From Streptomyces sp. NBC_01775 (GTDB lineage: Bacteria > Actinomycetota > Actinomycetes > Streptomycetales > Streptomycetaceae): 64,000 bases of DNA. The stretch is from assembly GCF_035917675.1 (NCBI RefSeq), contig NZ_CP109104.1, forward strand, positions 3,596,001 to 3,660,000. The letters run 5' to 3'. The position numbers and the translations under genes are program-made. The notes under the pieces are model-generated. The model searched no databases and was not told the DNA's origin. It worked only from the letters and a program-made list of their open reading frames with translations. Positions 1 through 64,000 of this stretch are shown in pieces; position 1 is the stretch's first letter; each line of letters starts with the position of its first letter.

Positions 1-687
1 GCGGCCATCTGTGTGTACTCCGACATGGCGGCCACCGCCAAGCAGGCGCTGGCCGACGCGGGTGCGGGCGAGATCAACGTGGCGTCCGTCGCCACCGCGT
101 TCCCCTCCGGGCGTGCTGCCCTGTCCGTGAAGCTCGCCGACACCCGGGAGGCCGTCGACGCCGGGGCCGACGAGATCGACATGGTGATCGACCGGGGGGC
201 GTTCCTCTCGGGGCGCTACCTCCAGGTGTTCGAGGAGATCCAGGCCGTCAAGGGTGCCTGTGCGCGGTCCGGAGGGGAGACCGCGCATCTGAAGGTGATC
301 TTCGAGAACGGTGAGCTGTCCACGTACGACAACATCCGCCGTGCCTCGTGGCTGGCCATGCTCGCGGGCGCCGACTTCATCAAGACGTCCACCGGCAAGG
401 TCGGCGTCAACGCCACTCCCCCGAACACCCTGCTGATGATGGAGGCCGTCCGCGACTTCCGGGCCGCGACCGGGCGGCAGGTGGGGGTGAAGCCGGCCGG
501 CGGCATCCGTACGGCCAAGGACGCGGTCAAGTATCTGGTGATGGTGAACGAGACGCTCGGCGACGACTGGCTCAGCCCGGAGTGGTTCCGCTTCGGCGCC
601 TCCAGTCTCCTCAACGACCTGCTGATGCAGCGGCAGAAGCTCACGACCGGCCGCTACTCCGGCCCCGACTACGTGACGGTGGACTGA
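1..687 (+). CDS. deoC: Deoxyribose-phosphate aldolase, 5' end outside window
   Basis: Class I aldolase that splits 2-deoxyribose 5-phosphate into glyceraldehyde 3-phosphate and acetaldehyde, the last step of deoxynucleoside catabolism. The open frame runs in from the left edge; the first ATG (base 13) is internal, so the N-terminus is missing. The Schiff-base lysine motif FIKTSTGK lies near base 380 and the second lysine motif KPAGGIR near base 490, both diagnostic of DeoC. The stop is 2 bases before the next ATG, so it is cotranscribed with the aldehyde dehydrogenase pair that follows, which could oxidise the acetaldehyde product (inference). The deoA, cdd and ada genes of the same pathway lie further along this window. 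Confidence 0.95.
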   Translation, partial: AAICVYSDMAATAKQALADAGAGEINVASVATAFPSGRAALSVKLADTREAVDAGADEIDMVIDRGAFLSGRYLQVFEEIQAVKGACARSGGETAHLKVIFENGELSTYDNIRRASWLAMLAGADFIKTSTGKVGVNATPPNTLLMMEAVRDFRAATGRQVGVKPAGGIRTAKDAVKYLVMVNETLGDDWLSPEWFRFGASSLLNDLLMQRQKLTTGRYSGPDYVTVD

Positions 688-689
688 GC

Positions 690-2153
690 ATGACGAAGCT
701 GTTCGAGTACGCGCCGGCCCCGGAGTCCCGTGCCGTCGTGGACATCGCGCCGTCCTACGGGCTGTTCATCGACGGGGAGTTCCGCGAGGCCGCCGCCGGC
801 AAGGTCTTCAAGACCCTCTCGCCCGCCACCGAGGAGGTGCTGAGCGAGGTCGCCCAGGCGGACGCCGATGACGTCGAGGCCGCGGTGCGCGCCGCCCGTG
901 CGGCGTTCGGGCCGTGGTCGGCGCTGCCGGGTGCCGAGCGGGCGAAGTACCTGTTCCGGATCGCCCGCGTCATCCAGGAGCGCTCGCGCGAGCTGGCGGT
1001 GCTGGAGACGCTGGACAACGGCAAGCCGATCCGGGAGACGCGGGACGCCGATCTGCCGCTGGTGGCGGCGCACTTCTTCTACTACGCCGGGTGGGCCGAC
1101 AAGCTCGCGTATGCGGCCCTCGGGCGGAGCCCGGTGAACAGCACGAGTGGTCCCGAACCGAAGCCGCTGGGCGTCGCCGCGCAGGTCATTCCGTGGAACT
1201 TTCCGCTGTTGATGCTCGCCTGGAAGATCGCCCCGGCGCTGGCCACCGGTAACACGGTGGTGCTCAAGCCCGCCGAGACGACGCCGCTGTCCGCGCTGTT
1301 CTTCGCCGACATCTGCCGTCAGGCGGGGCTGCCCAGGGGCGTCGTCAACATCGTCACCGGGGACGGCGCTACGGGGGCCGCGCTGGTGGCGCACCCGGGG
1401 GTCGACAAGGTCGCGTTCACGGGGTCGACGGCGGTGGGCAAGGAGATCGCCCGTACGGTCGCGGGTACGGACAAGAGGCTCACCCTCGAACTCGGCGGCA
1501 AGGGCGCCAACATCGTCTTCGAGGACGCCCCCCTCGACCAGGCGATCGAGGGCATCGTGAACGGGATCTTCTTCAACCAGGGTCAGGTGTGCTGCGCCGG
1601 CTCCCGGCTGCTCGTGCAGGAGTCGGTGCAGGAGGAGGTGCTGGACGCGCTCAAGCGGCGGCTCGCCACTCTGCGCGTGGGCGACCCGCTCGACAAGAAC
1701 ACCGACATCGGCGCGATCAACTCCGCCGAGCAGCTCGCCCGTATCACCGAGCTGGCCGACGCGGGCGAGGGTGAGGGCGCCGAGCGCTGGTCGCCCGCGT
1801 GCGAACTGCCCGGCCAGGGCTACTGGTTCGCGCCGACGCTCTTCACGGGCGTCACGCAGGCGCACCGTATCGCCCGGGAGGAGGTCTTCGGTCCTGTGCT
1901 GTCGGTGCTCACCTTCCGTACGCCGGACGAGGCGGTCGCGAAGGCCAACAACACGCCCTACGGGCTCTCGGCCGGGATCTGGACCGAGAAGGGCTCGCGC
2001 ATTCTGAAGATGGCGAACCAGCTGCGGGCCGGGGTCGTCTGGGCCAACACCTTCAACAAGTTCGACCCCACCTCGCCCTTCGGCGGCTACAAGGAATCCG
2101 GCTTCGGGCGCGAGGGCGGCCGGCACGGTCTGGAGGCTTACCTCGATGTCTGA
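690..2153 (+). CDS. NAD(P)-dependent aldehyde dehydrogenase
   Basis: A 487-residue protein of full aldehyde dehydrogenase length. It carries the PWNFPLLM cofactor-binding segment, the FTGSTAVGK glycine motif, the catalytic glutamate in LELGGKG (about residue 267) and the catalytic cysteine in GQVCCAGSR (about residue 300). The ATG at 690 lies 2 bases after the deoC stop; a longer in-frame reading from 348 would overlap deoC and is rejected. It overlaps the next gene by 8 bases. The acetaldehyde made by DeoC is the obvious candidate substrate (inference from operon position). With its partner it resembles the two halves of an ALDH16-type protein. Confidence 0.93.
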   Translation: MTKLFEYAPAPESRAVVDIAPSYGLFIDGEFREAAAGKVFKTLSPATEEVLSEVAQADADDVEAAVRAARAAFGPWSALPGAERAKYLFRIARVIQERSRELAVLETLDNGKPIRETRDADLPLVAAHFFYYAGWADKLAYAALGRSPVNSTSGPEPKPLGVAAQVIPWNFPLLMLAWKIAPALATGNTVVLKPAETTPLSALFFADICRQAGLPRGVVNIVTGDGATGAALVAHPGVDKVAFTGSTAVGKEIARTVAGTDKRLTLELGGKGANIVFEDAPLDQAIEGIVNGIFFNQGQVCCAGSRLLVQESVQEEVLDALKRRLATLRVGDPLDKNTDIGAINSAEQLARITELADAGEGEGAERWSPACELPGQGYWFAPTLFTGVTQAHRIAREEVFGPVLSVLTFRTPDEAVAKANNTPYGLSAGIWTEKGSRILKMANQLRAGVVWANTFNKFDPTSPFGGYKESGFGREGGRHGLEAYLDV

Positions 2154-3096
2154 GCGGACGGATGAGTCGGTGCGGTCCGAGTCGCAGGCGAAGCCCGGCA
2201 GGGCCGAGCGGCTGGGCGTGCTGAAGACCTACAAGCTGTACGTCGGGGGCAAGTTCCCCCGGTCCGAGAGCGGCAGGGTGTACGAGGTGACCGCAGCGAA
2301 ATCAGCCGCCGGCGCGGCGGGCAAGGGCCGCTGGCTGGCCAACGCGCCGCTCGCCTCCCGGAAGGACGCGCGGGACGCGGTCGTCGCGGCGCGCAAGGCG
2401 TTCGGGGGCTGGTCGGGTGCGACCGCCTACAACCGGGGGCAGATCCTCTACCGGGTCGCGGAAATGCTGGAGGGACGGCGCGAGCAGTTCGCCGCCGAGA
2501 TCGCCTCGGCGGAGGGCGTCTCACGTCAGAAGGCCCTCGCCCAGACGGACGCGGCCATCGACCGGTGGGTCTGGTACGCGGGCTGGTCGGACAAGGTGGC
2601 CCAGGTCGCGGGCGGCGCCAACCCGGTGGCGGGGCCGTTCTTCAACCTGTCCACGCCCGAGCCGACGGGCGTGGTCGCGCTGCTCGCCCCGCGCGGGGCC
2701 TCGGCCTCGCTGCTGGGGCTGGTGTCCGTGCTCGCCCCGGCGATCGTCACCGGCAACACGGCGGTGCTCGTCGCCTCGCACGAGGCGCCGCTGCCCGCGC
2801 TGTCGCTGGCGGAGGTGCTGGCCACCTCCGATCTGCCGGGCGGTGTGGTGAACATCCTGTCCGGCCACACCGGCGAGCTGGCCCGCCCGCTGGCCGCGCA
2901 CCAGGACGTGAACGCCCTCGACCTGGCCGGGGCCGAGGGGGACGCGGAGCTGGCGCGGGAGCTGGAGGTCGCGGCGGCCGACAACCTCAAGCGGGTGCTG
3001 CGGCCCGCGCCCACCGCGTGGACGGCGGACCCGGGTACGGAGCGGCTGCTGGCCTTCCTGGAGACCAAGACGGTCTGGCACCCGATCGGCGCCTGA
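2146..3096 (+). CDS. Short aldehyde dehydrogenase-like protein lacking the catalytic half
   Basis: A 316-residue protein homologous to the N-terminal cofactor-binding part of aldehyde dehydrogenases (YVGGKFPRSE; a proline-to-alanine altered LLAPRGASAS segment; ALAPAIVTGNT-like motif near residue 200). It ends near residue 300 without the LELGGK glutamate or any catalytic cysteine, so it should have no dehydrogenase activity. The start overlaps the end of the active enzyme gene, which suggests coupled translation and a stable complex. Together the pair totals about 800 residues, close to ALDH16 proteins, which fuse an active domain to an inactive one. A structural or regulatory subunit is the best reading. 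Degenerate 15-20 base GC-rich repeats fill the 226 bases after it. Confidence 0.85.
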   Translation: MSERTDESVRSESQAKPGRAERLGVLKTYKLYVGGKFPRSESGRVYEVTAAKSAAGAAGKGRWLANAPLASRKDARDAVVAARKAFGGWSGATAYNRGQILYRVAEMLEGRREQFAAEIASAEGVSRQKALAQTDAAIDRWVWYAGWSDKVAQVAGGANPVAGPFFNLSTPEPTGVVALLAPRGASASLLGLVSVLAPAIVTGNTAVLVASHEAPLPALSLAEVLATSDLPGGVVNILSGHTGELARPLAAHQDVNALDLAGAEGDAELARELEVAAADNLKRVLRPAPTAWTADPGTERLLAFLETKTVWHPIGA

Positions 3097-3322
3097 GCGG
3101 GCGGAGGACCGTGCGCGGGCGGAGGACGGGAGCGGGCCGAGGACCGTGCGCGGGCGGAGGGCCGTGAGTGCCTCCCGGCCGGGGACCCCCACGGTGGGGT
3201 GCCCGGCCGTCGTCGTCCCGGCGGCCTCTTCGCGGCGCGCTCGTCCCGGCGCGCTCACACCATTGGGTGGTTCGCCCGGGAATCCATGGCGCGCGTCCGC
3301 TCGCCGTGGGGGAAGTTGCTCC

Positions 3323-4201
3323 ATGGGACTGCGAGCGAATCCAAGCCAGCGGCAGAAGAGGCTCGGCCAGGAGCTACGCCGGATCCGCGAGGAGAGCGGG
3401 GTCAACAGAGAGGCGGCGTGCCGTCACGCGGGATTGCACAAGCCCCATCTGAGCCACATCGAAGCGGGCCGTACCGCCTGCTCCGAAACGCGCCTGCGGG
3501 CGCTCCTGGACTTCTACGGGTGCGCCGACACCGCCCTGGTCGAGGCGCTGGTGGACATGTCGGCCGCCTCGGGGCGCGGCTGGTGGAGCGAGTACCGCGA
3601 GCTGTCCAAGGGCCGGCTGTGGGACCTGGCGGAGCTGGAGTGTGGTGCCACGGCGCACCGTTCGTTCCAGTGGATGTTCGTACCCGGGCTGCTCCAGACC
3701 CGCGACTACGTCTCCGCGCTGTTCGCCAACAGCGTGCCCGCCGTCCCGCCGGAGGACGGCGCGCGGCTCGCGGAGTTCCGGCTGCGCCGCCAGAGCGTGC
3801 TGTTCGCGGATCCGCCGCCCCGCTGTCACGCGGTGATCCACGAGGCGGCGTTCCACATGCACTTCGTCAGCCGCAAGATCCGCCGGGCCCAGCTGGAGTA
3901 TCTGGTGGAGATCTCCCAGCTGCCGCAGTTCACCATCCAGCTGCTGCCGTTCCGCTCCGAGATGCCGCCCGCGACGCCCGGCGCGCCCTTCAGCCTCATG
4001 GACGGCAAGGCGGCCCCGCTGTGCACCGTCTACGTCGAACAGCCCACGACGCCGGCGTTCATCTCGGACCCCGCTCATGTGGAGGAGTTCGCGGCGACGT
4101 TCTCCCGCCTGAGCATGGCCGCCTTCGACCCGCTCGACTCCACCCTGCTCCACGCCACCAGCTCCTACCGCCTGGTGCAGCACCTGCTCTACATCCTTTG
4201 A
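3323..4201 (+). CDS. XRE-family helix-turn-helix regulator with DUF5753 domain
   Basis: A 292-residue protein. Residues about 12-65 form an XRE helix-turn-helix (ELRRIREESG, then HKPHLSHIEAG recognition helix). The rest is the streptomycete DUF5753 region, with the hallmark FVPGLLQTRDY segment and the SQLPQFTIQLLPF stretch. The ATG at 3323 follows GGGGGAAGTTG and places the HTH at the usual N-terminal position; the longer open frame upstream is low-complexity coding shadow. Such genes are usually followed by a small DUF397 gene, which is absent here: the next gene is convergent. Its targets are unknown. Confidence 0.9.
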   Translation: MGLRANPSQRQKRLGQELRRIREESGVNREAACRHAGLHKPHLSHIEAGRTACSETRLRALLDFYGCADTALVEALVDMSAASGRGWWSEYRELSKGRLWDLAELECGATAHRSFQWMFVPGLLQTRDYVSALFANSVPAVPPEDGARLAEFRLRRQSVLFADPPPRCHAVIHEAAFHMHFVSRKIRRAQLEYLVEISQLPQFTIQLLPFRSEMPPATPGAPFSLMDGKAAPLCTVYVEQPTTPAFISDPAHVEEFAATFSRLSMAAFDPLDSTLLHATSSYRLVQHLLYIL

Positions 4202-4214
4202 CGGGCCCGCCCGG

Positions 4215-4273
4215 CGGGTCCGCCGGGGTCCGTCGGGGTCCGTCGGGGTCCGTCGGGGTCCGTCGGGGTCCGT
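4215..4273. repeat. Tandem repeat of a 10-base unit
   Basis: Four perfect copies of CGTCGGGGTC (4231-4270), preceded by two degenerate copies. They lie between two convergent genes, directly after the XRE stop codon. No stem-loop terminator is visible. Confidence 0.9.
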
Positions 4274-4285
4274 TCCCTGATGAGG

Positions 4286-5467
4286 TCAGTGGCCGCCTGG
4301 GGTGGCCGTCTCGAACCTGGTGGAGCGGTAGGGGTCCAGCACATCCACCCGCGTACCGTCCAGGATCTCTGTCGTCATCAGCTGTGCGAGTACGGGGCCG
4401 AGCGTGATGCCCGCGTTCGTGGTGACGCTGTGGAGGTTGCCGTAGACCGGGCTCCGGCCGACGACGGGGAGGCCGTCGGCGGGGACGACACGGCGGCCGA
4501 CGGTGATCTTCTCGATCTCCGCTTCCCGGAGGGCGGGCAGGAGGTCGGCCGCCTGGGCGAGGAGCTGCTCGCCGTCCAGCCCGTCGGGGTCGGAGACGGG
4601 AGTTCCGGAGTAGTGCTTGGCGATCACGACCCGTCCGTCGCGGCGCTGGATCGCGTGGACTTGGGAAGAGAGCAGGACGCGGTCGAGGAACGGGGGCAGG
4701 GGCTTCAGATGGACGATGGATCCGTGGGAGTCGGCCAGCGGCACCGTGATGCCGAGCGGCTCCAGGAAGGACGGTGAGTCGGCTCCGCACAGGACGGCCA
4801 CGTGGTCGCAGGCCATGCGGCCCGCCGAGGTCACCACGGCGGTGGCACGGCCGTCGGCGCCTTCGACGGAGAGGGCCTCGGTGCCGTGGCGGAATTCCAC
4901 GCCGAGTTCCGTCGCGGAGCGCACCAGCGTCGAGACGGCCGCGTTGGGGTCGACGGATCCCTCATCGGGCGTGAAGAAGCCCACCGTGCCGTCGGGGATG
5001 GCGGCGCCGGGCAGCAGGTTCCTGGCCTCCTCGGCCCCGATCCGGTGGGAGGGGCTGCCCCAGGAGAGGCGCTGGCGCAGGTCGTCGAGGAGGAGGTCGT
5101 GCTCCTCGCCGTGCCCGGGTTCGAGCTGTACCGCGCCGTTCCAGCGGACGGGGAGGGCGTCGCCGAGGTCGTGGTGCAGCCGTCGCCAGGCGGCGAGGGC
5201 GAGGCGGTGGAGCCCGAAGTAGTGACGTGAGGAGCCGTCCGAGAGCGACTGGCCGTTGCGGAAGCAGGTCTGGTTGGTGAGCCAGGCGAACGAGACGGAG
5301 GTCGCCCCCGCGGCGGGAGCCTCGCGCTCCACGACCGTGACCTGGGCGCCTCGGCGGGCGAGTTCCCTGGCGAGGGTGATGCCGAGGATCCCGGCGCCGA
5401 TGACCACGACGCGCGGGCTGGACGGGGACGCGAAGGCCGGGGAGGGGGAAGAGGGCGATGAGGGCAT
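4286..5467 (-). CDS. FAD-dependent amino acid oxidase-type oxidoreductase (DAO family)
   Basis: A 393-residue flavoprotein. The FAD-binding Rossmann motif VVVIGAGILG is at about residues 20-29, followed by ELARRGAQVTVVERE; the C-terminus has GLPVVGRSP and NAGITLGPVLAQL, as in DadA/D-amino-acid oxidase relatives. It probably oxidises a primary or secondary amine substrate; the exact substrate cannot be read. AAGGAG precedes the ATG. It begins 21 bases after the MFS transporter gene on the same strand, so uptake and oxidation of one compound are probably co-expressed, under the divergent LysR regulator. Confidence 0.88.
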   Translation of the reverse strand: MPSSPSSPSPAFASPSSPRVVVIGAGILGITLARELARRGAQVTVVEREAPAAGATSVSFAWLTNQTCFRNGQSLSDGSSRHYFGLHRLALAAWRRLHHDLGDALPVRWNGAVQLEPGHGEEHDLLLDDLRQRLSWGSPSHRIGAEEARNLLPGAAIPDGTVGFFTPDEGSVDPNAAVSTLVRSATELGVEFRHGTEALSVEGADGRATAVVTSAGRMACDHVAVLCGADSPSFLEPLGITVPLADSHGSIVHLKPLPPFLDRVLLSSQVHAIQRRDGRVVIAKHYSGTPVSDPDGLDGEQLLAQAADLLPALREAEIEKITVGRRVVPADGLPVVGRSPVYGNLHSVTTNAGITLGPVLAQLMTTEILDGTRVDVLDPYRSTRFETATPGGH

Positions 5468-5488
5468 GAGTACTCCTTGGTTCGGCGC

Positions 5489-6919
5489 CTAGCTCTGCGC
5501 TTTGGCTCTGCGCTTAGCTCTGCGCTCTTTGTTTGTCGTGGGTGGCCGCGCGGAGTCCGGCCGCGCGGAGTCCGGCCGCGCGGCCGTGCTGGAGTCGGCG
5601 AGGCCGAGGTGGCGGGTCTCCGGGGCCATGCGCCAGGAGACGAGAAGGCCCACACCGGCGATGCCGGCGGCGATGTAGAGGGCCGCGCTGGTGCCCCATT
5701 TGTCGGTGCTGATGGGGAGGAGGAACGTACCGGCCGCGGAGCCGAGGCGGCTCAGCGCGGTGGCGATCCCCATGCCGGTGCCCCGCAGGTCGGTGGGGAA
5801 CAGCTCGTTCGGATAGACGAACTGGAGCCCGGAGCCGGCGGCCTCGGCCACGGTGAAGGTGATGAACAGCGTGATGACGACCGAACCGGCCGCCCACGGG
5901 CTGATGCCGAGGATCAGCAGGGCCGCCATGGACAGAGCCATGGAGGAGAAGAGCAGCGTCCGCCGGCCGAGGGAGTTGATGACGATCAGGCCGAGCGCTG
6001 TGCCCACGATGGCGAAGGACTGCACCAGCACACTCGCGCCCAGCGCGTGTTCGACGTGCAGCGAGGTGAGCAGCTGCGGCTGGAACGTCTTGACCGCGAA
6101 CGACGGGGCCACCTGGCAGACCCAGAAGATCGAGCAGAACGCCAGCATGGGCCCGTACCCACGGCGGAACAGCTCCAGAACGCTCCCCAGCGCCAGCCCC
6201 TTCTTCGGGGGAGGGGACTCGCGCGCCTCCGCCTCCAGCGCCGCGAAGTCGGCCTGCGGCCCGAGGTGTTTCACCACGATCTCCCGGGCCTCCGCCGTAC
6301 GGCCGACGCTCAGGAGCCACCGTGGGGACTCCGGGGTTCCCACACGCAGCAGCAGGAAGAGGAACGAGGGCACCGCCGCGCTGGCCAGCATCCAGCGCCA
6401 GGCCCCGTCGCCGAGGCCCGACATCAGGTAGCCGGCCGCGTAGCTGAGGGTGTAGCCCACCCACAGGACCAGGACGAGCGAGGCCAGAGCCGGGCCGCGG
6501 AGGCGCCGGGGCAGGAACTCGGTGGCCAGCGCCGTGGCGATGGGATAGTCGGCGCCGAGTGCGAGGCCCATGACGAACCGGATGGCGAACAGGGATGCCG
6601 CGTCCACGGCGAAGAACTGGAGAAGGGAGCAGACGAGAAACACGACGAGGTTCAACGTGTACATACGGCTGCGACCGAGACGGTCGGTGAGCGGCCCGAA
6701 GACCAGGCCGCCGAAGAACATCCCGATCAGCGCCGAGGCTCCGATGAGCCCCGATCCCAGTGAGCCGAATCCGAGATCGGTGGAGGCGCTGGGCAATGCC
6801 ACGGCGATGATGCCGAGCAGGTATCCGTCACAGAAGGGCCCTCCTGCCGCGACGAATGCCACCTTTCGATGAAACCGAGAAGTCGGAAGGTCATCCAGGG
6901 GAATTTGGGTTGCGCCCAC
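5489..6919 (-). CDS. MFS transporter, sugar-porter type
   Basis: About 476 residues and roughly twelve hydrophobic segments. It contains DRLGRSRMY after helix 2, the PESPRWLL motif in the central loop and PETRHLG near the C-terminus, all typical of the sugar (and other) porter group of the major facilitator superfamily, which also carries organic acids and aromatic acids. I chose the GTG at 6919 because AGGAGGTGAGGAG lies just upstream; an ATG at 7003 would give an unlikely 28-residue extension. It is divergent from the LysR gene at 7069 and is followed by the FAD oxidoreductase, so it likely imports that enzyme's substrate. Confidence 0.87.
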   Translation of the reverse strand: MGATQIPLDDLPTSRFHRKVAFVAAGGPFCDGYLLGIIAVALPSASTDLGFGSLGSGLIGASALIGMFFGGLVFGPLTDRLGRSRMYTLNLVVFLVCSLLQFFAVDAASLFAIRFVMGLALGADYPIATALATEFLPRRLRGPALASLVLVLWVGYTLSYAAGYLMSGLGDGAWRWMLASAAVPSFLFLLLRVGTPESPRWLLSVGRTAEAREIVVKHLGPQADFAALEAEARESPPPKKGLALGSVLELFRRGYGPMLAFCSIFWVCQVAPSFAVKTFQPQLLTSLHVEHALGASVLVQSFAIVGTALGLIVINSLGRRTLLFSSMALSMAALLILGISPWAAGSVVITLFITFTVAEAAGSGLQFVYPNELFPTDLRGTGMGIATALSRLGSAAGTFLLPISTDKWGTSAALYIAAGIAGVGLLVSWRMAPETRHLGLADSSTAARPDSARPDSARPPTTNKERRAKRRAKAQS

Positions 6920-7014
6920 GGACTCCTCACCTCCTCTTGAAGGTCGTTCTGCCGGACAAGGGACGGCTGTTGAGAGAGATACGTCGCCGACAGGTGGACA
7001 CAAGCTAAGGCCGG

Positions 7015-7060
7015 ATTAAGATATCTGTCACGCTGAAGTTTTCGGTATCAAATATCGAGG
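7015..7060. promoter_or_regulatory. AT-rich divergent regulatory region, probable LysR site
   Basis: The 149 bases between the divergent MFS and LysR genes contain an AT-rich patch with AAGATATCTG and GGTATCAAATATCG, repeating ATATC in both orientations just upstream of the LysR start. This is where a LysR regulator would bind to control itself and the divergent operon. The exact operator is not resolved. Confidence 0.4.
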
Positions 7061-7068
7061 GGGCCGAT

Positions 7069-7950
7069 ATGTTCGTGATGGAAGAGGTCGAGACCTTCCT
7101 GGCGATAGCCCGCTCGGGCAGCCTCGCGCAGGCGGCGCGGGTGGTGCACGTCTCCCAGTCGACGGTCAGTTACCGATTGGACAGTCTGGAGAAACGCCTT
7201 GGTCAGTCTCTATTCCTGCGGGCGCGGGGCTCGAAGAGCACGACCCTGACGACGGCCGGGCGGCACTACCGCGACCTCGCGGAACAGTGGGAGCGGCTCG
7301 TCGGCGAGGCCGCCCGCATTCGCGAGGTGCGGCACTCGGCGCTCGCCCTGGGCGGCTCCGACGCCATCAGCATTTACCTGTTCGACGCGTTGGTGGGCGA
7401 GTTGGTGGCACGGCTCCCGCAACTGCGACTCACTGTGGAGACGGGGCGGAGCGGGGAATTGTGCGACCGAGTGGTCTCGGGCCATCTCGACGTTGCATTT
7501 GTCTTCTACGAGCCCGTCCACACCGACCTTCGGGTGCGTACCCTCGCGCGATATCCGATGGTCGCGGCCTTCAACTCCCCGCCGTCTGAAAGGAAAGCCG
7601 CCGGGACTGACGACGATGTCACCTCTCTCTCCGCGCTCGGCGGAGGGAATGAGGTCTATCTCCCCTGGGGGCCCGATTACGATATGTGGCGGAAACAGAA
7701 CATGTTGCGGGATCCCGCCCACATTGTCACCACGGCGCACTGTCTGCCGCCCGTCATGCGGACCGCGAATTCCTGGACCGTCGTCCCCGCCTTCATGGCC
7801 GACCAGTTGAGGCTGAAGACGGGATGCCACGTCGCCCCGTTGCTGGACGGCCCGCCGGAGCGAACCGTCTACTGCGTGGAGCGAAAACAGCGAAAGGCCG
7901 CGAACACGGCTGCGCTCTACGCCCTCGACGGCCTGTTCGGCGGAGGCTAG
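7069..7950 (+). CDS. LysR-family transcriptional regulator
   Basis: A 293-residue protein with the standard LysR winged helix-turn-helix at residues 1-60 (FLAIARSGSLAQAARVVHVSQSTVSYRL) shown by SGSLAQAAR and SQSTVSYR, and an effector-binding domain after it. The ATG at 7069 follows GAGGGGG. The C-terminal domain has the HLDVAFVFYEP segment typical of the fold. Its divergent orientation to the MFS/FAD-oxidoreductase operon makes it the likely regulator of that operon, responding to its substrate (inference). Confidence 0.9.
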   Translation: MFVMEEVETFLAIARSGSLAQAARVVHVSQSTVSYRLDSLEKRLGQSLFLRARGSKSTTLTTAGRHYRDLAEQWERLVGEAARIREVRHSALALGGSDAISIYLFDALVGELVARLPQLRLTVETGRSGELCDRVVSGHLDVAFVFYEPVHTDLRVRTLARYPMVAAFNSPPSERKAAGTDDDVTSLSALGGGNEVYLPWGPDYDMWRKQNMLRDPAHIVTTAHCLPPVMRTANSWTVVPAFMADQLRLKTGCHVAPLLDGPPERTVYCVERKQRKAANTAALYALDGLFGGG

Positions 7951-7989
7951 CGCTCCAGCCGCGTACGTTCACGAGTCCGCCGCGGGCCC

Positions 7990-8140
7990 GGCGGGAGCGG
8001 CGGGAGCGGTCGGCGGTCGGCGGTCGGCGGTCGGCGGTCGGCGGCTCACGGCCCACGGCCCGCCTTGGTCAGCGGCCCACGGCCCGCCTCGGCCCACGGC
8101 CCGCCTCGGTCAGCGGTCCGCGCCGGTCAGCGGTCCGCGT
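7990..8140. repeat. Clustered short tandem repeats
   Basis: A 7-base unit CGGCGGT is repeated five times (about 8009-8044), followed by several degenerate copies of CACGGCCCGCCTCGG and of CAGCGGTCCGCG. The block fills the gap between two convergent genes and runs into the last codons of the small minus-strand gene. Confidence 0.8.
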
Positions 8141-8417
8141 CGGACACCGGCCCCGCCTTGGTGACGGCTCCGGTCCACCAGTTGGGGTGGTAGGTGAGCT
8201 GCCAGGAGACCTCCAGCTCTCGATGGGTCAGCTCTTCGGCTCTGAGGTGGAGAGCGGTCTGGGCGGTCTCCGGACTGGCGGAAGGGCCGGGGTGATCGAG
8301 AGCGCCGTCGGCGACGCCGCCCGGCGCTTCGAAGAACACGGTGAACCGCCAGCGCTCGGGGGTGCGGTACAGCACGAGCCCTTTCGGAGTTCCGAACGTA
8401 TGCCAGTGCGGTGTCAA
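8127..8417 (-). CDS. Small uncharacterised protein (96 residues)
   Basis: I do not recognise this protein. It starts 15 bases after the HxlR-type regulator gene on the same strand, so it is likely cotranscribed. It is rich in aromatic residues (ERWRFTVFFEA; SWQLTYHPNWW), has no signal peptide or membrane segment, and shows normal Streptomyces codon bias. Its last codons lie in a short-repeat tract, so its C-terminus may vary between strains. A small partner or stress protein is possible, but nothing in the sequence settles this. Confidence 0.6.
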   Translation of the reverse strand: MTPHWHTFGTPKGLVLYRTPERWRFTVFFEAPGGVADGALDHPGPSASPETAQTALHLRAEELTHRELEVSWQLTYHPNWWTGAVTKAGPVSDADR

Positions 8418-8432
8418 CGGATCCCGTCCCGG

Positions 8433-9194
8433 TCAACGTACGCGGTCACCGCGATGCGGCTCCCGCAGCCGGTCGGCGAGCGGGCCCTCGCCGGTGATGC
8501 GTATGGCGCCGGCGCTGATCTCCTCGGCGAGCGTTCCGGTCCCCTCCGCGAGCCGGGTGCAGGCGGCCGAGTCGAGCGCCAACTCGGCGTCGGCCCGGCG
8601 CGGCGCGCGCCCCTCCCCGTAAACCGGACCCGAGACAGGACCCGGGACAGGACCCAACGCCGGACCCGATGCCGAGCCCGGAGCCGGATCGGATCCGGGG
8701 GCCTTCTCGCCGTCCCCGAGGTGCAGATGGAAGCCGCCCTCGGGGAGTACGACATCCACGACGGCGCCCTCGGCCGCCTCCGGGCCTGCCGCGCGGCGCA
8801 GCGCGTCCCGCAGCGGCACCGCCCACCAGTGCGCGCGTACTGCGTCCGTGGCGCGCGGCTTGCCCAGCGCGAGGCCGCCCCACGCGGCCAGCGCGCTCAG
8901 TACGGGCAGCAGCGCGCTGCCTCGCGGCGTCAGTTCGTAGACGTAGGCGGAGGCGGGCCTGGGCTGACGGCGGCGCTCGGCCAGGCCCTCGCTCTCCAGC
9001 AGCCTGAGCCGGGAGGCGAGTACGTCGGTGCTGACGCCGGGCAGGTCGGCGTGCAGGTCGGTGTAGCGGCGCGGCCCGGCGAGCAGTTCGCGGACGATGA
9101 GCAGCGCCCAGCGGTCTCCTACGGAGTCGAGGGCGCGGGCGATGGCACAGAACTGGTCGTAGCTGCGGCGGGTTCGGCTCGCGTGGCTCGGCAT
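8433..9194 (-). CDS. HxlR-family winged-helix regulator with SCP2-like C-terminus
   Basis: A 253-residue protein. Residues about 10-100 form the HxlR winged helix (DSVGDRWALLIVREL; PRRYTDLHADLPGVSTDVLASRL). The C-terminal part ends in LAEEISAGAIRITGEG, as in SCP2-like ligand-binding domains fused to this family. Between them is a proline-glycine repeat linker (GPALGPVPGPVSGP) encoded by short tandem repeats. I chose ATG 9194 because it places the HTH at the N-terminus; the upstream in-frame ATG at 9269 lies beyond the operator. It is divergent from alaA across a palindromic operator and likely regulates itself and alaA. Confidence 0.87.
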   Translation of the reverse strand: MPSHASRTRRSYDQFCAIARALDSVGDRWALLIVRELLAGPRRYTDLHADLPGVSTDVLASRLRLLESEGLAERRRQPRPASAYVYELTPRGSALLPVLSALAAWGGLALGKPRATDAVRAHWWAVPLRDALRRAAGPEAAEGAVVDVVLPEGGFHLHLGDGEKAPGSDPAPGSASGPALGPVPGPVSGPVYGEGRAPRRADAELALDSAACTRLAEGTGTLAEEISAGAIRITGEGPLADRLREPHRGDRVR

Positions 9195-9214
9195 GGGCGC
9201 CAGTGTAGACAAAG

Positions 9215-9252
9215 AGTTGGACTTTCCAAGTTGCCACTTGGTAGAACCAAGT
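9215..9252. promoter_or_regulatory. Probable HxlR operator, inverted plus direct repeats
   Basis: A perfect inverted repeat CCAAGT-TGCC-ACTTGG lies at 9226-9241. A further CCAAGT at 9247-9252 is in direct repeat 21 bases from the first, and AGTTGG lies at 9215-9220. The array lies 21 bases upstream of the HxlR start and 35 bases upstream of alaA. HxlR dimers bind such sites, so autoregulation and control of alaA are likely. Confidence 0.65.
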
Positions 9253-9286
9253 ACGCACGCAGGGGTCATCAGGAGGGTGGGAGAGC

Positions 9287-10498
9287 ATGGAGTTCCGGCA
9301 GTCGAGCAAGCTCAGCGAGGTCTGCTACGAGATCCGGGGGCCGGTGATCGAACAGGCGGACGCGCTGGAGGAGGCCGGACACAGCGTCCTGCGGCTCAAC
9401 ACCGGCAATCCCGCGCTCTTCGGCTTCGACGCGCCGGAGGAGATCCTCCAGGACATGATCCGCATGCTCCCCCAGGCGCACGGATACACCGAGTCGCGCG
9501 GCATCCTCCCCGCGCGCCGCGCCGTCGCCCAGCACTACCAGCAGCGCGGCTTCCCCGAGGCCGACGTGGATGACGTCTACCTCGGCAACGGCGTCTCCGA
9601 GCTGGTCTCCATGGCTGTCCAGGCCCTGGTCGAGGACGGCGACGAAATCCTCATCCCGGCGCCCGACTTCCCCCTGTGGACGGCCGTGACGACGATGGCC
9701 GGCGGCAAGGCCGTCCACTACGTGTGCGACGAGCAGGCCGACTGGCTCCCCGACCTGGACGACATGGCCGCGAAGATCACGTCCCGCACCAAGGCCGTCG
9801 TCATCATCAGCCCCAACAACCCCACAGGCGCGGTGTATCCGCCCGAGCTCCTGGAAGGCATCCTCGACCTCGCCCGCCGTAACGGCCTGATGGTCTTCTC
9901 CGACGAGATCTACGACAAGATCCTCTACGACGGCGCCGAGCACCACCACGTCGGCGCCCTCGCGCCCGACCTCGTGGTCCTCACCTTCAGCGGCCTGTCC
10001 AAGGCGTACCGCGTCGCCGGGTTCCGCTCGGGCTGGCTGCTGGTCTCCGGCCCCCAGCAGCACGCCAGGAACTACCTGGAGGGCCTGGGCATGCTCGCCT
10101 CCATGCGGCTGTGCCCCAACGCCCCGGCCCAGTACGCCATCCAGGCCGCGCTGGGCGGGCGCCAGTCGATCGAGGACCTCGTACTGCCCGGCGGGCGGCT
10201 GCACGAACAGCGCGACAAGGCGTGGGAGAAGCTGAACGAGATCCCGGGCGTCTCCTGCGTCAAGCCGAAGGGCGCCCTCTACGCCTTCCCCCGCCTCGAC
10301 CCCGCCGTCCACAAGATCCACGACGACGAGCGCTTCGTCCTCGACCTGCTCCTTCGGGAGAAGATCCAGGTCGTCCAGGGCACGGGCTTCAACTGGCCAG
10401 CGTCGGACCACTTCCGCATCCTCACCCTCCCGCACGCGGACGACCTGGACGCCGCCATCTCCCGCATCGGCCGCTTCCTGGACGGCTACAAGCAGTAG
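9287..10498 (+). CDS. alaA: Alanine-type aminotransferase (PLP-dependent)
   Basis: A 403-residue fold-type I aminotransferase that aligns over its whole length with E. coli AlaA from memory (SSKLSEVCYEIRGP at the N-terminus; LNTGNPALFGFDAPEEIL; NPNNPTGAVY-like SPNNPTGAVYPP; SDEIYDKILYD). The PLP lysine is in SGLSKAYRVAGFR (about residue 246), followed by the phosphate-binding arginines. It makes alanine from pyruvate and glutamate, or the reverse, in the cytoplasm. AGGAGG precedes the ATG. It is divergent from the HxlR regulator gene, with the operator array in between. Confidence 0.93.
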   Translation: MEFRQSSKLSEVCYEIRGPVIEQADALEEAGHSVLRLNTGNPALFGFDAPEEILQDMIRMLPQAHGYTESRGILPARRAVAQHYQQRGFPEADVDDVYLGNGVSELVSMAVQALVEDGDEILIPAPDFPLWTAVTTMAGGKAVHYVCDEQADWLPDLDDMAAKITSRTKAVVIISPNNPTGAVYPPELLEGILDLARRNGLMVFSDEIYDKILYDGAEHHHVGALAPDLVVLTFSGLSKAYRVAGFRSGWLLVSGPQQHARNYLEGLGMLASMRLCPNAPAQYAIQAALGGRQSIEDLVLPGGRLHEQRDKAWEKLNEIPGVSCVKPKGALYAFPRLDPAVHKIHDDERFVLDLLLREKIQVVQGTGFNWPASDHFRILTLPHADDLDAAISRIGRFLDGYKQ

Positions 10499-10504
10499 CC
10501 GGGC

Positions 10505-10570
10505 GGGCGCACGTTGGCTGGGCGCACGGTGTCCGGGCGCACGGTGTCCGGGCGCACGGTGTCCGGGCGC
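10505..10570. repeat. Tandem repeat of a 15-base unit
   Basis: Three perfect copies of GGGCGCACGGTGTCC (10520-10564) are preceded by one degenerate copy and followed by a partial one. They start 6 bases after the alaA stop, between two convergent genes. Confidence 0.9.
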
Positions 10571-10623
10571 GCCCGGCCTTCGTTTGCGGGATGCGGCAAC
10601 AGGGAAGACCCGCGCGCCGGAAT

Positions 10624-12858
10624 TCACGCACCGTCCGTCCCCACCGCGCGCAGGACCGGTATGCGGGACGCCTGGCGGGCGGGGAGGGCTGCCGCGAGGA
10701 CGCCGAGGAGGGCTGCGGCGCCCAGGAAGAGGGCCAGGCGGGTCCAGGGGAAGGTCAGCGTCGCGCTGTCCTGGCCGAGGACGGCGACAGCGCCCAGGGC
10801 CGCACCCGAGGTGACGCCGAGCGTGGCGCCCAGGAGGGAGATCAGGACGGCTTCGAGCCGGACGACTGCCGCGGTGGCCCGCCGGTCGAGGCCGACGGCG
10901 CGCAACAGGCCGATCTCTCGGACGCGTTCGCGCACGGACATGGCCATGGTGTTCACCACGCCGAGCGCGCCGATGAGCACGCTCGTGGACAGCAGCGCGT
11001 AGGCCAGGTTCAAGAACGGCTCGTAGGGGCGGGCGGCCTCGGCGGCGAGCTCCGCGCGGTCCCGCACGACGAGCGCGGGGTTGTCCAGCTCCCGGGTGAT
11101 CCGCTTGTCCAACGCCTGAATCCGGCCGGGGTCGGCGTCCACGAGGACCGCCAGCGGCGGGCCCGCCTCCGTCTTCGAGATGCGCGGGCCGGGGACGGTG
11201 CGAACGGTTGCCACGTCCGGCAGCCGCCCGATACGGCGCGCGGTGCCGTCGCCCATCTCGGCGAAGTCGACGGCGCTGACGCGCAGATCGGAGGTCGCCT
11301 CGCGGGCGGCGTCCCGTTCGGCCATGTGACTGAGCGAGGTGACGCCGACCGTGGCGGCGCTGATCAGCATGAGCCCGGTCATCAGCGCGGACGCCGTGGC
11401 CGCCGTACGCCGGGGGTTGCGCCGGGCGTTCTCCACCGCGAGCGTGCCCCGCACCCCCGCGAGCCGCCGCAGCGGCGCGCGCAGCAGCCCGGCGAGTACG
11501 ACGGCGCACCACGGCGCGAGGAGCATCAGCCCCACCAGCAGCACGGCGCCCGCGCCCGTCACGATGCCCAGGTCCCCGCTGCCGGCGGCGCTCACCGCGC
11601 CCAGGGCCCCGGTCAGGGTGACGCCGAACCCGGCGACGGTGCGCCACCGCAGCGAGGCGGGCGCCGACGGCTCGCCCGTCCGCATCGCCGCCATGGGAGA
11701 GACCCGCGCCGCGCGGCGTGCCGGGAGCCAGGCCGCGAGCGCGGTGACCCCGACACCGACGGCGAGCGCGGCACCGGCGGCGGTGGGCGAGAAGAGGTGC
11801 AGCGGGGCGCCCCCCGCCTGTCCCGAGCCCGCCGCGAGTACCGGGAACAGCGTCTTCAGGACCGCGCCGAGCCCGACCCCCAGCCCGTATCCGACGACGG
11901 AGGCCACCGTGCCCACCAGCAGCGCCTGGATGAGCACCATCCGCTGCACGTACCTGCGCGTCGCGCCGACCACCCGCAGCAGCGCGTGCTCGCGGGCGCA
12001 GGCCGCAGCGAGCATCGTGAAGGTGTTGGCGACCAGGAAGGCGGACACCAGCAGCACGACGGAGGCGAAGCTGACGAGGAGGCTGGTCATCTTGTCCTCG
12101 TCACCGCTTCCGGTATCCAGCGCCTGGTCCCGCGTGAGGGCCTCCAGCCCCGACGGCAGCACCTTGGCCGCGCGCGCCGCCACCTGATCGTCGGAGACGC
12201 CGGGAGCGGCGGTGAGCGCGAGCTGGGTGTAGCCGCGCCCCTCACCCAGTTCGCGCAGCGCGGTGGACGGGTCGAAGGCGGTGAGGGTGCCGCCCGCCGC
12301 CACCCTGCTGTCGTGGGCTGTGAACATCCCGACGAGGCGGACGTGCCGGGTCTCGCCGCGTACGACCACACGGATCCGGTCCCCCGTCCCGTATCCGGCG
12401 CGCTCGGCCGTACGCCGGTCGAGCGCGACCTCGCCCCCGGCTTGGGGCCCGCGCCCGGAGGTGAGGGGGTAGCGAGTGTCGCTGCCGTCGTCGCCCGCCT
12501 GGTAGTTGACGCCCGCGCTGTCCGCGAGGGACCCGACGAGGCTCCCGTCACGCCCCACCACGAACGCGCGCCCCTCCACGACGCCCCGCACCCGCGAGAC
12601 ACCGGGCAGCCGCTGGAGCCGCTCGCGCAGCCCGGGGCCCAGCTCCGGGGGCTCCTCCGTGCTGGAACTGGGGGCGGCGGCCACCACGGCCGAGACGTCC
12701 GGCTGGGACTTCTCCCCCGCCTGCGCCGAGGCCGCCCGCGCGGACTCCCCGTACAGCAGCGCGCCGGTGACGAAGGCGACGCCCAGGACGACGGCGAAGC
12801 CCGACAGGGCGAAACGTAGAGCGTGTGCACGCAGCGAGCGCAGGGCGGTGCGGAGCAT
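10624..12858 (-). CDS. FtsX-type ABC transporter permease (MacB-like), ATPase not adjacent
   Basis: A 744-residue membrane protein with two FtsX/MacB repeats: an N-terminal membrane anchor, an extracytoplasmic MacB-PCD-like domain, a first set of helices with VANTFTMLAAACAREHALLRVVGATRR, then a second set with VVNTMAMSVRERVREIGLLRAVGLDRR. The REIGLLRAVG motif is the family hallmark. I chose ATG 12858 (MLRTALRSL) over the ORF start at 12900. Such permeases need an ABC ATPase, usually encoded just upstream; here the upstream gene is a divergent histidine kinase, so the ATPase must be elsewhere or lost. Export of lipids, peptides or drugs, often under envelope stress, is typical. Confidence 0.88.
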   Translation of the reverse strand: MLRTALRSLRAHALRFALSGFAVVLGVAFVTGALLYGESARAASAQAGEKSQPDVSAVVAAAPSSSTEEPPELGPGLRERLQRLPGVSRVRGVVEGRAFVVGRDGSLVGSLADSAGVNYQAGDDGSDTRYPLTSGRGPQAGGEVALDRRTAERAGYGTGDRIRVVVRGETRHVRLVGMFTAHDSRVAAGGTLTAFDPSTALRELGEGRGYTQLALTAAPGVSDDQVAARAAKVLPSGLEALTRDQALDTGSGDEDKMTSLLVSFASVVLLVSAFLVANTFTMLAAACAREHALLRVVGATRRYVQRMVLIQALLVGTVASVVGYGLGVGLGAVLKTLFPVLAAGSGQAGGAPLHLFSPTAAGAALAVGVGVTALAAWLPARRAARVSPMAAMRTGEPSAPASLRWRTVAGFGVTLTGALGAVSAAGSGDLGIVTGAGAVLLVGLMLLAPWCAVVLAGLLRAPLRRLAGVRGTLAVENARRNPRRTAATASALMTGLMLISAATVGVTSLSHMAERDAAREATSDLRVSAVDFAEMGDGTARRIGRLPDVATVRTVPGPRISKTEAGPPLAVLVDADPGRIQALDKRITRELDNPALVVRDRAELAAEAARPYEPFLNLAYALLSTSVLIGALGVVNTMAMSVRERVREIGLLRAVGLDRRATAAVVRLEAVLISLLGATLGVTSGAALGAVAVLGQDSATLTFPWTRLALFLGAAALLGVLAAALPARQASRIPVLRAVGTDGA

Positions 12859-13010
12859 GGGGAGCCTTCGACAGAGGGGAAACGAACCGGACACCCCCAT
12901 GCTCGGCCGCCGCGAGGGCCCGCCGGATCAGCCGTAAGGGCCAGGTGAACGCCCGATCGCGACCGCCCGGGTGGGCCGAAAGGTGGAGGTCGGGGCCGCG
13001 GGGCCGCCCG

Positions 13011-13024
13011 TAGCGTGGAGGGCA
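13011..13024 (+). promoter_or_regulatory. Likely leaderless promoter of the histidine kinase
   Basis: TAGCGT at 13011-13016 fits a -10 hexamer (TANNNT), with 7 bases to the ATG at 13024. This spacing puts the transcription start at the start codon. No well-spaced ribosome binding site exists for that ATG. Confidence 0.5.
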
Positions 13025-14283
13025 TGATCCAGGGATTCTCACGGCGTCCGATCTGGCAGCTGGCGCTGATGTCGCTCCCGGCGGCCCTCCTCCTGACGCT
13101 GCTCGTAGCCGAAGGGCTGGCCACCGGATACGCGCCCACGGCAGCGGCGACGATCGTCAGCGGCGGGCTGTGTGTGGCCGCGCTGGTGGTGCCCGCCGGG
13201 TGGTTCTCGCGGACCGCCGCGCTCGCGCTGGTCTGGTCGCTGGCTCTCACCGTGGTCACCACGCAGCTCGTACAGCGGCCCGAGGTCACCTTCGGGGTGG
13301 GCGAGATGGCGGCGCTGCTGCTGCTCACGGCCCGCGCCATACGCATCGGACGGCGCCTGTTGACCACCGTCGCGCTGGCGCTGGGGAGCGGCCTGGCGAC
13401 CGCGGTGGAGCCGCTGCGGCTACAAGAGCTGGAGTACCACAATGTCGGCAATTACCTCGAACCCGTGCTCGCCCTCGGCTTCGTCCTGGCGACGGTCCTC
13501 GGCCTCTACCTGCGGCTGCTGGACACCTACCGGTCCCGCGAACGCGCGGCCGACCTCCAGGCGCACCGCCTCGAACACGCCCGCGAACTGCACGACTTCG
13601 TCGCCCACCACGTCACGGCGATGATCGCCCAGACCAAGGCCGTCCGCTACGCCTCGGCGCAGGGCCGGGCCCCGGACCCCGGCGACTTGGACGTGCTGCT
13701 CGCCGGCATCGAACAGGCGGGCTCCCAGGCGATGGAGTCGATGCGCGGCATGGTCTCCGTGCTGCGCAGCGACGCCTCTGGCAATGGCGTGGCCCGCCCC
13801 GGCACCGACCTGGGCGCCCTCCGCGAACTCACCGAGGCCGCCACCAGCACCGGCGCCCCCGCGACCCTCACCCTGGACCCGGCCCTGGCCGAGCTGCCGC
13901 TCACTCCCGAGATCGCCACGGCCGTGCACCGGGTGGTGCGCGAGGCCCTCACCAACGCCCGCAAGCACGGGAGCGGCGTCGAGGCCATCACCGTCGACGT
14001 CCGGCTGAGCGCGCAGGACCGGGGCCGCCTGTGTGTCGTCGTCACCGACGACGGCCATCCCGCGAAGCCGGGACGCGGCGCGCCCGTCGGGGGCAGCGGC
14101 GGCTTCGGTCTCATCGGGCTCACCGAGCGCGTGCACGCCCTCGGCGGCACCCTCACCACGGGCCCCCGCGAGCGGGACCCGGCAATGCGCGGCTGGCAGG
14201 TGGCGGCCGAACTGCCGCTGCCCACCTCCGTCACGGCGCGCACGGGCCGCAGGGAGCCCGCCGGAGACGGACTGGAAGGATGA
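13024..14283 (+). CDS. Sensor histidine kinase, NarL/DesK type (HisKA_3)
   Basis: A 419-residue kinase. The first 150 residues are four to five hydrophobic helices with almost no extracellular loop, then a coiled-coil linker leads to the phosphoacceptor motif ARELHDFVAHHV (His near residue 189). The ATPase domain shows VREALTNARKHG (N box, about residue 306) and GFGLIGLTERV (G box). The membrane sensor suggests it reads the membrane itself or a lipid-soluble signal. Its stop codon is 4 bases before the response regulator ATG. It is divergent from the FtsX-type permease, so cell-envelope stress and control of that permease are a reasonable guess. A GTG at 13015 is an alternative start. Confidence 0.9.
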   Translation: MIQGFSRRPIWQLALMSLPAALLLTLLVAEGLATGYAPTAAATIVSGGLCVAALVVPAGWFSRTAALALVWSLALTVVTTQLVQRPEVTFGVGEMAALLLLTARAIRIGRRLLTTVALALGSGLATAVEPLRLQELEYHNVGNYLEPVLALGFVLATVLGLYLRLLDTYRSRERAADLQAHRLEHARELHDFVAHHVTAMIAQTKAVRYASAQGRAPDPGDLDVLLAGIEQAGSQAMESMRGMVSVLRSDASGNGVARPGTDLGALRELTEAATSTGAPATLTLDPALAELPLTPEIATAVHRVVREALTNARKHGSGVEAITVDVRLSAQDRGRLCVVVTDDGHPAKPGRGAPVGGSGGFGLIGLTERVHALGGTLTTGPRERDPAMRGWQVAAELPLPTSVTARTGRREPAGDGLEG

Positions 14284-14287
14284 CGGC

Positions 14288-14935
14288 ATGACCATCAGGG
14301 TGCTCCTCGCCGACGACCAGGAGATGGTCCGTGCGGCCTTCCGCATGATCCTCGGCTCCCAGCCGGACATCGAGATCGTCGCCGAGGCCGCCGACGGCCT
14401 CACCGCCGTCGAGCGGGCGCGCGAGCTGCGCCCCGACGTGTGCCTGCTCGACATCCGCATGCCGGGCATCGACGGCCTGGAGGCCACCCGCCAGCTGGCG
14501 GGCCCCGAGGCGGACGAGCCCCTGAACGTCCTGATCGCCACGACCTTCGACCTCGACGAGTACGTCTACCGCGCCCTGCGCGACGGCGCGTGCGGCTTCC
14601 TCCTCAAGGACGGCTCCCCCGCGCTCCTCACCGAAGCGGTACGCGCGGTGGCTTCGGGCGGCTCCCTGATCTCACCGTCCATCACCGTCCGTCTCCTGCG
14701 CCACATGTCGGCCCCGACAACGCAGCCGGAACGCTCCCCGACCGAGCCCCTGACCTCCCGCGAGCTCGACGTCGTCCGCCTCGTGGCCCGTGGCCGCACC
14801 AACGAGGAGGTCGCCGCCGAGCTCCACGTCACCCTCTCCACCGTCAAGACCCACCTGGCCAACGCCCAACGCAAGCTGGGCGCACGCAACCGCGTGGAAA
14901 TCGCGGCGTGGGCCTGGGAATCCGGAACGGTGTAG
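14288..14935 (+). CDS. NarL/FixJ-family response regulator
   Basis: A 215-residue response regulator. The receiver has the acidic pair at D9/D10 and the phosphoacceptor D55 in CLLDIRMPG, a threonine switch in ATTFDLDEYV and the lysine in GFLLKDGSP. The C-terminal LuxR-type HTH reads LTSRELDVVRLVARGRTNEEVA, with STVKTHLANAQRKL recognition helix. It is co-operonic with the kinase just upstream and is almost certainly its cognate partner. A strong stem-loop follows the stop codon. Confidence 0.93.
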   Translation: MTIRVLLADDQEMVRAAFRMILGSQPDIEIVAEAADGLTAVERARELRPDVCLLDIRMPGIDGLEATRQLAGPEADEPLNVLIATTFDLDEYVYRALRDGACGFLLKDGSPALLTEAVRAVASGGSLISPSITVRLLRHMSAPTTQPERSPTEPLTSRELDVVRLVARGRTNEEVAAELHVTLSTVKTHLANAQRKLGARNRVEIAAWAWESGTV

Positions 14936-14942
14936 CTCCGCA

Positions 14943-14968
14943 CGGAGGGGCTGTTTACAGCCCCTCCG
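14943..14968. terminator. Stem-loop between convergent genes
   Basis: An 11-base-pair perfect stem (GGAGGGGCTG with CAGCCCCTCC as its core) with a TTTA loop lies 8 bases after the response regulator stop and before the convergent MBL gene end. It probably terminates both transcripts, although no long T-run follows. Confidence 0.7.
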
Positions 14969-15047
14969 GCACTTGAGGAGCGGGGGTGTGGGTGGGGGTC
15001 CCCCAGGGAGGAGCCCCCACAAGAACGGGAAGGGGCGAGCAGGGGCC

Positions 15048-15665
15048 TCAGACGTTCGGGACCTCGGCCCTCACCGTCGTGGAGTCCCCATGCCCGGTCC
15101 GCACCACGGTGTCCGCGGGAAGGGTCAGCAACCGCTCCTTGATGGAAGCCACGATCGTGGGGTGGTCCGAGAAGGACCGCCCCGTGGCTCCGGGGCCGCC
15201 CTGGAAGAGCGTGTCCCCGGTGAACACCGTGCCCAGCGCGGGCGCGTACAGGCACACGGCGCCGGGCGCGTGCCCAGGTGTGTGCAGCACCCTCAGCTCC
15301 GTCCCGGCGACGGACACGACGTCCCCGTCCGCCAGTTTCCCGTCCGGACCCCGGTCCGGGTGGGTCATCTTCCACAGCGGCAGATCGTCGGCGTGCAGCA
15401 GGATCGGCGCTCCCGTGAGCTCCGCCAGCGCGGGCGCCGCGTCGATGTGGTCGTTGTGCGCGTGCGTGCACACGATCGCGCGCAGCGCCCGGTCCCCCAC
15501 CACCGCCGCGATGGCGTCGGCGTCGTGTGCGGCGTCGATGACGATCACCTCGGAGTCGTCACCGACGATCCACACGTTGTTGTCGACGTCCCACGTGCCG
15601 CCGTCGAGGCTGAAGGTGCCGGAGGTGACGAGGTGGTCGATGCGCGCTCCGGGTTCGGCGGCCAT
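15048..15665 (-). CDS. Metallo-beta-lactamase-fold hydrolase, partner of mycothiol formaldehyde dehydrogenase
   Basis: A 205-residue MBL-fold protein with the zinc motif THAHNDHIDA, a second histidine in LHTPGHAPG and the aspartate in TGDTLFQGG. The ATG overlaps the stop of the preceding dehydrogenase gene (ATGA), so translation is coupled. In mycobacteria and other actinobacteria an MBL protein sits next to mscR, and a role in hydrolysing S-formylmycothiol to formate plus mycothiol is the accepted proposal for the pair. The open frame extends upstream, but that part overlaps the dehydrogenase gene and is shadow. Confidence 0.9.
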   Translation of the reverse strand: MAAEPGARIDHLVTSGTFSLDGGTWDVDNNVWIVGDDSEVIVIDAAHDADAIAAVVGDRALRAIVCTHAHNDHIDAAPALAELTGAPILLHADDLPLWKMTHPDRGPDGKLADGDVVSVAGTELRVLHTPGHAPGAVCLYAPALGTVFTGDTLFQGGPGATGRSFSDHPTIVASIKERLLTLPADTVVRTGHGDSTTVRAEVPNV

Positions 15666-16753
15666 CAGAAGACCACCACCGAACGCAGCACGTCGCCGCC
15701 GTGCATCCGCTCGAACGCCTTCTCGACCTCGTCCAGCGCGATCGTCTCGGTGACGAACGCGCCGAGGTCCAGCCTGCCTTGCTGGTGCAGGTCCACCAGC
15801 ATCGGGAAGTCCCGTGAGGGCAGACAGTCGCCGTACCAGGAGGACTTGAGCGAGCCGCCGCGCCCGAAGACGTCGAGCAGCGGAAGTTCGAGCCGCATCT
15901 CCGGGGTGGGCACCCCGACCAGGACGACCGTCCCCGCCAGGTCCCTGGCGTAGAAGGCCTGCTTGTACGTCTCGGGCCTGCCCACCGCCTCGATGACGAC
16001 GTCCGCGCCGAAGCCGCCGGTCAGCTCGCGGATCGCCTCGACGGGGTCGGCGGTGGCGGAGTTGACGCTGTGGGTGGCGCCCATCTTCTCGGCGGTGACG
16101 AGCTTCCGGTCGTCGATGTCCACCGCGATGATCTTCGCGGCGCCCGCGAGCCGCGCACCCGCGATGGCCGCGTCCCCGACGCCGCCGCAGCCGATGACGG
16201 CGACGGTGTCGCCCCGGCCGACCTGGCCCGTGTTGATCGCGGCGCCGATACCGGCCATGACACCACAGCCCAGCAGTCCGGCCACGGCGGGCGAGACGGA
16301 CGGGTCGACCTTGGTGCACTGCCCGGCGGCGACGAGCGTCTTCTCGACGAAGGCGCCGATACCCAGGGCAGGTTCGAGCTCCTGGCCCGTGGAGGCGAGC
16401 GACATCTTCTGCTCGGCGTTGTGCGTCTCGAAGCAGTACCAGGGCCGCCCGCGCACGCAGGCCCGGCACTGGCCGCAGACCGCACGCCAGTTGAGGATCA
16501 CGAAGTCACCGGGCGCGACGTCGGTGACCCCCTCACCGACGGCCTCGACGACGCCGGCCGCCTCGTGGCCGAGGAGGAAGGGATAGTCGTCACTGATCCC
16601 GCCCTGCTTGTAGTGCAGGTCGGTGTGGCACACCCCGCACGCCTGCACCTGCACCACGGCCTCACCGGGGCCGGGGTCGGGGATGACGATGGTCTCCACC
16701 CGCACGGGTTCGTTCTTGCCAGGTGCGATGACACCGCGTACTTCCTGCGCCAT
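15665..16753 (-). CDS. mscR: S-(hydroxymethyl)mycothiol dehydrogenase
   Basis: A 362-residue zinc alcohol dehydrogenase of the class III-like mycothiol branch. The catalytic zinc ligands lie in [11 protein letters not shown] and GHEAAGVV; the structural zinc comes from four cysteines in [15 protein letters not shown]; the NAD fold has GCGGVGDAA. The C-terminal [12 protein letters not shown] and the overall match to MscR/AdhE2 support the call. It oxidises the formaldehyde-mycothiol adduct with NAD. It is the first gene of a two-gene operon with the MBL hydrolase. Confidence 0.92.
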
Positions 16754-16936
16754 GCGTGGGGGCCTCCCTGTCTTTCACGGGTGCTGTCGTGCGCCATTCT
16801 CGCTGCCCAAGGGCATATTCGGGAGGGGCGGAGCCGAGCGCGAAGCCACGACTTTTCCCCCTCCCGGCACCCCGCTCCCACCACCTCCCGCACACGTCTT
16901 CGAACACCCGGGGGCCATGACCGACAATGGGCTCTC

Positions 16937-17629
16937 GTGACCGACTCCAGCGACCTCTCGTCCGGCGCGCCCCACGGAACCTCCGGCGCGTCCAAGGGAA
17001 CCTCCGGCGCGTCCCAGGGAACCTCCGGCGCCCGCGTGATCCTGCTCACCGGCCCCTCCGGATCCGGCAAGACCCGCCTCGCGGCCCGCACGGACCTGCC
17101 CGTGCTACGGCTCGACGACTTCTACAAGGAGGGCGACGACCCCACGCTCCCCCTGGTCGGGAGCGCCGTCGACTGGGACTCGCCCCGCTCCTGGGACGGC
17201 GAGGCGGCGGTGCGCGCGATAACCGGCCTGTGCCGCGAGGGCCGCACGACGGCGCCGCTCTACGACATCTCCGCGAGCGCCCGCGTGGGCCACGAGCACA
17301 TCCGCCTGGACGGCGCCCCGCTCTTCATCGCGGAGGGCATCTTCGCCGCCGACATCACCGCGCGCTGCGCGGCACTCGGCCTGCTGGCCGACGCGATCTG
17401 CCTGCGCGGCAACCCCCTGACGACCTTCCGCCGCCGCCTTCTGCGCGACATCCGCGAGGCCCGCAAGCCCCTCCCGACCCTCCTGCGCCGAGGCTGGCGC
17501 CTGATGCGGGCCGAGTCGACCATCGTCACCCGTCACCAGTCCCTGGGCGCCACCCCCTGCACCCGCGACGAGGCCCTGGGCCGCGTAACCCGCCTGCGAC
17601 AGGGCTCAGGCCAGCGGTTGCTCGCCTGA
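16937..17629 (+). CDS. Uridine kinase-like P-loop protein
   Basis: A 230-residue cytoplasmic protein of the uridine kinase/phosphoribulokinase-like group: P-loop GPSGSGKTRL at about residue 39 and the LRLDDFYKEGDDP segment that carries the catalytic aspartate in this family. The first 30 residues are three 7-residue repeats (GTSGASK, GTSGASQ, GTSGAR), encoded by a 21-base tandem repeat (about 16977-17036). I chose GTG 16937; GACAAT at 16923-16928 fits a -10 box about 8 bases upstream, so the mRNA may be leaderless. The true substrate is not known; a nucleoside would fit the nucleoside-salvage genes of this window. Confidence 0.8.
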   Translation: MTDSSDLSSGAPHGTSGASKGTSGASQGTSGARVILLTGPSGSGKTRLAARTDLPVLRLDDFYKEGDDPTLPLVGSAVDWDSPRSWDGEAAVRAITGLCREGRTTAPLYDISASARVGHEHIRLDGAPLFIAEGIFAADITARCAALGLLADAICLRGNPLTTFRRRLLRDIREARKPLPTLLRRGWRLMRAESTIVTRHQSLGATPCTRDEALGRVTRLRQGSGQRLLA

Positions 17630-17709
17630 CGCCGGGCACATCAGCCGCCGCTCGGCCACAAGGCGCTCGGGCACGAAACGCGGCCACAAGGCGAGGCGCT
17701 CGGGCACAA

Positions 17710-17758
17710 AAAATGAGAGCGGCCCAGCTAGACCCCCCGGCCAGCTGGAACCGCTCTC
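17710..17758 (-). terminator. Rho-independent terminator of the sigma factor gene
   Basis: Two nested stems (GAGAGCGG with CCGCTCTC, 17715-17722 and 17751-17758; inside it CCAGCT with AGCTGG) are flanked on the left by AAAAAA, which is a T-run on the minus strand. This is a classic terminator for the minus-strand gene that ends at 17890. Confidence 0.85.
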
Positions 17759-17889
17759 GTCCCCGTTTTCCCTGTTTCCCCTTTTTTCTCTTTTCCCCGT
17801 TTCCCCCGGGAAGATCCCTGTGTCCCCATGGATCCCCTTGAGGGCTTTCCCCCGTCCCCGGCTCGCGCCGGGGCGTTCTTGGTGGCCGC

Positions 17890-18762
17890 TCAGGCGACCA
17901 GTTCGTCGAAGGACTCGTCCTGGTCGCGGCCGAAGCTGAGGACCTCGTCGTCGCGCAGGCGGCGCAGCGAGCGCCAGATGCTGCTCTTCACCGTGCCGAC
18001 GCTGATGTCCAGTATTTCCGCGATCTCCGGGTCCGTGCGGCCCTCGTAGTAGCGCAGCACCAGCATCGTGCGCTGGAGTTCGGGCAGCCGGGCGAGGGCC
18101 TGCCACAGCACGGTACGCAGTTCGGTGCCGCGCATCGCGTCCTGCTCGCCCACCGTCTCCGGCAGTTCCTCCGTCGGGTACTCGTTGAGCTTCCGGCGGC
18201 GCCACGCGCTGATGTGCAGGTTCGTCATGGTGCGGCGCAGGTAGCCGCCGACGGCGGCCTTGTCGCTGATCCTGTCCCAGGCCCGGTACGTGGAGAAGAG
18301 CGCGCTCTGGAGCAGGTCTTCGGCCTCGAACCGGTCACCGGTCAGGTGGTAGGCGGTGGCGTACAGGGAGGCGCGGCGCTCTCGCACGTAGGCGGTGAAC
18401 GCCGCTTCGGCGTCCCCCTCCGAAGTGCCGTCGTGCCGCTCCCCTGTGACCTCCCTGTACTCGCCGTTCCCCCGCTGTTCCCCCCGGGAGTCCCCCTCGC
18501 TCCCGTTCTCCCCCGTCTTCCCCCCGAAGGCCTCCCCCCGAAGGCCCTCGACCGCGCTCCCGATAACGGGACGCGGACGCATACGCCCGGTGCCACGAGC
18601 ACACCCCCGGCCGCCTCCGAGCTCCCGGCTCCGCTCGAAGAGGGAGGTGCCGCCTTCGGCACCGGGCCTCTCGGCAGGCCGGTTCTGGGAAGCGGGAACC
18701 GAAGGGACGTGCAGGCGCGTGTGAATAACTGCGCTGGTTGTGGTGCTGTGCAGTGTGTTCAT
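17890..18762 (-). CDS. sigQ: ECF-type RNA polymerase sigma factor SigQ
   Basis: About 290 residues. Region 2 is near residues 120-190 (RFEAEDLLQSALFSTYRAW) and region 4 near 229-266 (LVLRYYEGRTDPEIAEIL; SVGTVKSSIWRSL), as in SigE-family ECF sigma factors of Streptomyces. The position divergent from afsQ1 identifies it as SigQ, which in S. coelicolor is an AfsQ1 target that affects antibiotic production. I chose ATG 18762 because GAGGGGG lies just upstream; ATG 18828 is an alternative. The first 110 residues are glycine- and glutamate-rich low complexity and precede the sigma core, so the true start could be further in. A strong terminator follows. Confidence 0.85.
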   Translation of the reverse strand: MNTLHSTTTSAVIHTRLHVPSVPASQNRPAERPGAEGGTSLFERSRELGGGRGCARGTGRMRPRPVIGSAVEGLRGEAFGGKTGENGSEGDSRGEQRGNGEYREVTGERHDGTSEGDAEAAFTAYVRERRASLYATAYHLTGDRFEAEDLLQSALFSTYRAWDRISDKAAVGGYLRRTMTNLHISAWRRRKLNEYPTEELPETVGEQDAMRGTELRTVLWQALARLPELQRTMLVLRYYEGRTDPEIAEILDISVGTVKSSIWRSLRRLRDDEVLSFGRDQDESFDELVA

Positions 18763-18845
18763 CTCGCGCCCCCTCGGAGCCAGCCCGGTCGCTTGCTTGT
18801 GTCGTAAACCCTGCCGGTCCGATTTCATGGCGAGGTCCCCCGTCT

Positions 18846-18861
18846 GTCACAGCGGTGTCAC
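18846..18861. promoter_or_regulatory. AfsQ1 binding site
   Basis: GTCAC-AGCGGT-GTCAC matches the published AfsQ1 consensus GTnAC-n6-GTnAC exactly. It lies between sigQ and afsQ1, upstream of the sigQ start, where AfsQ1 is known to activate sigQ in S. coelicolor. Confidence 0.85.
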
Positions 18862-18950
18862 AAGGGGCGGGGCGACACAGGATGCCCAGCCCAGAGGGGG
18901 TGTCGGTACCCGACGGAGACCGCCGGTCGAAGTAAGGGGCTTCCATGGGC

Positions 18951-18964
18951 CAGAATGGCGCGTG
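18951..18964 (+). promoter_or_regulatory. Likely -10 box of leaderless afsQ1
   Basis: CAGAAT at 18951-18956 is followed after 7 bases by the GTG at 18964. This spacing places transcription initiation at the start codon. No ribosome binding site precedes the GTG. Confidence 0.5.
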
Positions 18965-19641
18965 TGTCTTTCCTGTTGCTGATCGAGGACGATGACGCTG
19001 TCCGTACCGCCCTGGAGATGGGTCTGACCCGTCAGGGCCACCGCGTGGTGACCGCCGCGACCGGCGAGGACGGCCTCAAGCTGCTGCGCGAACAACGCCC
19101 CGACCTGATCGTTCTGGACGTCATGCTGCCGGGGATCGACGGCTTCGAGGTGTGCCGGCGCATCCGCCGCACCGACCAGCTGCCGATCATCCTGCTGACG
19201 GCGCGCAGCGACGACATCGACGTCGTGGTGGGCCTGGAGTCCGGCGCCGACGACTACGTCGTCAAGCCGGTGCAGGGCCGCGTGCTCGACGCCCGTATCC
19301 GCGCGGTGATGCGGCGCGGCGAGCGTGAGTCCAACGACGCGGCCACGTTCGGCTCGCTGGTGATCGACCGCTCCGCGATGACGGTCACCAAGAACGGCGA
19401 GGATCTGCAACTGACCCCCACCGAGCTGCGCCTGCTGCTGGAGCTGAGCAGGCGGCCGGGACAGGCGCTGTCCCGGCAGCAGTTGCTGCGGCTGGTGTGG
19501 GAGCACGACTACCTCGGGGACTCCCGGCTGGTGGACGCGTGTGTGCAGCGGCTGCGCGCCAAGGTCGAGGACATCCCCTCCTCCCCCACCCTGATCCGCA
19601 CCGTGCGCGGCGTCGGCTACCGGCTGGACGCGCCACAGTGA
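18964..19641 (+). CDS. afsQ1: OmpR-family response regulator AfsQ1
   Basis: A 225-residue regulator when read from GTG 18964, the length and N-terminus (LLLIEDDDAV) I recall for AfsQ1; an ATG at 18955 would add three residues. Phosphoacceptor D52 lies in VLDVMLPGIDGFEV, the switch in LLTARSDD and the lysine in DDYVVKP. The C-terminal winged helix has LQLTPTELRLLLEL and RTVRGVGYRLD. AfsQ1 controls sigQ and pathway-specific antibiotic activators, mainly under nitrogen-rich (glutamate) conditions in S. coelicolor. It is divergent from sigQ and is followed by the kinase gene. Confidence 0.93.
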   Translation: MSFLLLIEDDDAVRTALEMGLTRQGHRVVTAATGEDGLKLLREQRPDLIVLDVMLPGIDGFEVCRRIRRTDQLPIILLTARSDDIDVVVGLESGADDYVVKPVQGRVLDARIRAVMRRGERESNDAATFGSLVIDRSAMTVTKNGEDLQLTPTELRLLLELSRRPGQALSRQQLLRLVWEHDYLGDSRLVDACVQRLRAKVEDIPSSPTLIRTVRGVGYRLDAPQ

Positions 19642-19714
19642 CCGCGGAAGCGGTGACCGACGAAGCCATGACCGCGAGAGCGCCCGGAAGCGGCCTGGCG
19701 GACGGGATCCGGGA

Positions 19715-21376
19715 GTGACACAGTCCCCCTCTCTCGGGGAGCGCGTACGCGCACGCCTCGCCGGGATGCTGCCGACACTGCGGCTGCGACTGGTCGTCGT
19801 CTTCGCCCTGGTGGCGCTCACCGCCGCCGTCTCCGCCTCCGGCATCGCCTACTGGCTCAACCGCGACGCCGTGCTCACCCGCGCGCAGAACGCCGCGCTC
19901 AACGACTTCCGCAAGGCCATGGAGGACAACGCGGGCAACCTCCCGCGCAAGGTGGAGTGCCAGCAGCTGCGCGAGGCGGCGGGCAAGATGGCCCGCAGCT
20001 CGCAGAACTACCAGGTGCTGCTCATCGGCAAGACCCCCGACGACGGGCCCTGCGCCGCGGCCTCCAACGAGGACGACTTCACCCTCAGCGACGTCCCGGG
20101 CCGGCTGCGCACCGCCGTGGGGAAGAAGCGGGCCGTCGACAAGGCGAATTCGTACCCGTACCACCTGTACTGGCAGCGCGTCACGATCAACGGCGACCCC
20201 TATCTCGTCGGCGGCGCCAAGGTCATAGGCGAGGGCCCGACGCCCAGCGGGTACATGCTCAAGTCGCTGGCGCCCGAGCGGGACGACCTCAACTCGCTGG
20301 CCTGGTCGCTGGGGATCGCCACCGCGCTGGCGCTGATCGGCGCGATGCTGCTGGCCCAGGCAGCCGCGACCACCGTGCTGCGCCCCGTACGGCGCCTGGG
20401 CGAGGCCGCCCGCAGGCTGGGCGAGGGGAAGCTGGATACCCGGCTGCGGGTCTCGGGCACCGACGAACTGGCCGAGCTGTCACGGACGTTCAACGGCGCC
20501 GCCGAGTCGCTGGAGCACCGGGTGGCCGAGCTGAGCGCGCGCGAGGCGTCCAGCAGGCGCTTCGTCGCCGACATGTCGCACGAGCTGCGCACGCCGATGA
20601 CGGCGATCTCCGCGGTGACGGAGGTCCTGGAGGAGGAGCAGGACAACCTCGACCCGATGATCGCGCCCGCCGTGCAGCTGGTCGTCAGCGAGACGCGGCG
20701 GCTGAACGACCTGGTGGAGAACCTGATGGAGGTGACCCGCTTCGACGCGGGCACCGCCAAGCTCGTGCTGGACGACGTGGACGTCGCCGACCAGGTGACC
20801 GCCTGCATCGACGCGCGGGCCTGGCTGGACGCGGTCGAGCTGGACGCGGACCGGGGCATCATGGCCCGCCTGGACCCGCGGCGCCTCGACGTCATCCTCG
20901 CGAACCTGATCGGCAACGCGCTCAAGCACGGCGGCTCGCCCGTGCGCGTCTCGGTCCGCACCGAGAAGCCGGCCGGCGGGGACGGCGGGGACGACCTGGT
21001 CATCGAGGTCGCCGACCAGGGGCCCGGCATCCCCGAGGACGTCCTGCCGCACGTCTTCGACCGCTTCTACAAGGCCAGCGCCTCCCGGCCGCGCTCCGAG
21101 GGCAGCGGCCTGGGCCTGTCGATCGCGATGGAGAACGCCCACATCCACGGCGGCGAGATCACCGCGCGCAACGCGACGGGCCCCGAGGGCGGCGCGGTCT
21201 TCACCCTGCGACTGCCCCGGGACTCGCGCCGGGTCGCCGAGGAGCGCGAGAACGGCGACGAGCCCGCCGGGCCCCGCGGCGAGCACGACTTCCCGCACGA
21301 CGAGGACCAGCACGACGAGCACCAGCACGGGAACGGCGGCGAGAACATGGGCCGGGACAGCGGAGGCGGCCGATGA
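19715..21376 (+). CDS. afsQ2: Sensor histidine kinase AfsQ2
   Basis: A 553-residue membrane kinase. TM1 is near residues 21-45 and TM2 near 195-215, flanking an extracellular domain of about 150 residues with two cysteines; then a HAMP segment and the dimerisation helix with DMSHELRTPMTAI (His near residue 289). The ATPase domain has LANLIGNALKHGG, VADQGPGIPEDV and GSGLGLSIAMENAH. The start is GTG 19715 after a GGGA context. The last 45 residues are a histidine-, aspartate- and glycine-rich tail (PHDEDQHDEHQHG) that could bind metal or simply be disordered. The stop overlaps the next ATG. Confidence 0.92.
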   Translation: MTQSPSLGERVRARLAGMLPTLRLRLVVVFALVALTAAVSASGIAYWLNRDAVLTRAQNAALNDFRKAMEDNAGNLPRKVECQQLREAAGKMARSSQNYQVLLIGKTPDDGPCAAASNEDDFTLSDVPGRLRTAVGKKRAVDKANSYPYHLYWQRVTINGDPYLVGGAKVIGEGPTPSGYMLKSLAPERDDLNSLAWSLGIATALALIGAMLLAQAAATTVLRPVRRLGEAARRLGEGKLDTRLRVSGTDELAELSRTFNGAAESLEHRVAELSAREASSRRFVADMSHELRTPMTAISAVTEVLEEEQDNLDPMIAPAVQLVVSETRRLNDLVENLMEVTRFDAGTAKLVLDDVDVADQVTACIDARAWLDAVELDADRGIMARLDPRRLDVILANLIGNALKHGGSPVRVSVRTEKPAGGDGGDDLVIEVADQGPGIPEDVLPHVFDRFYKASASRPRSEGSGLGLSIAMENAHIHGGEITARNATGPEGGAVFTLRLPRDSRRVAEERENGDEPAGPRGEHDFPHDEDQHDEHQHGNGGENMGRDSGGGR

Positions 21377-22080
21377 GCCGTCCGACGGCGGGGACGGCGC
21401 GCGGGCGCCGCGCCCCACTGGCCCTCGCGTGCGCGGCGCTGGGCCTGGTCAGCGTCTCCCTCCTCAGCGGCTGCGGCATCCGCGCCACCTCCGTACCCGT
21501 CGACGCGGGCGCGGCACCCTCGCAGGTGGGCTGTGTGCTGCCGGACGGGCGTGAGAGCCCGGAGGCCGGCGACGGTGTCTCGGTCGTCCGCGTCTACCTC
21601 GTGTGCGGCTCGCGCGTGGCGCCGGTGGAGCGGGAGGTGCGGATGCCGGGCGGGCGCTCCTCGGCCGAGCGGCTGCCGGTCGCCCGCAAGCTGCTGGAGG
21701 AGCTGAAGCACCAGCCGCACGCCATGGAGGAATCGGCGGGCTTCGAGACGGCCGTCCCCGAAGGTCTGACGATCAGCGCGGCCGGGCGCGACGACCCGGA
21801 CGAGGCGCTGCGGCTGAGCACGCCCCTGGATGAGCTGCCGTCCTTCGCGCTGGCCCAGATCGTGTGCACGTTCGCGGACACCGCGGCGGCCGACGCCGAC
21901 AACGGGGTCGTCATCGGCGGTCCCGGCGAGGACGGGGACCAGGGCGGGGAGGACGGCGACGGCGGCAAGGGCGACGGGAAAGATCCCGGGGGCTCCTCCG
22001 TGCCGCTCCAGCGCTTCGAGTGCGGCACCGCGCTGCGCAACAGCCCGGAGGCCGCCGAATCGGCTGGAACACGTGTGTGA
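21373..22080 (+). CDS. Lipoprotein of the afsQ operon
   Basis: A 235-residue protein with a lipoprotein signal peptide: basic start (RGRRAP), hydrophobic stretch and lipobox LLSGC at about residue 34. The ATG overlaps the afsQ2 stop (ATGA), so the two are translationally coupled, as with the lipoprotein gene next to afsQ2 in S. coelicolor. The mature part has no enzyme motif I recognise; it carries spaced cysteines (VGCVL, LVCGS, IVCTF, FECGT) that could form two disulphides, and a glycine-aspartate linker (EDGDQGGEDGDGGKG). A sensory accessory role to AfsQ2 outside the membrane is plausible. Confidence 0.87.
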   Translation: MSRPTAGTARGRRAPLALACAALGLVSVSLLSGCGIRATSVPVDAGAAPSQVGCVLPDGRESPEAGDGVSVVRVYLVCGSRVAPVEREVRMPGGRSSAERLPVARKLLEELKHQPHAMEESAGFETAVPEGLTISAAGRDDPDEALRLSTPLDELPSFALAQIVCTFADTAAADADNGVVIGGPGEDGDQGGEDGDGGKGDGKDPGGSSVPLQRFECGTALRNSPEAAESAGTRV

Positions 22081-22147
22081 CACAGCCCTTACCCGCTGAG
22101 GACACCGCCCCGGAACCAGGGCGGAAGGCGGGTGCGTCTTCAGTGAC

Positions 22148-22816
22148 GTGCAGCGCCTTGGCTACGGCGGCCCGACGGCCGCCCCCCGAATCCGCGTGGC
22201 GGGACTCGTCCTGCTGGCCGCGCACCTGTGCCTCGTCGGATGGCTGACGCTGCGCCCTCTGTCCGTGCCCTGGGTCGCGCCGTCCAACCTGCATCCGCTG
22301 GCGACGATCCGCACCGACCTGGCGAGCGGGCCGCGTACCGCCTTGGAGGGGATAGGCGGCGGACTGCTGCTGCTGGCGCCCTTCGGGGTGCTGCTGCCGC
22401 TGGCGACGGGGCGATTGCACCGTCCGCTGCCCGGCACCGTGGCGCGCACGGTCTTCGCGGGGACGATGGTGTCGGCCGCGATCACGCTGGTGCAGACGGG
22501 CGTGCCGGGGCAGGTCGTCAATGTGGACTCGGTGCTGCTGAACACCGCCGGCGTGACGCTCTCCGCCGGGCTGGTCTTCCCGCTGCTGCGCCGCTGGCTG
22601 CGCGAGCGGGACGGGGGCGTCGGGGGGTACGGCGGCTTCCGGGAGCTGCGCGGCCCGCACCGCGCCGTATCGTCGGGGACCCCGGGCTCCGACGGTGCTC
22701 CGGGCTCGTCGGGGGCCTCTGAGGCGGCGCGAGCCCACAGGACGCGGGCCCGCCTGCGGGATGAGGGCGCTCAGGGTCCTACCCCGAGAGCGACCAGGGT
22801 CGGAATGGCACCTTAG
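22148..22816 (+). CDS. VanZ-family membrane protein
   Basis: A 222-residue protein with four predicted helices. The first has LVLLAAHLCLVGWLTLRPL; a conserved VanZ-type loop NLHPLATI follows; then QVVNVDSVLLNTAGVTLS, the polar segment typical of VanZ proteins. The last 60 residues are a disordered, arginine- and glycine-rich tail. VanZ itself gives low-level teicoplanin resistance; most actinobacterial homologues are uncharacterised envelope proteins. The start GTG 22148 is 67 bases after the lipoprotein stop, so it may belong to the afsQ operon. Confidence 0.85.
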   Translation: MQRLGYGGPTAAPRIRVAGLVLLAAHLCLVGWLTLRPLSVPWVAPSNLHPLATIRTDLASGPRTALEGIGGGLLLLAPFGVLLPLATGRLHRPLPGTVARTVFAGTMVSAAITLVQTGVPGQVVNVDSVLLNTAGVTLSAGLVFPLLRRWLRERDGGVGGYGGFRELRGPHRAVSSGTPGSDGAPGSSGASEAARAHRTRARLRDEGAQGPTPRATRVGMAP

Positions 22817-22918
22817 CTCGACGCATATGGGCACAGGTCGGACTTACTGTCGAAGGCAGAAGGGCACAACCGGACGCGAACGACCGATGCCGACCGACGC
22901 CGCGAAGGAGTCGCTGCC

Positions 22919-23116
22919 ATGACCGCACTTGTCCGCCCCCGAGAAGGCCGCATGATCGGCGGTGTGTGCGCCGGTCTGGCCCACCGCTTCGGCACCACGC
23001 CCACCACGATGCGCGTGATCTTCCTGGCCTCGTGCCTGCTGCCCGGGCCGCAGTTCCTGCTCTACCTGGCGCTGTGGATCCTGCTGCCGGATGAGGACCG
23101 CAAGACCGCGTGGTGA
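22919..23116 (+). CDS. PspC-domain protein
   Basis: A 65-residue protein that is essentially one PspC domain: LVRPREGRMIGGVCAGLAHRFG followed by a hydrophobic stretch (LLPGPQFLLYLALWILLP). GAAGGAGTCG lies before the ATG. The family localises to the membrane and is linked to envelope stress. It is the last gene of the afsQ-side block and is followed by a strong stem-loop. Confidence 0.92.
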   Translation: MTALVRPREGRMIGGVCAGLAHRFGTTPTTMRVIFLASCLLPGPQFLLYLALWILLPDEDRKTAW

Positions 23117-23135
23117 CCGAGACCGGGACATACAG

Positions 23136-23170
23136 CGGCGGGCGCCCCCCTTCGAGGGGAGCGCCCGCCG
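23136..23170 (+). terminator. Stem-loop terminator after the PspC gene
   Basis: A 10-base-pair perfect stem (CGGCGGGCGC with GCGCCCGCCG) continues into CCCC/GGGG and a TTCGA loop, starting 19 bases after the stop codon. The stem probably ends transcription in both directions. Confidence 0.8.
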
Positions 23171-23201
23171 TCGTGTACCTGGAGGTCCGGGAGGGCCCTG
23201 G

Positions 23202-23250
23202 GGTTCCTGGAGGTCCTGGGGGTCCTGGGGGTCCTGGGGGTCCTGGAGGG
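23202..23250. repeat. Tandem repeat of GGTCCTGGG
   Basis: Five near-perfect copies of a 9-10 base unit (GGTCCTGGGG) lie directly before the 3' end of the secreted protein gene. Confidence 0.85.
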
Positions 23251-23257
23251 CTGGGGC

Positions 23258-23611
23258 TCAGCCGCCCAGCGGCAGACCCTTGGTGACCGGGAGGCCGCCG
23301 ATCATGCCGCCGCCGGGGGCCTTGTTCTTCTCCTTGGCGGCGGCGGTCAGCGACTCGTTCAGCGACGTCGGGGAGCCGGTCAGGGCGCCGGAGACGGCCT
23401 TGTGGGTGGAGGCCAGCGTCTGGGAGGTGCCACCGGGCAGGCCCTGGGTGGCCTCACCCACCGGGAGCTTCGCGACGGTGCCGGTGGCGGTCTCGGTGAC
23501 CGGACCCACCAGCGCGTCGACGGGGGCCGCGGAGGCGGCACCGGCGCCGGCGACAACGGCGACGGCGCTGATCGCGGCGGCGCCCAGGGTCTTCTTGGCT
23601 ACCTGCTTCAT
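23258..23611 (-). CDS. Small secreted protein
   Basis: A 117-residue protein with a clear Sec signal: KQVAKK start, alanine-valine core and AGAASA cleavage site followed by APVDALVG. The mature 90 residues are glycine-, threonine- and leucine-rich, with repeats of the type LPVGEATQGLPGG and ending in GLPVTKGLPLGG; no cysteines. Similar small streptomycete proteins are sometimes annotated as ATP-binding, for which nothing here gives support. Function unknown; a cell-wall or aerial-hypha surface protein is one option. Its last codons abut a tandem-repeat tract. Confidence 0.82.
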   Translation of the reverse strand: MKQVAKKTLGAAAISAVAVVAGAGAASAAPVDALVGPVTETATGTVAKLPVGEATQGLPGGTSQTLASTHKAVSGALTGSPTSLNESLTAAAKEKNKAPGGGMIGGLPVTKGLPLGG

Positions 23612-23789
23612 GTCTGGCTACGTCCTCGTGATGGGGGCTTGAGCGGCCCGGCGAACGTAGCCAGGAAGCCGGAGCAGTGGCAAACACGCCGCCGCGGCCG
23701 GGAGTCGGCACTTCGCCACTGCTTCCCGGCCGCGTTCACCCACTCTTACGGCGGCACGCGCTCAGGGCCGAGCCGCTGGTCACCGGGGG

Positions 23790-24920
23790 TCAGAGCGCGG
23801 AATTCCCGAACAGCCATTCGGATTTCAGCGCGGCGTATCCGGGCTTGATGACCTCGTTGATCATGGCGAGACGTTCATCGAAAGGAATGAACGCGGACTT
23901 CATCGCATTGACCGTGAACCACTGCATGTCATCGAGCGTGTAGTGGAACGTCCGCACAAGCTGTTCGAACTCGTAGCTCATGCTGGTGCCGCTCATGAGG
24001 CGGTTGTCGGTGTTGACCGTCGCCCGGAAGTGCAGCCTGCGCAGCAGCCCGATGGGGTGCTCGGCGTAGGAGGGGGCCGCGCCCGTCTGGAGGTTGGAGG
24101 AGGGGCACAGCTCCAGCGGGATGCGCTTGTCGCGCACGTAGGCGGCCAGGCGGCCCAGCTTGACCGAGCCGTCGTCGGCGACCTGGATGTCGTCGATGAT
24201 GCGCACCCCGTGGCCGAGCCGGTCGGCGCCGCACCACTGGAGGGCCTGCCAGATGGAGGGCAGCCCGAACGCCTCCCCCGCGTGGATGGTGAAGTGGTTG
24301 TTCTCCCGCTTGAGGTACTCGAACGCGTCCAGGTGACGGGTGGGCGGGTGGCCCGCCTCGGCACCGGCGATGTCGAAGCCGACGACGCCCAGGTCGCGGT
24401 AGCGGTTGGCCAGTTCGGCGATCTCCAGCGCGCGGGCCGCGTGCCGCATGGCGGTCAGCAGCGCGCCGACGCGGATGCGCCGTCCGGCGGCGCGGGCGCG
24501 GCGCTCGCCCTCGCGGAAGCCCTCGTCGACGGCCTCGACGACCTCCTCCAGGCTGAGGCCGCCGCGCAGGTGCTGCTCGGGGGCGTAGCGGACCTCGGCG
24601 TAGACGACGCCGTCGGCGGCCAGGTCCTCGGCGCACTCGGCGGCGACGCGGACGAGGGCCTCGCGGGTCTGCATCACGCCGACTGTGTGCGTGAAGGTCT
24701 CCAGATAGCGCTCCAGCGAACCTGAGTCCGCCGACTCGCGGAACCAGGTCTCCAGACGCTCGGCCCCGGTCTCGGGCAGGCCCTCGTACCCGGTCTCCCG
24801 GGCCAGTTCGACGATGGTGGCGGGGCGGAGGCCGCCGTCGAGATGATCGTGGAGCAGCACCTTGGGCGAACGGCTGATCTGCTCCTGGCTGGGGACGGTG
24901 CTCAGAGAATCGCTTACCAT
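23790..24920 (-). CDS. add: Adenosine deaminase
   Basis: A 376-residue enzyme that turns adenosine and deoxyadenosine into inosine forms. It has the first zinc motif HDHLDGG (about residue 24), [12 protein letters not shown], the LGHGVRI segment and the [11 protein letters not shown] motif with the last catalytic aspartate. Start ATG 24920 has TAGAGT at 24927-24932 (minus strand) six bases upstream, so it may be leaderless; GTG 24923 is an alternative. The gene is alone on its strand but belongs functionally with deoA, cdd and the nucleoside importer further on. Confidence 0.94.
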
Positions 24921-25016
24921 CACGGCACTCTAGCTCCTACGCGCGTAGATCGCATGTGTTTCCCCAACTCCCGCCGGTATGCACCCACTTGGGAGCGCCC
25001 GCGTGGCGCCCCCTGC

Positions 25017-25055
25017 GGCGGGGCTTCGATACGGAACGGCGGGGCTTCGATACGG
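25017..25055. repeat. Two direct copies of a 20-base unit
   Basis: GGGGCTTCGATACGGAA occurs twice, 19-20 bases apart, within the 188-base gap between two divergent genes (adenosine deaminase and the hydrolase), about 55 bases before the hydrolase start. It could be a regulatory double site, but it resembles the other repeat tracts of the window. Confidence 0.7.
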
Positions 25056-25108
25056 AATGGTGATCGCACAGCCGTGCCCTCGCGCGCGGGCCGTGCCATC
25101 GTTCTGCC

Positions 25109-25978
25109 ATGGCTCAGCGAGCGTTGCCCGAGAGGGAAGCACGACTGGGGCGGCCGAGGGGGGCCGTGGACACGGCGCCGCACGCGGTCGTCCTGGTGCT
25201 GCCCGGCGGCGGGTCCGCCGGCGGAGTACGGGGCGGCTCCGCGCTGTCCGCCGTCGCTGCCGTGGGACTGGCACGCCGGCTGGCCCGCGTGGCACGTGGG
25301 GCGGACGGCACCGGCGGGAGCGGGGGCCGCAGCGGCAGGAGCGCGGGCCGCTCCGGCAGCGGCACCGCGCGCCGCGCGGGAGACGTGCACGGACCGGCCG
25401 GAGCGCCGGGGCCCGCCGTGCCGGCCCTGGTCACCCATGTCGTCCACTACCGCCACCAGGGCCGGCACGGCGCGGCGGCGCAGCACGCGCGCGACGCGGA
25501 GTGGGCGGCGGACGAAGTGGTGCGCCGCTACGGCGATGTGCCCGTCGCGCTGGTCGGCACCGACGTCGGCGGGCGGGCCGCGCTGCGCGCCGCCGGGCAC
25601 CCGGCGATCGCCGCCGTGCTGGCGCTGGGGCCGCTGCTGGACGGGGACGAGGAGGAGCCCGTACGGCAGTTGCTGGGGCGTCATGTGCTGCTCGTCCACG
25701 GCACGGACGACGCCCGGGCCGACCCGGAGCTGTCGTTACGCTTCGCGGAGCGGGCGAAGAAGGTGAACGCGGACGTGTGCCGCTTCGAGGTGCACACGGA
25801 CGGGCACGGGCTGCGCCAGCACGCCGCCGAAGTCGGCGCGCTGGCCCAGGACTTCGTACTCGGCACGCTGTGCGGTCACGACTTCAGCCGTCCGGTGGCC
25901 GACGCGCTGGCCGCTCCCCCGCCGCTGGGCCTGCGGATGCCGCTGGCCACCGGTTTCGGCAGGACGCTGGATCGCTGA
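25109..25978 (+). CDS. Alpha/beta-hydrolase-fold protein
   Basis: A 289-residue protein with alpha/beta-hydrolase features: VVLVLPGGGSAGG oxyanion strand, then VALVGTDVGGRAALRAA, where GTDVGG sits at the nucleophile elbow with aspartate in place of the usual serine; VLLVHGTDDARADPEL (acid) and the late histidine in TDGHGLRQH. Aspartate nucleophiles occur in haloalkane dehalogenases and epoxide hydrolases, but the context here is more like uncharacterised actinobacterial dienelactone-type hydrolases, so the activity is open. A glycine-serine-arginine insertion (about residues 66-92) lies between the first strands. Confidence 0.75.
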   Translation: MAQRALPEREARLGRPRGAVDTAPHAVVLVLPGGGSAGGVRGGSALSAVAAVGLARRLARVARGADGTGGSGGRSGRSAGRSGSGTARRAGDVHGPAGAPGPAVPALVTHVVHYRHQGRHGAAAQHARDAEWAADEVVRRYGDVPVALVGTDVGGRAALRAAGHPAIAAVLALGPLLDGDEEEPVRQLLGRHVLLVHGTDDARADPELSLRFAERAKKVNADVCRFEVHTDGHGLRQHAAEVGALAQDFVLGTLCGHDFSRPVADALAAPPPLGLRMPLATGFGRTLDR

Positions 25979-26027
25979 GGGAAGCGGGGGCCGGTACGCC
26001 GCGCGCCGGGCGCCGTCCGGGCGTGCG

Positions 26028-26642
26028 TCAGGTGCGCGCGCCGGTCAGCGCCGCCACCAGGGCCTCGGGGGTGTCCGAGTGCAGGTGCAGCGTCCGGATC
26101 CGGGCCTCGGCGCCCAGGGGGCGGACGAAGGTGACCGGTTCGCTCAGGTGGACGGTGACCGAGGTGTGCCCGGCCACCGGCAGGGTCAGCGTGTCCTCGG
26201 TTACGTCCACCATCCCCGCGTCCGGATAGCGGCGTACGGCGTGCGCGGAGGCCACCAGTCCGGCGGGGACACGCAGGTCGGCCAGCGCCGCGTAGCGCAC
26301 CCGCAGCGAGCCGTCGGCGCCCACCAGGTGCGGGCGGACCACGGAGGCGGCGTGGAGGCCGATGACGAAGACGACGCCGTAGACATCCAGCACCAGCGTG
26401 GGCATGTGCACCATCGGCCAGGGGGCCAGCAGCACCGACAGGGCCACCGTCTCGACCACGGTGATGAAGCCGAACAGCAGCATGGTGGACGCCTGCGCCG
26501 CGGCGTAGGGCGCCGTCAGGTCGCCGGGGCGCACCCCGGAGCGGCGCCGGGCGAGCCACATGGCGATGCTGGTCAGGCACCGTATCTCGTGCAGGGCCAG
26601 CCGCCGGAGCACGCGTACGGCGCGGGGAAAGGGCATCCTCAT
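26028..26642 (-). CDS. Uncharacterised membrane protein, coupled to MerR regulator
   Basis: A 204-residue protein. The N-terminal 100 residues have two predicted helices (ASTMLLFGFITVVETVALSV and LVLDVYGVVFVIGLHAASVV, shown here in part), and the C-terminal 100 look like a soluble beta-rich domain (LTLPVAGHTSVTVHL; VRPLGAEARIRTLHLH). The ATG at 26642 overlaps the MerR stop (ATGA), so the two are translated together. I do not recognise the family. The context suggests it is the effector or exporter component controlled by the MerR protein. Confidence 0.72.
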   Translation of the reverse strand: MRMPFPRAVRVLRRLALHEIRCLTSIAMWLARRRSGVRPGDLTAPYAAAQASTMLLFGFITVVETVALSVLLAPWPMVHMPTLVLDVYGVVFVIGLHAASVVRPHLVGADGSLRVRYAALADLRVPAGLVASAHAVRRYPDAGMVDVTEDTLTLPVAGHTSVTVHLSEPVTFVRPLGAEARIRTLHLHSDTPEALVAALTGART

Positions 26643-27475
26643 CGTCGTTCCTCCCGGTTGGGTGCCAGGGCGCGGGCCCGCTCGGTGAGCAGGGCGATTC
26701 CTCGGCGTACGGCTTCGGCCTGCGCGGGTGCCAGGTCGGCGTAGAGGGCCTGCGCGAACACCTCGGGCATGGGCCCTTCGGGGGCTTCGGGGGCTTCGGG
26801 GGCCGTGGTGGACAGGTGCCGGACCGACTCGTCCGGCACGCACGCGACCACCGCGTGCGCGGCGGGCTCCACGCGCGGGTCGTCGGCCGCGGCCTCGGCC
26901 AGCTCTTCCAGAAGCGCGTAGGCGTGCCGGGCGCGCTCGGCCCCCGCCTCGTCGGCGGTCACGGCGCCCGCCATGGCCACCACGCTCTCGCGGGCGCCGG
27001 GCCCCGTCGAGGTCTCCAGGAGCGCGAGGACCTCGCGGTCCTTGGCGGCGATGGCGGGCTCGGGCCCCCTCTCGTCTCCGGCCCCGGCCGCGCGGGCGAA
27101 CAGGCCGGTCAGCTCGGTCGAGAGCGGGGCGTCGGAGGGGAGGGTGCCGTCCTCCGCCTGGCGCAGCAGCTCGGCCAGGCGCAGGCGGCGGGCGCTGATC
27201 TCCTCCTCCTGACGGCGCAGCTCGGCGTCCAGCTCGCCGAGGACCTCGCGCAGTTCGGTGCCGGTCTCATCGGCGAGGACGTCGCGCACCTCGTCCAGGC
27301 CGAGTCCGAGCGCGGTCAGGCGCCGTACCCGGGCCAGCCGTACGGCGTCGCGCAGCCCGTACTCGCGGTAGCCGTTGGGGCGGCGCGGGGGTTCGGGCAG
27401 CAGGCCCTCGTGGTGGTAGTGGCGCACGGCGCGGGGTGTGACCCCGACCAGTGCGGCGAGTTCTCCGATCCGCAT
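26639..27475 (-). CDS. MerR-family transcriptional regulator
   Basis: A 278-residue protein with a MerR winged HTH at residues 1-70 (MRIGELAALVGVTPRAVRHYHHEGLL; RPNGYREYGLRDAVRL, given in part) and a coiled-coil dimerisation helix (ELDAELRRQEEEISARRL). The rest is an alanine- and glutamate-rich helical domain with an EAPEAPEAPEGP insertion encoded by a 9-base repeat. The promoter has a 19-base spacer, the mark of MerR-activated genes, so it is probably autoregulated. It is followed by the coupled membrane protein gene. Confidence 0.9.
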   Translation of the reverse strand: MRIGELAALVGVTPRAVRHYHHEGLLPEPPRRPNGYREYGLRDAVRLARVRRLTALGLGLDEVRDVLADETGTELREVLGELDAELRRQEEEISARRLRLAELLRQAEDGTLPSDAPLSTELTGLFARAAGAGDERGPEPAIAAKDREVLALLETSTGPGARESVVAMAGAVTADEAGAERARHAYALLEELAEAAADDPRVEPAAHAVVACVPDESVRHLSTTAPEAPEAPEGPMPEVFAQALYADLAPAQAEAVRRGIALLTERARALAPNREERR

Positions 27476-27481
27476 GCCCTC

Positions 27482-27512
27482 AGTAGAAACGTTGCCGTCG
27501 CGTCAAGGTCAA
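27482..27512 (-). promoter_or_regulatory. MerR-type promoter with 19-base spacer
   Basis: On the minus strand, TTGACC (27512-27507) and TCTACT (27487-27482) are separated by 19 bases, instead of the usual 17. The spacer TTGACGCGACGGCAACGTT has partial dyad symmetry. The arrangement is that of MerR-controlled promoters and lies directly upstream of the merR gene start. Confidence 0.6.
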
Positions 27513-27524
27513 CGGCCCGAGGGT

Positions 27525-27568
27525 GCCGTGGGCTCAGGCGCGTACCGCCGTGGGCTCAGGCGCGTACC
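27525..27568. repeat. Direct duplication of a 22-base unit
   Basis: GCCGTGGGCTCAGGCGCGTA is present twice back to back. The second copy covers the last codons and stop of the methyltransferase gene (stop at 27556), so the duplication arose from or extends the gene end. Confidence 0.8.
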
Positions 27569-28482
27569 GCCGTGTGCACCGTCGTCGCCGTCAGGAAGAA
27601 GACGTCGGCGCGGCGGGCCAGCCCCTCGGGCGAACCGTCGTCCAAGAGCGCGTCGAGGGTCTCCAGGTCCTCGGCCGGCAGCCCGTCGGCGAGATTCTCG
27701 CGGACCCGCTCCACCCGGCCGCGCACATGGGCGCGGGCGGCCGGGTCCAGGGGCGCCGGCAGGTCGGTGAGGAAGGTGCGGCTGCCGGTGGGGGCGAGCC
27801 CGGCGCCGGCGAGCAGCGCGGGCCAGTCCTCCACGGTGCGGGTGTGGCCGGGGAGTTCGGCGCGCATGGTGGCGAACCACTCCTCCTGGGCCGCGTCCAT
27901 CCGGGCCTGGAGCCCCGGGCGGCCCATGCCGATGTCGCGGGGCAGGAAGCGCGCCGGGAGGCCGCCCTCGCGTACGGCCAGCACGCCGCCGGGACGCAGC
28001 GCGGCGGCGAAGGTCTCCAGCGCGCCGCCCTGGTCGCCGAGGTGGTGGACGACGTTGCTGGTCCAGATCAGTTCGGCGGTGCCCAGATCCGGCAGGTCCT
28101 CGGGCAGCTCGGCCTGACGTACGGTCACGCGGTCGGCAAGGCCCTCGCGCCCGGCGCGGGCGCGGGCCCGCTCCAGGAGCCCCGGCGCGCCGTCCACGGC
28201 GACGGTCTCGGCGCCCGGGAAGGCGTGGGCGAGCGCGGTGGTGGTGACGCCGGGGCCGCTGCCCAGGTCGAGGATGCGGGTGACCTCGTGGCGCCCCGCC
28301 AGGTCGTGCAGCCAGGCGGCGGCCTCCTCGAGGAACGGCATGCTCAGCTCGGCCTCGCGCTCCAGGTGCGCGGCGAGCGCCTCCCAGTCCGGCTCGGCGG
28401 ACGCTCCAGCGGCACCGGCAGCGGTACCGGTACTGGCGCCGTGGGAGTGGGCGTGACCGTGGGAGTGGGAGTGGCGGGTCAT
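27556..28482 (-). CDS. Class I SAM-dependent methyltransferase with His-rich N-terminus
   Basis: A 308-residue methyltransferase. Motif I is ILDLGSGPGVTTTALA (about residue 70), the acidic end of strand 2 is VAVDGAPGLLERA, and WTSNVVHHLGDQ marks motif IV. The first 15 residues are HSHSHGHAHSHG, a histidine-rich stretch that could bind zinc or nickel. The ATG at 28482 overlaps the stop of the LysR gene (ATGA). The substrate is unknown; co-expression with a LysR regulator next to an MFS exporter suggests modification of a small molecule. Confidence 0.85.
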   Translation of the reverse strand: MTRHSHSHGHAHSHGASTGTAAGAAGASAEPDWEALAAHLEREAELSMPFLEEAAAWLHDLAGRHEVTRILDLGSGPGVTTTALAHAFPGAETVAVDGAPGLLERARARAGREGLADRVTVRQAELPEDLPDLGTAELIWTSNVVHHLGDQGGALETFAAALRPGGVLAVREGGLPARFLPRDIGMGRPGLQARMDAAQEEWFATMRAELPGHTRTVEDWPALLAGAGLAPTGSRTFLTDLPAPLDPAARAHVRGRVERVRENLADGLPAEDLETLDALLDDGSPEGLARRADVFFLTATTVHTAVRA

Positions 28483-29492
28483 GTGTCCTCCATTGCGGTG
28501 GGCGTGGGATGTGCGGGCTCGGCGCGCAGGAGCTGGCCCCTGCGGCTGAGCAGGAACTTCTTGAACGCCGCGACCGGCGGGGTGTCCGGGCGGCCCGCCT
28601 GCCAGGCGAGTCCGATCTCGCGGACGGCGCGCGGCGCGGTGACGGTCAGCTCGCGCACCCCCCGCCGGGGGAAGACCGGCGGCGGCAGCAGCGCGACGCC
28701 CAGCCCGGCGGCGACCAGGCCGCGGATGGTCTCGGCCTCCTCGCCCTCGAAGGCGATACGGGGTGTGAACCCGGCCTCGGCGCACAGCGTTTCGAGCATT
28801 CTGCGCATGCCGTAGCCGGGCTCCAGCGTCACGAAGGACTCCTCGGCGGCCTCGGCCAGCCGGACCCGTTTGCGGCCGGCGAGGCGGTGATCGTCGGGGA
28901 CGACCAGCCGCAGCCGCTGCTCGTCCAGGCGCCGCGCCACCAGGTCGGGCGCGTCGGGCACCGGAGAGGTCAGACACAGGTCCAGCTCGCCGGCGCGGAG
29001 GCGCTCCAGCATGGCGTCGCCGTAGTTCTGCACCAGCGCGAAGCGGACGCGCGGGTGGTCGGCGCGGAAGGCGCGCAACAGTCCGGGCACCGTCTCCCAG
29101 CCGAGGGTGTGCAGGAAGCCGAAGGCGACCTTGCCGGTGGCGGGGTCGGCGTCGGAGCGTACGGCCTCGGCCGCCTGCTCGACGGCGGCCAGGGCGCGTT
29201 CGGCCGAGGCGAGGAAGGTGCGGCCCGCCGGGGTGAGGGAGAGGGCGCGGCCGTGCCGGGTGAACAGGGCGACACCCAGGTCCTCCTCCAGCCGGGCCAG
29301 GGCGCGGCTGAGGGAGGACTGCGGAATGCCCAGCTCGTGCGCGGCGCGGGTGACGTGCTCGTGCCGGGCGACCGCGGCGAACTGCGCCAGCCGGGGGGTG
29401 AGGCTCAGCGCGAGGGGACCGCCGGACGGGGGCGGGCCGGAGCCGGGCGCGGGTGTGACAGAGATGTCTTTGCCGTTTCGAGACGGTGACAT
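28479..29492 (-). CDS. LysR-family transcriptional regulator
   Basis: A 337-residue LysR protein. After a 25-residue proline- and glycine-rich lead, the HTH reads LAQFAAVARHEHVTRAAHELG with QSSLSRALARLEEDLG. The effector domain has LDLCLTSPVPD and GLGVALLPPPVFP, as in the MFS-linked group of LysR regulators. It is divergent from the MFS transporter gene at 29585 and is the first gene of an operon with the methyltransferase. Regulation of the transporter is likely. Confidence 0.9.
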   Translation of the reverse strand: MSPSRNGKDISVTPAPGSGPPPSGGPLALSLTPRLAQFAAVARHEHVTRAAHELGIPQSSLSRALARLEEDLGVALFTRHGRALSLTPAGRTFLASAERALAAVEQAAEAVRSDADPATGKVAFGFLHTLGWETVPGLLRAFRADHPRVRFALVQNYGDAMLERLRAGELDLCLTSPVPDAPDLVARRLDEQRLRLVVPDDHRLAGRKRVRLAEAAEESFVTLEPGYGMRRMLETLCAEAGFTPRIAFEGEEAETIRGLVAAGLGVALLPPPVFPRRGVRELTVTAPRAVREIGLAWQAGRPDTPPVAAFKKFLLSRRGQLLRAEPAHPTPTAMEDT

Positions 29493-29584
29493 GGGGCGCC
29501 CCTAGCTGCGGTGATGCACTGACGCATCGATTCTGGCACTTCTATGCATTGGACGGATGAAACTGGCCGCCGTACGTTCAAGTC

Positions 29585-30883
29585 ATGCCTGCTCTTGATA
29601 CCAAGGCGTCCACCGAACCCGTGGACGCCTCACCTGTCGAGCCTGTCGAGCCCGCCTCCGAGGCGACGAAGACCGACCCCGACGCGACGAAGCTGAGCCC
29701 CGGCGACCCCGGGCACGGGCGGATGCGGCTGGCGCTGTTCGCCGCCGGCCTGTCGACCTTCGCGCTCCTGTACTCCACCCAGGCCCTGCTTCCGGAGATC
29801 TCCCACGCGCTGCACGCCGCGCCCGCCCAGGCGAGCTGGACCGTCTCCGGAGCGACCGTCGGCCTGGCCGTCGCGGTGCTGCCGCTGGCGGCGCTGTCCG
29901 AACGCTTCGGGCGGCGCCGGATGCTGACGGTGTCCATGGCGGTCGCCGTGGCCCTCGCGGTGATCATCCCGTTCGCGCCCGACCTCTCGACGCTGATCGC
30001 GCTGCGTACCCTCCAGGGCGCGGCCGTGGCGGGGGTGCCGGCGTCCGCGATGGCGTTCTTGTCCGACGAGGTGCGCGCCAAGCACCTGGTGGGCGCCGTC
30101 GGGCTGTTCGTGGCGGGCAACAGCGTCGGCGGGATGAGCGGGCGGATCCTGACCGGCTGGGTCACCGAAGCGTGGGGCTGGCGCGCCGGGCTCGGTGCCG
30201 TGGCCCTCACCTCGCTGCTGTGCGCCGTCGCCTTCGTGCTGCTGGTGCCCCCGGCCCGGCACTTCACGCCGGTGCCGCTGCACCCCCGGCGGGTGGCGGC
30301 GACCGTACGCGCGCACCTGGGCAATCCGCTGCTGCTGCGGCTGTACGCGATCGGGCTGCTGTTCATGACCGTGTTCGGCGCGGTCTACACCGTCATCGGA
30401 TACCGGCTGGTCGACGAGCCGTTCGGGCTCTCCCAGGGGCTCGTGGGCTCGATCTTCGTCACCTACCTCGTCGGCACCTTCGCCTCGGCGACCGCGGGGC
30501 GGCTCAACGCGCGGCTCGGCCGCCGCGGCACGCTCTACCTGGGCATCGGCACCGTCTCCACCGGCCTGCTGGTGAGCCTCGCCGACAACCTGGCCGCGAT
30601 CGTGGTGGGCCTCGTGCTGATCACCGCGGGCTTCTTCGCGGGACACGCGGTGGCCTCCGGCTCGGTGAGCCACACCGCCACCCACGGCGCCGCGCAGGCA
30701 TCGGCGCTCTACCAGATGTCCTACTACGCGGGCAGTTCCGTGGGCGGCGCGCTGGGAGCCGCCGCGTTCGCCTCCGGCGGCTGGCCGGCGATGGTGGCCC
30801 TCGCGCTGGGGTCCATGGTCCTGGCGGCGGGCATCACGCTGTACGCCACCAGGCGTGCCGCGGTGCTGGCCCGCGCCGCCTGA
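29585..30883 (+). CDS. MFS transporter, DHA1-like (YnfM type)
   Basis: A 432-residue protein with 12 helices after an acidic, proline-rich 45-residue cytoplasmic start. Helix 1 has FALLYSTQALLPEIS, a motif typical of YnfM-like proteins; the helix 2-3 loop has SERFGRRRM, and the second half repeats RLNARLGRRGTLYLG. It is a probable drug or metabolite exporter driven by the proton gradient. It diverges from the LysR-methyltransferase operon, with 92 bases between them that contain TGCACTGACGCATCGA and TATGCATTGG, candidate LysR half sites. Its start is ATG 29585. Confidence 0.88.
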   Translation: MPALDTKASTEPVDASPVEPVEPASEATKTDPDATKLSPGDPGHGRMRLALFAAGLSTFALLYSTQALLPEISHALHAAPAQASWTVSGATVGLAVAVLPLAALSERFGRRRMLTVSMAVAVALAVIIPFAPDLSTLIALRTLQGAAVAGVPASAMAFLSDEVRAKHLVGAVGLFVAGNSVGGMSGRILTGWVTEAWGWRAGLGAVALTSLLCAVAFVLLVPPARHFTPVPLHPRRVAATVRAHLGNPLLLRLYAIGLLFMTVFGAVYTVIGYRLVDEPFGLSQGLVGSIFVTYLVGTFASATAGRLNARLGRRGTLYLGIGTVSTGLLVSLADNLAAIVVGLVLITAGFFAGHAVASGSVSHTATHGAAQASALYQMSYYAGSSVGGALGAAAFASGGWPAMVALALGSMVLAAGITLYATRRAAVLARAA

Positions 30884-30923
30884 ACCCCACCGCCCTCCGG
30901 GCGGCAGCCACTCGACCTGACGG

Positions 30924-31325
30924 TCATCGCGCCTCCTCCCCCTGATCATCCTCGTCGTCCTCGGGCTGTGGCCCTACCGCAACAGGGTCACTGGCAGAGA
31001 CGCGGTTTTCGTGAGGTGCCCTGTTCGCGTTCAGCCCCAGTCGCAGGAGTAGCCGTAGTGACGTGTGCCGACCGGGTGGCCCGCTCTGCTGAACGAGTCG
31101 CCCGGCGAGCAGCACGGCGGCGAGTCGATCGTCGGGGCGGATACGCAGGGCGGCACGGAGCCACGGTTCCTCCGGCCACGTCAGGAGGAAATCGGGGTCC
31201 ACGAGATGCTCCGGGGAATCGCTCCTGAGCATGCACGACAGCCGCCCCAGTTCACGCGCGGCATCAGGATCCCCGGCAGTAGCCGCAACTCGCAGCCTCT
31301 CTTTCGTCTCCTCGGTGATTGCCAT
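30924..31325 (-). CDS. Uncharacterised helical-repeat protein
   Basis: A 133-residue soluble protein: EETKERLRVAATAGDPDAARELGRLS at the start (given in part) resembles a TPR/Sel1-type helical pair, followed by WLRAALRIRPDDRLAAVLLAGRL, a second TPR-like unit. It ends in an acidic tail. I chose ATG 31325 because residues before it in the open frame are low-complexity. No good ribosome binding site is present. Likely a protein-interaction module; its partners are unknown. Confidence 0.6.
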   Translation of the reverse strand: MAITEETKERLRVAATAGDPDAARELGRLSCMLRSDSPEHLVDPDFLLTWPEEPWLRAALRIRPDDRLAAVLLAGRLVQQSGPPGRHTSLRLLLRLGLNANRAPHENRVSASDPVAVGPQPEDDEDDQGEEAR

Positions 31326-31845
31326 GGCACGGGAGGCTACATGCCACAAAGGAGGTCCGATATTGGGTGCCGGAGGGGGCGCCTGCCTGCGGTTTGGGCT
31401 GGGCTGAGGCGCGTCGTCCCCCTTCTCCTCAAACCGGGGACGACCGCACACAGGGAAGGCAGTGGACGAGGCAGCAGACCTGACACAGCACCCGGCCATC
31501 GCTCCTGTTGCGGCGGCAGATCACCAAGCGGTGGCAGGTCTCGTGCCCAGCTTCGACCAGCAGGTCCAAGACTCTGACCTGCACAGCCGGACAATGAGGA
31601 GAGGACGATGTCAAGCCGCGCCAGCGCCGTCACCCGACCCCGAAAAAGTCATCACCGCCTGAACCGGTGACGACTTTTCCATCCACCACCTCCGGCAGCG
31701 CGGCCCGGCGCTCCACGATTCCGGGCCCGCCGGAGAGGGCTCGATTTTCCGTTGCGCGCACACCCCTGCCCTCGCCCTCTCGTTGTGCTCGCAGACGTCG
31801 CTCATCGAGCGGTTGAGCGGTAGGTGCGATCGGGAGCTGGTTGGC
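31326..31845. other. Non-coding stretch upstream of the peptide synthetase
   Basis: About 520 bases without a convincing gene. Both strands carry short open frames; a cysteine-rich minus-strand frame (31429-31614, TTG start) is the most protein-like but has no ribosome binding site. A symmetric stem-loop is at 31643-31680, and the last 100 bases should hold the synthetase promoter. The region may be the remains of an eroded gene. Confidence 0.5.
31643..31680. terminator. Bidirectional terminator-like stem-loop
   Basis: AAAAGTC-A-TCACCG pairs with CGGTGA-C-GACTTTT around a 7-base loop (CCTGAAC), giving an A-run on the left and a T-run on the right. It would end transcription in either direction and isolates the peptide synthetase gene from what lies upstream. 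Confidence 0.7.
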
Positions 31846-34800
31846 ATGGGAAGGTTCGGCAGCGCAGAGGGTCTGCCGTTGACAGCGGCACAGTCGGGAA
31901 TGTGGTTCGCCCAGGAACTCGACCCGGACAACACCTGCTTCCGGGCCGCCGAGGTGGTCGAGATCCGGGGCCCGGTCGATGTGGGCCTGCTGGAGCGGGC
32001 GTTGAGGCAGGCGGTCGCCGAAACGGACGCGTTCCGCGTGCGGTTCGTCACCGACGAGGAGGAGCGCGTACGGCAGGTGGTCGAGCCGTACGAGGACTGG
32101 CCGCTGCCCGTGCTGGACCTGCGGGGCGAGCGCGATCCCCAGGAGGCCGCGCTGGCGTGGATGTGGGCGGACCACGAGCAGCCGGTGGACCTGCGCCGTT
32201 CACGGGTGTTCTCGTTCGCCGTGCTGCGTACGGCCGACGCGTGCTTCCAGCTCTACATGAGCGCCCACCACATCCTCATCGACGGCTACAGCATGGCCCT
32301 GTTCTTCCCGCGCTTCGCCGAGATCTACACCGCGCTGGAGGCGGGCGCCCCCGTACCCGCGAGCCGGCTCGCCCCGCTGGAGCAGGCACTGGCCGACGAC
32401 GCGGACTACCACCGCTCCCCCAAGCTGGAGCGGGATCGCGCCTACTGGGCGGCGGAGCTGGCCGACTGGGCGTCCCCCTCGAACAGCTCGCAGCACTGGC
32501 TCAAGCCGGGCCGCGCCTTCGTACGCGAGAGCGGGCACCTGGACGCGGAGGCGGCCCGGGGCCTGCGGGAGCTGGCACGCGGCGCCCGGACGAGCCTGCC
32601 GTGCGCGGCGATGGCGGCACTGGCGCTGTACGTCCACCGGTTCGGCGACCAGGACCGGGACGACGTGGCGCTGGATGTGACCGTCAACGGGCGCAGCGCC
32701 GCCAGCCGCGACGTGCCGTGCATGCTGGCCAACGTGCTGCCGCTGCGCGTGACCACCTCGTCCCAGGACACGGTGGACGCGCTGTTGCGGCGCACCGCCG
32801 AGCGGGCCAAGGGGCTGGTGCGGCACCAGCGTTACCCGTTCTGGTACCTGGCGCGGGAGCTGCGGCTCGGGCGGCGGCCGGCGGGCGGCATGGACGGCTG
32901 GGGCATCAACGTGATGACCCACGACCCGCAGATCAGCTTCGGCCGCCACCCCGCCGTGCTGCGCAACCTGTCCAACGGGCCCGTCTCCGGCATGAGCGTC
33001 AACGTCTACGACCGGCCCTCGGACGGGTCCTTGCGCATCGACTTCCAGGCCGACCCCACGGCCTACCCGCCCGAGGAGATCGCCGGGCATCTGCGCCGCT
33101 TCCTGGCCCTGCTGCGCACCCTGGCCACCGCAGGACCCGCCCTGCGCCTGGGCGACATCGACCTGCTGGAGCCCGCCGAGCGCGCCCGGGTGCTGGACTG
33201 GGGCCGCGGCGAGGAGCCCGGGGTGCCCGACGTGGCGCTGCACACCGCCTTCGAGGAGCAGGCGCGCGGGGCCCCCGGGGAGACGGCGCTGGTGTGCGGG
33301 CGGGAGAGGCTGACGCGCGGGGAACTGAACGCGCGCGCGAACCGGCTGGCGCATCTGCTGCTGGTGCGCGGCGCCGGGCCGGGGACGACCGTCGCGGTGG
33401 CCCTGCCCCGCACGGCGGGCTACGCCGTCGCGCTGCTGGCGGTGCTCAAGAGCGGGGCCGCCTGTCTGCCTCTGGACGCCGACCACCCGGCCGAGCGCAC
33501 CCGGATGATGCTGGAGGACGCCCGGCCGCTGTTCGCGCTGGCGACCACGCGCACGGCGGAGCTGCTGCCCGGCGGTTGCGTCCCGGTGCTGGTCACCGAC
33601 GCGGCGCGGACAGCGACCGAACTGGCCGGCCTGCCCGCCACCGACCCCGGCGACCCCGGTGATTCCGGTGATTCCGGTAAATCCGGTGAATCCGGTGAAT
33701 CCGGTGAATCCGTCAGGGCGGACGAGGCGGGCGGAGTGCGGGTGCCGGGCGGGACGCCGGTGCGCCCCGCGCTGCCCGGGGACACCGCCTACCTCGCCTT
33801 CACCTCCGGCACCACGGGCCGCCCCAAGGGCGTCGTGGTCGAGCACGGGCAGCTCACCCACCTCTTCCACGACCACGAGCGCACGCTCATCGCGCCCGCC
33901 GTGCGGGCCGCCGGGCACCGGCTGCGGGCCGCGCTGACCGCGTCGTTCTGCTTCGACACCTCCTGGGAGGGCTGGCTGTTCCTGGCCGCAGGGCAGGAGG
34001 TGCACCTGGTCGAGGACCCGGTACGGCACGATCCCGCCGCGCTCGTCGCCCTCGTCGAGGAGCACGGCATCGACTTCCTCGACGTGACGCCGACCGTCTT
34101 GAAACAGCTCATGTCCGCCGGGCTGTTCACCGAAGGACGGCACCACCCGGGCACGCTCATGGTCGGCGGCGAGGCGCTGGATCCCGCCTTGTGGGAGCGG
34201 CTGCGCCGGCTGCCGCGCACGGCCGTCCACAACTACTACGGTCCGACCGAGTGCACCGTCGACGCCGTGTGGTGCCGTCTGGACCAGCAGGGCGAAGCGC
34301 CCGTCATCGGCCGACCGGGCCAGCACGTGCGCGCCTATGTGCTGGACCGCTGTCTGCGCCCGGTACCGCCCGCCGTCACCGGCGAGCTGTACCTGGGCGG
34401 CGCTCAGGTCGCCCGGGGGTACCTGGGGCGGCCGGAGCTGACGGCGCGGGCCTTCCTGCCCGACCCGTTCGGGCCGCCCGGCGCGCGGATGTACCGCACC
34501 GGCGACCTGGCGCGCTGGACGGCGGGCGGACAGCTGGAGTACGTGGGCCGGGGCGACGGGCAGATCAAGTTGCGCGGGGTACGTATCGAGCCGCGCGAGG
34601 TGGAGACCGTGCTGGCCGAACATCCGCACATCGCCGAGGTCGCGGTGACGGCTCAACGGGCCGCCGGGACGGCGGTGTTCGGCGACGCGTCGGGCCTCGG
34701 CGACAGTGCGGGCACGGGCGGTGGGACCGGCTTCGGCGACCGTGCGGGCTTCGGTGACCGTGCGGGCTTCGCCGGGGTGGCGGGCTCCCGTGGTGCCGGG

Positions 34801-36282
34801 AGTCCGGGCACCGTGTCGGGGTCCAGGGCCGCTTCATGCAGGGGCGACGCGGGGCCCGGCGGCCCGGCGGACGAGGTCGGTGGCGCGCACGGCGCTGTTG
34901 CGCGCGGCGACGGCCCTGGTGCTGGCGCCGGTGCTGGTGCCGGCCCTGGTACGAATGGTCGTGACACGAACGATGAGGGTGGGGGCGTACGGCAGTTGGC
35001 GGCGCACTTCGTCCCCGCCGTCCCCGGGCCGCGCGACGGCGAGGACCCGCTGTCCGCCGGACCCGGCCGCCGCGGCGAGCGCCCGGCGCTCGACCCGGCG
35101 GAGCTGCGCTCCTGGGCCGCGGCCCGGCTGCCGTCGGCGATGGTGCCCAGCGTGTTCGTCGCCCACGAGTCGCTGCCGCTGACCCCGCAGGGCAAGCTCG
35201 ACCGTGCCGCACTGCCCGCCCAGGCGGCGCCCGTACGGCAGCGGCCCTCACGGGCGGCCGAGGGGGAGCGTGAGCGCACGCTGTGCGCTCTGTTCGCCGA
35301 GGTGCTGGAGGTGGACGAGGTCGGCGTGGACGACGACTTCTTCGCCCTGGGCGGGCACTCGCTGCCCGCCACCCGGCTGCTGGCCCGTATCCGCTCCCGG
35401 ACGGGCGCCGAGCTGTCGCTGAGCGCGCTCTACCAGGCGCCCACAGTCGACCGGTTGGCGCGGCTGCTCGATGAGACGGCGCCCCGCCCGGGGTCCGGGG
35501 GCGCCCGGGAGACCGGGGACGCCGGGGAGACCGGCGACGCCGGGCAGACCCGCGACGAGAAGGCCGGGCGTGACGCGGACGCCTACGGGATGCTGCTGCC
35601 GCTGCGCCCCGCCGGGGACGCGCCCCCGCTCTTCTGCGTACACCCCGCGGGCGGGCTGGGCTGGTGCTACGCCGCTTTGCCGCAGCACCTCCCCGACGAT
35701 GTCCCCGTCTACGCCCTCCAGGCCCAGGGCCTGCGCCCGGGTGAACGCCCCGCCGCGACCTTCGCGGAGCTGATCGGCGAGTACGTCGCGCGCATCCGCT
35801 CCGTACAGGCCCACGGCCCCTACCGGCTGCTGGGCTGGTCGCTGGGCGGCGCGCTGGCCCACGCGATCGGGGCGCGGCTCCAGGCCGAGGGCGAGAAGAT
35901 CTCCCTGCTCGCCCTGCTGGACGCGGCCCCCATCGACCCCGCCGAACGGACGGCGCCCCTGCGCGACCCGGCCACGGTGCGCCGCCTGGTGACCGAGGCG
36001 ATCGGCCATCGCCCCCTGGAAGAACCGCAGTTGGCGGCGGTGACAGGGGTGCTGGAGCACTACTCGCGGCTGCTGCCCACATACGAGGAGTCCCTCTTCG
36101 ACGGCGACGCCCTCTTCTACCGCGCGGCCCACAACGAGGTACCCCACGTCCCGTCCCCCCACATCTGGCACCGTCACCTCACGGGTGAGGTCACCGTCCA
36201 CGACGTCCCCTGCACCCACGGCACCATGACGGAACCGGAAGCGATGGCGGCGATGACCCGGACCCTGCCGCTGCTGGACTGA
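31846..36282 (+). CDS. Single-module non-ribosomal peptide synthetase, C-A-PCP-TE
   Basis: A 1478-residue EntF-like synthetase. The condensation domain (1-450) has AHHILIDGYS (about residue 140). The adenylation domain (about 470-1125) has LAFTSGTTGRPKG, NYYGPTECTVDAV, YRTGDLARW and a late lysine in LPLTPQGKLDR. The carrier serine is in DDFFALGGHSL (about 1172) and the thioesterase serine in LLGWSLGGAL (about 1330). By hand alignment the ten-residue code reads D-T-E-D-M-G-Y-V-D-K, whose acidic pair resembles codes for basic amino acids; low certainty. Two insertions are odd: a 9-base repeat (33643-33714) and about 105 glycine-rich residues between A8 and A10. No MbtH or second module is nearby. 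Confidence 0.92.
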   Translation: MGRFGSAEGLPLTAAQSGMWFAQELDPDNTCFRAAEVVEIRGPVDVGLLERALRQAVAETDAFRVRFVTDEEERVRQVVEPYEDWPLPVLDLRGERDPQEAALAWMWADHEQPVDLRRSRVFSFAVLRTADACFQLYMSAHHILIDGYSMALFFPRFAEIYTALEAGAPVPASRLAPLEQALADDADYHRSPKLERDRAYWAAELADWASPSNSSQHWLKPGRAFVRESGHLDAEAARGLRELARGARTSLPCAAMAALALYVHRFGDQDRDDVALDVTVNGRSAASRDVPCMLANVLPLRVTTSSQDTVDALLRRTAERAKGLVRHQRYPFWYLARELRLGRRPAGGMDGWGINVMTHDPQISFGRHPAVLRNLSNGPVSGMSVNVYDRPSDGSLRIDFQADPTAYPPEEIAGHLRRFLALLRTLATAGPALRLGDIDLLEPAERARVLDWGRGEEPGVPDVALHTAFEEQARGAPGETALVCGRERLTRGELNARANRLAHLLLVRGAGPGTTVAVALPRTAGYAVALLAVLKSGAACLPLDADHPAERTRMMLEDARPLFALATTRTAELLPGGCVPVLVTDAARTATELAGLPATDPGDPGDSGDSGKSGESGESGESVRADEAGGVRVPGGTPVRPALPGDTAYLAFTSGTTGRPKGVVVEHGQLTHLFHDHERTLIAPAVRAAGHRLRAALTASFCFDTSWEGWLFLAAGQEVHLVEDPVRHDPAALVALVEEHGIDFLDVTPTVLKQLMSAGLFTEGRHHPGTLMVGGEALDPALWERLRRLPRTAVHNYYGPTECTVDAVWCRLDQQGEAPVIGRPGQHVRAYVLDRCLRPVPPAVTGELYLGGAQVARGYLGRPELTARAFLPDPFGPPGARMYRTGDLARWTAGGQLEYVGRGDGQIKLRGVRIEPREVETVLAEHPHIAEVAVTAQRAAGTAVFGDASGLGDSAGTGGGTGFGDRAGFGDRAGFAGVAGSRGAGSPGTVSGSRAASCRGDAGPGGPADEVGGAHGAVARGDGPGAGAGAGAGPGTNGRDTNDEGGGVRQLAAHFVPAVPGPRDGEDPLSAGPGRRGERPALDPAELRSWAAARLPSAMVPSVFVAHESLPLTPQGKLDRAALPAQAAPVRQRPSRAAEGERERTLCALFAEVLEVDEVGVDDDFFALGGHSLPATRLLARIRSRTGAELSLSALYQAPTVDRLARLLDETAPRPGSGGARETGDAGETGDAGQTRDEKAGRDADAYGMLLPLRPAGDAPPLFCVHPAGGLGWCYAALPQHLPDDVPVYALQAQGLRPGERPAATFAELIGEYVARIRSVQAHGPYRLLGWSLGGALAHAIGARLQAEGEKISLLALLDAAPIDPAERTAPLRDPATVRRLVTEAIGHRPLEEPQLAAVTGVLEHYSRLLPTYEESLFDGDALFYRAAHNEVPHVPSPHIWHRHLTGEVTVHDVPCTHGTMTEPEAMAAMTRTLPLLD
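33643..33714 (+). repeat. In-frame 9-base tandem repeat in the peptide synthetase
   Basis: Eight 9-base units of the form GANNCCGGT encode GDPGDSGDSGKSGES. The tract expands a loop of the adenylation domain ahead of the A3 motif, so its copy number can vary without a frameshift. Confidence 0.85.
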
Positions 36283-36307
36283 ACTGCGGGCGCGTCCCGC
36301 GTGGTAG

Positions 36308-36910
36308 TCAGAGCCCCGTCTCCCCGGGGGCGGGGGCCGACCAGAGGTGGCCGACCGCGTCAAGGACCAGTTGGCATACGGTGTCCGGCTCCGCCCCGGC
36401 CAACGGTTCGCGCGCGACGACCGTACGCATCAAGCCGATACCGAGCAGCCAGGCCATGGCCAGATCCGCGCGCAGGGCAGCGTCCTCGGTCCCGGAGAGC
36501 GAGGCCAGCGCGCTCTGGTACTCCTGGCCCAGCTCCAGCAGGGCCCCGGCCGCCTCGTCGCCCCGCCCTATGGAGCGCAGATACACCTCCAGGGTGCGGT
36601 CGGCGGCCCCGGAGGCGCTCTGGCTCAGCATCGAACGAAGGGCCGTCTCAAACAGCTGCTCGGGAGGTGTCGTCTGGAGACGTTCCAGGCCTCCCTGTGC
36701 GACGACCTCGGCGAGCAGCTTCTGCTTGGAGCCGAAGTACCGGAACAGCAGCGCCTGGTTGGCCCCCGCCCGGGCGGCGATGTCGCGGACCGTCGCCGCC
36801 TCGTAGCCCCGCTCCGCGAACAGGTCACGGGCGGCTTCGAGCAGCCGTCTGCGGGTGGCCGCCGCGTCCCGGCGACGCTCGCCCGCCGGCGAGGAGGGGG
36901 CTTGTGCCAT
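36308..36910 (-). CDS. TetR-family transcriptional regulator
   Basis: A 200-residue TetR protein. The HTH lies at about residues 20-65 (RRLLEAARDLFAERGYEAATVRDIAARAG with ALLFRYFGSKQKLL, given in part). The C-terminal ligand domain is helical. The gene is divergent from the P450 gene, and the 110-base gap contains a perfect palindrome. It is convergent with the peptide synthetase, 25 bases from that gene's stop. Repression of the P450/ferredoxin pair, relieved by an aromatic or lipophilic ligand, is the likely role. Confidence 0.9.
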   Translation of the reverse strand: MAQAPSSPAGERRRDAAATRRRLLEAARDLFAERGYEAATVRDIAARAGANQALLFRYFGSKQKLLAEVVAQGGLERLQTTPPEQLFETALRSMLSQSASGAADRTLEVYLRSIGRGDEAAGALLELGQEYQSALASLSGTEDAALRADLAMAWLLGIGLMRTVVAREPLAGAEPDTVCQLVLDAVGHLWSAPAPGETGL

Positions 36911-36987
36911 GGCTGGGTCCTCTCGGATGGCCCGTCAGGATAACGGCCGTAAAGCATCGTTGACCGCCCCCGGAAGCCGGTCCTACG

Positions 36988-37009
36988 GTTGTAAGCAGTT
37001 GCTTACAAC
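36988..37009. promoter_or_regulatory. Perfect TetR operator palindrome
   Basis: GTTGTAAGCA-GT-TGCTTACAAC is a perfect 10-base inverted repeat with a 2-base spacer. It lies between the divergent TetR and P450 genes and ends 11 bases before the P450 ATG, just upstream of its GGGAGG ribosome binding site, so a bound repressor would block transcription of the P450. Confidence 0.85.
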
Positions 37010-37020
37010 TGGGAGGCCGT

Positions 37021-38211
37021 ATGACGACAGCGGAAGTCGAACCCCACGCCTACCCCTTCAACGCCCCCGAAGGACTCCAGCTCGCCGAGGAGTACGAACG
37101 CGTACGGGACCAACCGGGACTGCTGCGGGTCCGGATGGCGTACGGCGAGCCCGCCTGGCTGGTCACCCGCTACGCCGATGCCCGGCTCGTACTCGGCGAC
37201 CAGCGCTTCAGCCGGGCCGCCGGGGCCACGCACGACGAGCCCCGGCAGTCCGAGGGCCGGCGCGGCGGCGGAATCATCAGCATGGATCCGCCGGACCACA
37301 CCCGGCTGCGCTCGCTGGTGGCCAAAGCGTTCACCGTCCGCCAGGTCGAGAAGCTCCGGCCCCAGGTCAAGGAGCTGACCGCGGGCCTCCTCGACGAACT
37401 GGAGGCGGCCGGCCCGCCCGCCGACCTGGTCGACCGCTTCGCGCTGCCCCTGCCCGTCGCGGTGATCTGCCAGATGCTCGGGGTGCCGACGGCCGACCGT
37501 CCGCGCTTCCGGGTGTGGAGCGACGACGCGCTCTCGACCAGTTCCCTGACGGCGGCGGAGTTCGAGGCCAGCCGGGAGGAACTGCGCGCCTACATGGGCG
37601 AGTTGATCGCCCTGCACCGCGCCGACCCGCGGGACGACCTGATGACCGCGCTCATCGAGGCCAGGGACGGCCGGGACCGGCTCTCCGAACTGGAGCTGGT
37701 CGATCTGTGTGTGTCCATCCTGGTGGCCGGCCACGAGACCACCGCTTCCCAGATCCCCAACTTCGTCCTCACCCTGCTCGACCACCCCGACCAGCTGGCC
37801 CGGCTGAGGGAGAACCCTGAGCTGATCCCGGACGCGGTGGAGGAGCTGCTGCGCTTCGTCCCCCTGGGCAGCGGCGCCGGCCAGCCCCGGTACGCCACCG
37901 AGGACATCGAGATCGGCGGCACCCTCGTCCGGGCCGGCGCACCCGTCCTGGTCGCGGTGGGCGCCGCCAACCGCGACGCGCTGCGCTTCAGCGTGCCCGG
38001 CACCCTCGACATCTCCCGCGAGGACAACAAACACCTCGGATTCGGCCACGGAGTTCATCACTGCCTGGGCGCCCCACTGGCCCGGCTGGAGCTCCAGGAG
38101 GCACTGAGCGCCCTGCTCACCCGCTTCCCCGGACTGAGACTGGCCGGGGACGTGACCTGGAAGTCCGAGATGCTGGTGCGCGGCCCGCGCGTCATGCCCA
38201 TCGAGTGGTGA
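37021..38211 (+). CDS. Cytochrome P450
   Basis: A 396-residue soluble bacterial P450. The I helix has LVAGHETTASQ (oxygen-activating Thr), the K helix EELLRFVPLG, and the heme ligand loop FGHGVHHCLGAPLARLE (Cys near residue 347). It has SMDPPDHTRLR near residue 82, typical of actinobacterial CYP105/107-like enzymes. GGGAGG precedes the ATG. A ferredoxin gene starts 6 bases after its stop. It probably hydroxylates a xenobiotic or metabolite; whether it acts on the product of the neighbouring synthetase is unknown. Confidence 0.93.
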   Translation: MTTAEVEPHAYPFNAPEGLQLAEEYERVRDQPGLLRVRMAYGEPAWLVTRYADARLVLGDQRFSRAAGATHDEPRQSEGRRGGGIISMDPPDHTRLRSLVAKAFTVRQVEKLRPQVKELTAGLLDELEAAGPPADLVDRFALPLPVAVICQMLGVPTADRPRFRVWSDDALSTSSLTAAEFEASREELRAYMGELIALHRADPRDDLMTALIEARDGRDRLSELELVDLCVSILVAGHETTASQIPNFVLTLLDHPDQLARLRENPELIPDAVEELLRFVPLGSGAGQPRYATEDIEIGGTLVRAGAPVLVAVGAANRDALRFSVPGTLDISREDNKHLGFGHGVHHCLGAPLARLELQEALSALLTRFPGLRLAGDVTWKSEMLVRGPRVMPIEW

Positions 38212-38217
38212 GAGCCG

Positions 38218-38436
38218 ATGCCGTGGAACGTACGCGTCGACTCCCGGCTCTGTCAGGCGTCGGGGATGTGCGCGGGCCTCGCCCCCGAGCTCTTCGTCCT
38301 GGACGGTGAGCACGCCCGGGTGCGCGCCGACCCGGTCGAACCGGACGAGCGCGCCCTGGACGCCGCCGACATCTGCCCGGCCCTGGCGATCACGGTCCAC
38401 GAAGGGAACACCGTGATCGCCCCGACCCCCGACTGA
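38218..38436 (+). CDS. Ferredoxin, [3Fe-4S] type
   Basis: A 72-residue ferredoxin with cluster cysteines in CQASGMC and in ICPALAI, the C-x5-C ... C-P pattern of the 3Fe-4S ferredoxins that serve actinobacterial P450s. It starts 6 bases after the P450 stop, so the two are co-expressed. A reductase must come from elsewhere. Confidence 0.93.
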   Translation: MPWNVRVDSRLCQASGMCAGLAPELFVLDGEHARVRADPVEPDERALDAADICPALAITVHEGNTVIAPTPD

Positions 38437-38596
38437 CCCCCACCCACTGACCATCCACGACCGGCCACCGGGGCCGTGGGCCCATGACCCACGGGCCACG
38501 GCCCCACGGGCCACGGTCCACGGCCCGGGTGGACCGGCAGTGCGGCCGGTCCACCGGACGAGGGGCGTGGGCTGTACGCGAAGACCGCGGGAGACG

Positions 38597-39115
38597 TCAG
38601 ACGGGCGGGTCGGTGCGAAGGAGGCTGTATGTCACCCCGTCCCGCCACGCGCCGTCTCTCCAGCCGATACCACGCATCACGCCTTCACGACTGAATCCGG
38701 CCCTTTCCAGCGTCTTCTGCTCGGCGATGTTCTCGACCTCGGTGTCGGCCTCGATGCGGTGGACCGGAGAGTGCGCGAACAGATAGCGCGCCAGCAACCG
38801 GTGCGCCTCGGCGCCGTACCCCTGGCCGCGCGCCTGTGGCAGCAACGCGATCCCCATCGTCCAGCAGTGGGCCGCCGGTGTCGTCTGCCGACGGCGCCAG
38901 TTCACAAAGCCGAGCGACTCGCTGCCGCGGACCACCATCAGCGTTCCGCCGTCGTCGCCGAGCAGCCCGTTCTCCGCCCACTTCCGCCGGTGCCGGCCCG
39001 GATCGAAGAATCCGAACAGCGCGAACTCACCCGCCGCCTCCGGATCCTGGGTCAGATTTTCCAGCACAACCAGGTCGGCCTCGCTCACGGGCCGCAGCGC
39101 CACTTGATCGGTCAC
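38597..39115 (-). CDS. GNAT-family N-acetyltransferase (RimJ/RimL-like)
   Basis: A 172-residue acetyltransferase. VALRPVSEADL at the start, then MGIALLPQARGQGYGAEAHRLLARYLF with the acetyl-CoA pyrophosphate-binding Q/R-x-x-G-x-G/A, and VENIAEQKTLERAGFSREGVMR near the C-terminus, are typical of the RimL group. The likely reaction is N-acetylation of a protein terminus or amine. Its position beside repeat-rich DNA gives no further clue. Confidence 0.88.
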   Translation of the reverse strand: MTDQVALRPVSEADLVVLENLTQDPEAAGEFALFGFFDPGRHRRKWAENGLLGDDGGTLMVVRGSESLGFVNWRRRQTTPAAHCWTMGIALLPQARGQGYGAEAHRLLARYLFAHSPVHRIEADTEVENIAEQKTLERAGFSREGVMRGIGWRDGAWRDGVTYSLLRTDPPV

Positions 39116-39310
39116 GCCCGCGACCTTGCCTCACGCGTTCACCGGCTGTCCACCGAATGAGGTTCTCCGGTTGTGCTGAGGTGGGTCGCGCCGTCCAGGC
39201 CACCCAGCCCAACCAAGCGGCTCAGCCCGGCCGCTCGGCCGCGCGGCCGTTTCCGGCACGCTTCGCGGCCCGGCCGCGTGGCGGGGGCCCTCGGTTCGGT
39301 TCCGTCCACG

Positions 39311-39412
39311 GGCAAGAAATTTTTCACACGGGCAAAGGAGAATTTCCTGTGTGATGATGACCGGCGGGGGTCATCCGGTGAGGATCCGGGTGGAACGGGG
39401 GAGGAACACGAG
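39311..39412 (+). promoter_or_regulatory. AT-rich leader of the Rhs locus
   Basis: An AT-rich patch (AAGAAATTTTTCACACGGGC, then GGAGAATTTCCTGTGTGATG) stands out in very GC-rich DNA and has CACAC and GTGTG in opposite orientation 20 bases apart. It probably holds the promoter for the two accessory genes and the toxin genes downstream. GGGGGAGGAAC is the ribosome binding site of the gene at 39413. Confidence 0.45.
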
Positions 39413-39940
39413 ATGTCGTTGCGTGAGTTGGTCCGCGACGAAGCGGTCGCGGGGATGACCCGGCCGGAGCTGCTGGCGGCGACGCGTTCCGCGCGACTGT
39501 ATTTCCAGCGGCCCGAGGAGCCGGGCTTCTTGGTGTCGGAGACGGTGGGCGGCCCGGTGGTGCCGGTCTTCACGTCCTGGGAGGGACTGGCGTTGTTCGC
39601 CGGTCCCTGCGAGTGGGCGTCGACGACGGTGTCGGATCTGATCGAGCTGCTGCCCGAGGGTGTGCGTGCGCTGGTGGATCCGTTGGGGCCGCGCGCGTTC
39701 GTGCTGGACGCGGACACGCTGCGGGAGCCGGGCGCGAGCGCGGGTGCGAGTGCGAACACACAGGCAGACGCCGACGCACGGGCGGACGCGAACACGCACG
39801 CGGACGCGGACGCGGGTGCCGACACGGGTCCGAGCGCGGACACGGGTCCCCGCGCGGGTGCCGACACGGGCGCGGGTGCGCGGCAGGAGTCGGGCGCGGG
39901 TTCGGAATCAGGCGCGGGTCCGGGTGGGGTGTCGGTATGA
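39413..39940 (+). CDS. SseB-like (SAV_915-type) accessory protein
   Basis: A 175-residue protein. Residues 1-105 resemble the SseB-like family often found beside streptomycete secreted toxins (LYFQRPEEPGFLVSE; PVFTSWEGLALFAG; LIELLPEGVRALVDPLG). The remaining 70 residues are a low-complexity alanine-aspartate-glycine-threonine tail (ADTGPRAGADTGAG). The stop overlaps the next ATG. GGAGG lies 10 bases before the start. The family function is not known; a role in secretion of the Rhs protein is an inference from context. Confidence 0.7.
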   Translation: MSLRELVRDEAVAGMTRPELLAATRSARLYFQRPEEPGFLVSETVGGPVVPVFTSWEGLALFAGPCEWASTTVSDLIELLPEGVRALVDPLGPRAFVLDADTLREPGASAGASANTQADADARADANTHADADAGADTGPSADTGPRAGADTGAGARQESGAGSESGAGPGGVSV

Positions 39941-40488
39941 CTGAACACCTGCGGGAGCCCGGCTCGAAGGGTGTGCAGCCGGGGGACGGCTACCGGGTGG
40001 AGATCGCCTCGTTGCGGCGGATCCTCAAGCCGTTGGAGGAGTCCGTGACCGCGGCGCGGAAGATCAAGAACGACTGGAAGCCGATGGCCGAGCACATCAA
40101 TCTGGCGGCCACCATGGACATCGTCACGCCGGCCGAAGACGTCCTGTCCAAGTGGGGGTTCGGCATGGGCCGGGTCGCCGAGCACACCGACACCGTTGTC
40201 GATACCCTCCAGGAGGTCATCGCCGCCTACATGCTCGCCGACCTGCTGCGCGTCAAGGACTTCGCTCCCACCGCGGACAACATCGCCAAACTGCCGTCCG
40301 GCGACGTCGGCCAGTGGGTGTGGGACCACGGCGCCCGCCCCAAGTTCGACCCGCCGCCGAAGATCTGGCAGGAACCCTGGCTGGACGATGACGGCACGAC
40401 GGTGACGGGGGATGTACCCACCAATCCCCGGCAGCGCGTCGATGGGACGTGGGAAGTGGACGGCGGCGGGGGCGGGACGATCGCTTGA
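39937..40488 (+). CDS. WXG-like helical protein, probable Rhs accessory
   Basis: A 183-residue protein with a helical N-terminal 120 residues (EIASLRRILKPLEESVTAARKI; LSKWGFGMGRVAEHTDTVV, given in part) similar to WXG100/ESX-type secretion partners, and a polar tail with PPPKIWQEPWLDDDG. It overlaps the previous gene by 4 bases (ATGA). Its TGA stop falls inside the right end of a TnpB element inserted after it, so its original C-terminus may be longer. It precedes the Rhs toxin gene and shares its WXG-like N-terminal character, so I see it as part of the same system. Confidence 0.65.
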   Translation: MTEHLREPGSKGVQPGDGYRVEIASLRRILKPLEESVTAARKIKNDWKPMAEHINLAATMDIVTPAEDVLSKWGFGMGRVAEHTDTVVDTLQEVIAAYMLADLLRVKDFAPTADNIAKLPSGDVGQWVWDHGARPKFDPPPKIWQEPWLDDDGTTVTGDVPTNPRQRVDGTWEVDGGGGGTIA

Positions 40489-40519
40489 CTTGAGCCCCTT
40501 CCTGAAGGGAGGGGGATCC

Positions 40520-41716
40520 CTACGGCTCGCGCCGTGGGGGTTTCTGCTTCATCGCCGGCTGCCCCGTCCGGGAGGACTCCCGTTGAGGTCTTACACCAGC
40601 TCCCCAGACAGACACCGCCAGCCCGGCGGCCAGAATGTTCTTCGCCGCATTCACGTCCCGGTCATGCACCGTGCCGCACTCACACGTCCGTGTACGGACG
40701 TTGAGCGGCAGCTTCGACCGGATCGTGCCGCAAGCACCGCACAGCTTCGAGCTGGGGAACCAGCGGTCGACGACCACGAGTTCCCGCCCGTACCACGCGG
40801 TTTTGTACCCCAACATCGTTCGCATGTCGCTCCACGCCGCGTCGGAGACGGAGCGGGCGAGCTTGTGGTTCTTGACCATGTTACGGACGGTCAGGTCCTC
40901 GATCACGACCGTTTGGTTCTCACGGACGAGCCGAGTGGTCAGCTTGTGGAGGAAGTCCCGGCGCCGGTCGGCGATCCGCGCGTGGACACGGGCGGCCTTC
41001 CGGCGGGCCCTGGCCCGGTTGCTCCCCTCTCCCTTTGCCTCGCGGGACAGTTCCCGCTGGGCCCTGGCGAGCCGGGCCCGGTCCTTGCGCTCATGTTTCG
41101 GGTTGGGGATCTTCTCTCCGGTGGAGAGCGTAGCCAGGGACGTGATCCCCAGGTCGATACCGACGGCACTCGTGGTGGGCGGGGCCGGGGTGATGGTGTC
41201 CTCGCAGAGCATCGACACGAACCAGCGTCCGGCCGCGTCCTGGGACACGGTCACCGCGGACGGCCGCGTGCCCTCGGGGAGCGGCCGGGACCACACGATG
41301 TGCAGCGGCTCGGCCATCTTGGCGAGGGTCAGCCTGCCCTCGCGGAAGCGGAAACCGCTGGTGGTGTACTCGGCACTCCTGTGGGACTTCTTCCGCGACT
41401 TGAAGTGCGGGTACTTCGCGCGCTTGGCGAAGAAGTTCGTGAACGCGACCTGCAAGTGCCGCAGCGTCTGCTGGAGCGGAACCGAGGACACCTCGCCCAG
41501 GTAAGCCAGTTCTTCGGTCTTTTTCCAGGCGGTCAGCAGCGCGGAGGTCTGGTTGTAGTTGACCCGCTCCTGCCGCGTTCACGCCTGCGTACGGGCCTCG
41601 AGCGCCATGTTGTAGACCTTCCGCACGCATCCGAAGGTACGCGACAGCTCAGCCGCCTGCGCGTCCGTCGGATAGAAGGTGTACTTGAACGCCCGCTTCA
41701 CATGGTTCGGGGCCAT
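40520..41716 (-). pseudogene. tnpB: TnpB RNA-guided nuclease with one internal stop
   Basis: The frame from ATG 41716 reads VKRAFKYTFYPTDAQ at the start, meets a single TGA at 41581-41579 (in ARTQA*TRQERVNY, where a tryptophan codon is expected) and continues uninterrupted to 40520. RuvC residues are intact after the stop: D in VGIDLGITSLA, E in VIEDLTVRNM, D in HDRDVNAAK. The zinc ribbon cysteines (CGACG, TCECG) are also present. A restart at ATG 41491 would give a 323-residue protein without the N-terminal wedge, so probably inactive unless the stop is suppressed. Confidence 0.88.
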
Positions 41717-41834
41717 GCTCACAAACTGGCGCCACTACTGGTCAGACCCAAGCCTGCTGGTCAGAGCACTCCGATCCGCCCTCGCGGCGAAACCCAACTC
41801 CTTGCCCTGCTCCACAGGAGCCCGATTCCTCCCT

Positions 41835-41873
41835 GGCCTGAAGGACTCTGTCCTCAGCAGAGTCCTTCAGGCC
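41835..41873. repeat. Perfect 16-base stem-loop at the element's left end
   Basis: GGCCTGAAGGACTCTG and CAGAGTCCTTCAGGCC flank a 7-base loop. It is in the left end of the TnpB element and also in the leader of the Rhs gene, 23 bases before its start codon, so it could attenuate transcription of Rhs or be the end hairpin of the element. Confidence 0.85.
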
Positions 41874-41895
41874 GGGGTTTCCTCGGAGGTATCCG

Positions 41896-44800
41896 ATGAC
41901 GCAGAAGGACGCGACCGAGGGCGGCACGGTCGAGCGGATACCTCCGCACGCCAAGCCGAGCGAGGTCATCTACGGCTCCCCCTCCAAGATCGACGACCTG
42001 GTCATCAAGCTCCTTGCCTACGCGGGTGCGTTCAAGGACGGCAACGCCAAGCTCGATGACCTCTCCCTGCTGGACTGGACGGGCGCCGGCTCGGAAGGCT
42101 TCATGGACGCCACCAAGAAGCTGCCCCGTGAGCTGGACTCGGCCCACAGCTACTTCACCTCCGCCGCCAACGCCCTGGACGCCTACGCCGACAAGCTGCG
42201 CTCGGTCCACAGACGGCTCAAGCCGATCATCGAGGACGCGGACGCCGCCCGGGCGGCGTCCAAGACGTACTGGGAGGACTACACCGCCTACAGCAAGGCC
42301 GTGGACGCCAAGGCGGACCCGCTGCCCAAGCGCCCCCCGGACGACGACCCGGGCATCGCCGCACTGGAATCCTGCTACGCGCGGCTCGACAAGCTGGAGA
42401 GCGAACTCGACGGCGTCATCGAAACCTCGAAGCGCAAGCTGGAGAAGGCCGCGGAGAAGGCTCCGGACAAGCCCAAGGGCTGGAAGGGCTGGAAGCAGCA
42501 CGGCAAGGACTACCTCAGCGGCGCGGGCGAGAGCCTACTGGGCATGTACGAGGGGTTCGATGACCTGGTCAACGGCGGCCCCGGCGGTGCCGGCCTCCAA
42601 CTGGCGGGAACGGCCGACGGCGCCGCCTACGCCGCCGCGCACCCCAAGGAGTTCGCCAAAGCGGTCACCAACTGGGAGGAATGGCAGCGCAACCCCTCCC
42701 GCGCGGCCGGGCAGCTCACCCCCGAACTTCTCCTCGCCCTGGCCTCCGGCGGCGCCGGCGCCCTGCGCAAAGGCGCCTCCGCCGCGAAGAACGCCGCCCA
42801 GCGCCTCGCCGGACGAGAAAGGGCCCTGCGTCGCGACGGCAGCGCCCGCGACCGCGTCGACGACGGCCCGGCGAATCCCGACACCTGCAAGGGCGACAAG
42901 TGCGAGGCCGGCGACCCGGTAGACGTCACCACCGGCGAGATGCTCATGTCCGCCACCGATGCCGACCTCCCGGGCGCCCTGCCCCTCACGCTGACCCGGG
43001 ACTTCGTCTCCGGCCACACCTGCGGCGGCTGGTTCGGGCCCACGTGGGCGGGCACTCTCGACCAGCGCCTCGAACTCGACGACCAGGGCGTCGTCTACGT
43101 CGCCGACGACGGCATGCTCCTCACCTACCCCGTCCCGCGGCGGGAGGAGCCCACTCTCCCGCGCTCCGGCCCGCGTTGGCCGCTGTGCTGGGACGGCAAG
43201 CCCGACGGCACGATGACGATCACCCAGCCGGAGCGGAATCGTACCCTCCACTTCGCGCCGCTGCCGATGGCCGGCCGGGAGCTTCCTCTCCGGGCGATCA
43301 CCGACCGCACGGGCGAAGGCGACCGCGTCACCTTCACCTACGACGAGCAGGGCACGCCCACCCGGGTCACCCACTCCGGCGGCTACCGCATCGCCGTCGA
43401 CACCGACCCCGCCCTGCACCGCGTCACCGCCCTGCGCCTCCTGCACGGCGACCAGCAGCAGCACAGCACCAAGCTCATCTCCTACGGCTACGACCAGGCT
43501 GGCGACCTCACCGAGGTCATCAACTCCACCGGCCTGCCCCTGCGCTACCGCTACGACGACCAGCACCGCATCACCTCCTGGACCGACCGCAACAACACCT
43601 CCTTCGCCTACGTCTACGACCACAGGGGCCGCGTCCTGCGCACCGTCGGCCCGGACGGGATGATGTCCGGCCGCTTCCACTACGACCAGGCAGCCCGCAC
43701 CACGCGTTACACCAACTCCCTCGGCCGCACGACGGCATACGTCTACAACGAGGCCCGCAAGGTCACCGCCGAGACGGACCCCCTCGGCAACACCACTCAC
43801 ACGGAGTGGGACGAAACAAACCGTCTCCGAACGGCCGTCACCGACCCCCTGGGCCACACCACCCGCTACACCTACGACGACGAGGGTCGGCTCACCGCGG
43901 TGGAGGGGCCCGACGGCAGGGTGACCGAGGCCGTCTACGACGACTGGGGCCTCCCCGTGGAGGTCCACGAGGCGAACGGCGCGGTGTGGCGCCACACCTA
44001 CGACGAGCGCGGGGCGCGGACCTCCACGACCGACCCGTACGAGGCCACGACGCGCTACACCTACGACGCACACGGCCACCTCGCGACGATCTGTGACCCG
44101 CTCGGTCACACCACCCAGGTCACCACGGACGCGGCGGGCCTCCCCGCCACCGTCACCGACCCGCTGGGCCACACCACGACCGTCCGCCGCGGACCGCACG
44201 GCCACGTGAGCGCCCTCACCGACGCCCTCGGCCGCACCACCCGTCACGGCTGGACCATCGAAGGCAGACCCGCCTGGCGCGAGACCCCGGACGGCGCCCG
44301 CGAGGAATGGAAGTGGGACGCCGAAGGCAACCTCGCCCAACACACCGATCAATCCGGCCACACCACCACCTACACCCACTCTCACTTCGACCTGCCCGTC
44401 ACCCGCACCGACCCCGACGGCGCGAACTACGCCTTCACCTACGACACCGAGCTGCACCTCACCCGGGTCACCAACGCACAGGGCCTTGAATGGCGCTATG
44501 AGTACGACGCGGCCGGCCGTCTGACCTCGGAAACGGACTTCAACGGCGCGACCTTCGCGTATGAACGCGACGCGGTCGGCGGGCTGCTCGCCCGGACGAA
44601 CGCACTGGGCGAAACGCTGCGCTACACGCGGGATGCGGCAGGCCGCATGGTCACTCAGTGTGATGAGTCGACCGGCGAAGAGACGACGTTCACCTACGAC
44701 GCGGGCGGCGCCCTCGCCCACGCGGCGAACGCGACAGCTCAGTTGACGTGTGAGTACGACCTGTTGGGCCGCTTGCTGGTCGAGACGGTCAACGGCCGCA

Positions 44801-46290
44801 CGACCACGTACGGCTACGACGCGACCGGCAACCGCACCCACCGCACCACCCCCTCCGGCCTGACCTCCACCTGGGCCTACGACCCGGCCGGTCTCCCCGC
44901 AACCCTGACCACGGCCGGCCACACCCTCACCTTCGGCCACGACGCGGCAGGCCGCGAGACCCGGCGCGCCCTCGCCGACCTCACTCTCTCCCAGCGCTGG
45001 GACGCCGCCGACCGCCTCACCGCCCAGACCCTCACCTCATCGGCCCCCGACCCCCTCCAGCACCGCACCTACACCTACCGCCCCGACGGCCACGTCACCG
45101 AGATCCGCGAACTCACCGCCGGCACCCGCCACTACGCCCTCGACCCCGTCGGCCGCGTCACCAAAGTCCAGGCCCACGGCTGGACCGAGACCTACGCCTA
45201 CGACACCGCCGGCAACCAGTCCCACGCCGAAGCACCGGGCCACCCGTCGCCCGGCGAACGCGAACACCAGGGCACCCTCATCCGCCGCGCCGGCCGCACC
45301 ACCTACGAACACGACACCGCCGGCCGCCTGACCCGCAAGACCCGCACCCTCCTCAACGGCCGGCTCCGCACCTGGACCTACGCCTGGAACGCCCAGGACC
45401 GCCTGACCTCCGTCACCACCCCCACCGGCCAGGCGTGGTATTACACCTACGACCCCCTGGGACGCCGCCTCACCAAGTCCGGCCCCGACGGACCCGCCCT
45501 CACCTTCGCGTGGGACGGGACACGCCTCGCCGAGCAGAGCACTCGCGACGGCACGGCGACAACGTGGGACCACGCCCCGGGAACCCACCGCCCCCTGGCC
45601 CAGACCGACCGCGAACCGGGCAGCACACGCTTCCACGCGATCCTCACCGACCTCACCGGCACCCCCACCGAACTGGTGGCGCCCTCCGGCGAGGTGGTCC
45701 GGCAGCACCGGACCACGCTCTGGGGCACCCCCCTCCCCTCCCCCTCGGGCGCCCTCGACTGCCCCCTCCGCTTCCCCGGCCAGTACGCCGACCCCGAAAC
45801 CGGCCTGCACTACAACTACTTCCGCTACTACGACCCGGAAACCGCCCGGTTCCTCACCCCGGACCCCCTGGGCCTCGCACCCGCGCCGGACCACCATGCG
45901 TACGTGGCGAATCCGCACGCGGAAATCGATCCGCTCGGACTTGCCGGATGCAAGGAAAAACCCAAGCTGAGCGACCGCAATCCCATTCCCAACAAAAAGC
46001 TCCGCCACGAATATGAAGAGGTCCTCGCGGGACGGGGCACACAACGCCCCGGCGACGCACCCGACGGGCTGGACTACTATTCGGCGGACAAACTGCCGCC
46101 CAAACAGCAGGCGCAGTGGAAGGATTCGGCTATCTACGACGTACCCGGCACACCGCACCGCGTGCTGAAACGCCCGGACGGGTTGATCGGATACGTCTGG
46201 AACCACGATTATTCCAAGCCCCGGCTGTTCCCCGCGCCCTGGTACAAAGACGGAGGAGACGTACCCAAGCTTCCCAAGGAGCAGCGTTGA
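41896..46290 (+). CDS. Rhs/YD-repeat polymorphic toxin with barnase-like C-terminus
   Basis: A 1464-residue protein. Residues 1-110 are a helical WXG-like export domain; about 338 marks DUF6531 (GDPVDVTTGEMLMSATDADLP); then more than 20 YD repeats (TYDDEGRL type) form the Rhs shell up to the core end RYYDPETARFLTPDPLGL and IDPLGLAG near 1345. The last about 115 residues are the toxin tip. WKDSAIYDVPG, HRVLKRPDG and WNHDYSKP line up with the barnase catalytic stretches (W-R-E, D-R-I-L, D-H-Y). TCGGAGG lies before the ATG. G+C visibly falls in the tip. The next gene overlaps by 4 bases and encodes a barstar domain. Confidence 0.9.
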   Translation: MTQKDATEGGTVERIPPHAKPSEVIYGSPSKIDDLVIKLLAYAGAFKDGNAKLDDLSLLDWTGAGSEGFMDATKKLPRELDSAHSYFTSAANALDAYADKLRSVHRRLKPIIEDADAARAASKTYWEDYTAYSKAVDAKADPLPKRPPDDDPGIAALESCYARLDKLESELDGVIETSKRKLEKAAEKAPDKPKGWKGWKQHGKDYLSGAGESLLGMYEGFDDLVNGGPGGAGLQLAGTADGAAYAAAHPKEFAKAVTNWEEWQRNPSRAAGQLTPELLLALASGGAGALRKGASAAKNAAQRLAGRERALRRDGSARDRVDDGPANPDTCKGDKCEAGDPVDVTTGEMLMSATDADLPGALPLTLTRDFVSGHTCGGWFGPTWAGTLDQRLELDDQGVVYVADDGMLLTYPVPRREEPTLPRSGPRWPLCWDGKPDGTMTITQPERNRTLHFAPLPMAGRELPLRAITDRTGEGDRVTFTYDEQGTPTRVTHSGGYRIAVDTDPALHRVTALRLLHGDQQQHSTKLISYGYDQAGDLTEVINSTGLPLRYRYDDQHRITSWTDRNNTSFAYVYDHRGRVLRTVGPDGMMSGRFHYDQAARTTRYTNSLGRTTAYVYNEARKVTAETDPLGNTTHTEWDETNRLRTAVTDPLGHTTRYTYDDEGRLTAVEGPDGRVTEAVYDDWGLPVEVHEANGAVWRHTYDERGARTSTTDPYEATTRYTYDAHGHLATICDPLGHTTQVTTDAAGLPATVTDPLGHTTTVRRGPHGHVSALTDALGRTTRHGWTIEGRPAWRETPDGAREEWKWDAEGNLAQHTDQSGHTTTYTHSHFDLPVTRTDPDGANYAFTYDTELHLTRVTNAQGLEWRYEYDAAGRLTSETDFNGATFAYERDAVGGLLARTNALGETLRYTRDAAGRMVTQCDESTGEETTFTYDAGGALAHAANATAQLTCEYDLLGRLLVETVNGRTTTYGYDATGNRTHRTTPSGLTSTWAYDPAGLPATLTTAGHTLTFGHDAAGRETRRALADLTLSQRWDAADRLTAQTLTSSAPDPLQHRTYTYRPDGHVTEIRELTAGTRHYALDPVGRVTKVQAHGWTETYAYDTAGNQSHAEAPGHPSPGEREHQGTLIRRAGRTTYEHDTAGRLTRKTRTLLNGRLRTWTYAWNAQDRLTSVTTPTGQAWYYTYDPLGRRLTKSGPDGPALTFAWDGTRLAEQSTRDGTATTWDHAPGTHRPLAQTDREPGSTRFHAILTDLTGTPTELVAPSGEVVRQHRTTLWGTPLPSPSGALDCPLRFPGQYADPETGLHYNYFRYYDPETARFLTPDPLGLAPAPDHHAYVANPHAEIDPLGLAGCKEKPKLSDRNPIPNKKLRHEYEEVLAGRGTQRPGDAPDGLDYYSADKLPPKQQAQWKDSAIYDVPGTPHRVLKRPDGLIGYVWNHDYSKPRLFPAPWYKDGGDVPKLPKEQR

Positions 46291-47018
46291 GCACCCAGCA
46301 CGCCGCGTACGTCCTGCACTCCGAGGATCTGGAAAGCGACCTGTACGCGATCCAGGCGGTGGCGGGTTTCTTCGGGAGCGAGGACGAGCATTCCACCTTC
46401 CGCGCAACGCGCTGCGCGCGCTTGACGGAACCTCCGGTCCCCTCCGCCCACGAAGCGCTGGAACTGCGCGTCCTCGACCGGACCGGTCAGCCCGTCGCCG
46501 CTTATACCATCGGTGGCGCGGAAATCGCCGAAGAGGCGGAACACGACGGTCTGGTCGACCTCCGCGTCACGGGATATCTGTGGGACACCCCCCGCGCCGG
46601 GACGGATGAGATCTGGGCCCTGTGGCGGCAGTCCGGCGGCCTCGGGCGCGGTGCTTGGTCCGGTTTCTCCGAAGAGGGGAGAGAAGCCTGGATCGATGCG
46701 GCCAGGCTCTGCTCCGTCTGGCGATTCCCGCACCCCGTGGCGGCGGATTCAACCGGTGAGTTCGAGCTCGACGGCAGCCATGTCACCGACCCCGCGGGCC
46801 TCTACTGCGCCCTGGGCGAAGCGTTGAACGGCCCCGGAGGCTACTACGGCGCCTCGTTGGACGCCCTCAAGGACTGCCTGCGCGGTGACTTCGGCCCGGT
46901 GGCCCCCTTCACCCTCACCTGGCACCATTCCGCCACGGCCCGTACCCACGTCCCCGAGACCCTGGACAGAGTCCTGCGCGCCCTGCACGCGGCCGGGGTG
47001 ACGACGCTTCTGCGCTGA
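46287..47018 (+). CDS. Barstar-domain immunity protein
   Basis: A 243-residue protein. I chose TTG 46287 because AAGGAG lies 6 bases upstream and the start overlaps the Rhs stop (TTGA). The C-terminal 90 residues match barstar: LDGSHVTDPAGLYCALGEAL, then YYGASLDALKDCL, which corresponds to the barstar YYGENLDALWDCL segment including both key aspartates (the tryptophan is lysine here), and PFTLTWHHS. The N-terminal 150 residues form an extra domain I do not recognise. It should bind and inhibit the RNase tip of the upstream toxin. Confidence 0.88.
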   Translation: MSTQHAAYVLHSEDLESDLYAIQAVAGFFGSEDEHSTFRATRCARLTEPPVPSAHEALELRVLDRTGQPVAAYTIGGAEIAEEAEHDGLVDLRVTGYLWDTPRAGTDEIWALWRQSGGLGRGAWSGFSEEGREAWIDAARLCSVWRFPHPVAADSTGEFELDGSHVTDPAGLYCALGEALNGPGGYYGASLDALKDCLRGDFGPVAPFTLTWHHSATARTHVPETLDRVLRALHAAGVTTLLR

Positions 47019-47064
47019 CCCCCGGGCTTTCCGTACGCGGGTGCCGGCCCGGGGCAAGGCTCAG

Positions 47065-47091
47065 GGGCGGGAGGATCCGGTTCTCCCGCCC
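47065..47091. terminator. Stem-loop between convergent genes
   Basis: GGGCGGGAG and CTCCCGCCC form a perfect 9-base-pair stem with a 9-base loop, between the immunity gene and the convergent deoA gene. It probably ends transcription from both sides. Confidence 0.7.
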
Positions 47092-47101
47092 GTGCGGCAG
47101 G

Positions 47102-48394
47102 TTATCGAGGACTGACGGCGTTGCCGATGCGGTCCAGGATCAGGGGGGTCGCCGTGAAGGATTCCGACGGGCCGGTCTCGATGCCGCCCTCCAGCGCCGC
47201 CTCCGCGTAGGCGAACGCCTCCGGGGTGTCCGTGTGCAGGGTCAGCAGCGGCGCCCCCGCCGTCACCTGGTCGCCGGGGCGGGCGTGGAGTTCGATGCCC
47301 GCGCCCGCCTGGACCGGGTCCTCCTTGCGGGCGCGGCCCGCGCCCAGGCGCCAGGCGGACAGGCCGACGGCGTAGGCGTCCAGGCGGGTCAGGACGCCTG
47401 TCGACGGCGCCGGGATCACGTGGCGCTCCCGCGCCCTGGGCAGCTCCGCGTCGGCGTCACCCCCTTGGGCGGTGACCATTTTGCGCCAGGCGTCCATCGC
47501 GGAGCCGTCCGCGAGGGCCTTCGCCGGGTCGGCGTCCGGCAGGCCCGCCGCGTCCAGCATTTCGCGGGCGAGGGCGACGGTCAGCTCGACGACGTCCGCC
47601 GGGCCGCCGCCCGCCAGGACCTCCACCGACTCGCGGACTTCGAGGGCGTTGCCCGCCGTCAGGCCCAGCGGGGTGTTCATGTCCGTCAGCAGGGCGACGG
47701 TCCGTACGCCGTGGTCGGTGCCCAGCTCGACCATCGTCGCCGCCAGTTCCCTGGCATCGGCCACGTTCTTCATGAACGCGCCGGAGCCCGCCTTGACGTC
47801 CAGTACGAGCGCGCCCGTGCCCTCGGCGATCTTCTTCGACATGATCGAGGAGGCGATGAGGGGGAGGGATTCCACCGTGCCCGTCACGTCGCGCAGCGCG
47901 TACAGCCGCTTGTCGGCGGGGGCCAGGCCGTCGCCCGCCGCGCAGATGACGGAGCCCACGTCGCGCAGGACGCCCATCATCTCCGCGTTGGTCAGCGAGG
48001 CGCGCCAGCCGGGGATGGACTCCAGCTTGTCGAGGGTGCCGCCGGTGTGGCCGAGGCCGCGGCCGGAGAGCTGGGGGACGGCCGCGCCGCAGGCGGCCAC
48101 CAGCGGGGCCAGCGGCAGGGTGATCTTGTCGCCGACGCCGCCGGTGGAGTGCTTGTCGGCGGTGGGGCGCGGCAGCGCGGAGAAGTCCATGCGCTCACCG
48201 GAGGCGATCATCGCGGCTGTCCAGCGGGCGATCTCGGTGCGGTTCATGCCGTTGAGGTAGATCGCCATGGCCAGCGCCGACATCTGTTCGTCGGCCACCG
48301 CGCCGCGCGTGTAGGCGTCGATGATCCAGTCGATCTGCTCGCCGGTCAGCTCGCTGCGGTCCCGCTTGGCGCGGATGACGGAGATGGCGTCCAT
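47102..48394 (-). CDS. deoA: Thymidine phosphorylase
   Basis: A 430-residue enzyme that splits thymidine (and deoxyuridine) with phosphate into base and deoxyribose 1-phosphate. It has the DKHSTGGVGDK motif near residue 80, SGRGLGHTGGTLDKLE, MSKKIAEG and VKAGSGAFM, all hallmarks of the family. AAGGAAG precedes the ATG at 48394. It lies 78 bases after cdd on the same strand, last gene of the nucleoside operon. Its product feeds the DeoC step. Confidence 0.95.
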   Translation of the reverse strand: MDAISVIRAKRDRSELTGEQIDWIIDAYTRGAVADEQMSALAMAIYLNGMNRTEIARWTAAMIASGERMDFSALPRPTADKHSTGGVGDKITLPLAPLVAACGAAVPQLSGRGLGHTGGTLDKLESIPGWRASLTNAEMMGVLRDVGSVICAAGDGLAPADKRLYALRDVTGTVESLPLIASSIMSKKIAEGTGALVLDVKAGSGAFMKNVADARELAATMVELGTDHGVRTVALLTDMNTPLGLTAGNALEVRESVEVLAGGGPADVVELTVALAREMLDAAGLPDADPAKALADGSAMDAWRKMVTAQGGDADAELPRARERHVIPAPSTGVLTRLDAYAVGLSAWRLGAGRARKEDPVQAGAGIELHARPGDQVTAGAPLLTLHTDTPEAFAYAEAALEGGIETGPSESFTATPLILDRIGNAVSPR

Positions 48395-48472
48395 GGTGTC
48401 TTCCTTTCAGCGGTAGCGCGGGTGCCGCCCAGTGGGGCGGACGTGCGCGCCCGGCGCGACGCCGCGTCGCGT

Positions 48473-48865
48473 TCAGCGCGGCAGTTGTTCGGGGCCGAAC
48501 GCCTCGGTGAGCAGTTCGGCCAGCGGGCGTACCCCGGAGGGCGCCTCGATGAGCAGTTCCGGCCCGCCGTGTTCCCACAGCAGCTGGCGGCAGCGCCCGC
48601 AGGGGGCGACGACCCGGCCGTCGCCGCCGACGCAGGTGAAGGCCGTCAGCCGGCCGCCGCCGGTGGCGAACAGGGCGGAGACCAGGCCGCATTCGGCGCA
48701 CAGGCCGAGCCCGTAGGAGGCGTTCTCCACGTTGCAGCCGGTGACGGTGCGCCCGTCGTCGACCAGCGCGGCGGCACCGACCGGGAAGCCCGAGTAGGGC
48801 GCGTAGGCCAGGGTGAGGGCCTCTTGTGCCTGGGCCCGCAGGGCCTCCCAGTCGGGCTCGGCCAT
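48473..48865 (-). CDS. cdd: Cytidine deaminase
   Basis: A 130-residue tetrameric-type cytidine deaminase that turns cytidine and deoxycytidine into uridine forms. Zinc-binding motifs CAECGLVSAL and PCGRCRQLL are present, with VTGCNVENASYG. I chose ATG 48865, with AGGTG upstream; GTG 48877 is an alternative. The left end of an intact TnpB element begins about 28 bases upstream, so cdd and deoA may have lost their original promoter or are driven from within or beyond the element. Confidence 0.94.
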   Translation of the reverse strand: MAEPDWEALRAQAQEALTLAYAPYSGFPVGAAALVDDGRTVTGCNVENASYGLGLCAECGLVSALFATGGGRLTAFTCVGGDGRVVAPCGRCRQLLWEHGGPELLIEAPSGVRPLAELLTEAFGPEQLPR

Positions 48866-48892
48866 GTTCACGTTCACCTGATTTCTTCGAGG

Positions 48893-50357
48893 ATGCCCCG
48901 TCCTTTAGTGCGGGGAGGAATCGGACTCCTGCCGAGCAGCGTAGGGGAAGCCCGGTCGCCGTCAGGGCAATCCGGCGTGTGTCCCGAGCGGTGGCGAGGC
49001 AGCCCATAACGATCGCGAGCTCTCAACTGTCAGTCCTCCCGGCTAGGTTGGTGTTCATGGCGACGCGAGCACAAATGGGCGAGGGTGCCGGGCATGCCCG
49101 GTGGACCTTCCGTCTGCGTGTGTCGTCGACCGCGCTTGCCGCGCTGATGGGCGAGTGGGACCGGTGCCGGTGGATCTGGAACGAGTGCTGCGCCAAGTCC
49201 AGGCAGACGCATCTGTGGAACAGGCAGCGGCCGGAGGGCGTCGATAAGCAGACGTGCGGCCCGGCGCAGCTGGACAGGATGCTGAGCGAGGCTCGCGCCG
49301 CGAACACCTGGCTGCGTGAGGGCAGTTCGGTTGTGCAGCAGCAGTTGATCCGCGACTTCGCCAGGTCCCGCGCCAAGGCCCAGAAGGACATCACCGACCG
49401 GCTGCCGGTGCGGCAGCGCGCCGGAATGCCGAAGTACAAGAAGAAGCGCGAAGCGCGGCCGTCCCTGAACTACACCAGGCGCGGCTTCCGTCTCAAGGGC
49501 GGCCGTCTGCACCTGGCGGGCGGCATCGTCTTGACGCCTGTGTGGTCGCGGGAGCTTCCGGCTGCCCCGTCCAGCGTGCGTGTCTATCAGGACAGCATCG
49601 GTCATTGGTACTGCTCGTTCGTCGTCCCTGCCGAGACTCAGCCGCTCCCTGAGACGGGTGCGGTGATCGGTATCGACTGGGGCGTGAAGGAGACTGCGAC
49701 CACCACCAGCGAGGACCACGACCTTCCCCACACCCAGCACGGAAAGAAGGCGGCGGCGGGGCTCGCCCGCTACCAGCGGATGATGAAGCGCCGTGAGCCG
49801 AAGCGGGGGAAGCCCGGATCGAAGGGATACCGCCGGGCGAGGAAGCTGACGGCGAAGCTGTACAAGAAGACCGCCCGGCAACGCCAGGATATCGGGCGCA
49901 AGTGGGCCAAGTCCGTGGTCCGCGACCATGATGCCCTGGCTGTCGAGGACTTCAGGCCGAAATTCCTCGCGAAGTCCACCATGGCCAGGAAGACCGCTGA
50001 CGCTGCCATCAGCGCGACGAAGACGGCCCTGGTCGAGATGGGCCGCAAGCACGGCAGGGCCGTGCATCTGGTCCACCCCGCGCACACCACGATGGACTGT
50101 GCGCAGTGCGGAGCGAGAACCAAGCACGCACTACCACTTTCCGAGAGAACGTATGCCTGCACCGCGTGCGGAGCCGTATCCCCCAGGGACAAGAACTCCG
50201 CCCGCGTGATGCTGGTCCGGGCTGGTCTCAACCCGGCTGGTGCTGATCGTGGAAGTCCAGGCGGGGCGCAGCCCCCTCTGGCAGCGTGAGCCAGAAATCC
50301 CCACATCAGCCCTGAAGAGTGAGGAACCCCCTCCCTTCAGGGAGGGGAGGATTCAAG
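48893..50357 (+). mobile_element. TnpB element (IS605 type), copy 2, intact
   Basis: The left end (48893-48940) has a CCCCG/CGGGG hairpin and AGGAATCGGACTCCTG, shared with copy 1. The right end (50320-50357) has CCCCTCCC-TTCA-GGGAGGGG and the terminal TCAAG. It carries only tnpB, no tnpA, and lies in opposite orientation between the nucleoside importer genes and cdd. Confidence 0.8.
49057..50289 (+). CDS. tnpB: TnpB RNA-guided DNA nuclease
   Basis: A 410-residue protein with complete TnpB architecture: N-terminal wedge and helical part (WTFRLRVSST; RWIWNECCAKSRQTH), KKKREARPSLNYTRRGFRLK, then RuvC with D in IGIDWGVKETATTT, E in LAVEDFRPKF, and D in SPRDKNSARV. The zinc ribbon is CAQCGARTKH and CTACGAVS. 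All catalytic residues are present, so it should be an active nuclease guided by an RNA made from its 3' end. I chose ATG 49057; the longer open frame is non-coding. Only distantly related to copy 1. Confidence 0.9.
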   Translation: MATRAQMGEGAGHARWTFRLRVSSTALAALMGEWDRCRWIWNECCAKSRQTHLWNRQRPEGVDKQTCGPAQLDRMLSEARAANTWLREGSSVVQQQLIRDFARSRAKAQKDITDRLPVRQRAGMPKYKKKREARPSLNYTRRGFRLKGGRLHLAGGIVLTPVWSRELPAAPSSVRVYQDSIGHWYCSFVVPAETQPLPETGAVIGIDWGVKETATTTSEDHDLPHTQHGKKAAAGLARYQRMMKRREPKRGKPGSKGYRRARKLTAKLYKKTARQRQDIGRKWAKSVVRDHDALAVEDFRPKFLAKSTMARKTADAAISATKTALVEMGRKHGRAVHLVHPAHTTMDCAQCGARTKHALPLSERTYACTACGAVSPRDKNSARVMLVRAGLNPAGADRGSPGGAQPPLAA

Positions 50358-50375
50358 TTCCTTCGCCTCTGCGGT
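50200..50375 (+). ncRNA. Candidate guide (omega) RNA of TnpB copy 2
   Basis: TnpB guide RNAs overlap the 3' end of the gene and the element's right end, with the guide in the DNA just beyond. By that rule the scaffold is here about 50200-50357 with the CCCCTCCC/GGGAGGGG stem, and the guide would start at 50358 (TTCCTTCGCCTCTGCGG). Limits are inferred; there is no expression evidence. Confidence 0.35.
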
Positions 50376-51654
50376 AGGTCTTGCCGACCGCACGTGGCGT
50401 CCGCAGCCGCTGGGCCGCGAGCGAGAGGACGAGCAGCGTGGTGACGTACGGCGTCATCTCGACGAACTCCAGCGCCACGGTGTCGGTCAGCGCGTACCAG
50501 ATCACCAGCACCACGGCGATCATGACACTGACGGCGGCCTGGATACGGGCGCCGCGCAGACCGCTGCGCAGCTTCCAGACGGCGAGGGCGACCAGCAACG
50601 CGGCCACCAGCAGCAGCATCGCGTGGACGGTGGTGCCGCCGCCGACGACGCGCAGCGCGTCCATGAAGCCGAACAGGCCGGCGCCCATGGCGACCCCGCC
50701 GGGCCGCCAGTTGCCGAAGATCATGGTGGCGAGGCCGATGTAGCCCCGGCCGCCGGTCTGGTTCTCCTGGTAGATGTGCACGCCGATGGCGAGGAACGCG
50801 CCGCCGAGCCCGGCCAGCGCGCCGGAGACGGTCAAGGCCGCGTACTTGTACTTGTAGACGTTCACACCCAGCGACTCGGCGGCCGTCGGGTTCTCGCCGC
50901 ACGAGCGCAGCCGCAGCCCGAAGGAAGAGCGCCACAGCACGAAGAAGCTGGCGACGAAGAGGACCACGGTCAGCAGCGTCACCCAGGAGACCTCGTGCAC
51001 CAGGGCGCGCAGAATGCCCGCCAGGTCGGAGACGAGGAACCAGTGGTGCTTCTCGATGGAGCCGAGCCCGTCGGCGAGCCCGGGGACGGTGAAGGTGGGC
51101 ATGTCCTCCATGGGCGGGGACTGTTTGTCGTTGCCGCCCGACTGCGCCGCCTCGCTGCCGTCGGCGCCGAACCAGAGCTTGGCGAGGTAGCGGACGAGGC
51201 CCAGGGCCAGGATGTTGATGGCGACACCGGAGACGATGTGGTCGACGCCGAAGGTGACGGTGGCCAGCGCGTGCAGCAGCCCGCCGAGGGCGCCGCCCGC
51301 GATGCCGGCCAGCACGGCGGCCCACGGTCCGTGCTGCCAGCCGATCCACCCGGCGGCGAAGGTGCCGAGCATCATCATGCCTTCGAGGCCGATGTTGATG
51401 ACACCGGCCCGCTCGGCCCACAGCCCGCCGAGTCCGGCCAGCCCGATGGGCACGGCGGCGCCGAGCGCGGAGGAGAACTGGTCGCTGTTGCTGAGCTGTT
51501 CGTCGCCGGTGACCAGGCGTACGAGGGAGAGCAGCAGCAGCCCGCCGGCGATCAGCAGCAGCACCACGGGGTAGGAGAGCTTGCCCTTGCGTGCGGGGCC
51601 GGGCGCGTCGCTCTTGTCGCGCGGGGACGTGGCGGACTCGGTGTCGGTGCTCAT
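50353..51654 (-). CDS. Nucleoside ABC transporter permease (second of pair)
   Basis: A 433-residue BPD-type-2 inner membrane permease with about nine helices. GLWAERAGVINIGLEGMMML and FGVDHIVSGVAINILALG (given in part) are typical of the BMP-linked NupC/YufQ group. Its start overlaps the preceding permease (ATGA). The stop codon TGA at 50355-50353 lies in the terminal TCAAG of the TnpB element, so the original end of the protein may have differed by a few residues. It forms the channel with the permease at 51651. Confidence 0.92.
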   Translation of the reverse strand: MSTDTESATSPRDKSDAPGPARKGKLSYPVVLLLIAGGLLLLSLVRLVTGDEQLSNSDQFSSALGAAVPIGLAGLGGLWAERAGVINIGLEGMMMLGTFAAGWIGWQHGPWAAVLAGIAGGALGGLLHALATVTFGVDHIVSGVAINILALGLVRYLAKLWFGADGSEAAQSGGNDKQSPPMEDMPTFTVPGLADGLGSIEKHHWFLVSDLAGILRALVHEVSWVTLLTVVLFVASFFVLWRSSFGLRLRSCGENPTAAESLGVNVYKYKYAALTVSGALAGLGGAFLAIGVHIYQENQTGGRGYIGLATMIFGNWRPGGVAMGAGLFGFMDALRVVGGGTTVHAMLLLVAALLVALAVWKLRSGLRGARIQAAVSVMIAVVLVIWYALTDTVALEFVEMTPYVTTLLVLSLAAQRLRTPRAVGKTYRRGEGT

Positions 51655-52781
51655 GCGGTGGCCCCCGCCTTCTCCTCGGTGCCGGGGCCGCCGGACGCCC
51701 GTGCGCTCAGTTCCTCGCCGACCTCACGCTGCTGTCTGCGCAGCACCTGGCGGCGGACGATCTCGTAGGCGATGACGACGCACAGGACGATGATCCCCTG
51801 CATGACGCCGATGATCTCCTGCGCGTACTCCTCGAATTCCAGCTGGATGCCGGTGCGCTCCAGGAAGCCCCACAACAGCGCGGCCAGGGCCATGCCGATG
51901 GGGTGGTTGCGGCCGAGGAGGGCGATGGCGATGCCGGTGAAGCCGACGCCGGTGGGGAAGTCGGTGCCGTAGCTGAAGGACTTGTTCAGCAGCGTCGGCA
52001 TGCCGACCAGCCCGGCGACGGCGCCGGAGAGCAGCATGCTGGTGACGACCATCCGCCGGACGCTGACGCCGCTGGCGGCGGCTGCCGACTCGCTGCGGCC
52101 CACCGCGCGCAGGTCGAAGCCGAAGCGGGTACGGCCCAGCACGAACCAGTAGGCCAGCCCGATGACGACGGCGATGACGACGGTGCCGTAGATCGGGTCG
52201 GGGTTGGTGGGAAGGGTGAAGAAGTGGCTTCCGGCGGGGATGTTGGGCGTGTGGAAGAGGTTGCCGTCCTTGACGGCGAGCCGGTCCTCGGAGAGGAAGT
52301 AGCCGATCAGCGAGCCCGCGATGGAGTTCAGCATGATCGTGGTGATGACCTCGCTGACCCCCCGGGTCGTCTTCAGCACGCCCGCGATGCCCGCCCACAG
52401 GGCGCCGACCGCCATCGCGGTCAGGATGATCACGGGTATCTGGAGGACGCCGGGCAGCGAGAGCGCCCCGCCGACGACGGCTGCGAAGAACGCGGCGACC
52501 CGGTATTGCCCGTCCACGCCGATGTTGAACAGGTTCATGCGGAAGCCGATGGCCACGGCCGCCGCCGACAGGTAGTAGGGGATCGCCTTGTTGATGATCC
52601 AGACCTGGCTGTCGCTCTTCGAGCCGAAGTCGATCATGACGTAGAAGGCGTGGAACGGGTCCTTGCCCGTCGCCGCGATCACCGCGGACGACAGCACGAA
52701 CGCCGCGACCAGTGCCAGCGCCGGCGCCGCGAGCGCCGACAGGACGGTCTGTACGCTGAACTTCCGCTTCAGGCCGCTCAC
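51651..52781 (-). CDS. Nucleoside ABC transporter permease (first of pair)
   Basis: A 376-residue permease of the NupB/YufP type, with IGFRMNLFNIGVDGQY, TTRGVSEVITTIMLN and GYGTDFPTG-like SYGTDFPTGVGFTGIAIALLG segments. The GTG at 52781 overlaps the ATPase stop (GTGA), and its own end overlaps the next permease, so all three are translationally coupled. The paired permeases, ATPase and BMP lipoprotein import purine or pyrimidine nucleosides. Confidence 0.92.
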   Translation of the reverse strand: MSGLKRKFSVQTVLSALAAPALALVAAFVLSSAVIAATGKDPFHAFYVMIDFGSKSDSQVWIINKAIPYYLSAAAVAIGFRMNLFNIGVDGQYRVAAFFAAVVGGALSLPGVLQIPVIILTAMAVGALWAGIAGVLKTTRGVSEVITTIMLNSIAGSLIGYFLSEDRLAVKDGNLFHTPNIPAGSHFFTLPTNPDPIYGTVVIAVVIGLAYWFVLGRTRFGFDLRAVGRSESAAAASGVSVRRMVVTSMLLSGAVAGLVGMPTLLNKSFSYGTDFPTGVGFTGIAIALLGRNHPIGMALAALLWGFLERTGIQLEFEEYAQEIIGVMQGIIVLCVVIAYEIVRRQVLRRQQREVGEELSARASGGPGTEEKAGATA

Positions 52782-54406
52782 TCGGCGTCCCCCCTCTCGT
52801 GGTGCTCCAGGTGACCGCTGGCCCCGCCGGTCATGGCGGTGCCCAGCTCCTCGGGGGTGACCGTCGCCGGATCCGCGTCCGCGACGAGCCGGCCCCGGTA
52901 CATCACCCGCAGGGTGTCGGACAGCCCGATCAGCTCGTCCAGGTCAGCCGAGATCAGCAGCACGGCGAGGCCCTCGCGGCGCGCCTGGCGTATCTGGTCC
53001 CAGATCTGCGCCTGCGCGCCGACGTCCACGCCCCGGGTGGGATGGGCGGCGATCAGGAGCTTGGGACGGTGGCTCATCTCCCGGCCGACGATGAACTTCT
53101 GCTGGTTGCCGCCCGACAGGCTGGCGGCGGTCACCTCGATGCCGGGGGTGCGCACGTCGTACTCGTCGACGATGCGCCCGGCGTCGCGCCGGGCGCCCTT
53201 GAGGTTGAGCAGCTGCGGCAGACCGGGGATGCCCAGGACGCGGCCCTTGGCATTGGGCTCTTCCGTGGCGTGGCCGAGGATGCGGTTCTCCCACAGCGGG
53301 GCCTCCAGCAGCAGCCCGTGCCGGTGGCGGTCCTCGGGGATGTAGCCGATGCCGCTCTCGCGCCGGGTGCGGGTGGGGGCGTGCGAGATGTCCTGGCCGT
53401 CGAGGGTGACGGTGCCCCCGGTGGGGTCGCTCATGCCCATGACGGCCTCGACGAGCTCCGCCTGGCCGTTGCCCTCCACCCCGGCGATGCCCAGGACCTC
53501 GCCCTTGTGGATGGTGAAGGAGATCCCGTCCAGGACGGCGCGCAGGGCGCCGTCGGTGTCGGTGGCCGACAGGTGCAGCTCGTCCACGCGGAGCATCGGG
53601 GTGTCGGTGACGGTCGACTCGCGGGTCTCGGCCGAGGGCAGCTCGCTGCCGACCATCAGCTCGGCCAGCTGCTGTGAAGTCGTCTCCTCCGGCAGGACGG
53701 AGGCGACGGTGGTGCCGCGCCGGATGACGGTGATGGCGTCCGCGACGGACAGCACCTCGCCCAGCTTGTGCGAGATGAACAAGACCGTCAGGCCCTCGGC
53801 CTTCAGCTCGCGCAGGTTGTCGAAGAGCGCGTCGACCTCCTGCGGCACCAGCACCGCGGTCGGCTCGTCCAGGATCAGCGTGCGGGCGCCCCGGTAGAGG
53901 GCCTTGAGGATCTCCACCCGCTGCCGGTCGGCGACGCCCAGCTCCTCGACCAGCACATCGGGGCGTATCCCGAGCTGGTAGGCGTCCGACAGCTCCTTGA
54001 CGCGCCCGCGGGCGCGGGAGCCGATGCCGTGCAGCTTCTCCGCGCCCAGCACCGTGTTCTCCAACACGGTCAGGTTGTCGGCCAGCATGAAGTGCTGGTG
54101 GACCATGCCGATGCCGCGCGCGATGGCGTCGGCCGGGCTGTGCAGGGTGACCTGCTCGCCGTTGATGCTGATGGTGCCCTCGTCCGGCCGCTGCATGCCG
54201 TAGAGGATCTTCATCAGCGTCGACTTGCCCGCGCCGTTCTCGCCGACGAGGGCGTGCACGGTCCCGCGCCCCACCGAGATGTCGATGTCGCGGTTGGCGA
54301 CCACGCCGGGAAACCGTTTGGTGATGCCGCGCAGCTCGACCGCCGTACCGGAACCTTCACCCGGTCCCGGCGGCGCGCTGCCGCTGTCGCTGGACTCGCT
54401 GGACAC
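52778..54406 (-). CDS. Nucleoside ABC transporter ATP-binding protein, two fused ATPase domains
   Basis: About 542 residues, RbsA/NupA type. Domain 1: Walker A GENGAGKSTLM, Walker B LILDEPTAVL. Domain 2: degenerate Walker A GVEGNGQAE, signature LSGGNQQKFIVGR, Walker B-like LLIAAHPTRGVDVG. The second site is probably not hydrolytic, as in this subfamily. I chose GTG 54406; an ATG at 54442 is possible. A 15-base perfect inverted repeat lies between it and the lipoprotein gene, which would lower its expression relative to the lipoprotein. Confidence 0.92.
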   Translation of the reverse strand: MSSESSDSGSAPPGPGEGSGTAVELRGITKRFPGVVANRDIDISVGRGTVHALVGENGAGKSTLMKILYGMQRPDEGTISINGEQVTLHSPADAIARGIGMVHQHFMLADNLTVLENTVLGAEKLHGIGSRARGRVKELSDAYQLGIRPDVLVEELGVADRQRVEILKALYRGARTLILDEPTAVLVPQEVDALFDNLRELKAEGLTVLFISHKLGEVLSVADAITVIRRGTTVASVLPEETTSQQLAELMVGSELPSAETRESTVTDTPMLRVDELHLSATDTDGALRAVLDGISFTIHKGEVLGIAGVEGNGQAELVEAVMGMSDPTGGTVTLDGQDISHAPTRTRRESGIGYIPEDRHRHGLLLEAPLWENRILGHATEEPNAKGRVLGIPGLPQLLNLKGARRDAGRIVDEYDVRTPGIEVTAASLSGGNQQKFIVGREMSHRPKLLIAAHPTRGVDVGAQAQIWDQIRQARREGLAVLLISADLDELIGLSDTLRVMYRGRLVADADPATVTPEELGTAMTGGASGHLEHHERGDAE

Positions 54407-54529
54407 GTGACTGACGTACTCCCTCGTTGAGCACAGATTCATCCCGCCGCCGGGGCGCCTCCCGCCGGCTCGGCCGGGGAGGGCCGCTGGATCGCGGGGT
54501 ATGCGGAATCCGCCGGCGGCACCCACGGG

Positions 54530-54572
54530 GCACCGTACGTACCGCGGCGGTACGCCTCGGTACGTACGGTGC
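54530..54572 (-). terminator. 15-base inverted repeat, intra-operon attenuator
   Basis: GCACCGTACGTACCG and CGGTACGTACGGTGC form a perfect 15-base-pair stem with a 13-base loop, 14 bases after the lipoprotein stop. No T-run follows, so it fits a partial terminator or an mRNA-stabilising hairpin that raises lipoprotein over ATPase levels. Confidence 0.7.
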
Positions 54573-54586
54573 GGGCGCCGACAGGC

Positions 54587-55621
54587 TTACGGCTTGGCGG
54601 GAACCTTGATCTTGCCGGAGGTGATGCCCTCCGTGGCCTTGTCGACGTCGCCCTTGACGTCGTCGATGAAGCCGCCGGAGGTCGCGACCGAGACGCCCTT
54701 CTCCTTGAGCGAGAAGGTCTGGTTGCCGCTGAGCGGCTTGTCGTCCTTGACGCTCTTGATCAGCTCGTAGACCGCGACGTCGACGTTCTTGACGGCAGAG
54801 GTCAAGATCGCGTTCTTGTACTTCTCCAGGCCCTTTTGGCGGTACTGGTCCGAGTCCACGCCGATCGCCCAGGCGCCCTTGGACTTGCTGACCGCCTCGA
54901 TCGAGCCGGCGCCCGACTGCCCGGCCGACGTGTAGACCACGTCGTTGCCGCGCGCGAGCATGCCCTTGGCCATGTCCTTGGCGCGCGCCGGGTCGTTGAA
55001 GCCCTTGTCCGACTCCTTGTACAGGTAGTCGGTCTCGACCTTGATCTTGGGGTTGGTGTCCTTGACGCCCTTGACGTAGCCGGCCTCGAACTTCTGGATG
55101 AGGGCGTTGTCCACACCCCCGATGAAGGAGACCTTGTTCTTCTTGGTCTTCTTGGCCGCCGCGACGCCGACGAGGTATGAGGCCTCGTTCTCGGCGAAGG
55201 TCATACCGACGACGTTCTTGCCGTGCGACGCCTCGTCCACCACGCCGAAGGTGGTGTCGGGGAACTTCTTGGCCACCTTGTTGATGGACTTGCCGTAGTT
55301 GAAGCCGACGCCTATGACGGGGTTGTAGCCGGCCTCGGCGAGCGAGGTGAGCCGCTGTTCGCGGGTCTCCTCGGTCTCGTTGTTGCCGGCGGTCATCTCC
55401 TTGGTCTTGACGCCGAGTTCCTTCTCGGCCTTGTCGGTGCCGCGCGCCGCCGCCTCGTTGAAGGAGTGGTCATCCCGGCCGCCGACGTCGAAGGCCAGCC
55501 CGACGCCCTTGTTCTTCTTCTTTCCACCGGACTCAGTTGAACTCTCACCGCACGCGGTGGCAGTCACTGCGAGTGCCGCGGTTGCGGTGACCGCGGCAAC
55601 GAGCTTGGATACCCGACGCAA
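54587..55621 (-). CDS. BMP-family nucleoside-binding lipoprotein
   Basis: A 344-residue lipoprotein: basic start, hydrophobic stretch and lipobox TATAC (about residue 22), then the PBP1/BMP domain (VGLAFDVGGRDDHSFNEAA; VVGMTFAENEASYLVGVAA; VSFIGGVDNALIQKFEAGY, given in part). I chose TTG 55621 because GGAGGG lies 9 bases upstream; ATG at 55681 would add a charged lead. It is the substrate-binding part of the importer encoded by the three following genes; nucleosides are the known ligands of this family. Confidence 0.9.
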   Translation of the reverse strand: MRRVSKLVAAVTATAALAVTATACGESSTESGGKKKNKGVGLAFDVGGRDDHSFNEAAARGTDKAEKELGVKTKEMTAGNNETEETREQRLTSLAEAGYNPVIGVGFNYGKSINKVAKKFPDTTFGVVDEASHGKNVVGMTFAENEASYLVGVAAAKKTKKNKVSFIGGVDNALIQKFEAGYVKGVKDTNPKIKVETDYLYKESDKGFNDPARAKDMAKGMLARGNDVVYTSAGQSGAGSIEAVSKSKGAWAIGVDSDQYRQKGLEKYKNAILTSAVKNVDVAVYELIKSVKDDKPLSGNQTFSLKEKGVSVATSGGFIDDVKGDVDKATEGITSGKIKVPAKP

Positions 55622-55755
55622 GAGGACGTTCCCTCCGAGTGTTGGAAGCGCCTCTTCCGGGCGCTGGCTTCGGGCACACATTAACGCGCGTAGATTTCCC
55701 GCAGAAGACGGTTCGCATGCCGTTATCGGATCGTCGCGATCGGGGGCACGCAGGC

Positions 55756-55789
55756 GGCGAGGGCCCGCCCGTGCGGACCGGCCCTCGCC
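55756..55789 (-). terminator. Stem-loop after the amidohydrolase gene
   Basis: GGCGAGGGCC and GGCCCTCGCC form a perfect 10-base-pair stem with a 14-base loop. It separates the M20 amidohydrolase from the nucleoside importer operon downstream on the same strand. A second, smaller hairpin (CCGTGCG/CGCACGG) lies at 55803-55830. Confidence 0.7.
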
Positions 55790-55843
55790 CACGTGAACCG
55801 GCCCGTGCGACGGAAACGCCCGCCGCACGGGGACCGGCCGGAC

Positions 55844-57136
55844 TCAGCGCCCCAGCAGGGCCATCGCGGTGAAGAGCTCGACACCCGTCGTGATCGCCGA
55901 CTCGTCCGCGTCGAAGTCGCCCTGGTGCAGGTCGCGGCTGCGCCGCTCGCCCGGCGGGCGCACCCCCAGGCGGGCCATGGCGCCGGGCACGTGCTCCAGA
56001 TACCAGGAGAAGTCCTCGCCGCCCAGGCTCTGTTCGGTGCTCTCCACGGCGGCGGCGCCCGCGCGGGCCGCCATCGCCTCCCGCAGCAGCGCCGTCACCG
56101 CCGGCTCGTTGACCACAGGCGGCACACCCCGCACATAGTTCAGCTCGCACTTGGCGCGGTGGAGCGCCGCCACCTCGTCGATCGCCGCGTGCACCAGGTC
56201 CGGCGCCTCCCGCCACGTCGGCAGGTCCAGGCAGCGCAGCGTCCCCGACAGCTCGGCGCGCTGCGGGATGACGTTGCAGGCGTGCCCCGACTCGATACGG
56301 CCCCACGTCAGCGCCAGCCCCGAGCGGGCGTCCACCCGCCGGGCCAGGAGCGCGGGCACCTCCGTGACCAGCTTGGCGGCGGCCGTGACCAGGTCCGTCG
56401 TCAGATGGGGGCGTGCGGTGTGCCCGCCGGCGCCCGAGAGCGCCACCTCCAGCCGGTCGCAGGCCGAGGTGATCGGCCCGGCCCGCAGCCCGATGCGGCC
56501 CGCGTCCACCTTCGGGTCGCAGTGCAGCCCGACGATCGAGCCGACGCCATCCAGCCCCCCGCAGTCCACCACGTCGGCGGCACCGCCCGGCAGCACCTCC
56601 TCGGCCGGCTGGAAGAGCAGCCGCACCGGACGCGGCAGCGCCCCGGCCCGCGCCAGCTCGGCCAGCACCAGCCCGGCGCCCAGGACGACGGTGGTGTGCA
56701 CGTCGTGCCCGCACGCGTGTGCGCGGTCGGGGACCGTGGAGCGGTAGGGCACGTCCTTGGTGTCCGGGATGGGCAGCGCGTCGATGTCGGCGCGGAGTGC
56801 CAGCATGGGCGCCGTCGGTGTGGTGGGGGGTGCCGTGGTGGGCGTGCCCGGCCCTGCGGCGGCTCCGGGACCGGCGAGATCCGGGTGGATGTCGCAGATC
56901 AGCCCCGTGCCCAGGGGCAGCACCCGCGGGCGCAGCCCGGCGCGCTCCAGTCTGGCCTTGAGCGCCTTGGTCGTGCGGAACTCCTGATTGCCCAGCTCTG
57001 GGTGCATATGGAGGTCACGTCGGAAGGCGATCAGCTCGCGCCGGAGGGGCTCGGTGACACGGCCGGGCAGCTCGGGGAGTACGCCTGCGGTTCCGCGTGC
57101 GTCTACCTCCGGTGCAGGGGACAGGAGTTCGTTCAT
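55844..57136 (-). CDS. M20-family amidohydrolase (N-acyl amino acid/peptide)
   Basis: A 430-residue metallopeptidase-fold hydrolase. Metal and catalytic motifs are DLHMHPELG, LRADIDALPIP, ACGHDVHTT, FQPAEEVLPGGA and LGGEDFSWY, as in hippurate hydrolase/AmhX/carboxypeptidase Ss1. It removes acyl groups from amino acids or splits small peptides. The ATG at 57136 has TACCCT (57149-57144) seven bases upstream and no ribosome binding site, so it is probably leaderless. An insertion rich in Pro, Thr and Ala (GPGTPTTAPPTTPTAP) lies near residue 93. Confidence 0.92.
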   Translation of the reverse strand: MNELLSPAPEVDARGTAGVLPELPGRVTEPLRRELIAFRRDLHMHPELGNQEFRTTKALKARLERAGLRPRVLPLGTGLICDIHPDLAGPGAAAGPGTPTTAPPTTPTAPMLALRADIDALPIPDTKDVPYRSTVPDRAHACGHDVHTTVVLGAGLVLAELARAGALPRPVRLLFQPAEEVLPGGAADVVDCGGLDGVGSIVGLHCDPKVDAGRIGLRAGPITSACDRLEVALSGAGGHTARPHLTTDLVTAAAKLVTEVPALLARRVDARSGLALTWGRIESGHACNVIPQRAELSGTLRCLDLPTWREAPDLVHAAIDEVAALHRAKCELNYVRGVPPVVNEPAVTALLREAMAARAGAAAVESTEQSLGGEDFSWYLEHVPGAMARLGVRPPGERRSRDLHQGDFDADESAITTGVELFTAMALLGR

Positions 57137-57363
57137 GGTCCGAAGGGTAGGCGCACAACCTCTGCAACTCACTAGAGATCGACCAAAGTTCAGCCCCCCA
57201 GGGGAAGAAAAACTAGGCTGGGCGGCGGTTATGTCCGCATGAGGCTGGGTATAAATGCGCGTCTTTCCGCGCCTCGGCTACGCCCTTCCAGGCCCCCGGG
57301 TGCCCCTGGGCCGGCACTCGAATCCGGCCCTCTCCCCCGTCTCCCCCCTCCCCCGCTGGTTGG

Positions 57364-58041
57364 TCAGGGCGTGATGAGGCGGCTGGTGAAGCCTGCGGTG
57401 AGGAGATCCTCGTAGGCGGCACGCACGTCCTCCGGGACGTCCTGCTCGATGGCGAATCCGAGCTTCGGATACTCGATCACCCGCTGGAGGTCACCGACGA
57501 GCATGTCCAGGACGAGTCTCTCGTCGCCGATGCTCTTGACGTAGTCGTCCAGCTCCAAGGGCTCCGAAGCACAGCGCACGTCGACCTCGGGCCACAGCTT
57601 GCGGGCGGTGGCGTAGGAACGACGTTCCATGTAGGGCTTGGAGACCAGCAACACCGAAGCCGGGGAGATCCCGGCGTCGGCGAGGACCTGACGGGAGTAC
57701 GTGATGTTGTGCCCGGTGTTGCCGGCGCGAGGCTCCAAGAGGATCGCCTTGTCAGGCACGCTGAGGGTGAGAGCGTGCTCCCTGTAGTGGACGGCCTCAC
57801 CACGCGGAAAGCGGGCCGCGGTGGTGGGGCTGTTGCCACCCGTGAAGACGAGGGCGGGGAAGAGCCCGGCTCGGTACAGCTCGGCGGTCGTGGTTGCCAC
57901 GCCGAGGTCGTGACTGCCGAGCCCGATCGCCACGTCCGCCGGCCGAAGTTCGTGACGCATCTGGTGGTAGTCCCAGATCAGCCGGGCGTTCGCCCACTGC
58001 CCGTCCGTCACGGCCTGCCGAATGTCCGTCGGTCCCGTCAC
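57364..58041 (-). CDS. YdcF-family (DUF218) protein
   Basis: A 225-residue protein with the DUF218 pattern: VAIGLGSHD, LVFTGGNSP, the EPRAGNTGHNI segment and VLLVSKPYMERRS. YdcF-like proteins bind S-adenosylmethionine or act on cell envelope precursors; the role here is unknown. GTG 58041 has GGGAGAG upstream and starts 16 bases after the XRE/TPR gene, so the two form an operon. The open frame upstream of the GTG overlaps the XRE gene and is shadow. Confidence 0.85.
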   Translation of the reverse strand: MTGPTDIRQAVTDGQWANARLIWDYHQMRHELRPADVAIGLGSHDLGVATTTAELYRAGLFPALVFTGGNSPTTAARFPRGEAVHYREHALTLSVPDKAILLEPRAGNTGHNITYSRQVLADAGISPASVLLVSKPYMERRSYATARKLWPEVDVRCASEPLELDDYVKSIGDERLVLDMLVGDLQRVIEYPKLGFAIEQDVPEDVRAAYEDLLTAGFTSRLITP

Positions 58042-58057
58042 TGGCGTCTCTCCCTGG

Positions 58058-59167
58058 TCAGTGTCGCCCGAGGCTCGTCGCCCCACCGCTCGTGGCGTGC
58101 CTGCTCCTGATGTTCTCGATGCTGCGACGCTGGTGGCTGAGGCCGTGCTCAACGGCCGCCTTCGCTGCCTTGTCGAGAGCGTCAAGCCCATCATCCAGGG
58201 TGTCCGGGTCGGACAGCAGGATGTGACCGTGGGCGGTGTCCAGACGAACACGTTGCATGGGTGAGTCCGCGGTACCGGTCGTGCGGGCGATGTCGATGTA
58301 GTGCAAGGCGGCGGTCAGGTCACCTGCCCCTCGGTGGGCAAGGGCGAGCTTCTGATGGGCCACGGACCAGTCCTCCGGCTCGGCGAGGTCCTCGAACTCG
58401 CGCACGGCCGCCAGCATGACGCGTGCTGCGTAGTCATGGTTGCCCTCCTTGCTCAGCGCCGTACCCACCCACAGCCGAGCCCGCGCACGGTCGCGTCGGG
58501 AGAGCCGGTCGTCAACGGCGAGGGACTCGTACTGCTGTGCGGCGAAGTCCAACTGGTCGGACATCTCCGTGACGACGGCCAGGGAGAGGTCCAGTTGAGC
58601 TACGCGTCGGGGGACATCGAGCTGGGCGAAGACGGCCCGGGCGTCGTGGTAGGAACGTCGCGCCGACAGAGGGCCCAGGACGGCACCTTGGTCCCTTTGC
58701 ACGTCTCCCAGCAGGGCGGTCGCACGCGCGTAGAGGTAAAGGCCCTTGTCATCCAGCCCAGCCGGCGGGTAGCGGGCCAGCCAGCGGCGCAGCAGATCCT
58801 CAGCAAAGGCAAAGTTCTGCCGGGACAAGGCGACGCCGGATCGGTCGAGATCGTCGGTCCAGGATTCGTACTCCCACGCACGGGGCCCGCTGATGGTGGC
58901 CCGCGGGACGGAGCCGGCACCAGACCTTCCCGTCTCGGAGAGGTTGGTCTCGAAGCGAAGGTGGACAGCCGCGTCCGCCCGGGCGAGCGCGGTGTCGAGG
59001 ATGGCCTGGGTGTCCTGCCTCGGCTCGGTGGAGGAGAGGAGCTTCTCCCACTTCGAGATCGTCCGGACACCTACGCCGAGATGAGCCGCGAAGGTCCGGA
59101 CGCTCATCCGCAGGGCGAGCCGCAGCGCCCTGGCTTCCAGGCCGGTCCAGTGGTGCACGGTCGCCAC
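58058..59167 (-). CDS. XRE helix-turn-helix regulator with TPR domain
   Basis: A 369-residue protein. Residues 10-45 are an HTH (RMSVRTFAAHLGVGVRTISKWE, given in part), and from about residue 110 there are TPR-like helical repeats (FAFAEDLLRRWLARYPP; QLDFAAQQYESLAV; DLTAALHYIDIARTTG). Such HTH-TPR proteins often bind peptides or partner proteins. GTG 59167 has AGGGAGGG six bases upstream. It is divergent from the recombinase-like and anti-sigma-like genes, forming one small regulatory island with YdcF. Confidence 0.87.
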   Translation of the reverse strand: MATVHHWTGLEARALRLALRMSVRTFAAHLGVGVRTISKWEKLLSSTEPRQDTQAILDTALARADAAVHLRFETNLSETGRSGAGSVPRATISGPRAWEYESWTDDLDRSGVALSRQNFAFAEDLLRRWLARYPPAGLDDKGLYLYARATALLGDVQRDQGAVLGPLSARRSYHDARAVFAQLDVPRRVAQLDLSLAVVTEMSDQLDFAAQQYESLAVDDRLSRRDRARARLWVGTALSKEGNHDYAARVMLAAVREFEDLAEPEDWSVAHQKLALAHRGAGDLTAALHYIDIARTTGTADSPMQRVRLDTAHGHILLSDPDTLDDGLDALDKAAKAAVEHGLSHQRRSIENIRSRHATSGGATSLGRH

Positions 59168-59314
59168 GGAGCCCTCCCTTCCTGCCGTCATGCAAGCACG
59201 CCAACCGGGGCAGGGGGACGAAAGTGCCACGGAAGTGCAACAAGCGGTCATTGGAACGGCCCGCTTCCCGCGACAAGCTCGACGGACCAACTACCGCTCC
59301 CCGGATGGTCCGCG

Positions 59315-59692
59315 ATGGAACCCATAACCGAACTCCGCCCGGTCAACGGACCGGTCGTCTACGGCTACCTACGCCTTCCCCGTGCCTCCGGCGCCCGACG
59401 CGAGGCACTGGCCACGGCACTGGCCGAGTACTGCCGACAGCACGAACTCTCCCTCTCCGGTCTGTTCACCGAGCGCGGTGACTGGGGGAGGGCGACTCCG
59501 GCGTTCGCGGGCCTGCTTGATGTTCTCGGACTGCCGGACGTTTACGGCGTGGTCCTGCCGGCCGCCTCTCACCTCGGGCCTCGCGGCACCGCGACGGACC
59601 GCCGACGACGGATCGAGGGGGCCGGTGCGCGTCTGCTGCTGGTCCGACGTAACCGCAGCTGCCGGACGCCGATTCCCGGCTCGCAGAAGTGA
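59315..59692 (+). CDS. Serine recombinase-like pseudoenzyme
   Basis: A 125-residue protein that follows the resolvase catalytic-domain pattern: VVYGYLRLPRAS (strand 1), LAEYCRQHELSLSGLFTERG, ATPAFAGLLDVLGL, VYGVVLPAASHLG and IEGAGARLLLV. The catalytic serine position after YxR (R-x-S in active enzymes) is proline here (LRLPR), and no DNA-binding domain follows. So it is probably a binding or regulatory protein rather than a recombinase. The next gene starts 8 bases later, so both are co-expressed. Confidence 0.75.
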   Translation: MEPITELRPVNGPVVYGYLRLPRASGARREALATALAEYCRQHELSLSGLFTERGDWGRATPAFAGLLDVLGLPDVYGVVLPAASHLGPRGTATDRRRRIEGAGARLLLVRRNRSCRTPIPGSQK

Positions 59693-59700
59693 GGTGTGCC

Positions 59701-60138
59701 ATGACGGACGAGTTGCAAAAGTACTTCGCCGCCGAGCGACGTGCGGTCGGCCGGGCCCGTGAGTTCGTGATCACCTCGCTGGAGAGGTGGGGGATCACTG
59801 GTGAGCCGGCCGAGGACATCCGGCTCTGCGCCTCGGAACTGGCCTCCAACGCCCTGGTCCACGGCACTCGCGGCGGCCACGGCTTTCTGGTGCGCCTCTG
59901 CGCCGACGAGGACTCCGTGCGCCTTGAGGTCCACGACAGCCGCGACGTCTCGCCCGATCGGCTCCCCCACGTGCGGGAAGCCACCGACACGGACACCGCC
60001 GGGCGCGGGTTGAGCCTCGTCGACACGCTCGCCGACGACTGGGGCCTTGATGAGCGTTCCCCGTACGGGAAGGTCGTGTGGTCCCGCTTCAAGGCTGTGC
60101 CGACTCCCCAGCCTGCCTGCCCCCTCGAAATCGCCTGA
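59701..60138 (+). CDS. Anti-sigma factor-type ATPase (RsbW/SpoIIAB-like)
   Basis: A 145-residue single GHKL ATPase domain. The N box is CASELASNALVHG, the G1 region LEVHDSRD and the G2 region GRGLSLVDTLADDWG. This is the form taken by the many streptomycete serine kinases that bind sigma factors or anti-anti-sigma factors. GAGGTG precedes the ATG. It pairs with the recombinase-like gene upstream and lies next to the HTH-TPR regulator, which suggests a local regulatory circuit. Confidence 0.88.
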   Translation: MTDELQKYFAAERRAVGRAREFVITSLERWGITGEPAEDIRLCASELASNALVHGTRGGHGFLVRLCADEDSVRLEVHDSRDVSPDRLPHVREATDTDTAGRGLSLVDTLADDWGLDERSPYGKVVWSRFKAVPTPQPACPLEIA

Positions 60139-60330
60139 GAAGGAGAAAGGAGGGCCGGAGCACCAGCACGTCGACTTCCGCTTCCTCTTCCGCACGGAGA
60201 CCGCCGACATCGGCGCGCTCCGGACCGAGGAGGTCACGGACGCGGCGTGGCTGCGGGTCGATGCCCTCGCGTCGCGAGAGCTGGGTCGAAGGGTGTCGAG
60301 CGCGCTGCGCCGAATCGGGCACCGCGCCGT
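60136..60330 (+). pseudogene. Remnant of a NUDIX hydrolase
   Basis: A frame starting inside the end of the previous gene reads HQHVDFRFLFRTE, then RTEEVTDAAWLRVDALAS, which matches the C-terminal third of streptomycete NUDIX proteins. There is no start codon and the NUDIX box is absent, so it is a truncated remnant. It marks a deletion between the anti-sigma gene and the glycopolymer genes. Confidence 0.55.
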
Positions 60331-60386
60331 TGGGCCATGGCGGTCATGTGCCTGGCCGGGGCTCCGGAGTTCCGGGGCTCCCCGGC

Positions 60387-61751
60387 TCAGGCCTGGGCCT
60401 CGCGGCCCGGCGTGGACGGCAGCGCCGACGGGAGCCTGCGCACCCCCCGGGCCGACCCCGTGACCCCCGCGAGGAAACCCTCGGCGCGAGGCGACGCGGT
60501 GTGCGTCAGCCACGCCGGATCGACATCGCACACGGCCACCGTCACGGCGGTGCCGGCCAGCGCCAGCGGAAGGGTGTGGACCACGGTGGAGGGGAAGCTG
60601 AGGATCGTACGGCCGACCGGGCCGCGCCGGGCGACCAGCTCCAGCGGCAGGTCCGGGCGGACGATCTCCAGGCCGGTGGCGGCGCTCACCTGCTGGAGCT
60701 TCTCGCTGCTCTCGCGCCGGTGGGCGAAGTAGCGGGTGGCGCCGTAGGCACGGGCCAGCGAGGCGACAGCCTCCAGATAGCGCTCCGTGTCCACGACCCC
60801 GGTCTCCACGAGGGACGTGCCGACCAGGTCGGCGCCCTTGGTCAGCCGGGGCGGGCCGAACCGGGCCCGGGTCCAGGCGAACTCGTTCGCGGTCACCGTC
60901 ACGTTCTCGGGGGCCTCCACCGGCATCGAGCTGAAGACCTCCATCGGACGCGAACCGTCCGGCCTGGGCGTCAGCCGGCGCCGGGCGCGGCGCGAGACCG
61001 GCGCGAAGAGCAGCCCCCGCGCCCCACCGCGCGCACCACGCCGGTGCCAGCGCACGAAGCGCTCGCCCCGGGCCAGCTGGGAGACGAACTCCATGGTGGC
61101 GGTGCCGTCGTCCACCACAGTGATACGCCGCTCCGCGCGGGCGGGCGTGAGAGCGAGCAGAAGCTGCACGTAGCGCGAGAACGGGTCACCGATCACGAGC
61201 GTGCCGGCCCGTCTGAGCCTGCGGCTGAGGGACAGCAGCCCGCCGAGCACCCCCACCATCCCGTCCCGCGCCTCCTGCCAGCGCACGGTGACGCCCTCGT
61301 CGCGGGCCAGCTCGGCCATGCGGCGCAGCTGGCCGCGGGTCATGGGGTCGGTCGGCGGCAGGACGACGAGGGTGAGGGGGGTGGCGGTGCTGGGCGCGGG
61401 GTGGTTGTGCGCCCATTCGAGGACGTTGAGGAGCTGGACGGGGCTCTCGACGAACGCGAGGGCCCCGTCCAGTGCGCTGCCGCCCTGGACGGGCGGGGCT
61501 CCGTCGGGGGCCGGTTCGGGTGAACCGGTCTCGGGAACCGGCTGCCGGGGGACTCCGTGGGCAGCCGGTCCGGCCGGTCGGCCGCCCCCGGAATCCCGGC
61601 GGCCGTCCTCGAAGTCGGGGCGGCCGTCCTCGAAGTCGGGGCGGCCGTCCTCGAAGTCGGGGAGGGGCGGGGCCCCTCCGGAGGCCGGCCCGATCATGGA
61701 ATCGGGCCGGAGGGCTCCGGAGGCTCCTCGAGGGGAGCGTCTACGGGACAT
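60387..61751 (-). CDS. Polysialyltransferase-like glycosyltransferase
   Basis: A 454-residue protein. After an 85-residue lead that contains three copies of PDFEDGR, the catalytic region begins with LAFVESPVQLLNVLEWAHN and contains LVIGDPFSRYVQLLLAL, VDDGTATMEFV, YFAHRRESSEKL and FPSTVVHTLPLALAG, a pattern seen in bacterial sialyltransferases of the GT52/polysialyltransferase type. The adjacent NeuB and CMP-sugar synthetase genes support transfer of a nonulosonic acid to a cell-wall polymer. No membrane segments. It is 48 bases downstream of neuB. Confidence 0.75.
   Translation of the reverse strand: MSRRRSPRGASGALRPDSMIGPASGGAPPLPDFEDGRPDFEDGRPDFEDGRRDSGGGRPAGPAAHGVPRQPVPETGSPEPAPDGAPPVQGGSALDGALAFVESPVQLLNVLEWAHNHPAPSTATPLTLVVLPPTDPMTRGQLRRMAELARDEGVTVRWQEARDGMVGVLGGLLSLSRRLRRAGTLVIGDPFSRYVQLLLALTPARAERRITVVDDGTATMEFVSQLARGERFVRWHRRGARGGARGLLFAPVSRRARRRLTPRPDGSRPMEVFSSMPVEAPENVTVTANEFAWTRARFGPPRLTKGADLVGTSLVETGVVDTERYLEAVASLARAYGATRYFAHRRESSEKLQQVSAATGLEIVRPDLPLELVARRGPVGRTILSFPSTVVHTLPLALAGTAVTVAVCDVDPAWLTHTASPRAEGFLAGVTGSARGVRRLPSALPSTPGREAQA
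61600..61662 (-). repeat. In-frame 21-base tandem repeat
   Basis: Three perfect copies of a 21-base unit encode PDFEDGR three times near the N-terminus of the polysialyltransferase-like protein. The copies are identical, so the expansion is recent. Confidence 0.92.
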
Positions 61752-61799
61752 CGGCGCACACGCTCCGTTTCGTTCCGCTGTCCTTGCGCTGCCGTCGCC

Positions 61800-62735
61800 T
61801 CAGACCGCGACCGGCTCGCGGGTCTCGGCCTCCTCGGCGACAACTCCCTTGACCCGGCGCAGCTTGCGCATGGGCTGGAGCTCGCTGTCGTAGACCTTCT
61901 TCACACCGTCGCCGAGGGACTCCTCGATGGTGCGGATGTCGCGCACCAGCCGCTGGAGGCCCTGCGGCTCCACGGAGGCGGCCTGGTCGGAGCCCCACAT
62001 GGCGCGGTCGAGGGTGATGTGCCGCTCGACGAAGACCGCGCCGAGGGCGACGGCGGCGAGGGTCGTCTGGAGGCCGGTCTCGTGGCCGCTGTAGCCGATC
62101 GGGACGTTGGGGAACTCCTCCTGGAGGGTGTGGATGACCCGCAGGTTCAGCTCCTCGGCCTTGGCCGGGTAGGTGGAGGTGGCGTGGCAGAGCAGGATGT
62201 TCTCGCTGCCCAGGACCTCCACCGCGTGCCGGATCTGCTTCGGGGTGGACATACCGGTGGACAGGATGACGGTGCGGCCGGTCCCGCGGAGGGCGCGCAG
62301 GAGTTCGTCGTCCGTGAGGGAGGCGGAGGCCACCTTGTGCGCGGGGACGTCGAACTTCTCCAGGAAGGCGATGGACTCCACGTCCCACGGGGAGGCGAAC
62401 CAGTCGATGCCGCGCAGGGCGCAGTGGTCGCTGATGGCGCGGTAGTCGTCCTCGTCGAACTCGACGCGGTGGCGGTAGTCGATGTACGTCATCCGGCCCC
62501 AGGGAGTGTCGCGCTCCAGGTCCCACTGGTCGCGGGGGGTGCAGATCTCGGGGGTGCGCTTTTGGAACTTGACGGCGTCGCAGCCCGCTTCGGCGGCGGC
62601 GTCGATGAGCGCGAAGGCGTTGTCGAGGTCGCCGTTGTGGTTGATGCCGATCTCGCCGGTGACGTAGACGGGCTGGCCGGGGCCGGCGGTCTTGGAGCCG
62701 AGGGCGCGGAGGCGGGCGGTGCTGTTCTTCATCAT
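61800..62735 (-). CDS. neuB: N-acetylneuraminate (nonulosonic acid) synthase
   Basis: A 311-residue NeuB-type TIM-barrel synthase that condenses phosphoenolpyruvate with a sugar to give a sialic, Kdn or related acid. Markers are VTGEIGINHNGD at the N-terminus, VKFQKRTPE, FASPWD, KVASASLTDDELL, LLCHATSTYPA, IGYSGHE and VERHITLD. The usual C-terminal antifreeze-like SAF domain is absent, and the protein ends after LRRVKGVVA. ATG 62735 or 62732. No strong ribosome binding site. It sits between the transferase and the CMP-sugar synthetase genes. Confidence 0.9.
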   Translation of the reverse strand: MMKNSTARLRALGSKTAGPGQPVYVTGEIGINHNGDLDNAFALIDAAAEAGCDAVKFQKRTPEICTPRDQWDLERDTPWGRMTYIDYRHRVEFDEDDYRAISDHCALRGIDWFASPWDVESIAFLEKFDVPAHKVASASLTDDELLRALRGTGRTVILSTGMSTPKQIRHAVEVLGSENILLCHATSTYPAKAEELNLRVIHTLQEEFPNVPIGYSGHETGLQTTLAAVALGAVFVERHITLDRAMWGSDQAASVEPQGLQRLVRDIRTIEESLGDGVKKVYDSELQPMRKLRRVKGVVAEEAETREPVAV

Positions 62736-62907
62736 TTCTGAGGGTTTCTTTCTTGAGTCGTTGCTAAGGGCGTTGCGGGTTGGGGGGGAAGGGGTCGGGT
62801 GTGTGGTGGGGGTAGGTTCTTTGCAGGTCAGGAGGCGGCGGGGGTGGGCGCCGGGCTCCGGGCGGGGGCCTCGCGGGGCGGGGCTCGGGGGCGGGCTCGC
62901 GTCTTCT

Positions 62908-64000
62908 TCAGAGGGTGGGCCCCACGAGCCAGCCCGCGATCTCCCGCACCGCCCCCGCCCCACCCCCCCGGGTCGTGACGGCCCGGGCCGCGGCCCGCAC
63001 CACGTCGTGCGCGTCGGCGACCGCCACGGGCCAGCCCGCGAGCGCGAAGCACGGCAGGTCGTTGGCGTCGTTCCCCGCGTAGAGCACGCGTTCGGGCGCG
63101 ATGCCCTGTTCCTCGCACCACTGCTTGAGTGCGAGGTCCTTCCGGTCGATGCCGTGCAGCACGGGCAGCTTCAGCTTCGCCGCGCGCTGCGCCACGACCG
63201 GGTTCCGCTCCGTGGACAGGATCAGCACCTCCAGCCCGGCGCGGCGCAGCGCCGCGATGCCGAGCCCGTCGCCGCGGTGCACGGCGACCGTCTCCCGTCC
63301 GTCGGAGTCGACGTACACCCTGTCGTCGGTCTGGGTGCCGTCGAAGTCCAGTACGACCGCGTCCACGTCCTCCCGCGTCGGCAGGGCCGAGAGGCCCTCG
63401 CGCCCCGCGTCCAGCACCGGCGCCAGCGCGCGTGCGCGCGCCAGGTCGTGCGGGTCGTCGACCTCCAGCACGCGCGAGGGGTCGGTGCGCACCAGCGCGG
63501 TACGGCCGAAGAACCGGTGACCCGCCTCACGGAATCCCATGGCGTCCATGGCGTAGGCGGCTCCGGTCTCCAGCAGGTCCTGGGGCCGGTCCTGGCGCCG
63601 GGGCCTTACGGAACGGTCGTGGTTGATGCCGTACGCGCTCCCCTTGGCGCCCCCGCTCCCGTCACGGCCGCCGGCCGCCTCGTCACGGCCCGCGCCCCCG
63701 GCACGGCCCGCGCTCTCTTCACCACCGGCGGCCAGGTCACCGCCGGCGGCCAGGCCACCGCCACTGGCCAGGCCACCACCGGCAGCGCCCTCCCCGCCCA
63801 GGGCACCACCGGCAGCGGCGTCCCCCTCCCGCCAGACGAAGCCGTGGAACGGGGCCACCGTCAGCGCGCTGTCCGCGCCGTCCTCGACGACGGCCGCCGT
63901 GACGGCTTCCACGTCCTCGCGGACGAGGAACGGGCTGGTGCACTGCACCAGCAACACCGTGTGCAGCGGCCTGCGGTGGCGTGCCTCGTACGTGTCCATG
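62908..64000 (-). CDS. CMP-nonulosonate synthetase fused to HAD phosphatase, 5' end outside window
   Basis: At least 363 residues; the true start lies beyond the right edge (the ATG at 63999 may be internal). Residues 1-195 are the C-terminal part of an acylneuraminate cytidylyltransferase (VLLVQCTSPFLVREDV; DLLETGAAYAMDA; FFGRTALVRTDP), interrupted by a glycine- and alanine-rich insertion of about 70 residues (63660-63830). The C-terminal 160 are a KdsC-type HAD phosphatase: LDFDGTQTDDRVYV, LSTERNPVV and LYAGNDANDLPC. The fusion would both remove phosphate and activate the sugar for transfer. Confidence 0.9.
   Translation of the reverse strand, partial: MDTYEARHRRPLHTVLLVQCTSPFLVREDVEAVTAAVVEDGADSALTVAPFHGFVWREGDAAAGGALGGEGAAGGGLASGGGLAAGGDLAAGGEESAGRAGGAGRDEAAGGRDGSGGAKGSAYGINHDRSVRPRRQDRPQDLLETGAAYAMDAMGFREAGHRFFGRTALVRTDPSRVLEVDDPHDLARARALAPVLDAGREGLSALPTREDVDAVVLDFDGTQTDDRVYVDSDGRETVAVHRGDGLGIAALRRAGLEVLILSTERNPVVAQRAAKLKLPVLHGIDRKDLALKQWCEEQGIAPERVLYAGNDANDLPCFALAGWPVAVADAHDVVRAAARAVTTRGGGAGAVREIAGWLVGPTL

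What the first reader, a model, noticed from the sequence alone, without database searches (positions are those of the whole stretch)
41896..47018. Rhs toxin with barnase-like tip and a barstar immunity gene
The last about 115 codons of the Rhs gene follow the conserved IDPLGLA core end. Their blocks WKDSAIYDVPG, HRVLKRPDG and WNHDYSKP align with barnase around W-R-E73, D-R87-I-L and D-H102-Y, with E73 as Asp and the D-H-Y order changed to H-D-Y. The overlapping next gene ends in a clear barstar domain (YYGASLDALKDCL). The barnase tip therefore looks like a divergent RNase and the neighbour its inhibitor; an N-terminal domain of 150 residues in the inhibitor is new to me.
Basis: partly seen in the sequence, partly recalled or inferred. 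Interest (0 to 1): 0.78.

Follow-up and report, generated by a model that had tools for sequence, protein, structure and literature searches.

The report
Barnase-fold Rhs toxin, two-domain barstar immunity
A Streptomyces surface toxin ends in a small RNA-cutting-type domain shaped like barnase but missing one of barnase's usual catalytic residues, and the next gene makes a barstar inhibitor that carries an extra barrel domain in front.

Summary
The Rhs gene (41896-46290) ends in a ~110-residue tip after the DPLGLA core end. The overlapping gene (TTG 46287-47018) ends in a Pfam Barstar domain (54.7 bits). The tip matches no Pfam or NCBIfam model, but its AlphaFold model is closest to RNase Sa2, RNase Sa and barnase: 50 of 50 listed rows are microbial RNases, at middling Z. 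Among relatives the barnase R87 and H102 equivalents are invariant.

'H-D-Y' is not a swapped D-H-Y: the His is kept and one residue is inserted after it. The E73 position is Ile, not Asp, in 5 of 5 window-clade rows; the other 33 of 38 rows have Glu. A distant lineage also has Ile/Val there and pairs with a non-barstar immunity family in 4 of 4 loci. The window clade's tip is under purifying selection.

The barstar gene's N-terminal domain is recurrent: the two-domain gene follows the tip in 21 of 25 loci. It is predicted, weakly, to be an Hcp-like barrel. This is a new variant of a known kind; RNase activity and binding are inferred.

The parts
41896..46290 (+). Rhs polymorphic toxin gene, 1464 aa
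41953..42474 (+). putative T7SS secretion signal domain (PF21725), residues 20-193
   Evidence: E 1.6e-21
42910..43128 (+). DUF6531 (PF20148), residues 339-411; RHS repeats follow
45721..45942 (+). Rhs-associated core domain TIGR03696, residues 1276-1349, ending at DPLGL
   Evidence: 72.2 bits
45943..46287 (+). toxin tip with predicted barnase/RNase Sa-like fold, residues 1350-1464
46132..46134 (+). Ile1413, at the position of barnase E73 / RNase Sa E54 (general base in the canonical enzymes, recalled)
   Evidence: Glu in 33 of 38 rows, Ile in 5; profile alignment puts the family's E on the E of HEYTV in Streptomyces RNases
46159..46161 (+). Arg1422, barnase R87 equivalent; invariant
46204..46206 (+). 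His1437, barnase H102 equivalent; invariant; followed by a one-residue insertion (Asp1438)
46287..47018 (+). immunity gene, TTG start overlapping the Rhs stop, 243 aa
46287..46727 (+). N-terminal domain of the immunity protein (fold matches span residues about 4-141), predicted beta-barrel plus helices
46761..46994 (+). Barstar domain PF01337, residues 159-236; D196 matches barstar D39 (codon 46872-46874)

Best explanation
The locus is an interbacterial toxin-immunity pair. The Rhs protein is exported, most likely by a type VII system (N-terminal signal domain; export inferred), and releases its C-terminal tip after the DPLGL core end (recalled Rhs biology, inferred here). The tip folds like a microbial RNase (RNase Sa/barnase) and most likely kills by cutting RNA with the conserved His and Arg; in this clade the usual catalytic Glu is Ile, so the chemistry or the substrate probably differs from barnase. 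The neighbouring protein protects the producer: its barstar domain plugs the active site through the D39-equivalent Asp, while a conserved N-terminal barrel domain adds binding surface or another function. Shown: gene structure, homology, conservation, partner linkage, purifying selection, predicted folds (models). Inferred: export, RNase activity, the binding mode and the barrel's role.
Confidence: 0.8

Rival explanations
1. The window-clade tip has lost catalysis with its Glu and is now an inactive or decoy domain, with the immunity gene kept as a relic.
For: Ile at the E73 position in 5 of 5 window-clade rows on a long branch of 0.96 changes per column.
Against: Purifying selection on the tip, finite dN/dS 0.05-0.14 in 5 of 6 pairs, with synonymous sites near saturation; R, H, W and Y kept; immunity gene kept in 4 of 4 window-clade loci with DNA context; Ile/Val at the same place, with another immunity family, in the third lineage.
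Confidence: 0.12
2. A refinement that overlaps the best explanation: the fold is barnase-like but the active site has been rebuilt for another reaction or substrate (for example a tRNase of the BECR kind), using the invariant His and another acid or His (Asp1415, Asp1438 or His1421) in place of the Glu.
For: The Glu is absent in two separate lineages; the inserted residue after the His is D in 5 of 5 window-clade rows; a His before the Arg is present in 14 of 14 H-x-Y rows. BECR toxins that cut tRNA with other residues are known (PMC12700104, passages).
Against: Asp1415, Asp1438 and His1421 also occur in relatives that keep the Glu, so none is a dedicated replacement. The third lineage has no His before the Arg in 4 of 4 rows. 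Geometry could not be checked.
Confidence: 0.4
3. The barstar gene is not the tip's immunity but a general inhibitor of secreted host RNases, placed there by chance.
For: The genome holds one PF00545 RNase and a second barstar elsewhere.
Against: Two-way linkage, 21 of 25 loci and 11 of 13 rows, with a four-base overlap here.
Confidence: 0.03

Closest known systems
RNase Sa / Sa2 / barnase (microbial RNase N1/T1 family, PF00545)
   Same: Predicted fold over residues 13-100 of the tip; Arg and His of the active site; E-Y-x-V and DHY regions collinear in the whole-family profile.
   Different: No Pfam hit; Glu replaced by Ile; one residue inserted after the His; C-terminal FPAPWYKDGG segment.
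Tox-Barnase with Imm-Barstar polymorphic toxins (Zhang et al. 2012, PMC3482391; passages seen)
   Same: Rhs-borne RNase-type tip followed by a barstar immunity gene; barstar DxxxD motif present (D192, D196). Their listed Tox-Barnase residues 'H, H, [ST], FP, [STD]' may describe this H-x-Y lineage.
   Different: The passages seen do not mention an extra immunity domain or a clade with Ile at the Glu position; their alignment was not available. They also list Imm-Barstar beside another toxin, Ntox21.
YxiD-YxxD of Bacillus subtilis (Ntox50, BECR-fold tRNase; PMC12700104, passages seen)
   Same: Polymorphic toxin with BECR fold and an occluding immunity protein.
   Different: Conserved His and Lys with an HxVP motif by the paper's own words; Pfam Ntox50 did not match the tip. 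No direct comparison was made.
Hcp / tail-tube proteins
   Different: No such row passes Foldseek E 0.001; PilZ-type barrels score about 6 too; identity 14 per cent or less in the listed Hcp rows; the domain occurs fused to barstar here.

Membership tests
Microbial RNase N1/T1 (PF00545) | Match to the Pfam model | tested here: not met
   0 families for the tip at E up to 10
Microbial RNase N1/T1 (PF00545) | Microbial RNase fold | tested here: met
Microbial RNase N1/T1 (PF00545) | Catalytic His (H102/H85) and phosphate-binding Arg (R87); roles recalled | tested here: met
   invariant columns in 25, 38 and 35 rows
Microbial RNase N1/T1 (PF00545) | General-base Glu (E73/E54); role recalled | tested here: not met
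   Ile in 5 of 5 window-clade rows
Microbial RNase N1/T1 (PF00545) | RNA cleavage | not testable with these tools
   needs purified protein
Barstar (PF01337) | Match to the Pfam model over cut-off | tested here: met
   54.7 bits against 23.4
Barstar (PF01337) | Barstar fold | tested here: met
Barstar (PF01337) | D39 that enters the barnase active site | tested here: met
   D196 in 20 of 20 rows; numbering and role recalled
Barstar (PF01337) | Inhibition of the cognate RNase | not testable with these tools
   no complex modelled, no assay
Rhs polymorphic toxin | RHS/YD repeats, Rhs core end and variable tip with downstream immunity gene | tested here: met
T7SS substrate | T7SS signal domain | tested here: met
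   PF21725, 77.7 bits; export itself not tested
Hcp/tail-tube fold (immunity N-domain) | Fold match well above unrelated rows | tested here: inconclusive

The most novel reading that the evidence does not exclude
Barnase-fold toxins without the general-base Glu exist as two separate lineages in Streptomyces and stay active with a rebuilt catalytic site; one is still held by a barstar to which an Hcp/tail-tube-like barrel is fused, the other by an unrelated, undescribed immunity family of about 190 residues.
Probability: 0.4. Interest if true: 0.65.

Novelty: new variant of a known kind. Interest (0 to 1): 0.5.

Why it matters
Barnase-barstar is a textbook enzyme-inhibitor pair. A natural lineage that keeps the His, the Arg and the barstar partner but lacks the general base would show which part of the active site the inhibitor and the killing really need. 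The extra, conserved domain on the inhibitor (W110, W113, W124 and W135 invariant in 20 of 20 rows) is an addition to barstar that I did not find described (searches listed under Tried and rejected), with a testable role.

Tried and rejected
Pfam, NCBIfam, PADLOC and PDB-sequence searches gave no real match for the tip; the rows are weak matches to cryptochrome/photolyase chains (E 0.4-0.46), those designed TIM barrels (E 0.02 and 0.081). A sister-group tip gave no Pfam family and one weak PDB row. Plasmids, searched with the Paenibacillus tip, gave no match; in viral contigs 11 stretches matched a pattern but none was confirmed. The window clade alone and the H-x-Y rows alone aligned to PF00545 RNases in a wrong register, so the family link is stated as transitive. 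I rejected 'Asp replaces E73' because that Asp is also present in Glu-bearing relatives, and 'swapped D-H-Y' because the residue after the His varies as D, N or R. His1421 as a replacement base was considered and left open. Residue-level geometry was not available: no model coordinates lie in the Python box. The tree carries a long-branch warning for P0022; one search leaves that row out and keeps the same window clade. Literature: search listings 50, 53, 57, 61, 89, 90, 91 and 98 (open-licence PMC only; titles, abstract starts and the passages named) showed no paper on this tip family, on a barnase-type toxin lacking E73, or on a two-domain barstar. Searches looked for catalytic residue names in two papers and found none, so the roles of E73, R87, H102 and barstar D39 are recalled.

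Limits of the counts: the genome search scored only the best first-look candidates (12 per genome; 26), so its counts are lower bounds. Indeed led to tips at L062, L063, L067 and L068 in genomes where one search had reported none.

Full report
Anatomy. The Rhs ORF runs 41896-46290 (1464 aa). It has a T7SS signal domain (residues 20-193), DUF6531 and 23 RHS-repeat stretches and an Rhs-associated core that ends at residue 1349. The tip is residues 1350-1464 (45943-46287). The next ORF can start at TTG 46287, overlapping the Rhs stop by four bases, behind AAGGAG at 46276-46281 (by eye), and ends at 47018. The genome belongs to the genus of S. albus NRRL B-1811: G368, 'same genus', shares the contig length of that strain's record.

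Tip relatives. Three protein searches gave 6, 11 and 22 hits, the query included in the first two, among them Rhs proteins of Paenibacillus, Actinorugispora and Streptomyces. Tip profiles found matches at E 1e-5 or better in 10 of 392 genomes of the genus, 15 of 394 of the family and 1 of 396 of the phylum, the window's own; all three counts include the window's genome and are lower bounds, as 12 candidates per genome were scored. No relative was confirmed in plasmids or viral contigs. The relatives fall into a D-H-Y sister group and an H-x-Y group to which the window belongs, with P0010 (H-N-Y) and P0011 (D-H-Y but otherwise like the H-x-Y group) branching between them.

Active site. The columns of R1422 and H1437 are invariant in 25, 38 and 35 rows. 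The E73 column is Glu in 33 of 38 rows and Ile in the five window-clade rows; those five form one clade (100/100) inside the H-x-Y group. The Asp two residues later is shared with Glu-bearing H-x-Y rows, so it is not a substitute in register. The residue after the His is D, N or R across the group and a gap in D-H-Y rows, hence an insertion. A third, distant lineage (L014, L030, L092, L095) was reached by profile and by a reciprocal search that also hits the window's tip at E 9.9e-4; it has V, I, I, I at the E73 column. In a tree of 35 rows (31 of the 38, seven left out before the run, plus these four) the state needs two changes, with the window clade at 100/100 and the third lineage at 99/96. 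The root is by midpoint and the branches are long, so loss twice is favoured by the Glu of the PF00545 RNases but not proven. The third lineage is followed in 4 of 4 loci by genes of one family, pairwise BLAST E about 8e-20 or better, with no meaningful match to the window's immunity protein (best E 0.32). Three of the four products were scanned against Pfam: two had no match and one a sub-threshold match of E 0.023.

Linkage. Of 25 distinct loci brought in by tip searches (30 loci, L002-L031, less 5 duplicates; L002, the window, came), 21 have the two-domain barstar gene downstream; the misses are L014 and L030 (third lineage), L019 (none within 1497 bases) and L020 (tip frame broken, 488 bases left). 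In the reverse direction, the immunity N-domain was searched in 150 genomes of the genus: 47 had a match, 56 rows were listed and 30 loci fetched. Of the 13 strongest rows (E 4.6e-39 or better), 11 have the tip upstream (10, one, the L008 locus); the misses are L070 (immunity frame broken, transposase-like ORF beside it by eye) and L072. The 18 weaker fetched loci (L074-L091) have no tip within the stretch. In 28 of the 30 fetched loci the N-domain and barstar share one frame; the exceptions are L070 and L087, which runs off its stretch.

Selection. Between four window-clade loci, tip pN/pS is 0.12-0.28 and immunity pN/pS 0.33-0.56 in 6 of 6 pairs each. Finite dN/dS is 0.05-0.14 (5 of 6 pairs) for the tip and 0.18-0.36 (3 of 6) for the immunity gene; synonymous sites are near saturation. 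Such constraint argues against a dead domain.

Known work. Zhang et al. 2012 (PMC3482391, passages) describe Tox-Barnase tips with Imm-Barstar, so the kind is known; their residue list 'H, H, [ST], FP, [STD]' might include this lineage. What I did not see in print (listings 50, 53, 57, 61, 89, 90, 91, 98) is a clade without the Glu or the extra barstar domain. The catalytic roles of E73, R87, H102 and D39 are recalled.

Verdict. The pair is real and most likely a toxin and its inhibitor. The tip is filed as a divergent branch of the microbial RNase superfamily, not as a canonical N1/T1 RNase, because the Glu and the Pfam match were tested and not met.

Noticed in passing
40520-41491 (-) and 48826-50289 (+): Two IS605 OrfB/TnpB-type genes (PF01385 with Cas12f1-like TNB domain) lie on either side of the toxin locus, one directly upstream of the Rhs gene.
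   Followed up: partly
39173-40488: SseB N-terminal domain ORF at 39173-39940 (PF07179, 22.8 bits, just over its cut-off of 21), followed by an unassigned ORF at 39613-40488 whose stretch 39901-40485 has no Pfam match; possibly a helper pair before the Rhs gene.
   Followed up: partly
L014, L030, L092, L095: Third tip lineage with H-N-Y and Ile/Val at the E73 position, followed in 4 of 4 loci by one immunity-like gene family of about 190 residues with no meaningful BLAST match to the window's barstar protein.
   Followed up: partly
L074-L091: Barstar fusions in Streptomyces (open frames of 237-591 aa, stop to stop) with a more divergent copy of the N-terminal domain and no tip within the fetched stretch.
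   Followed up: partly
L070: Immunity gene with a broken frame, a transposase-like ORF beside it by eye, and no tip: a decayed copy.
   Followed up: no
47102-48877 (-): Pyrimidine nucleoside phosphorylase and cytidine deaminase genes directly downstream on the other strand.
   Followed up: no
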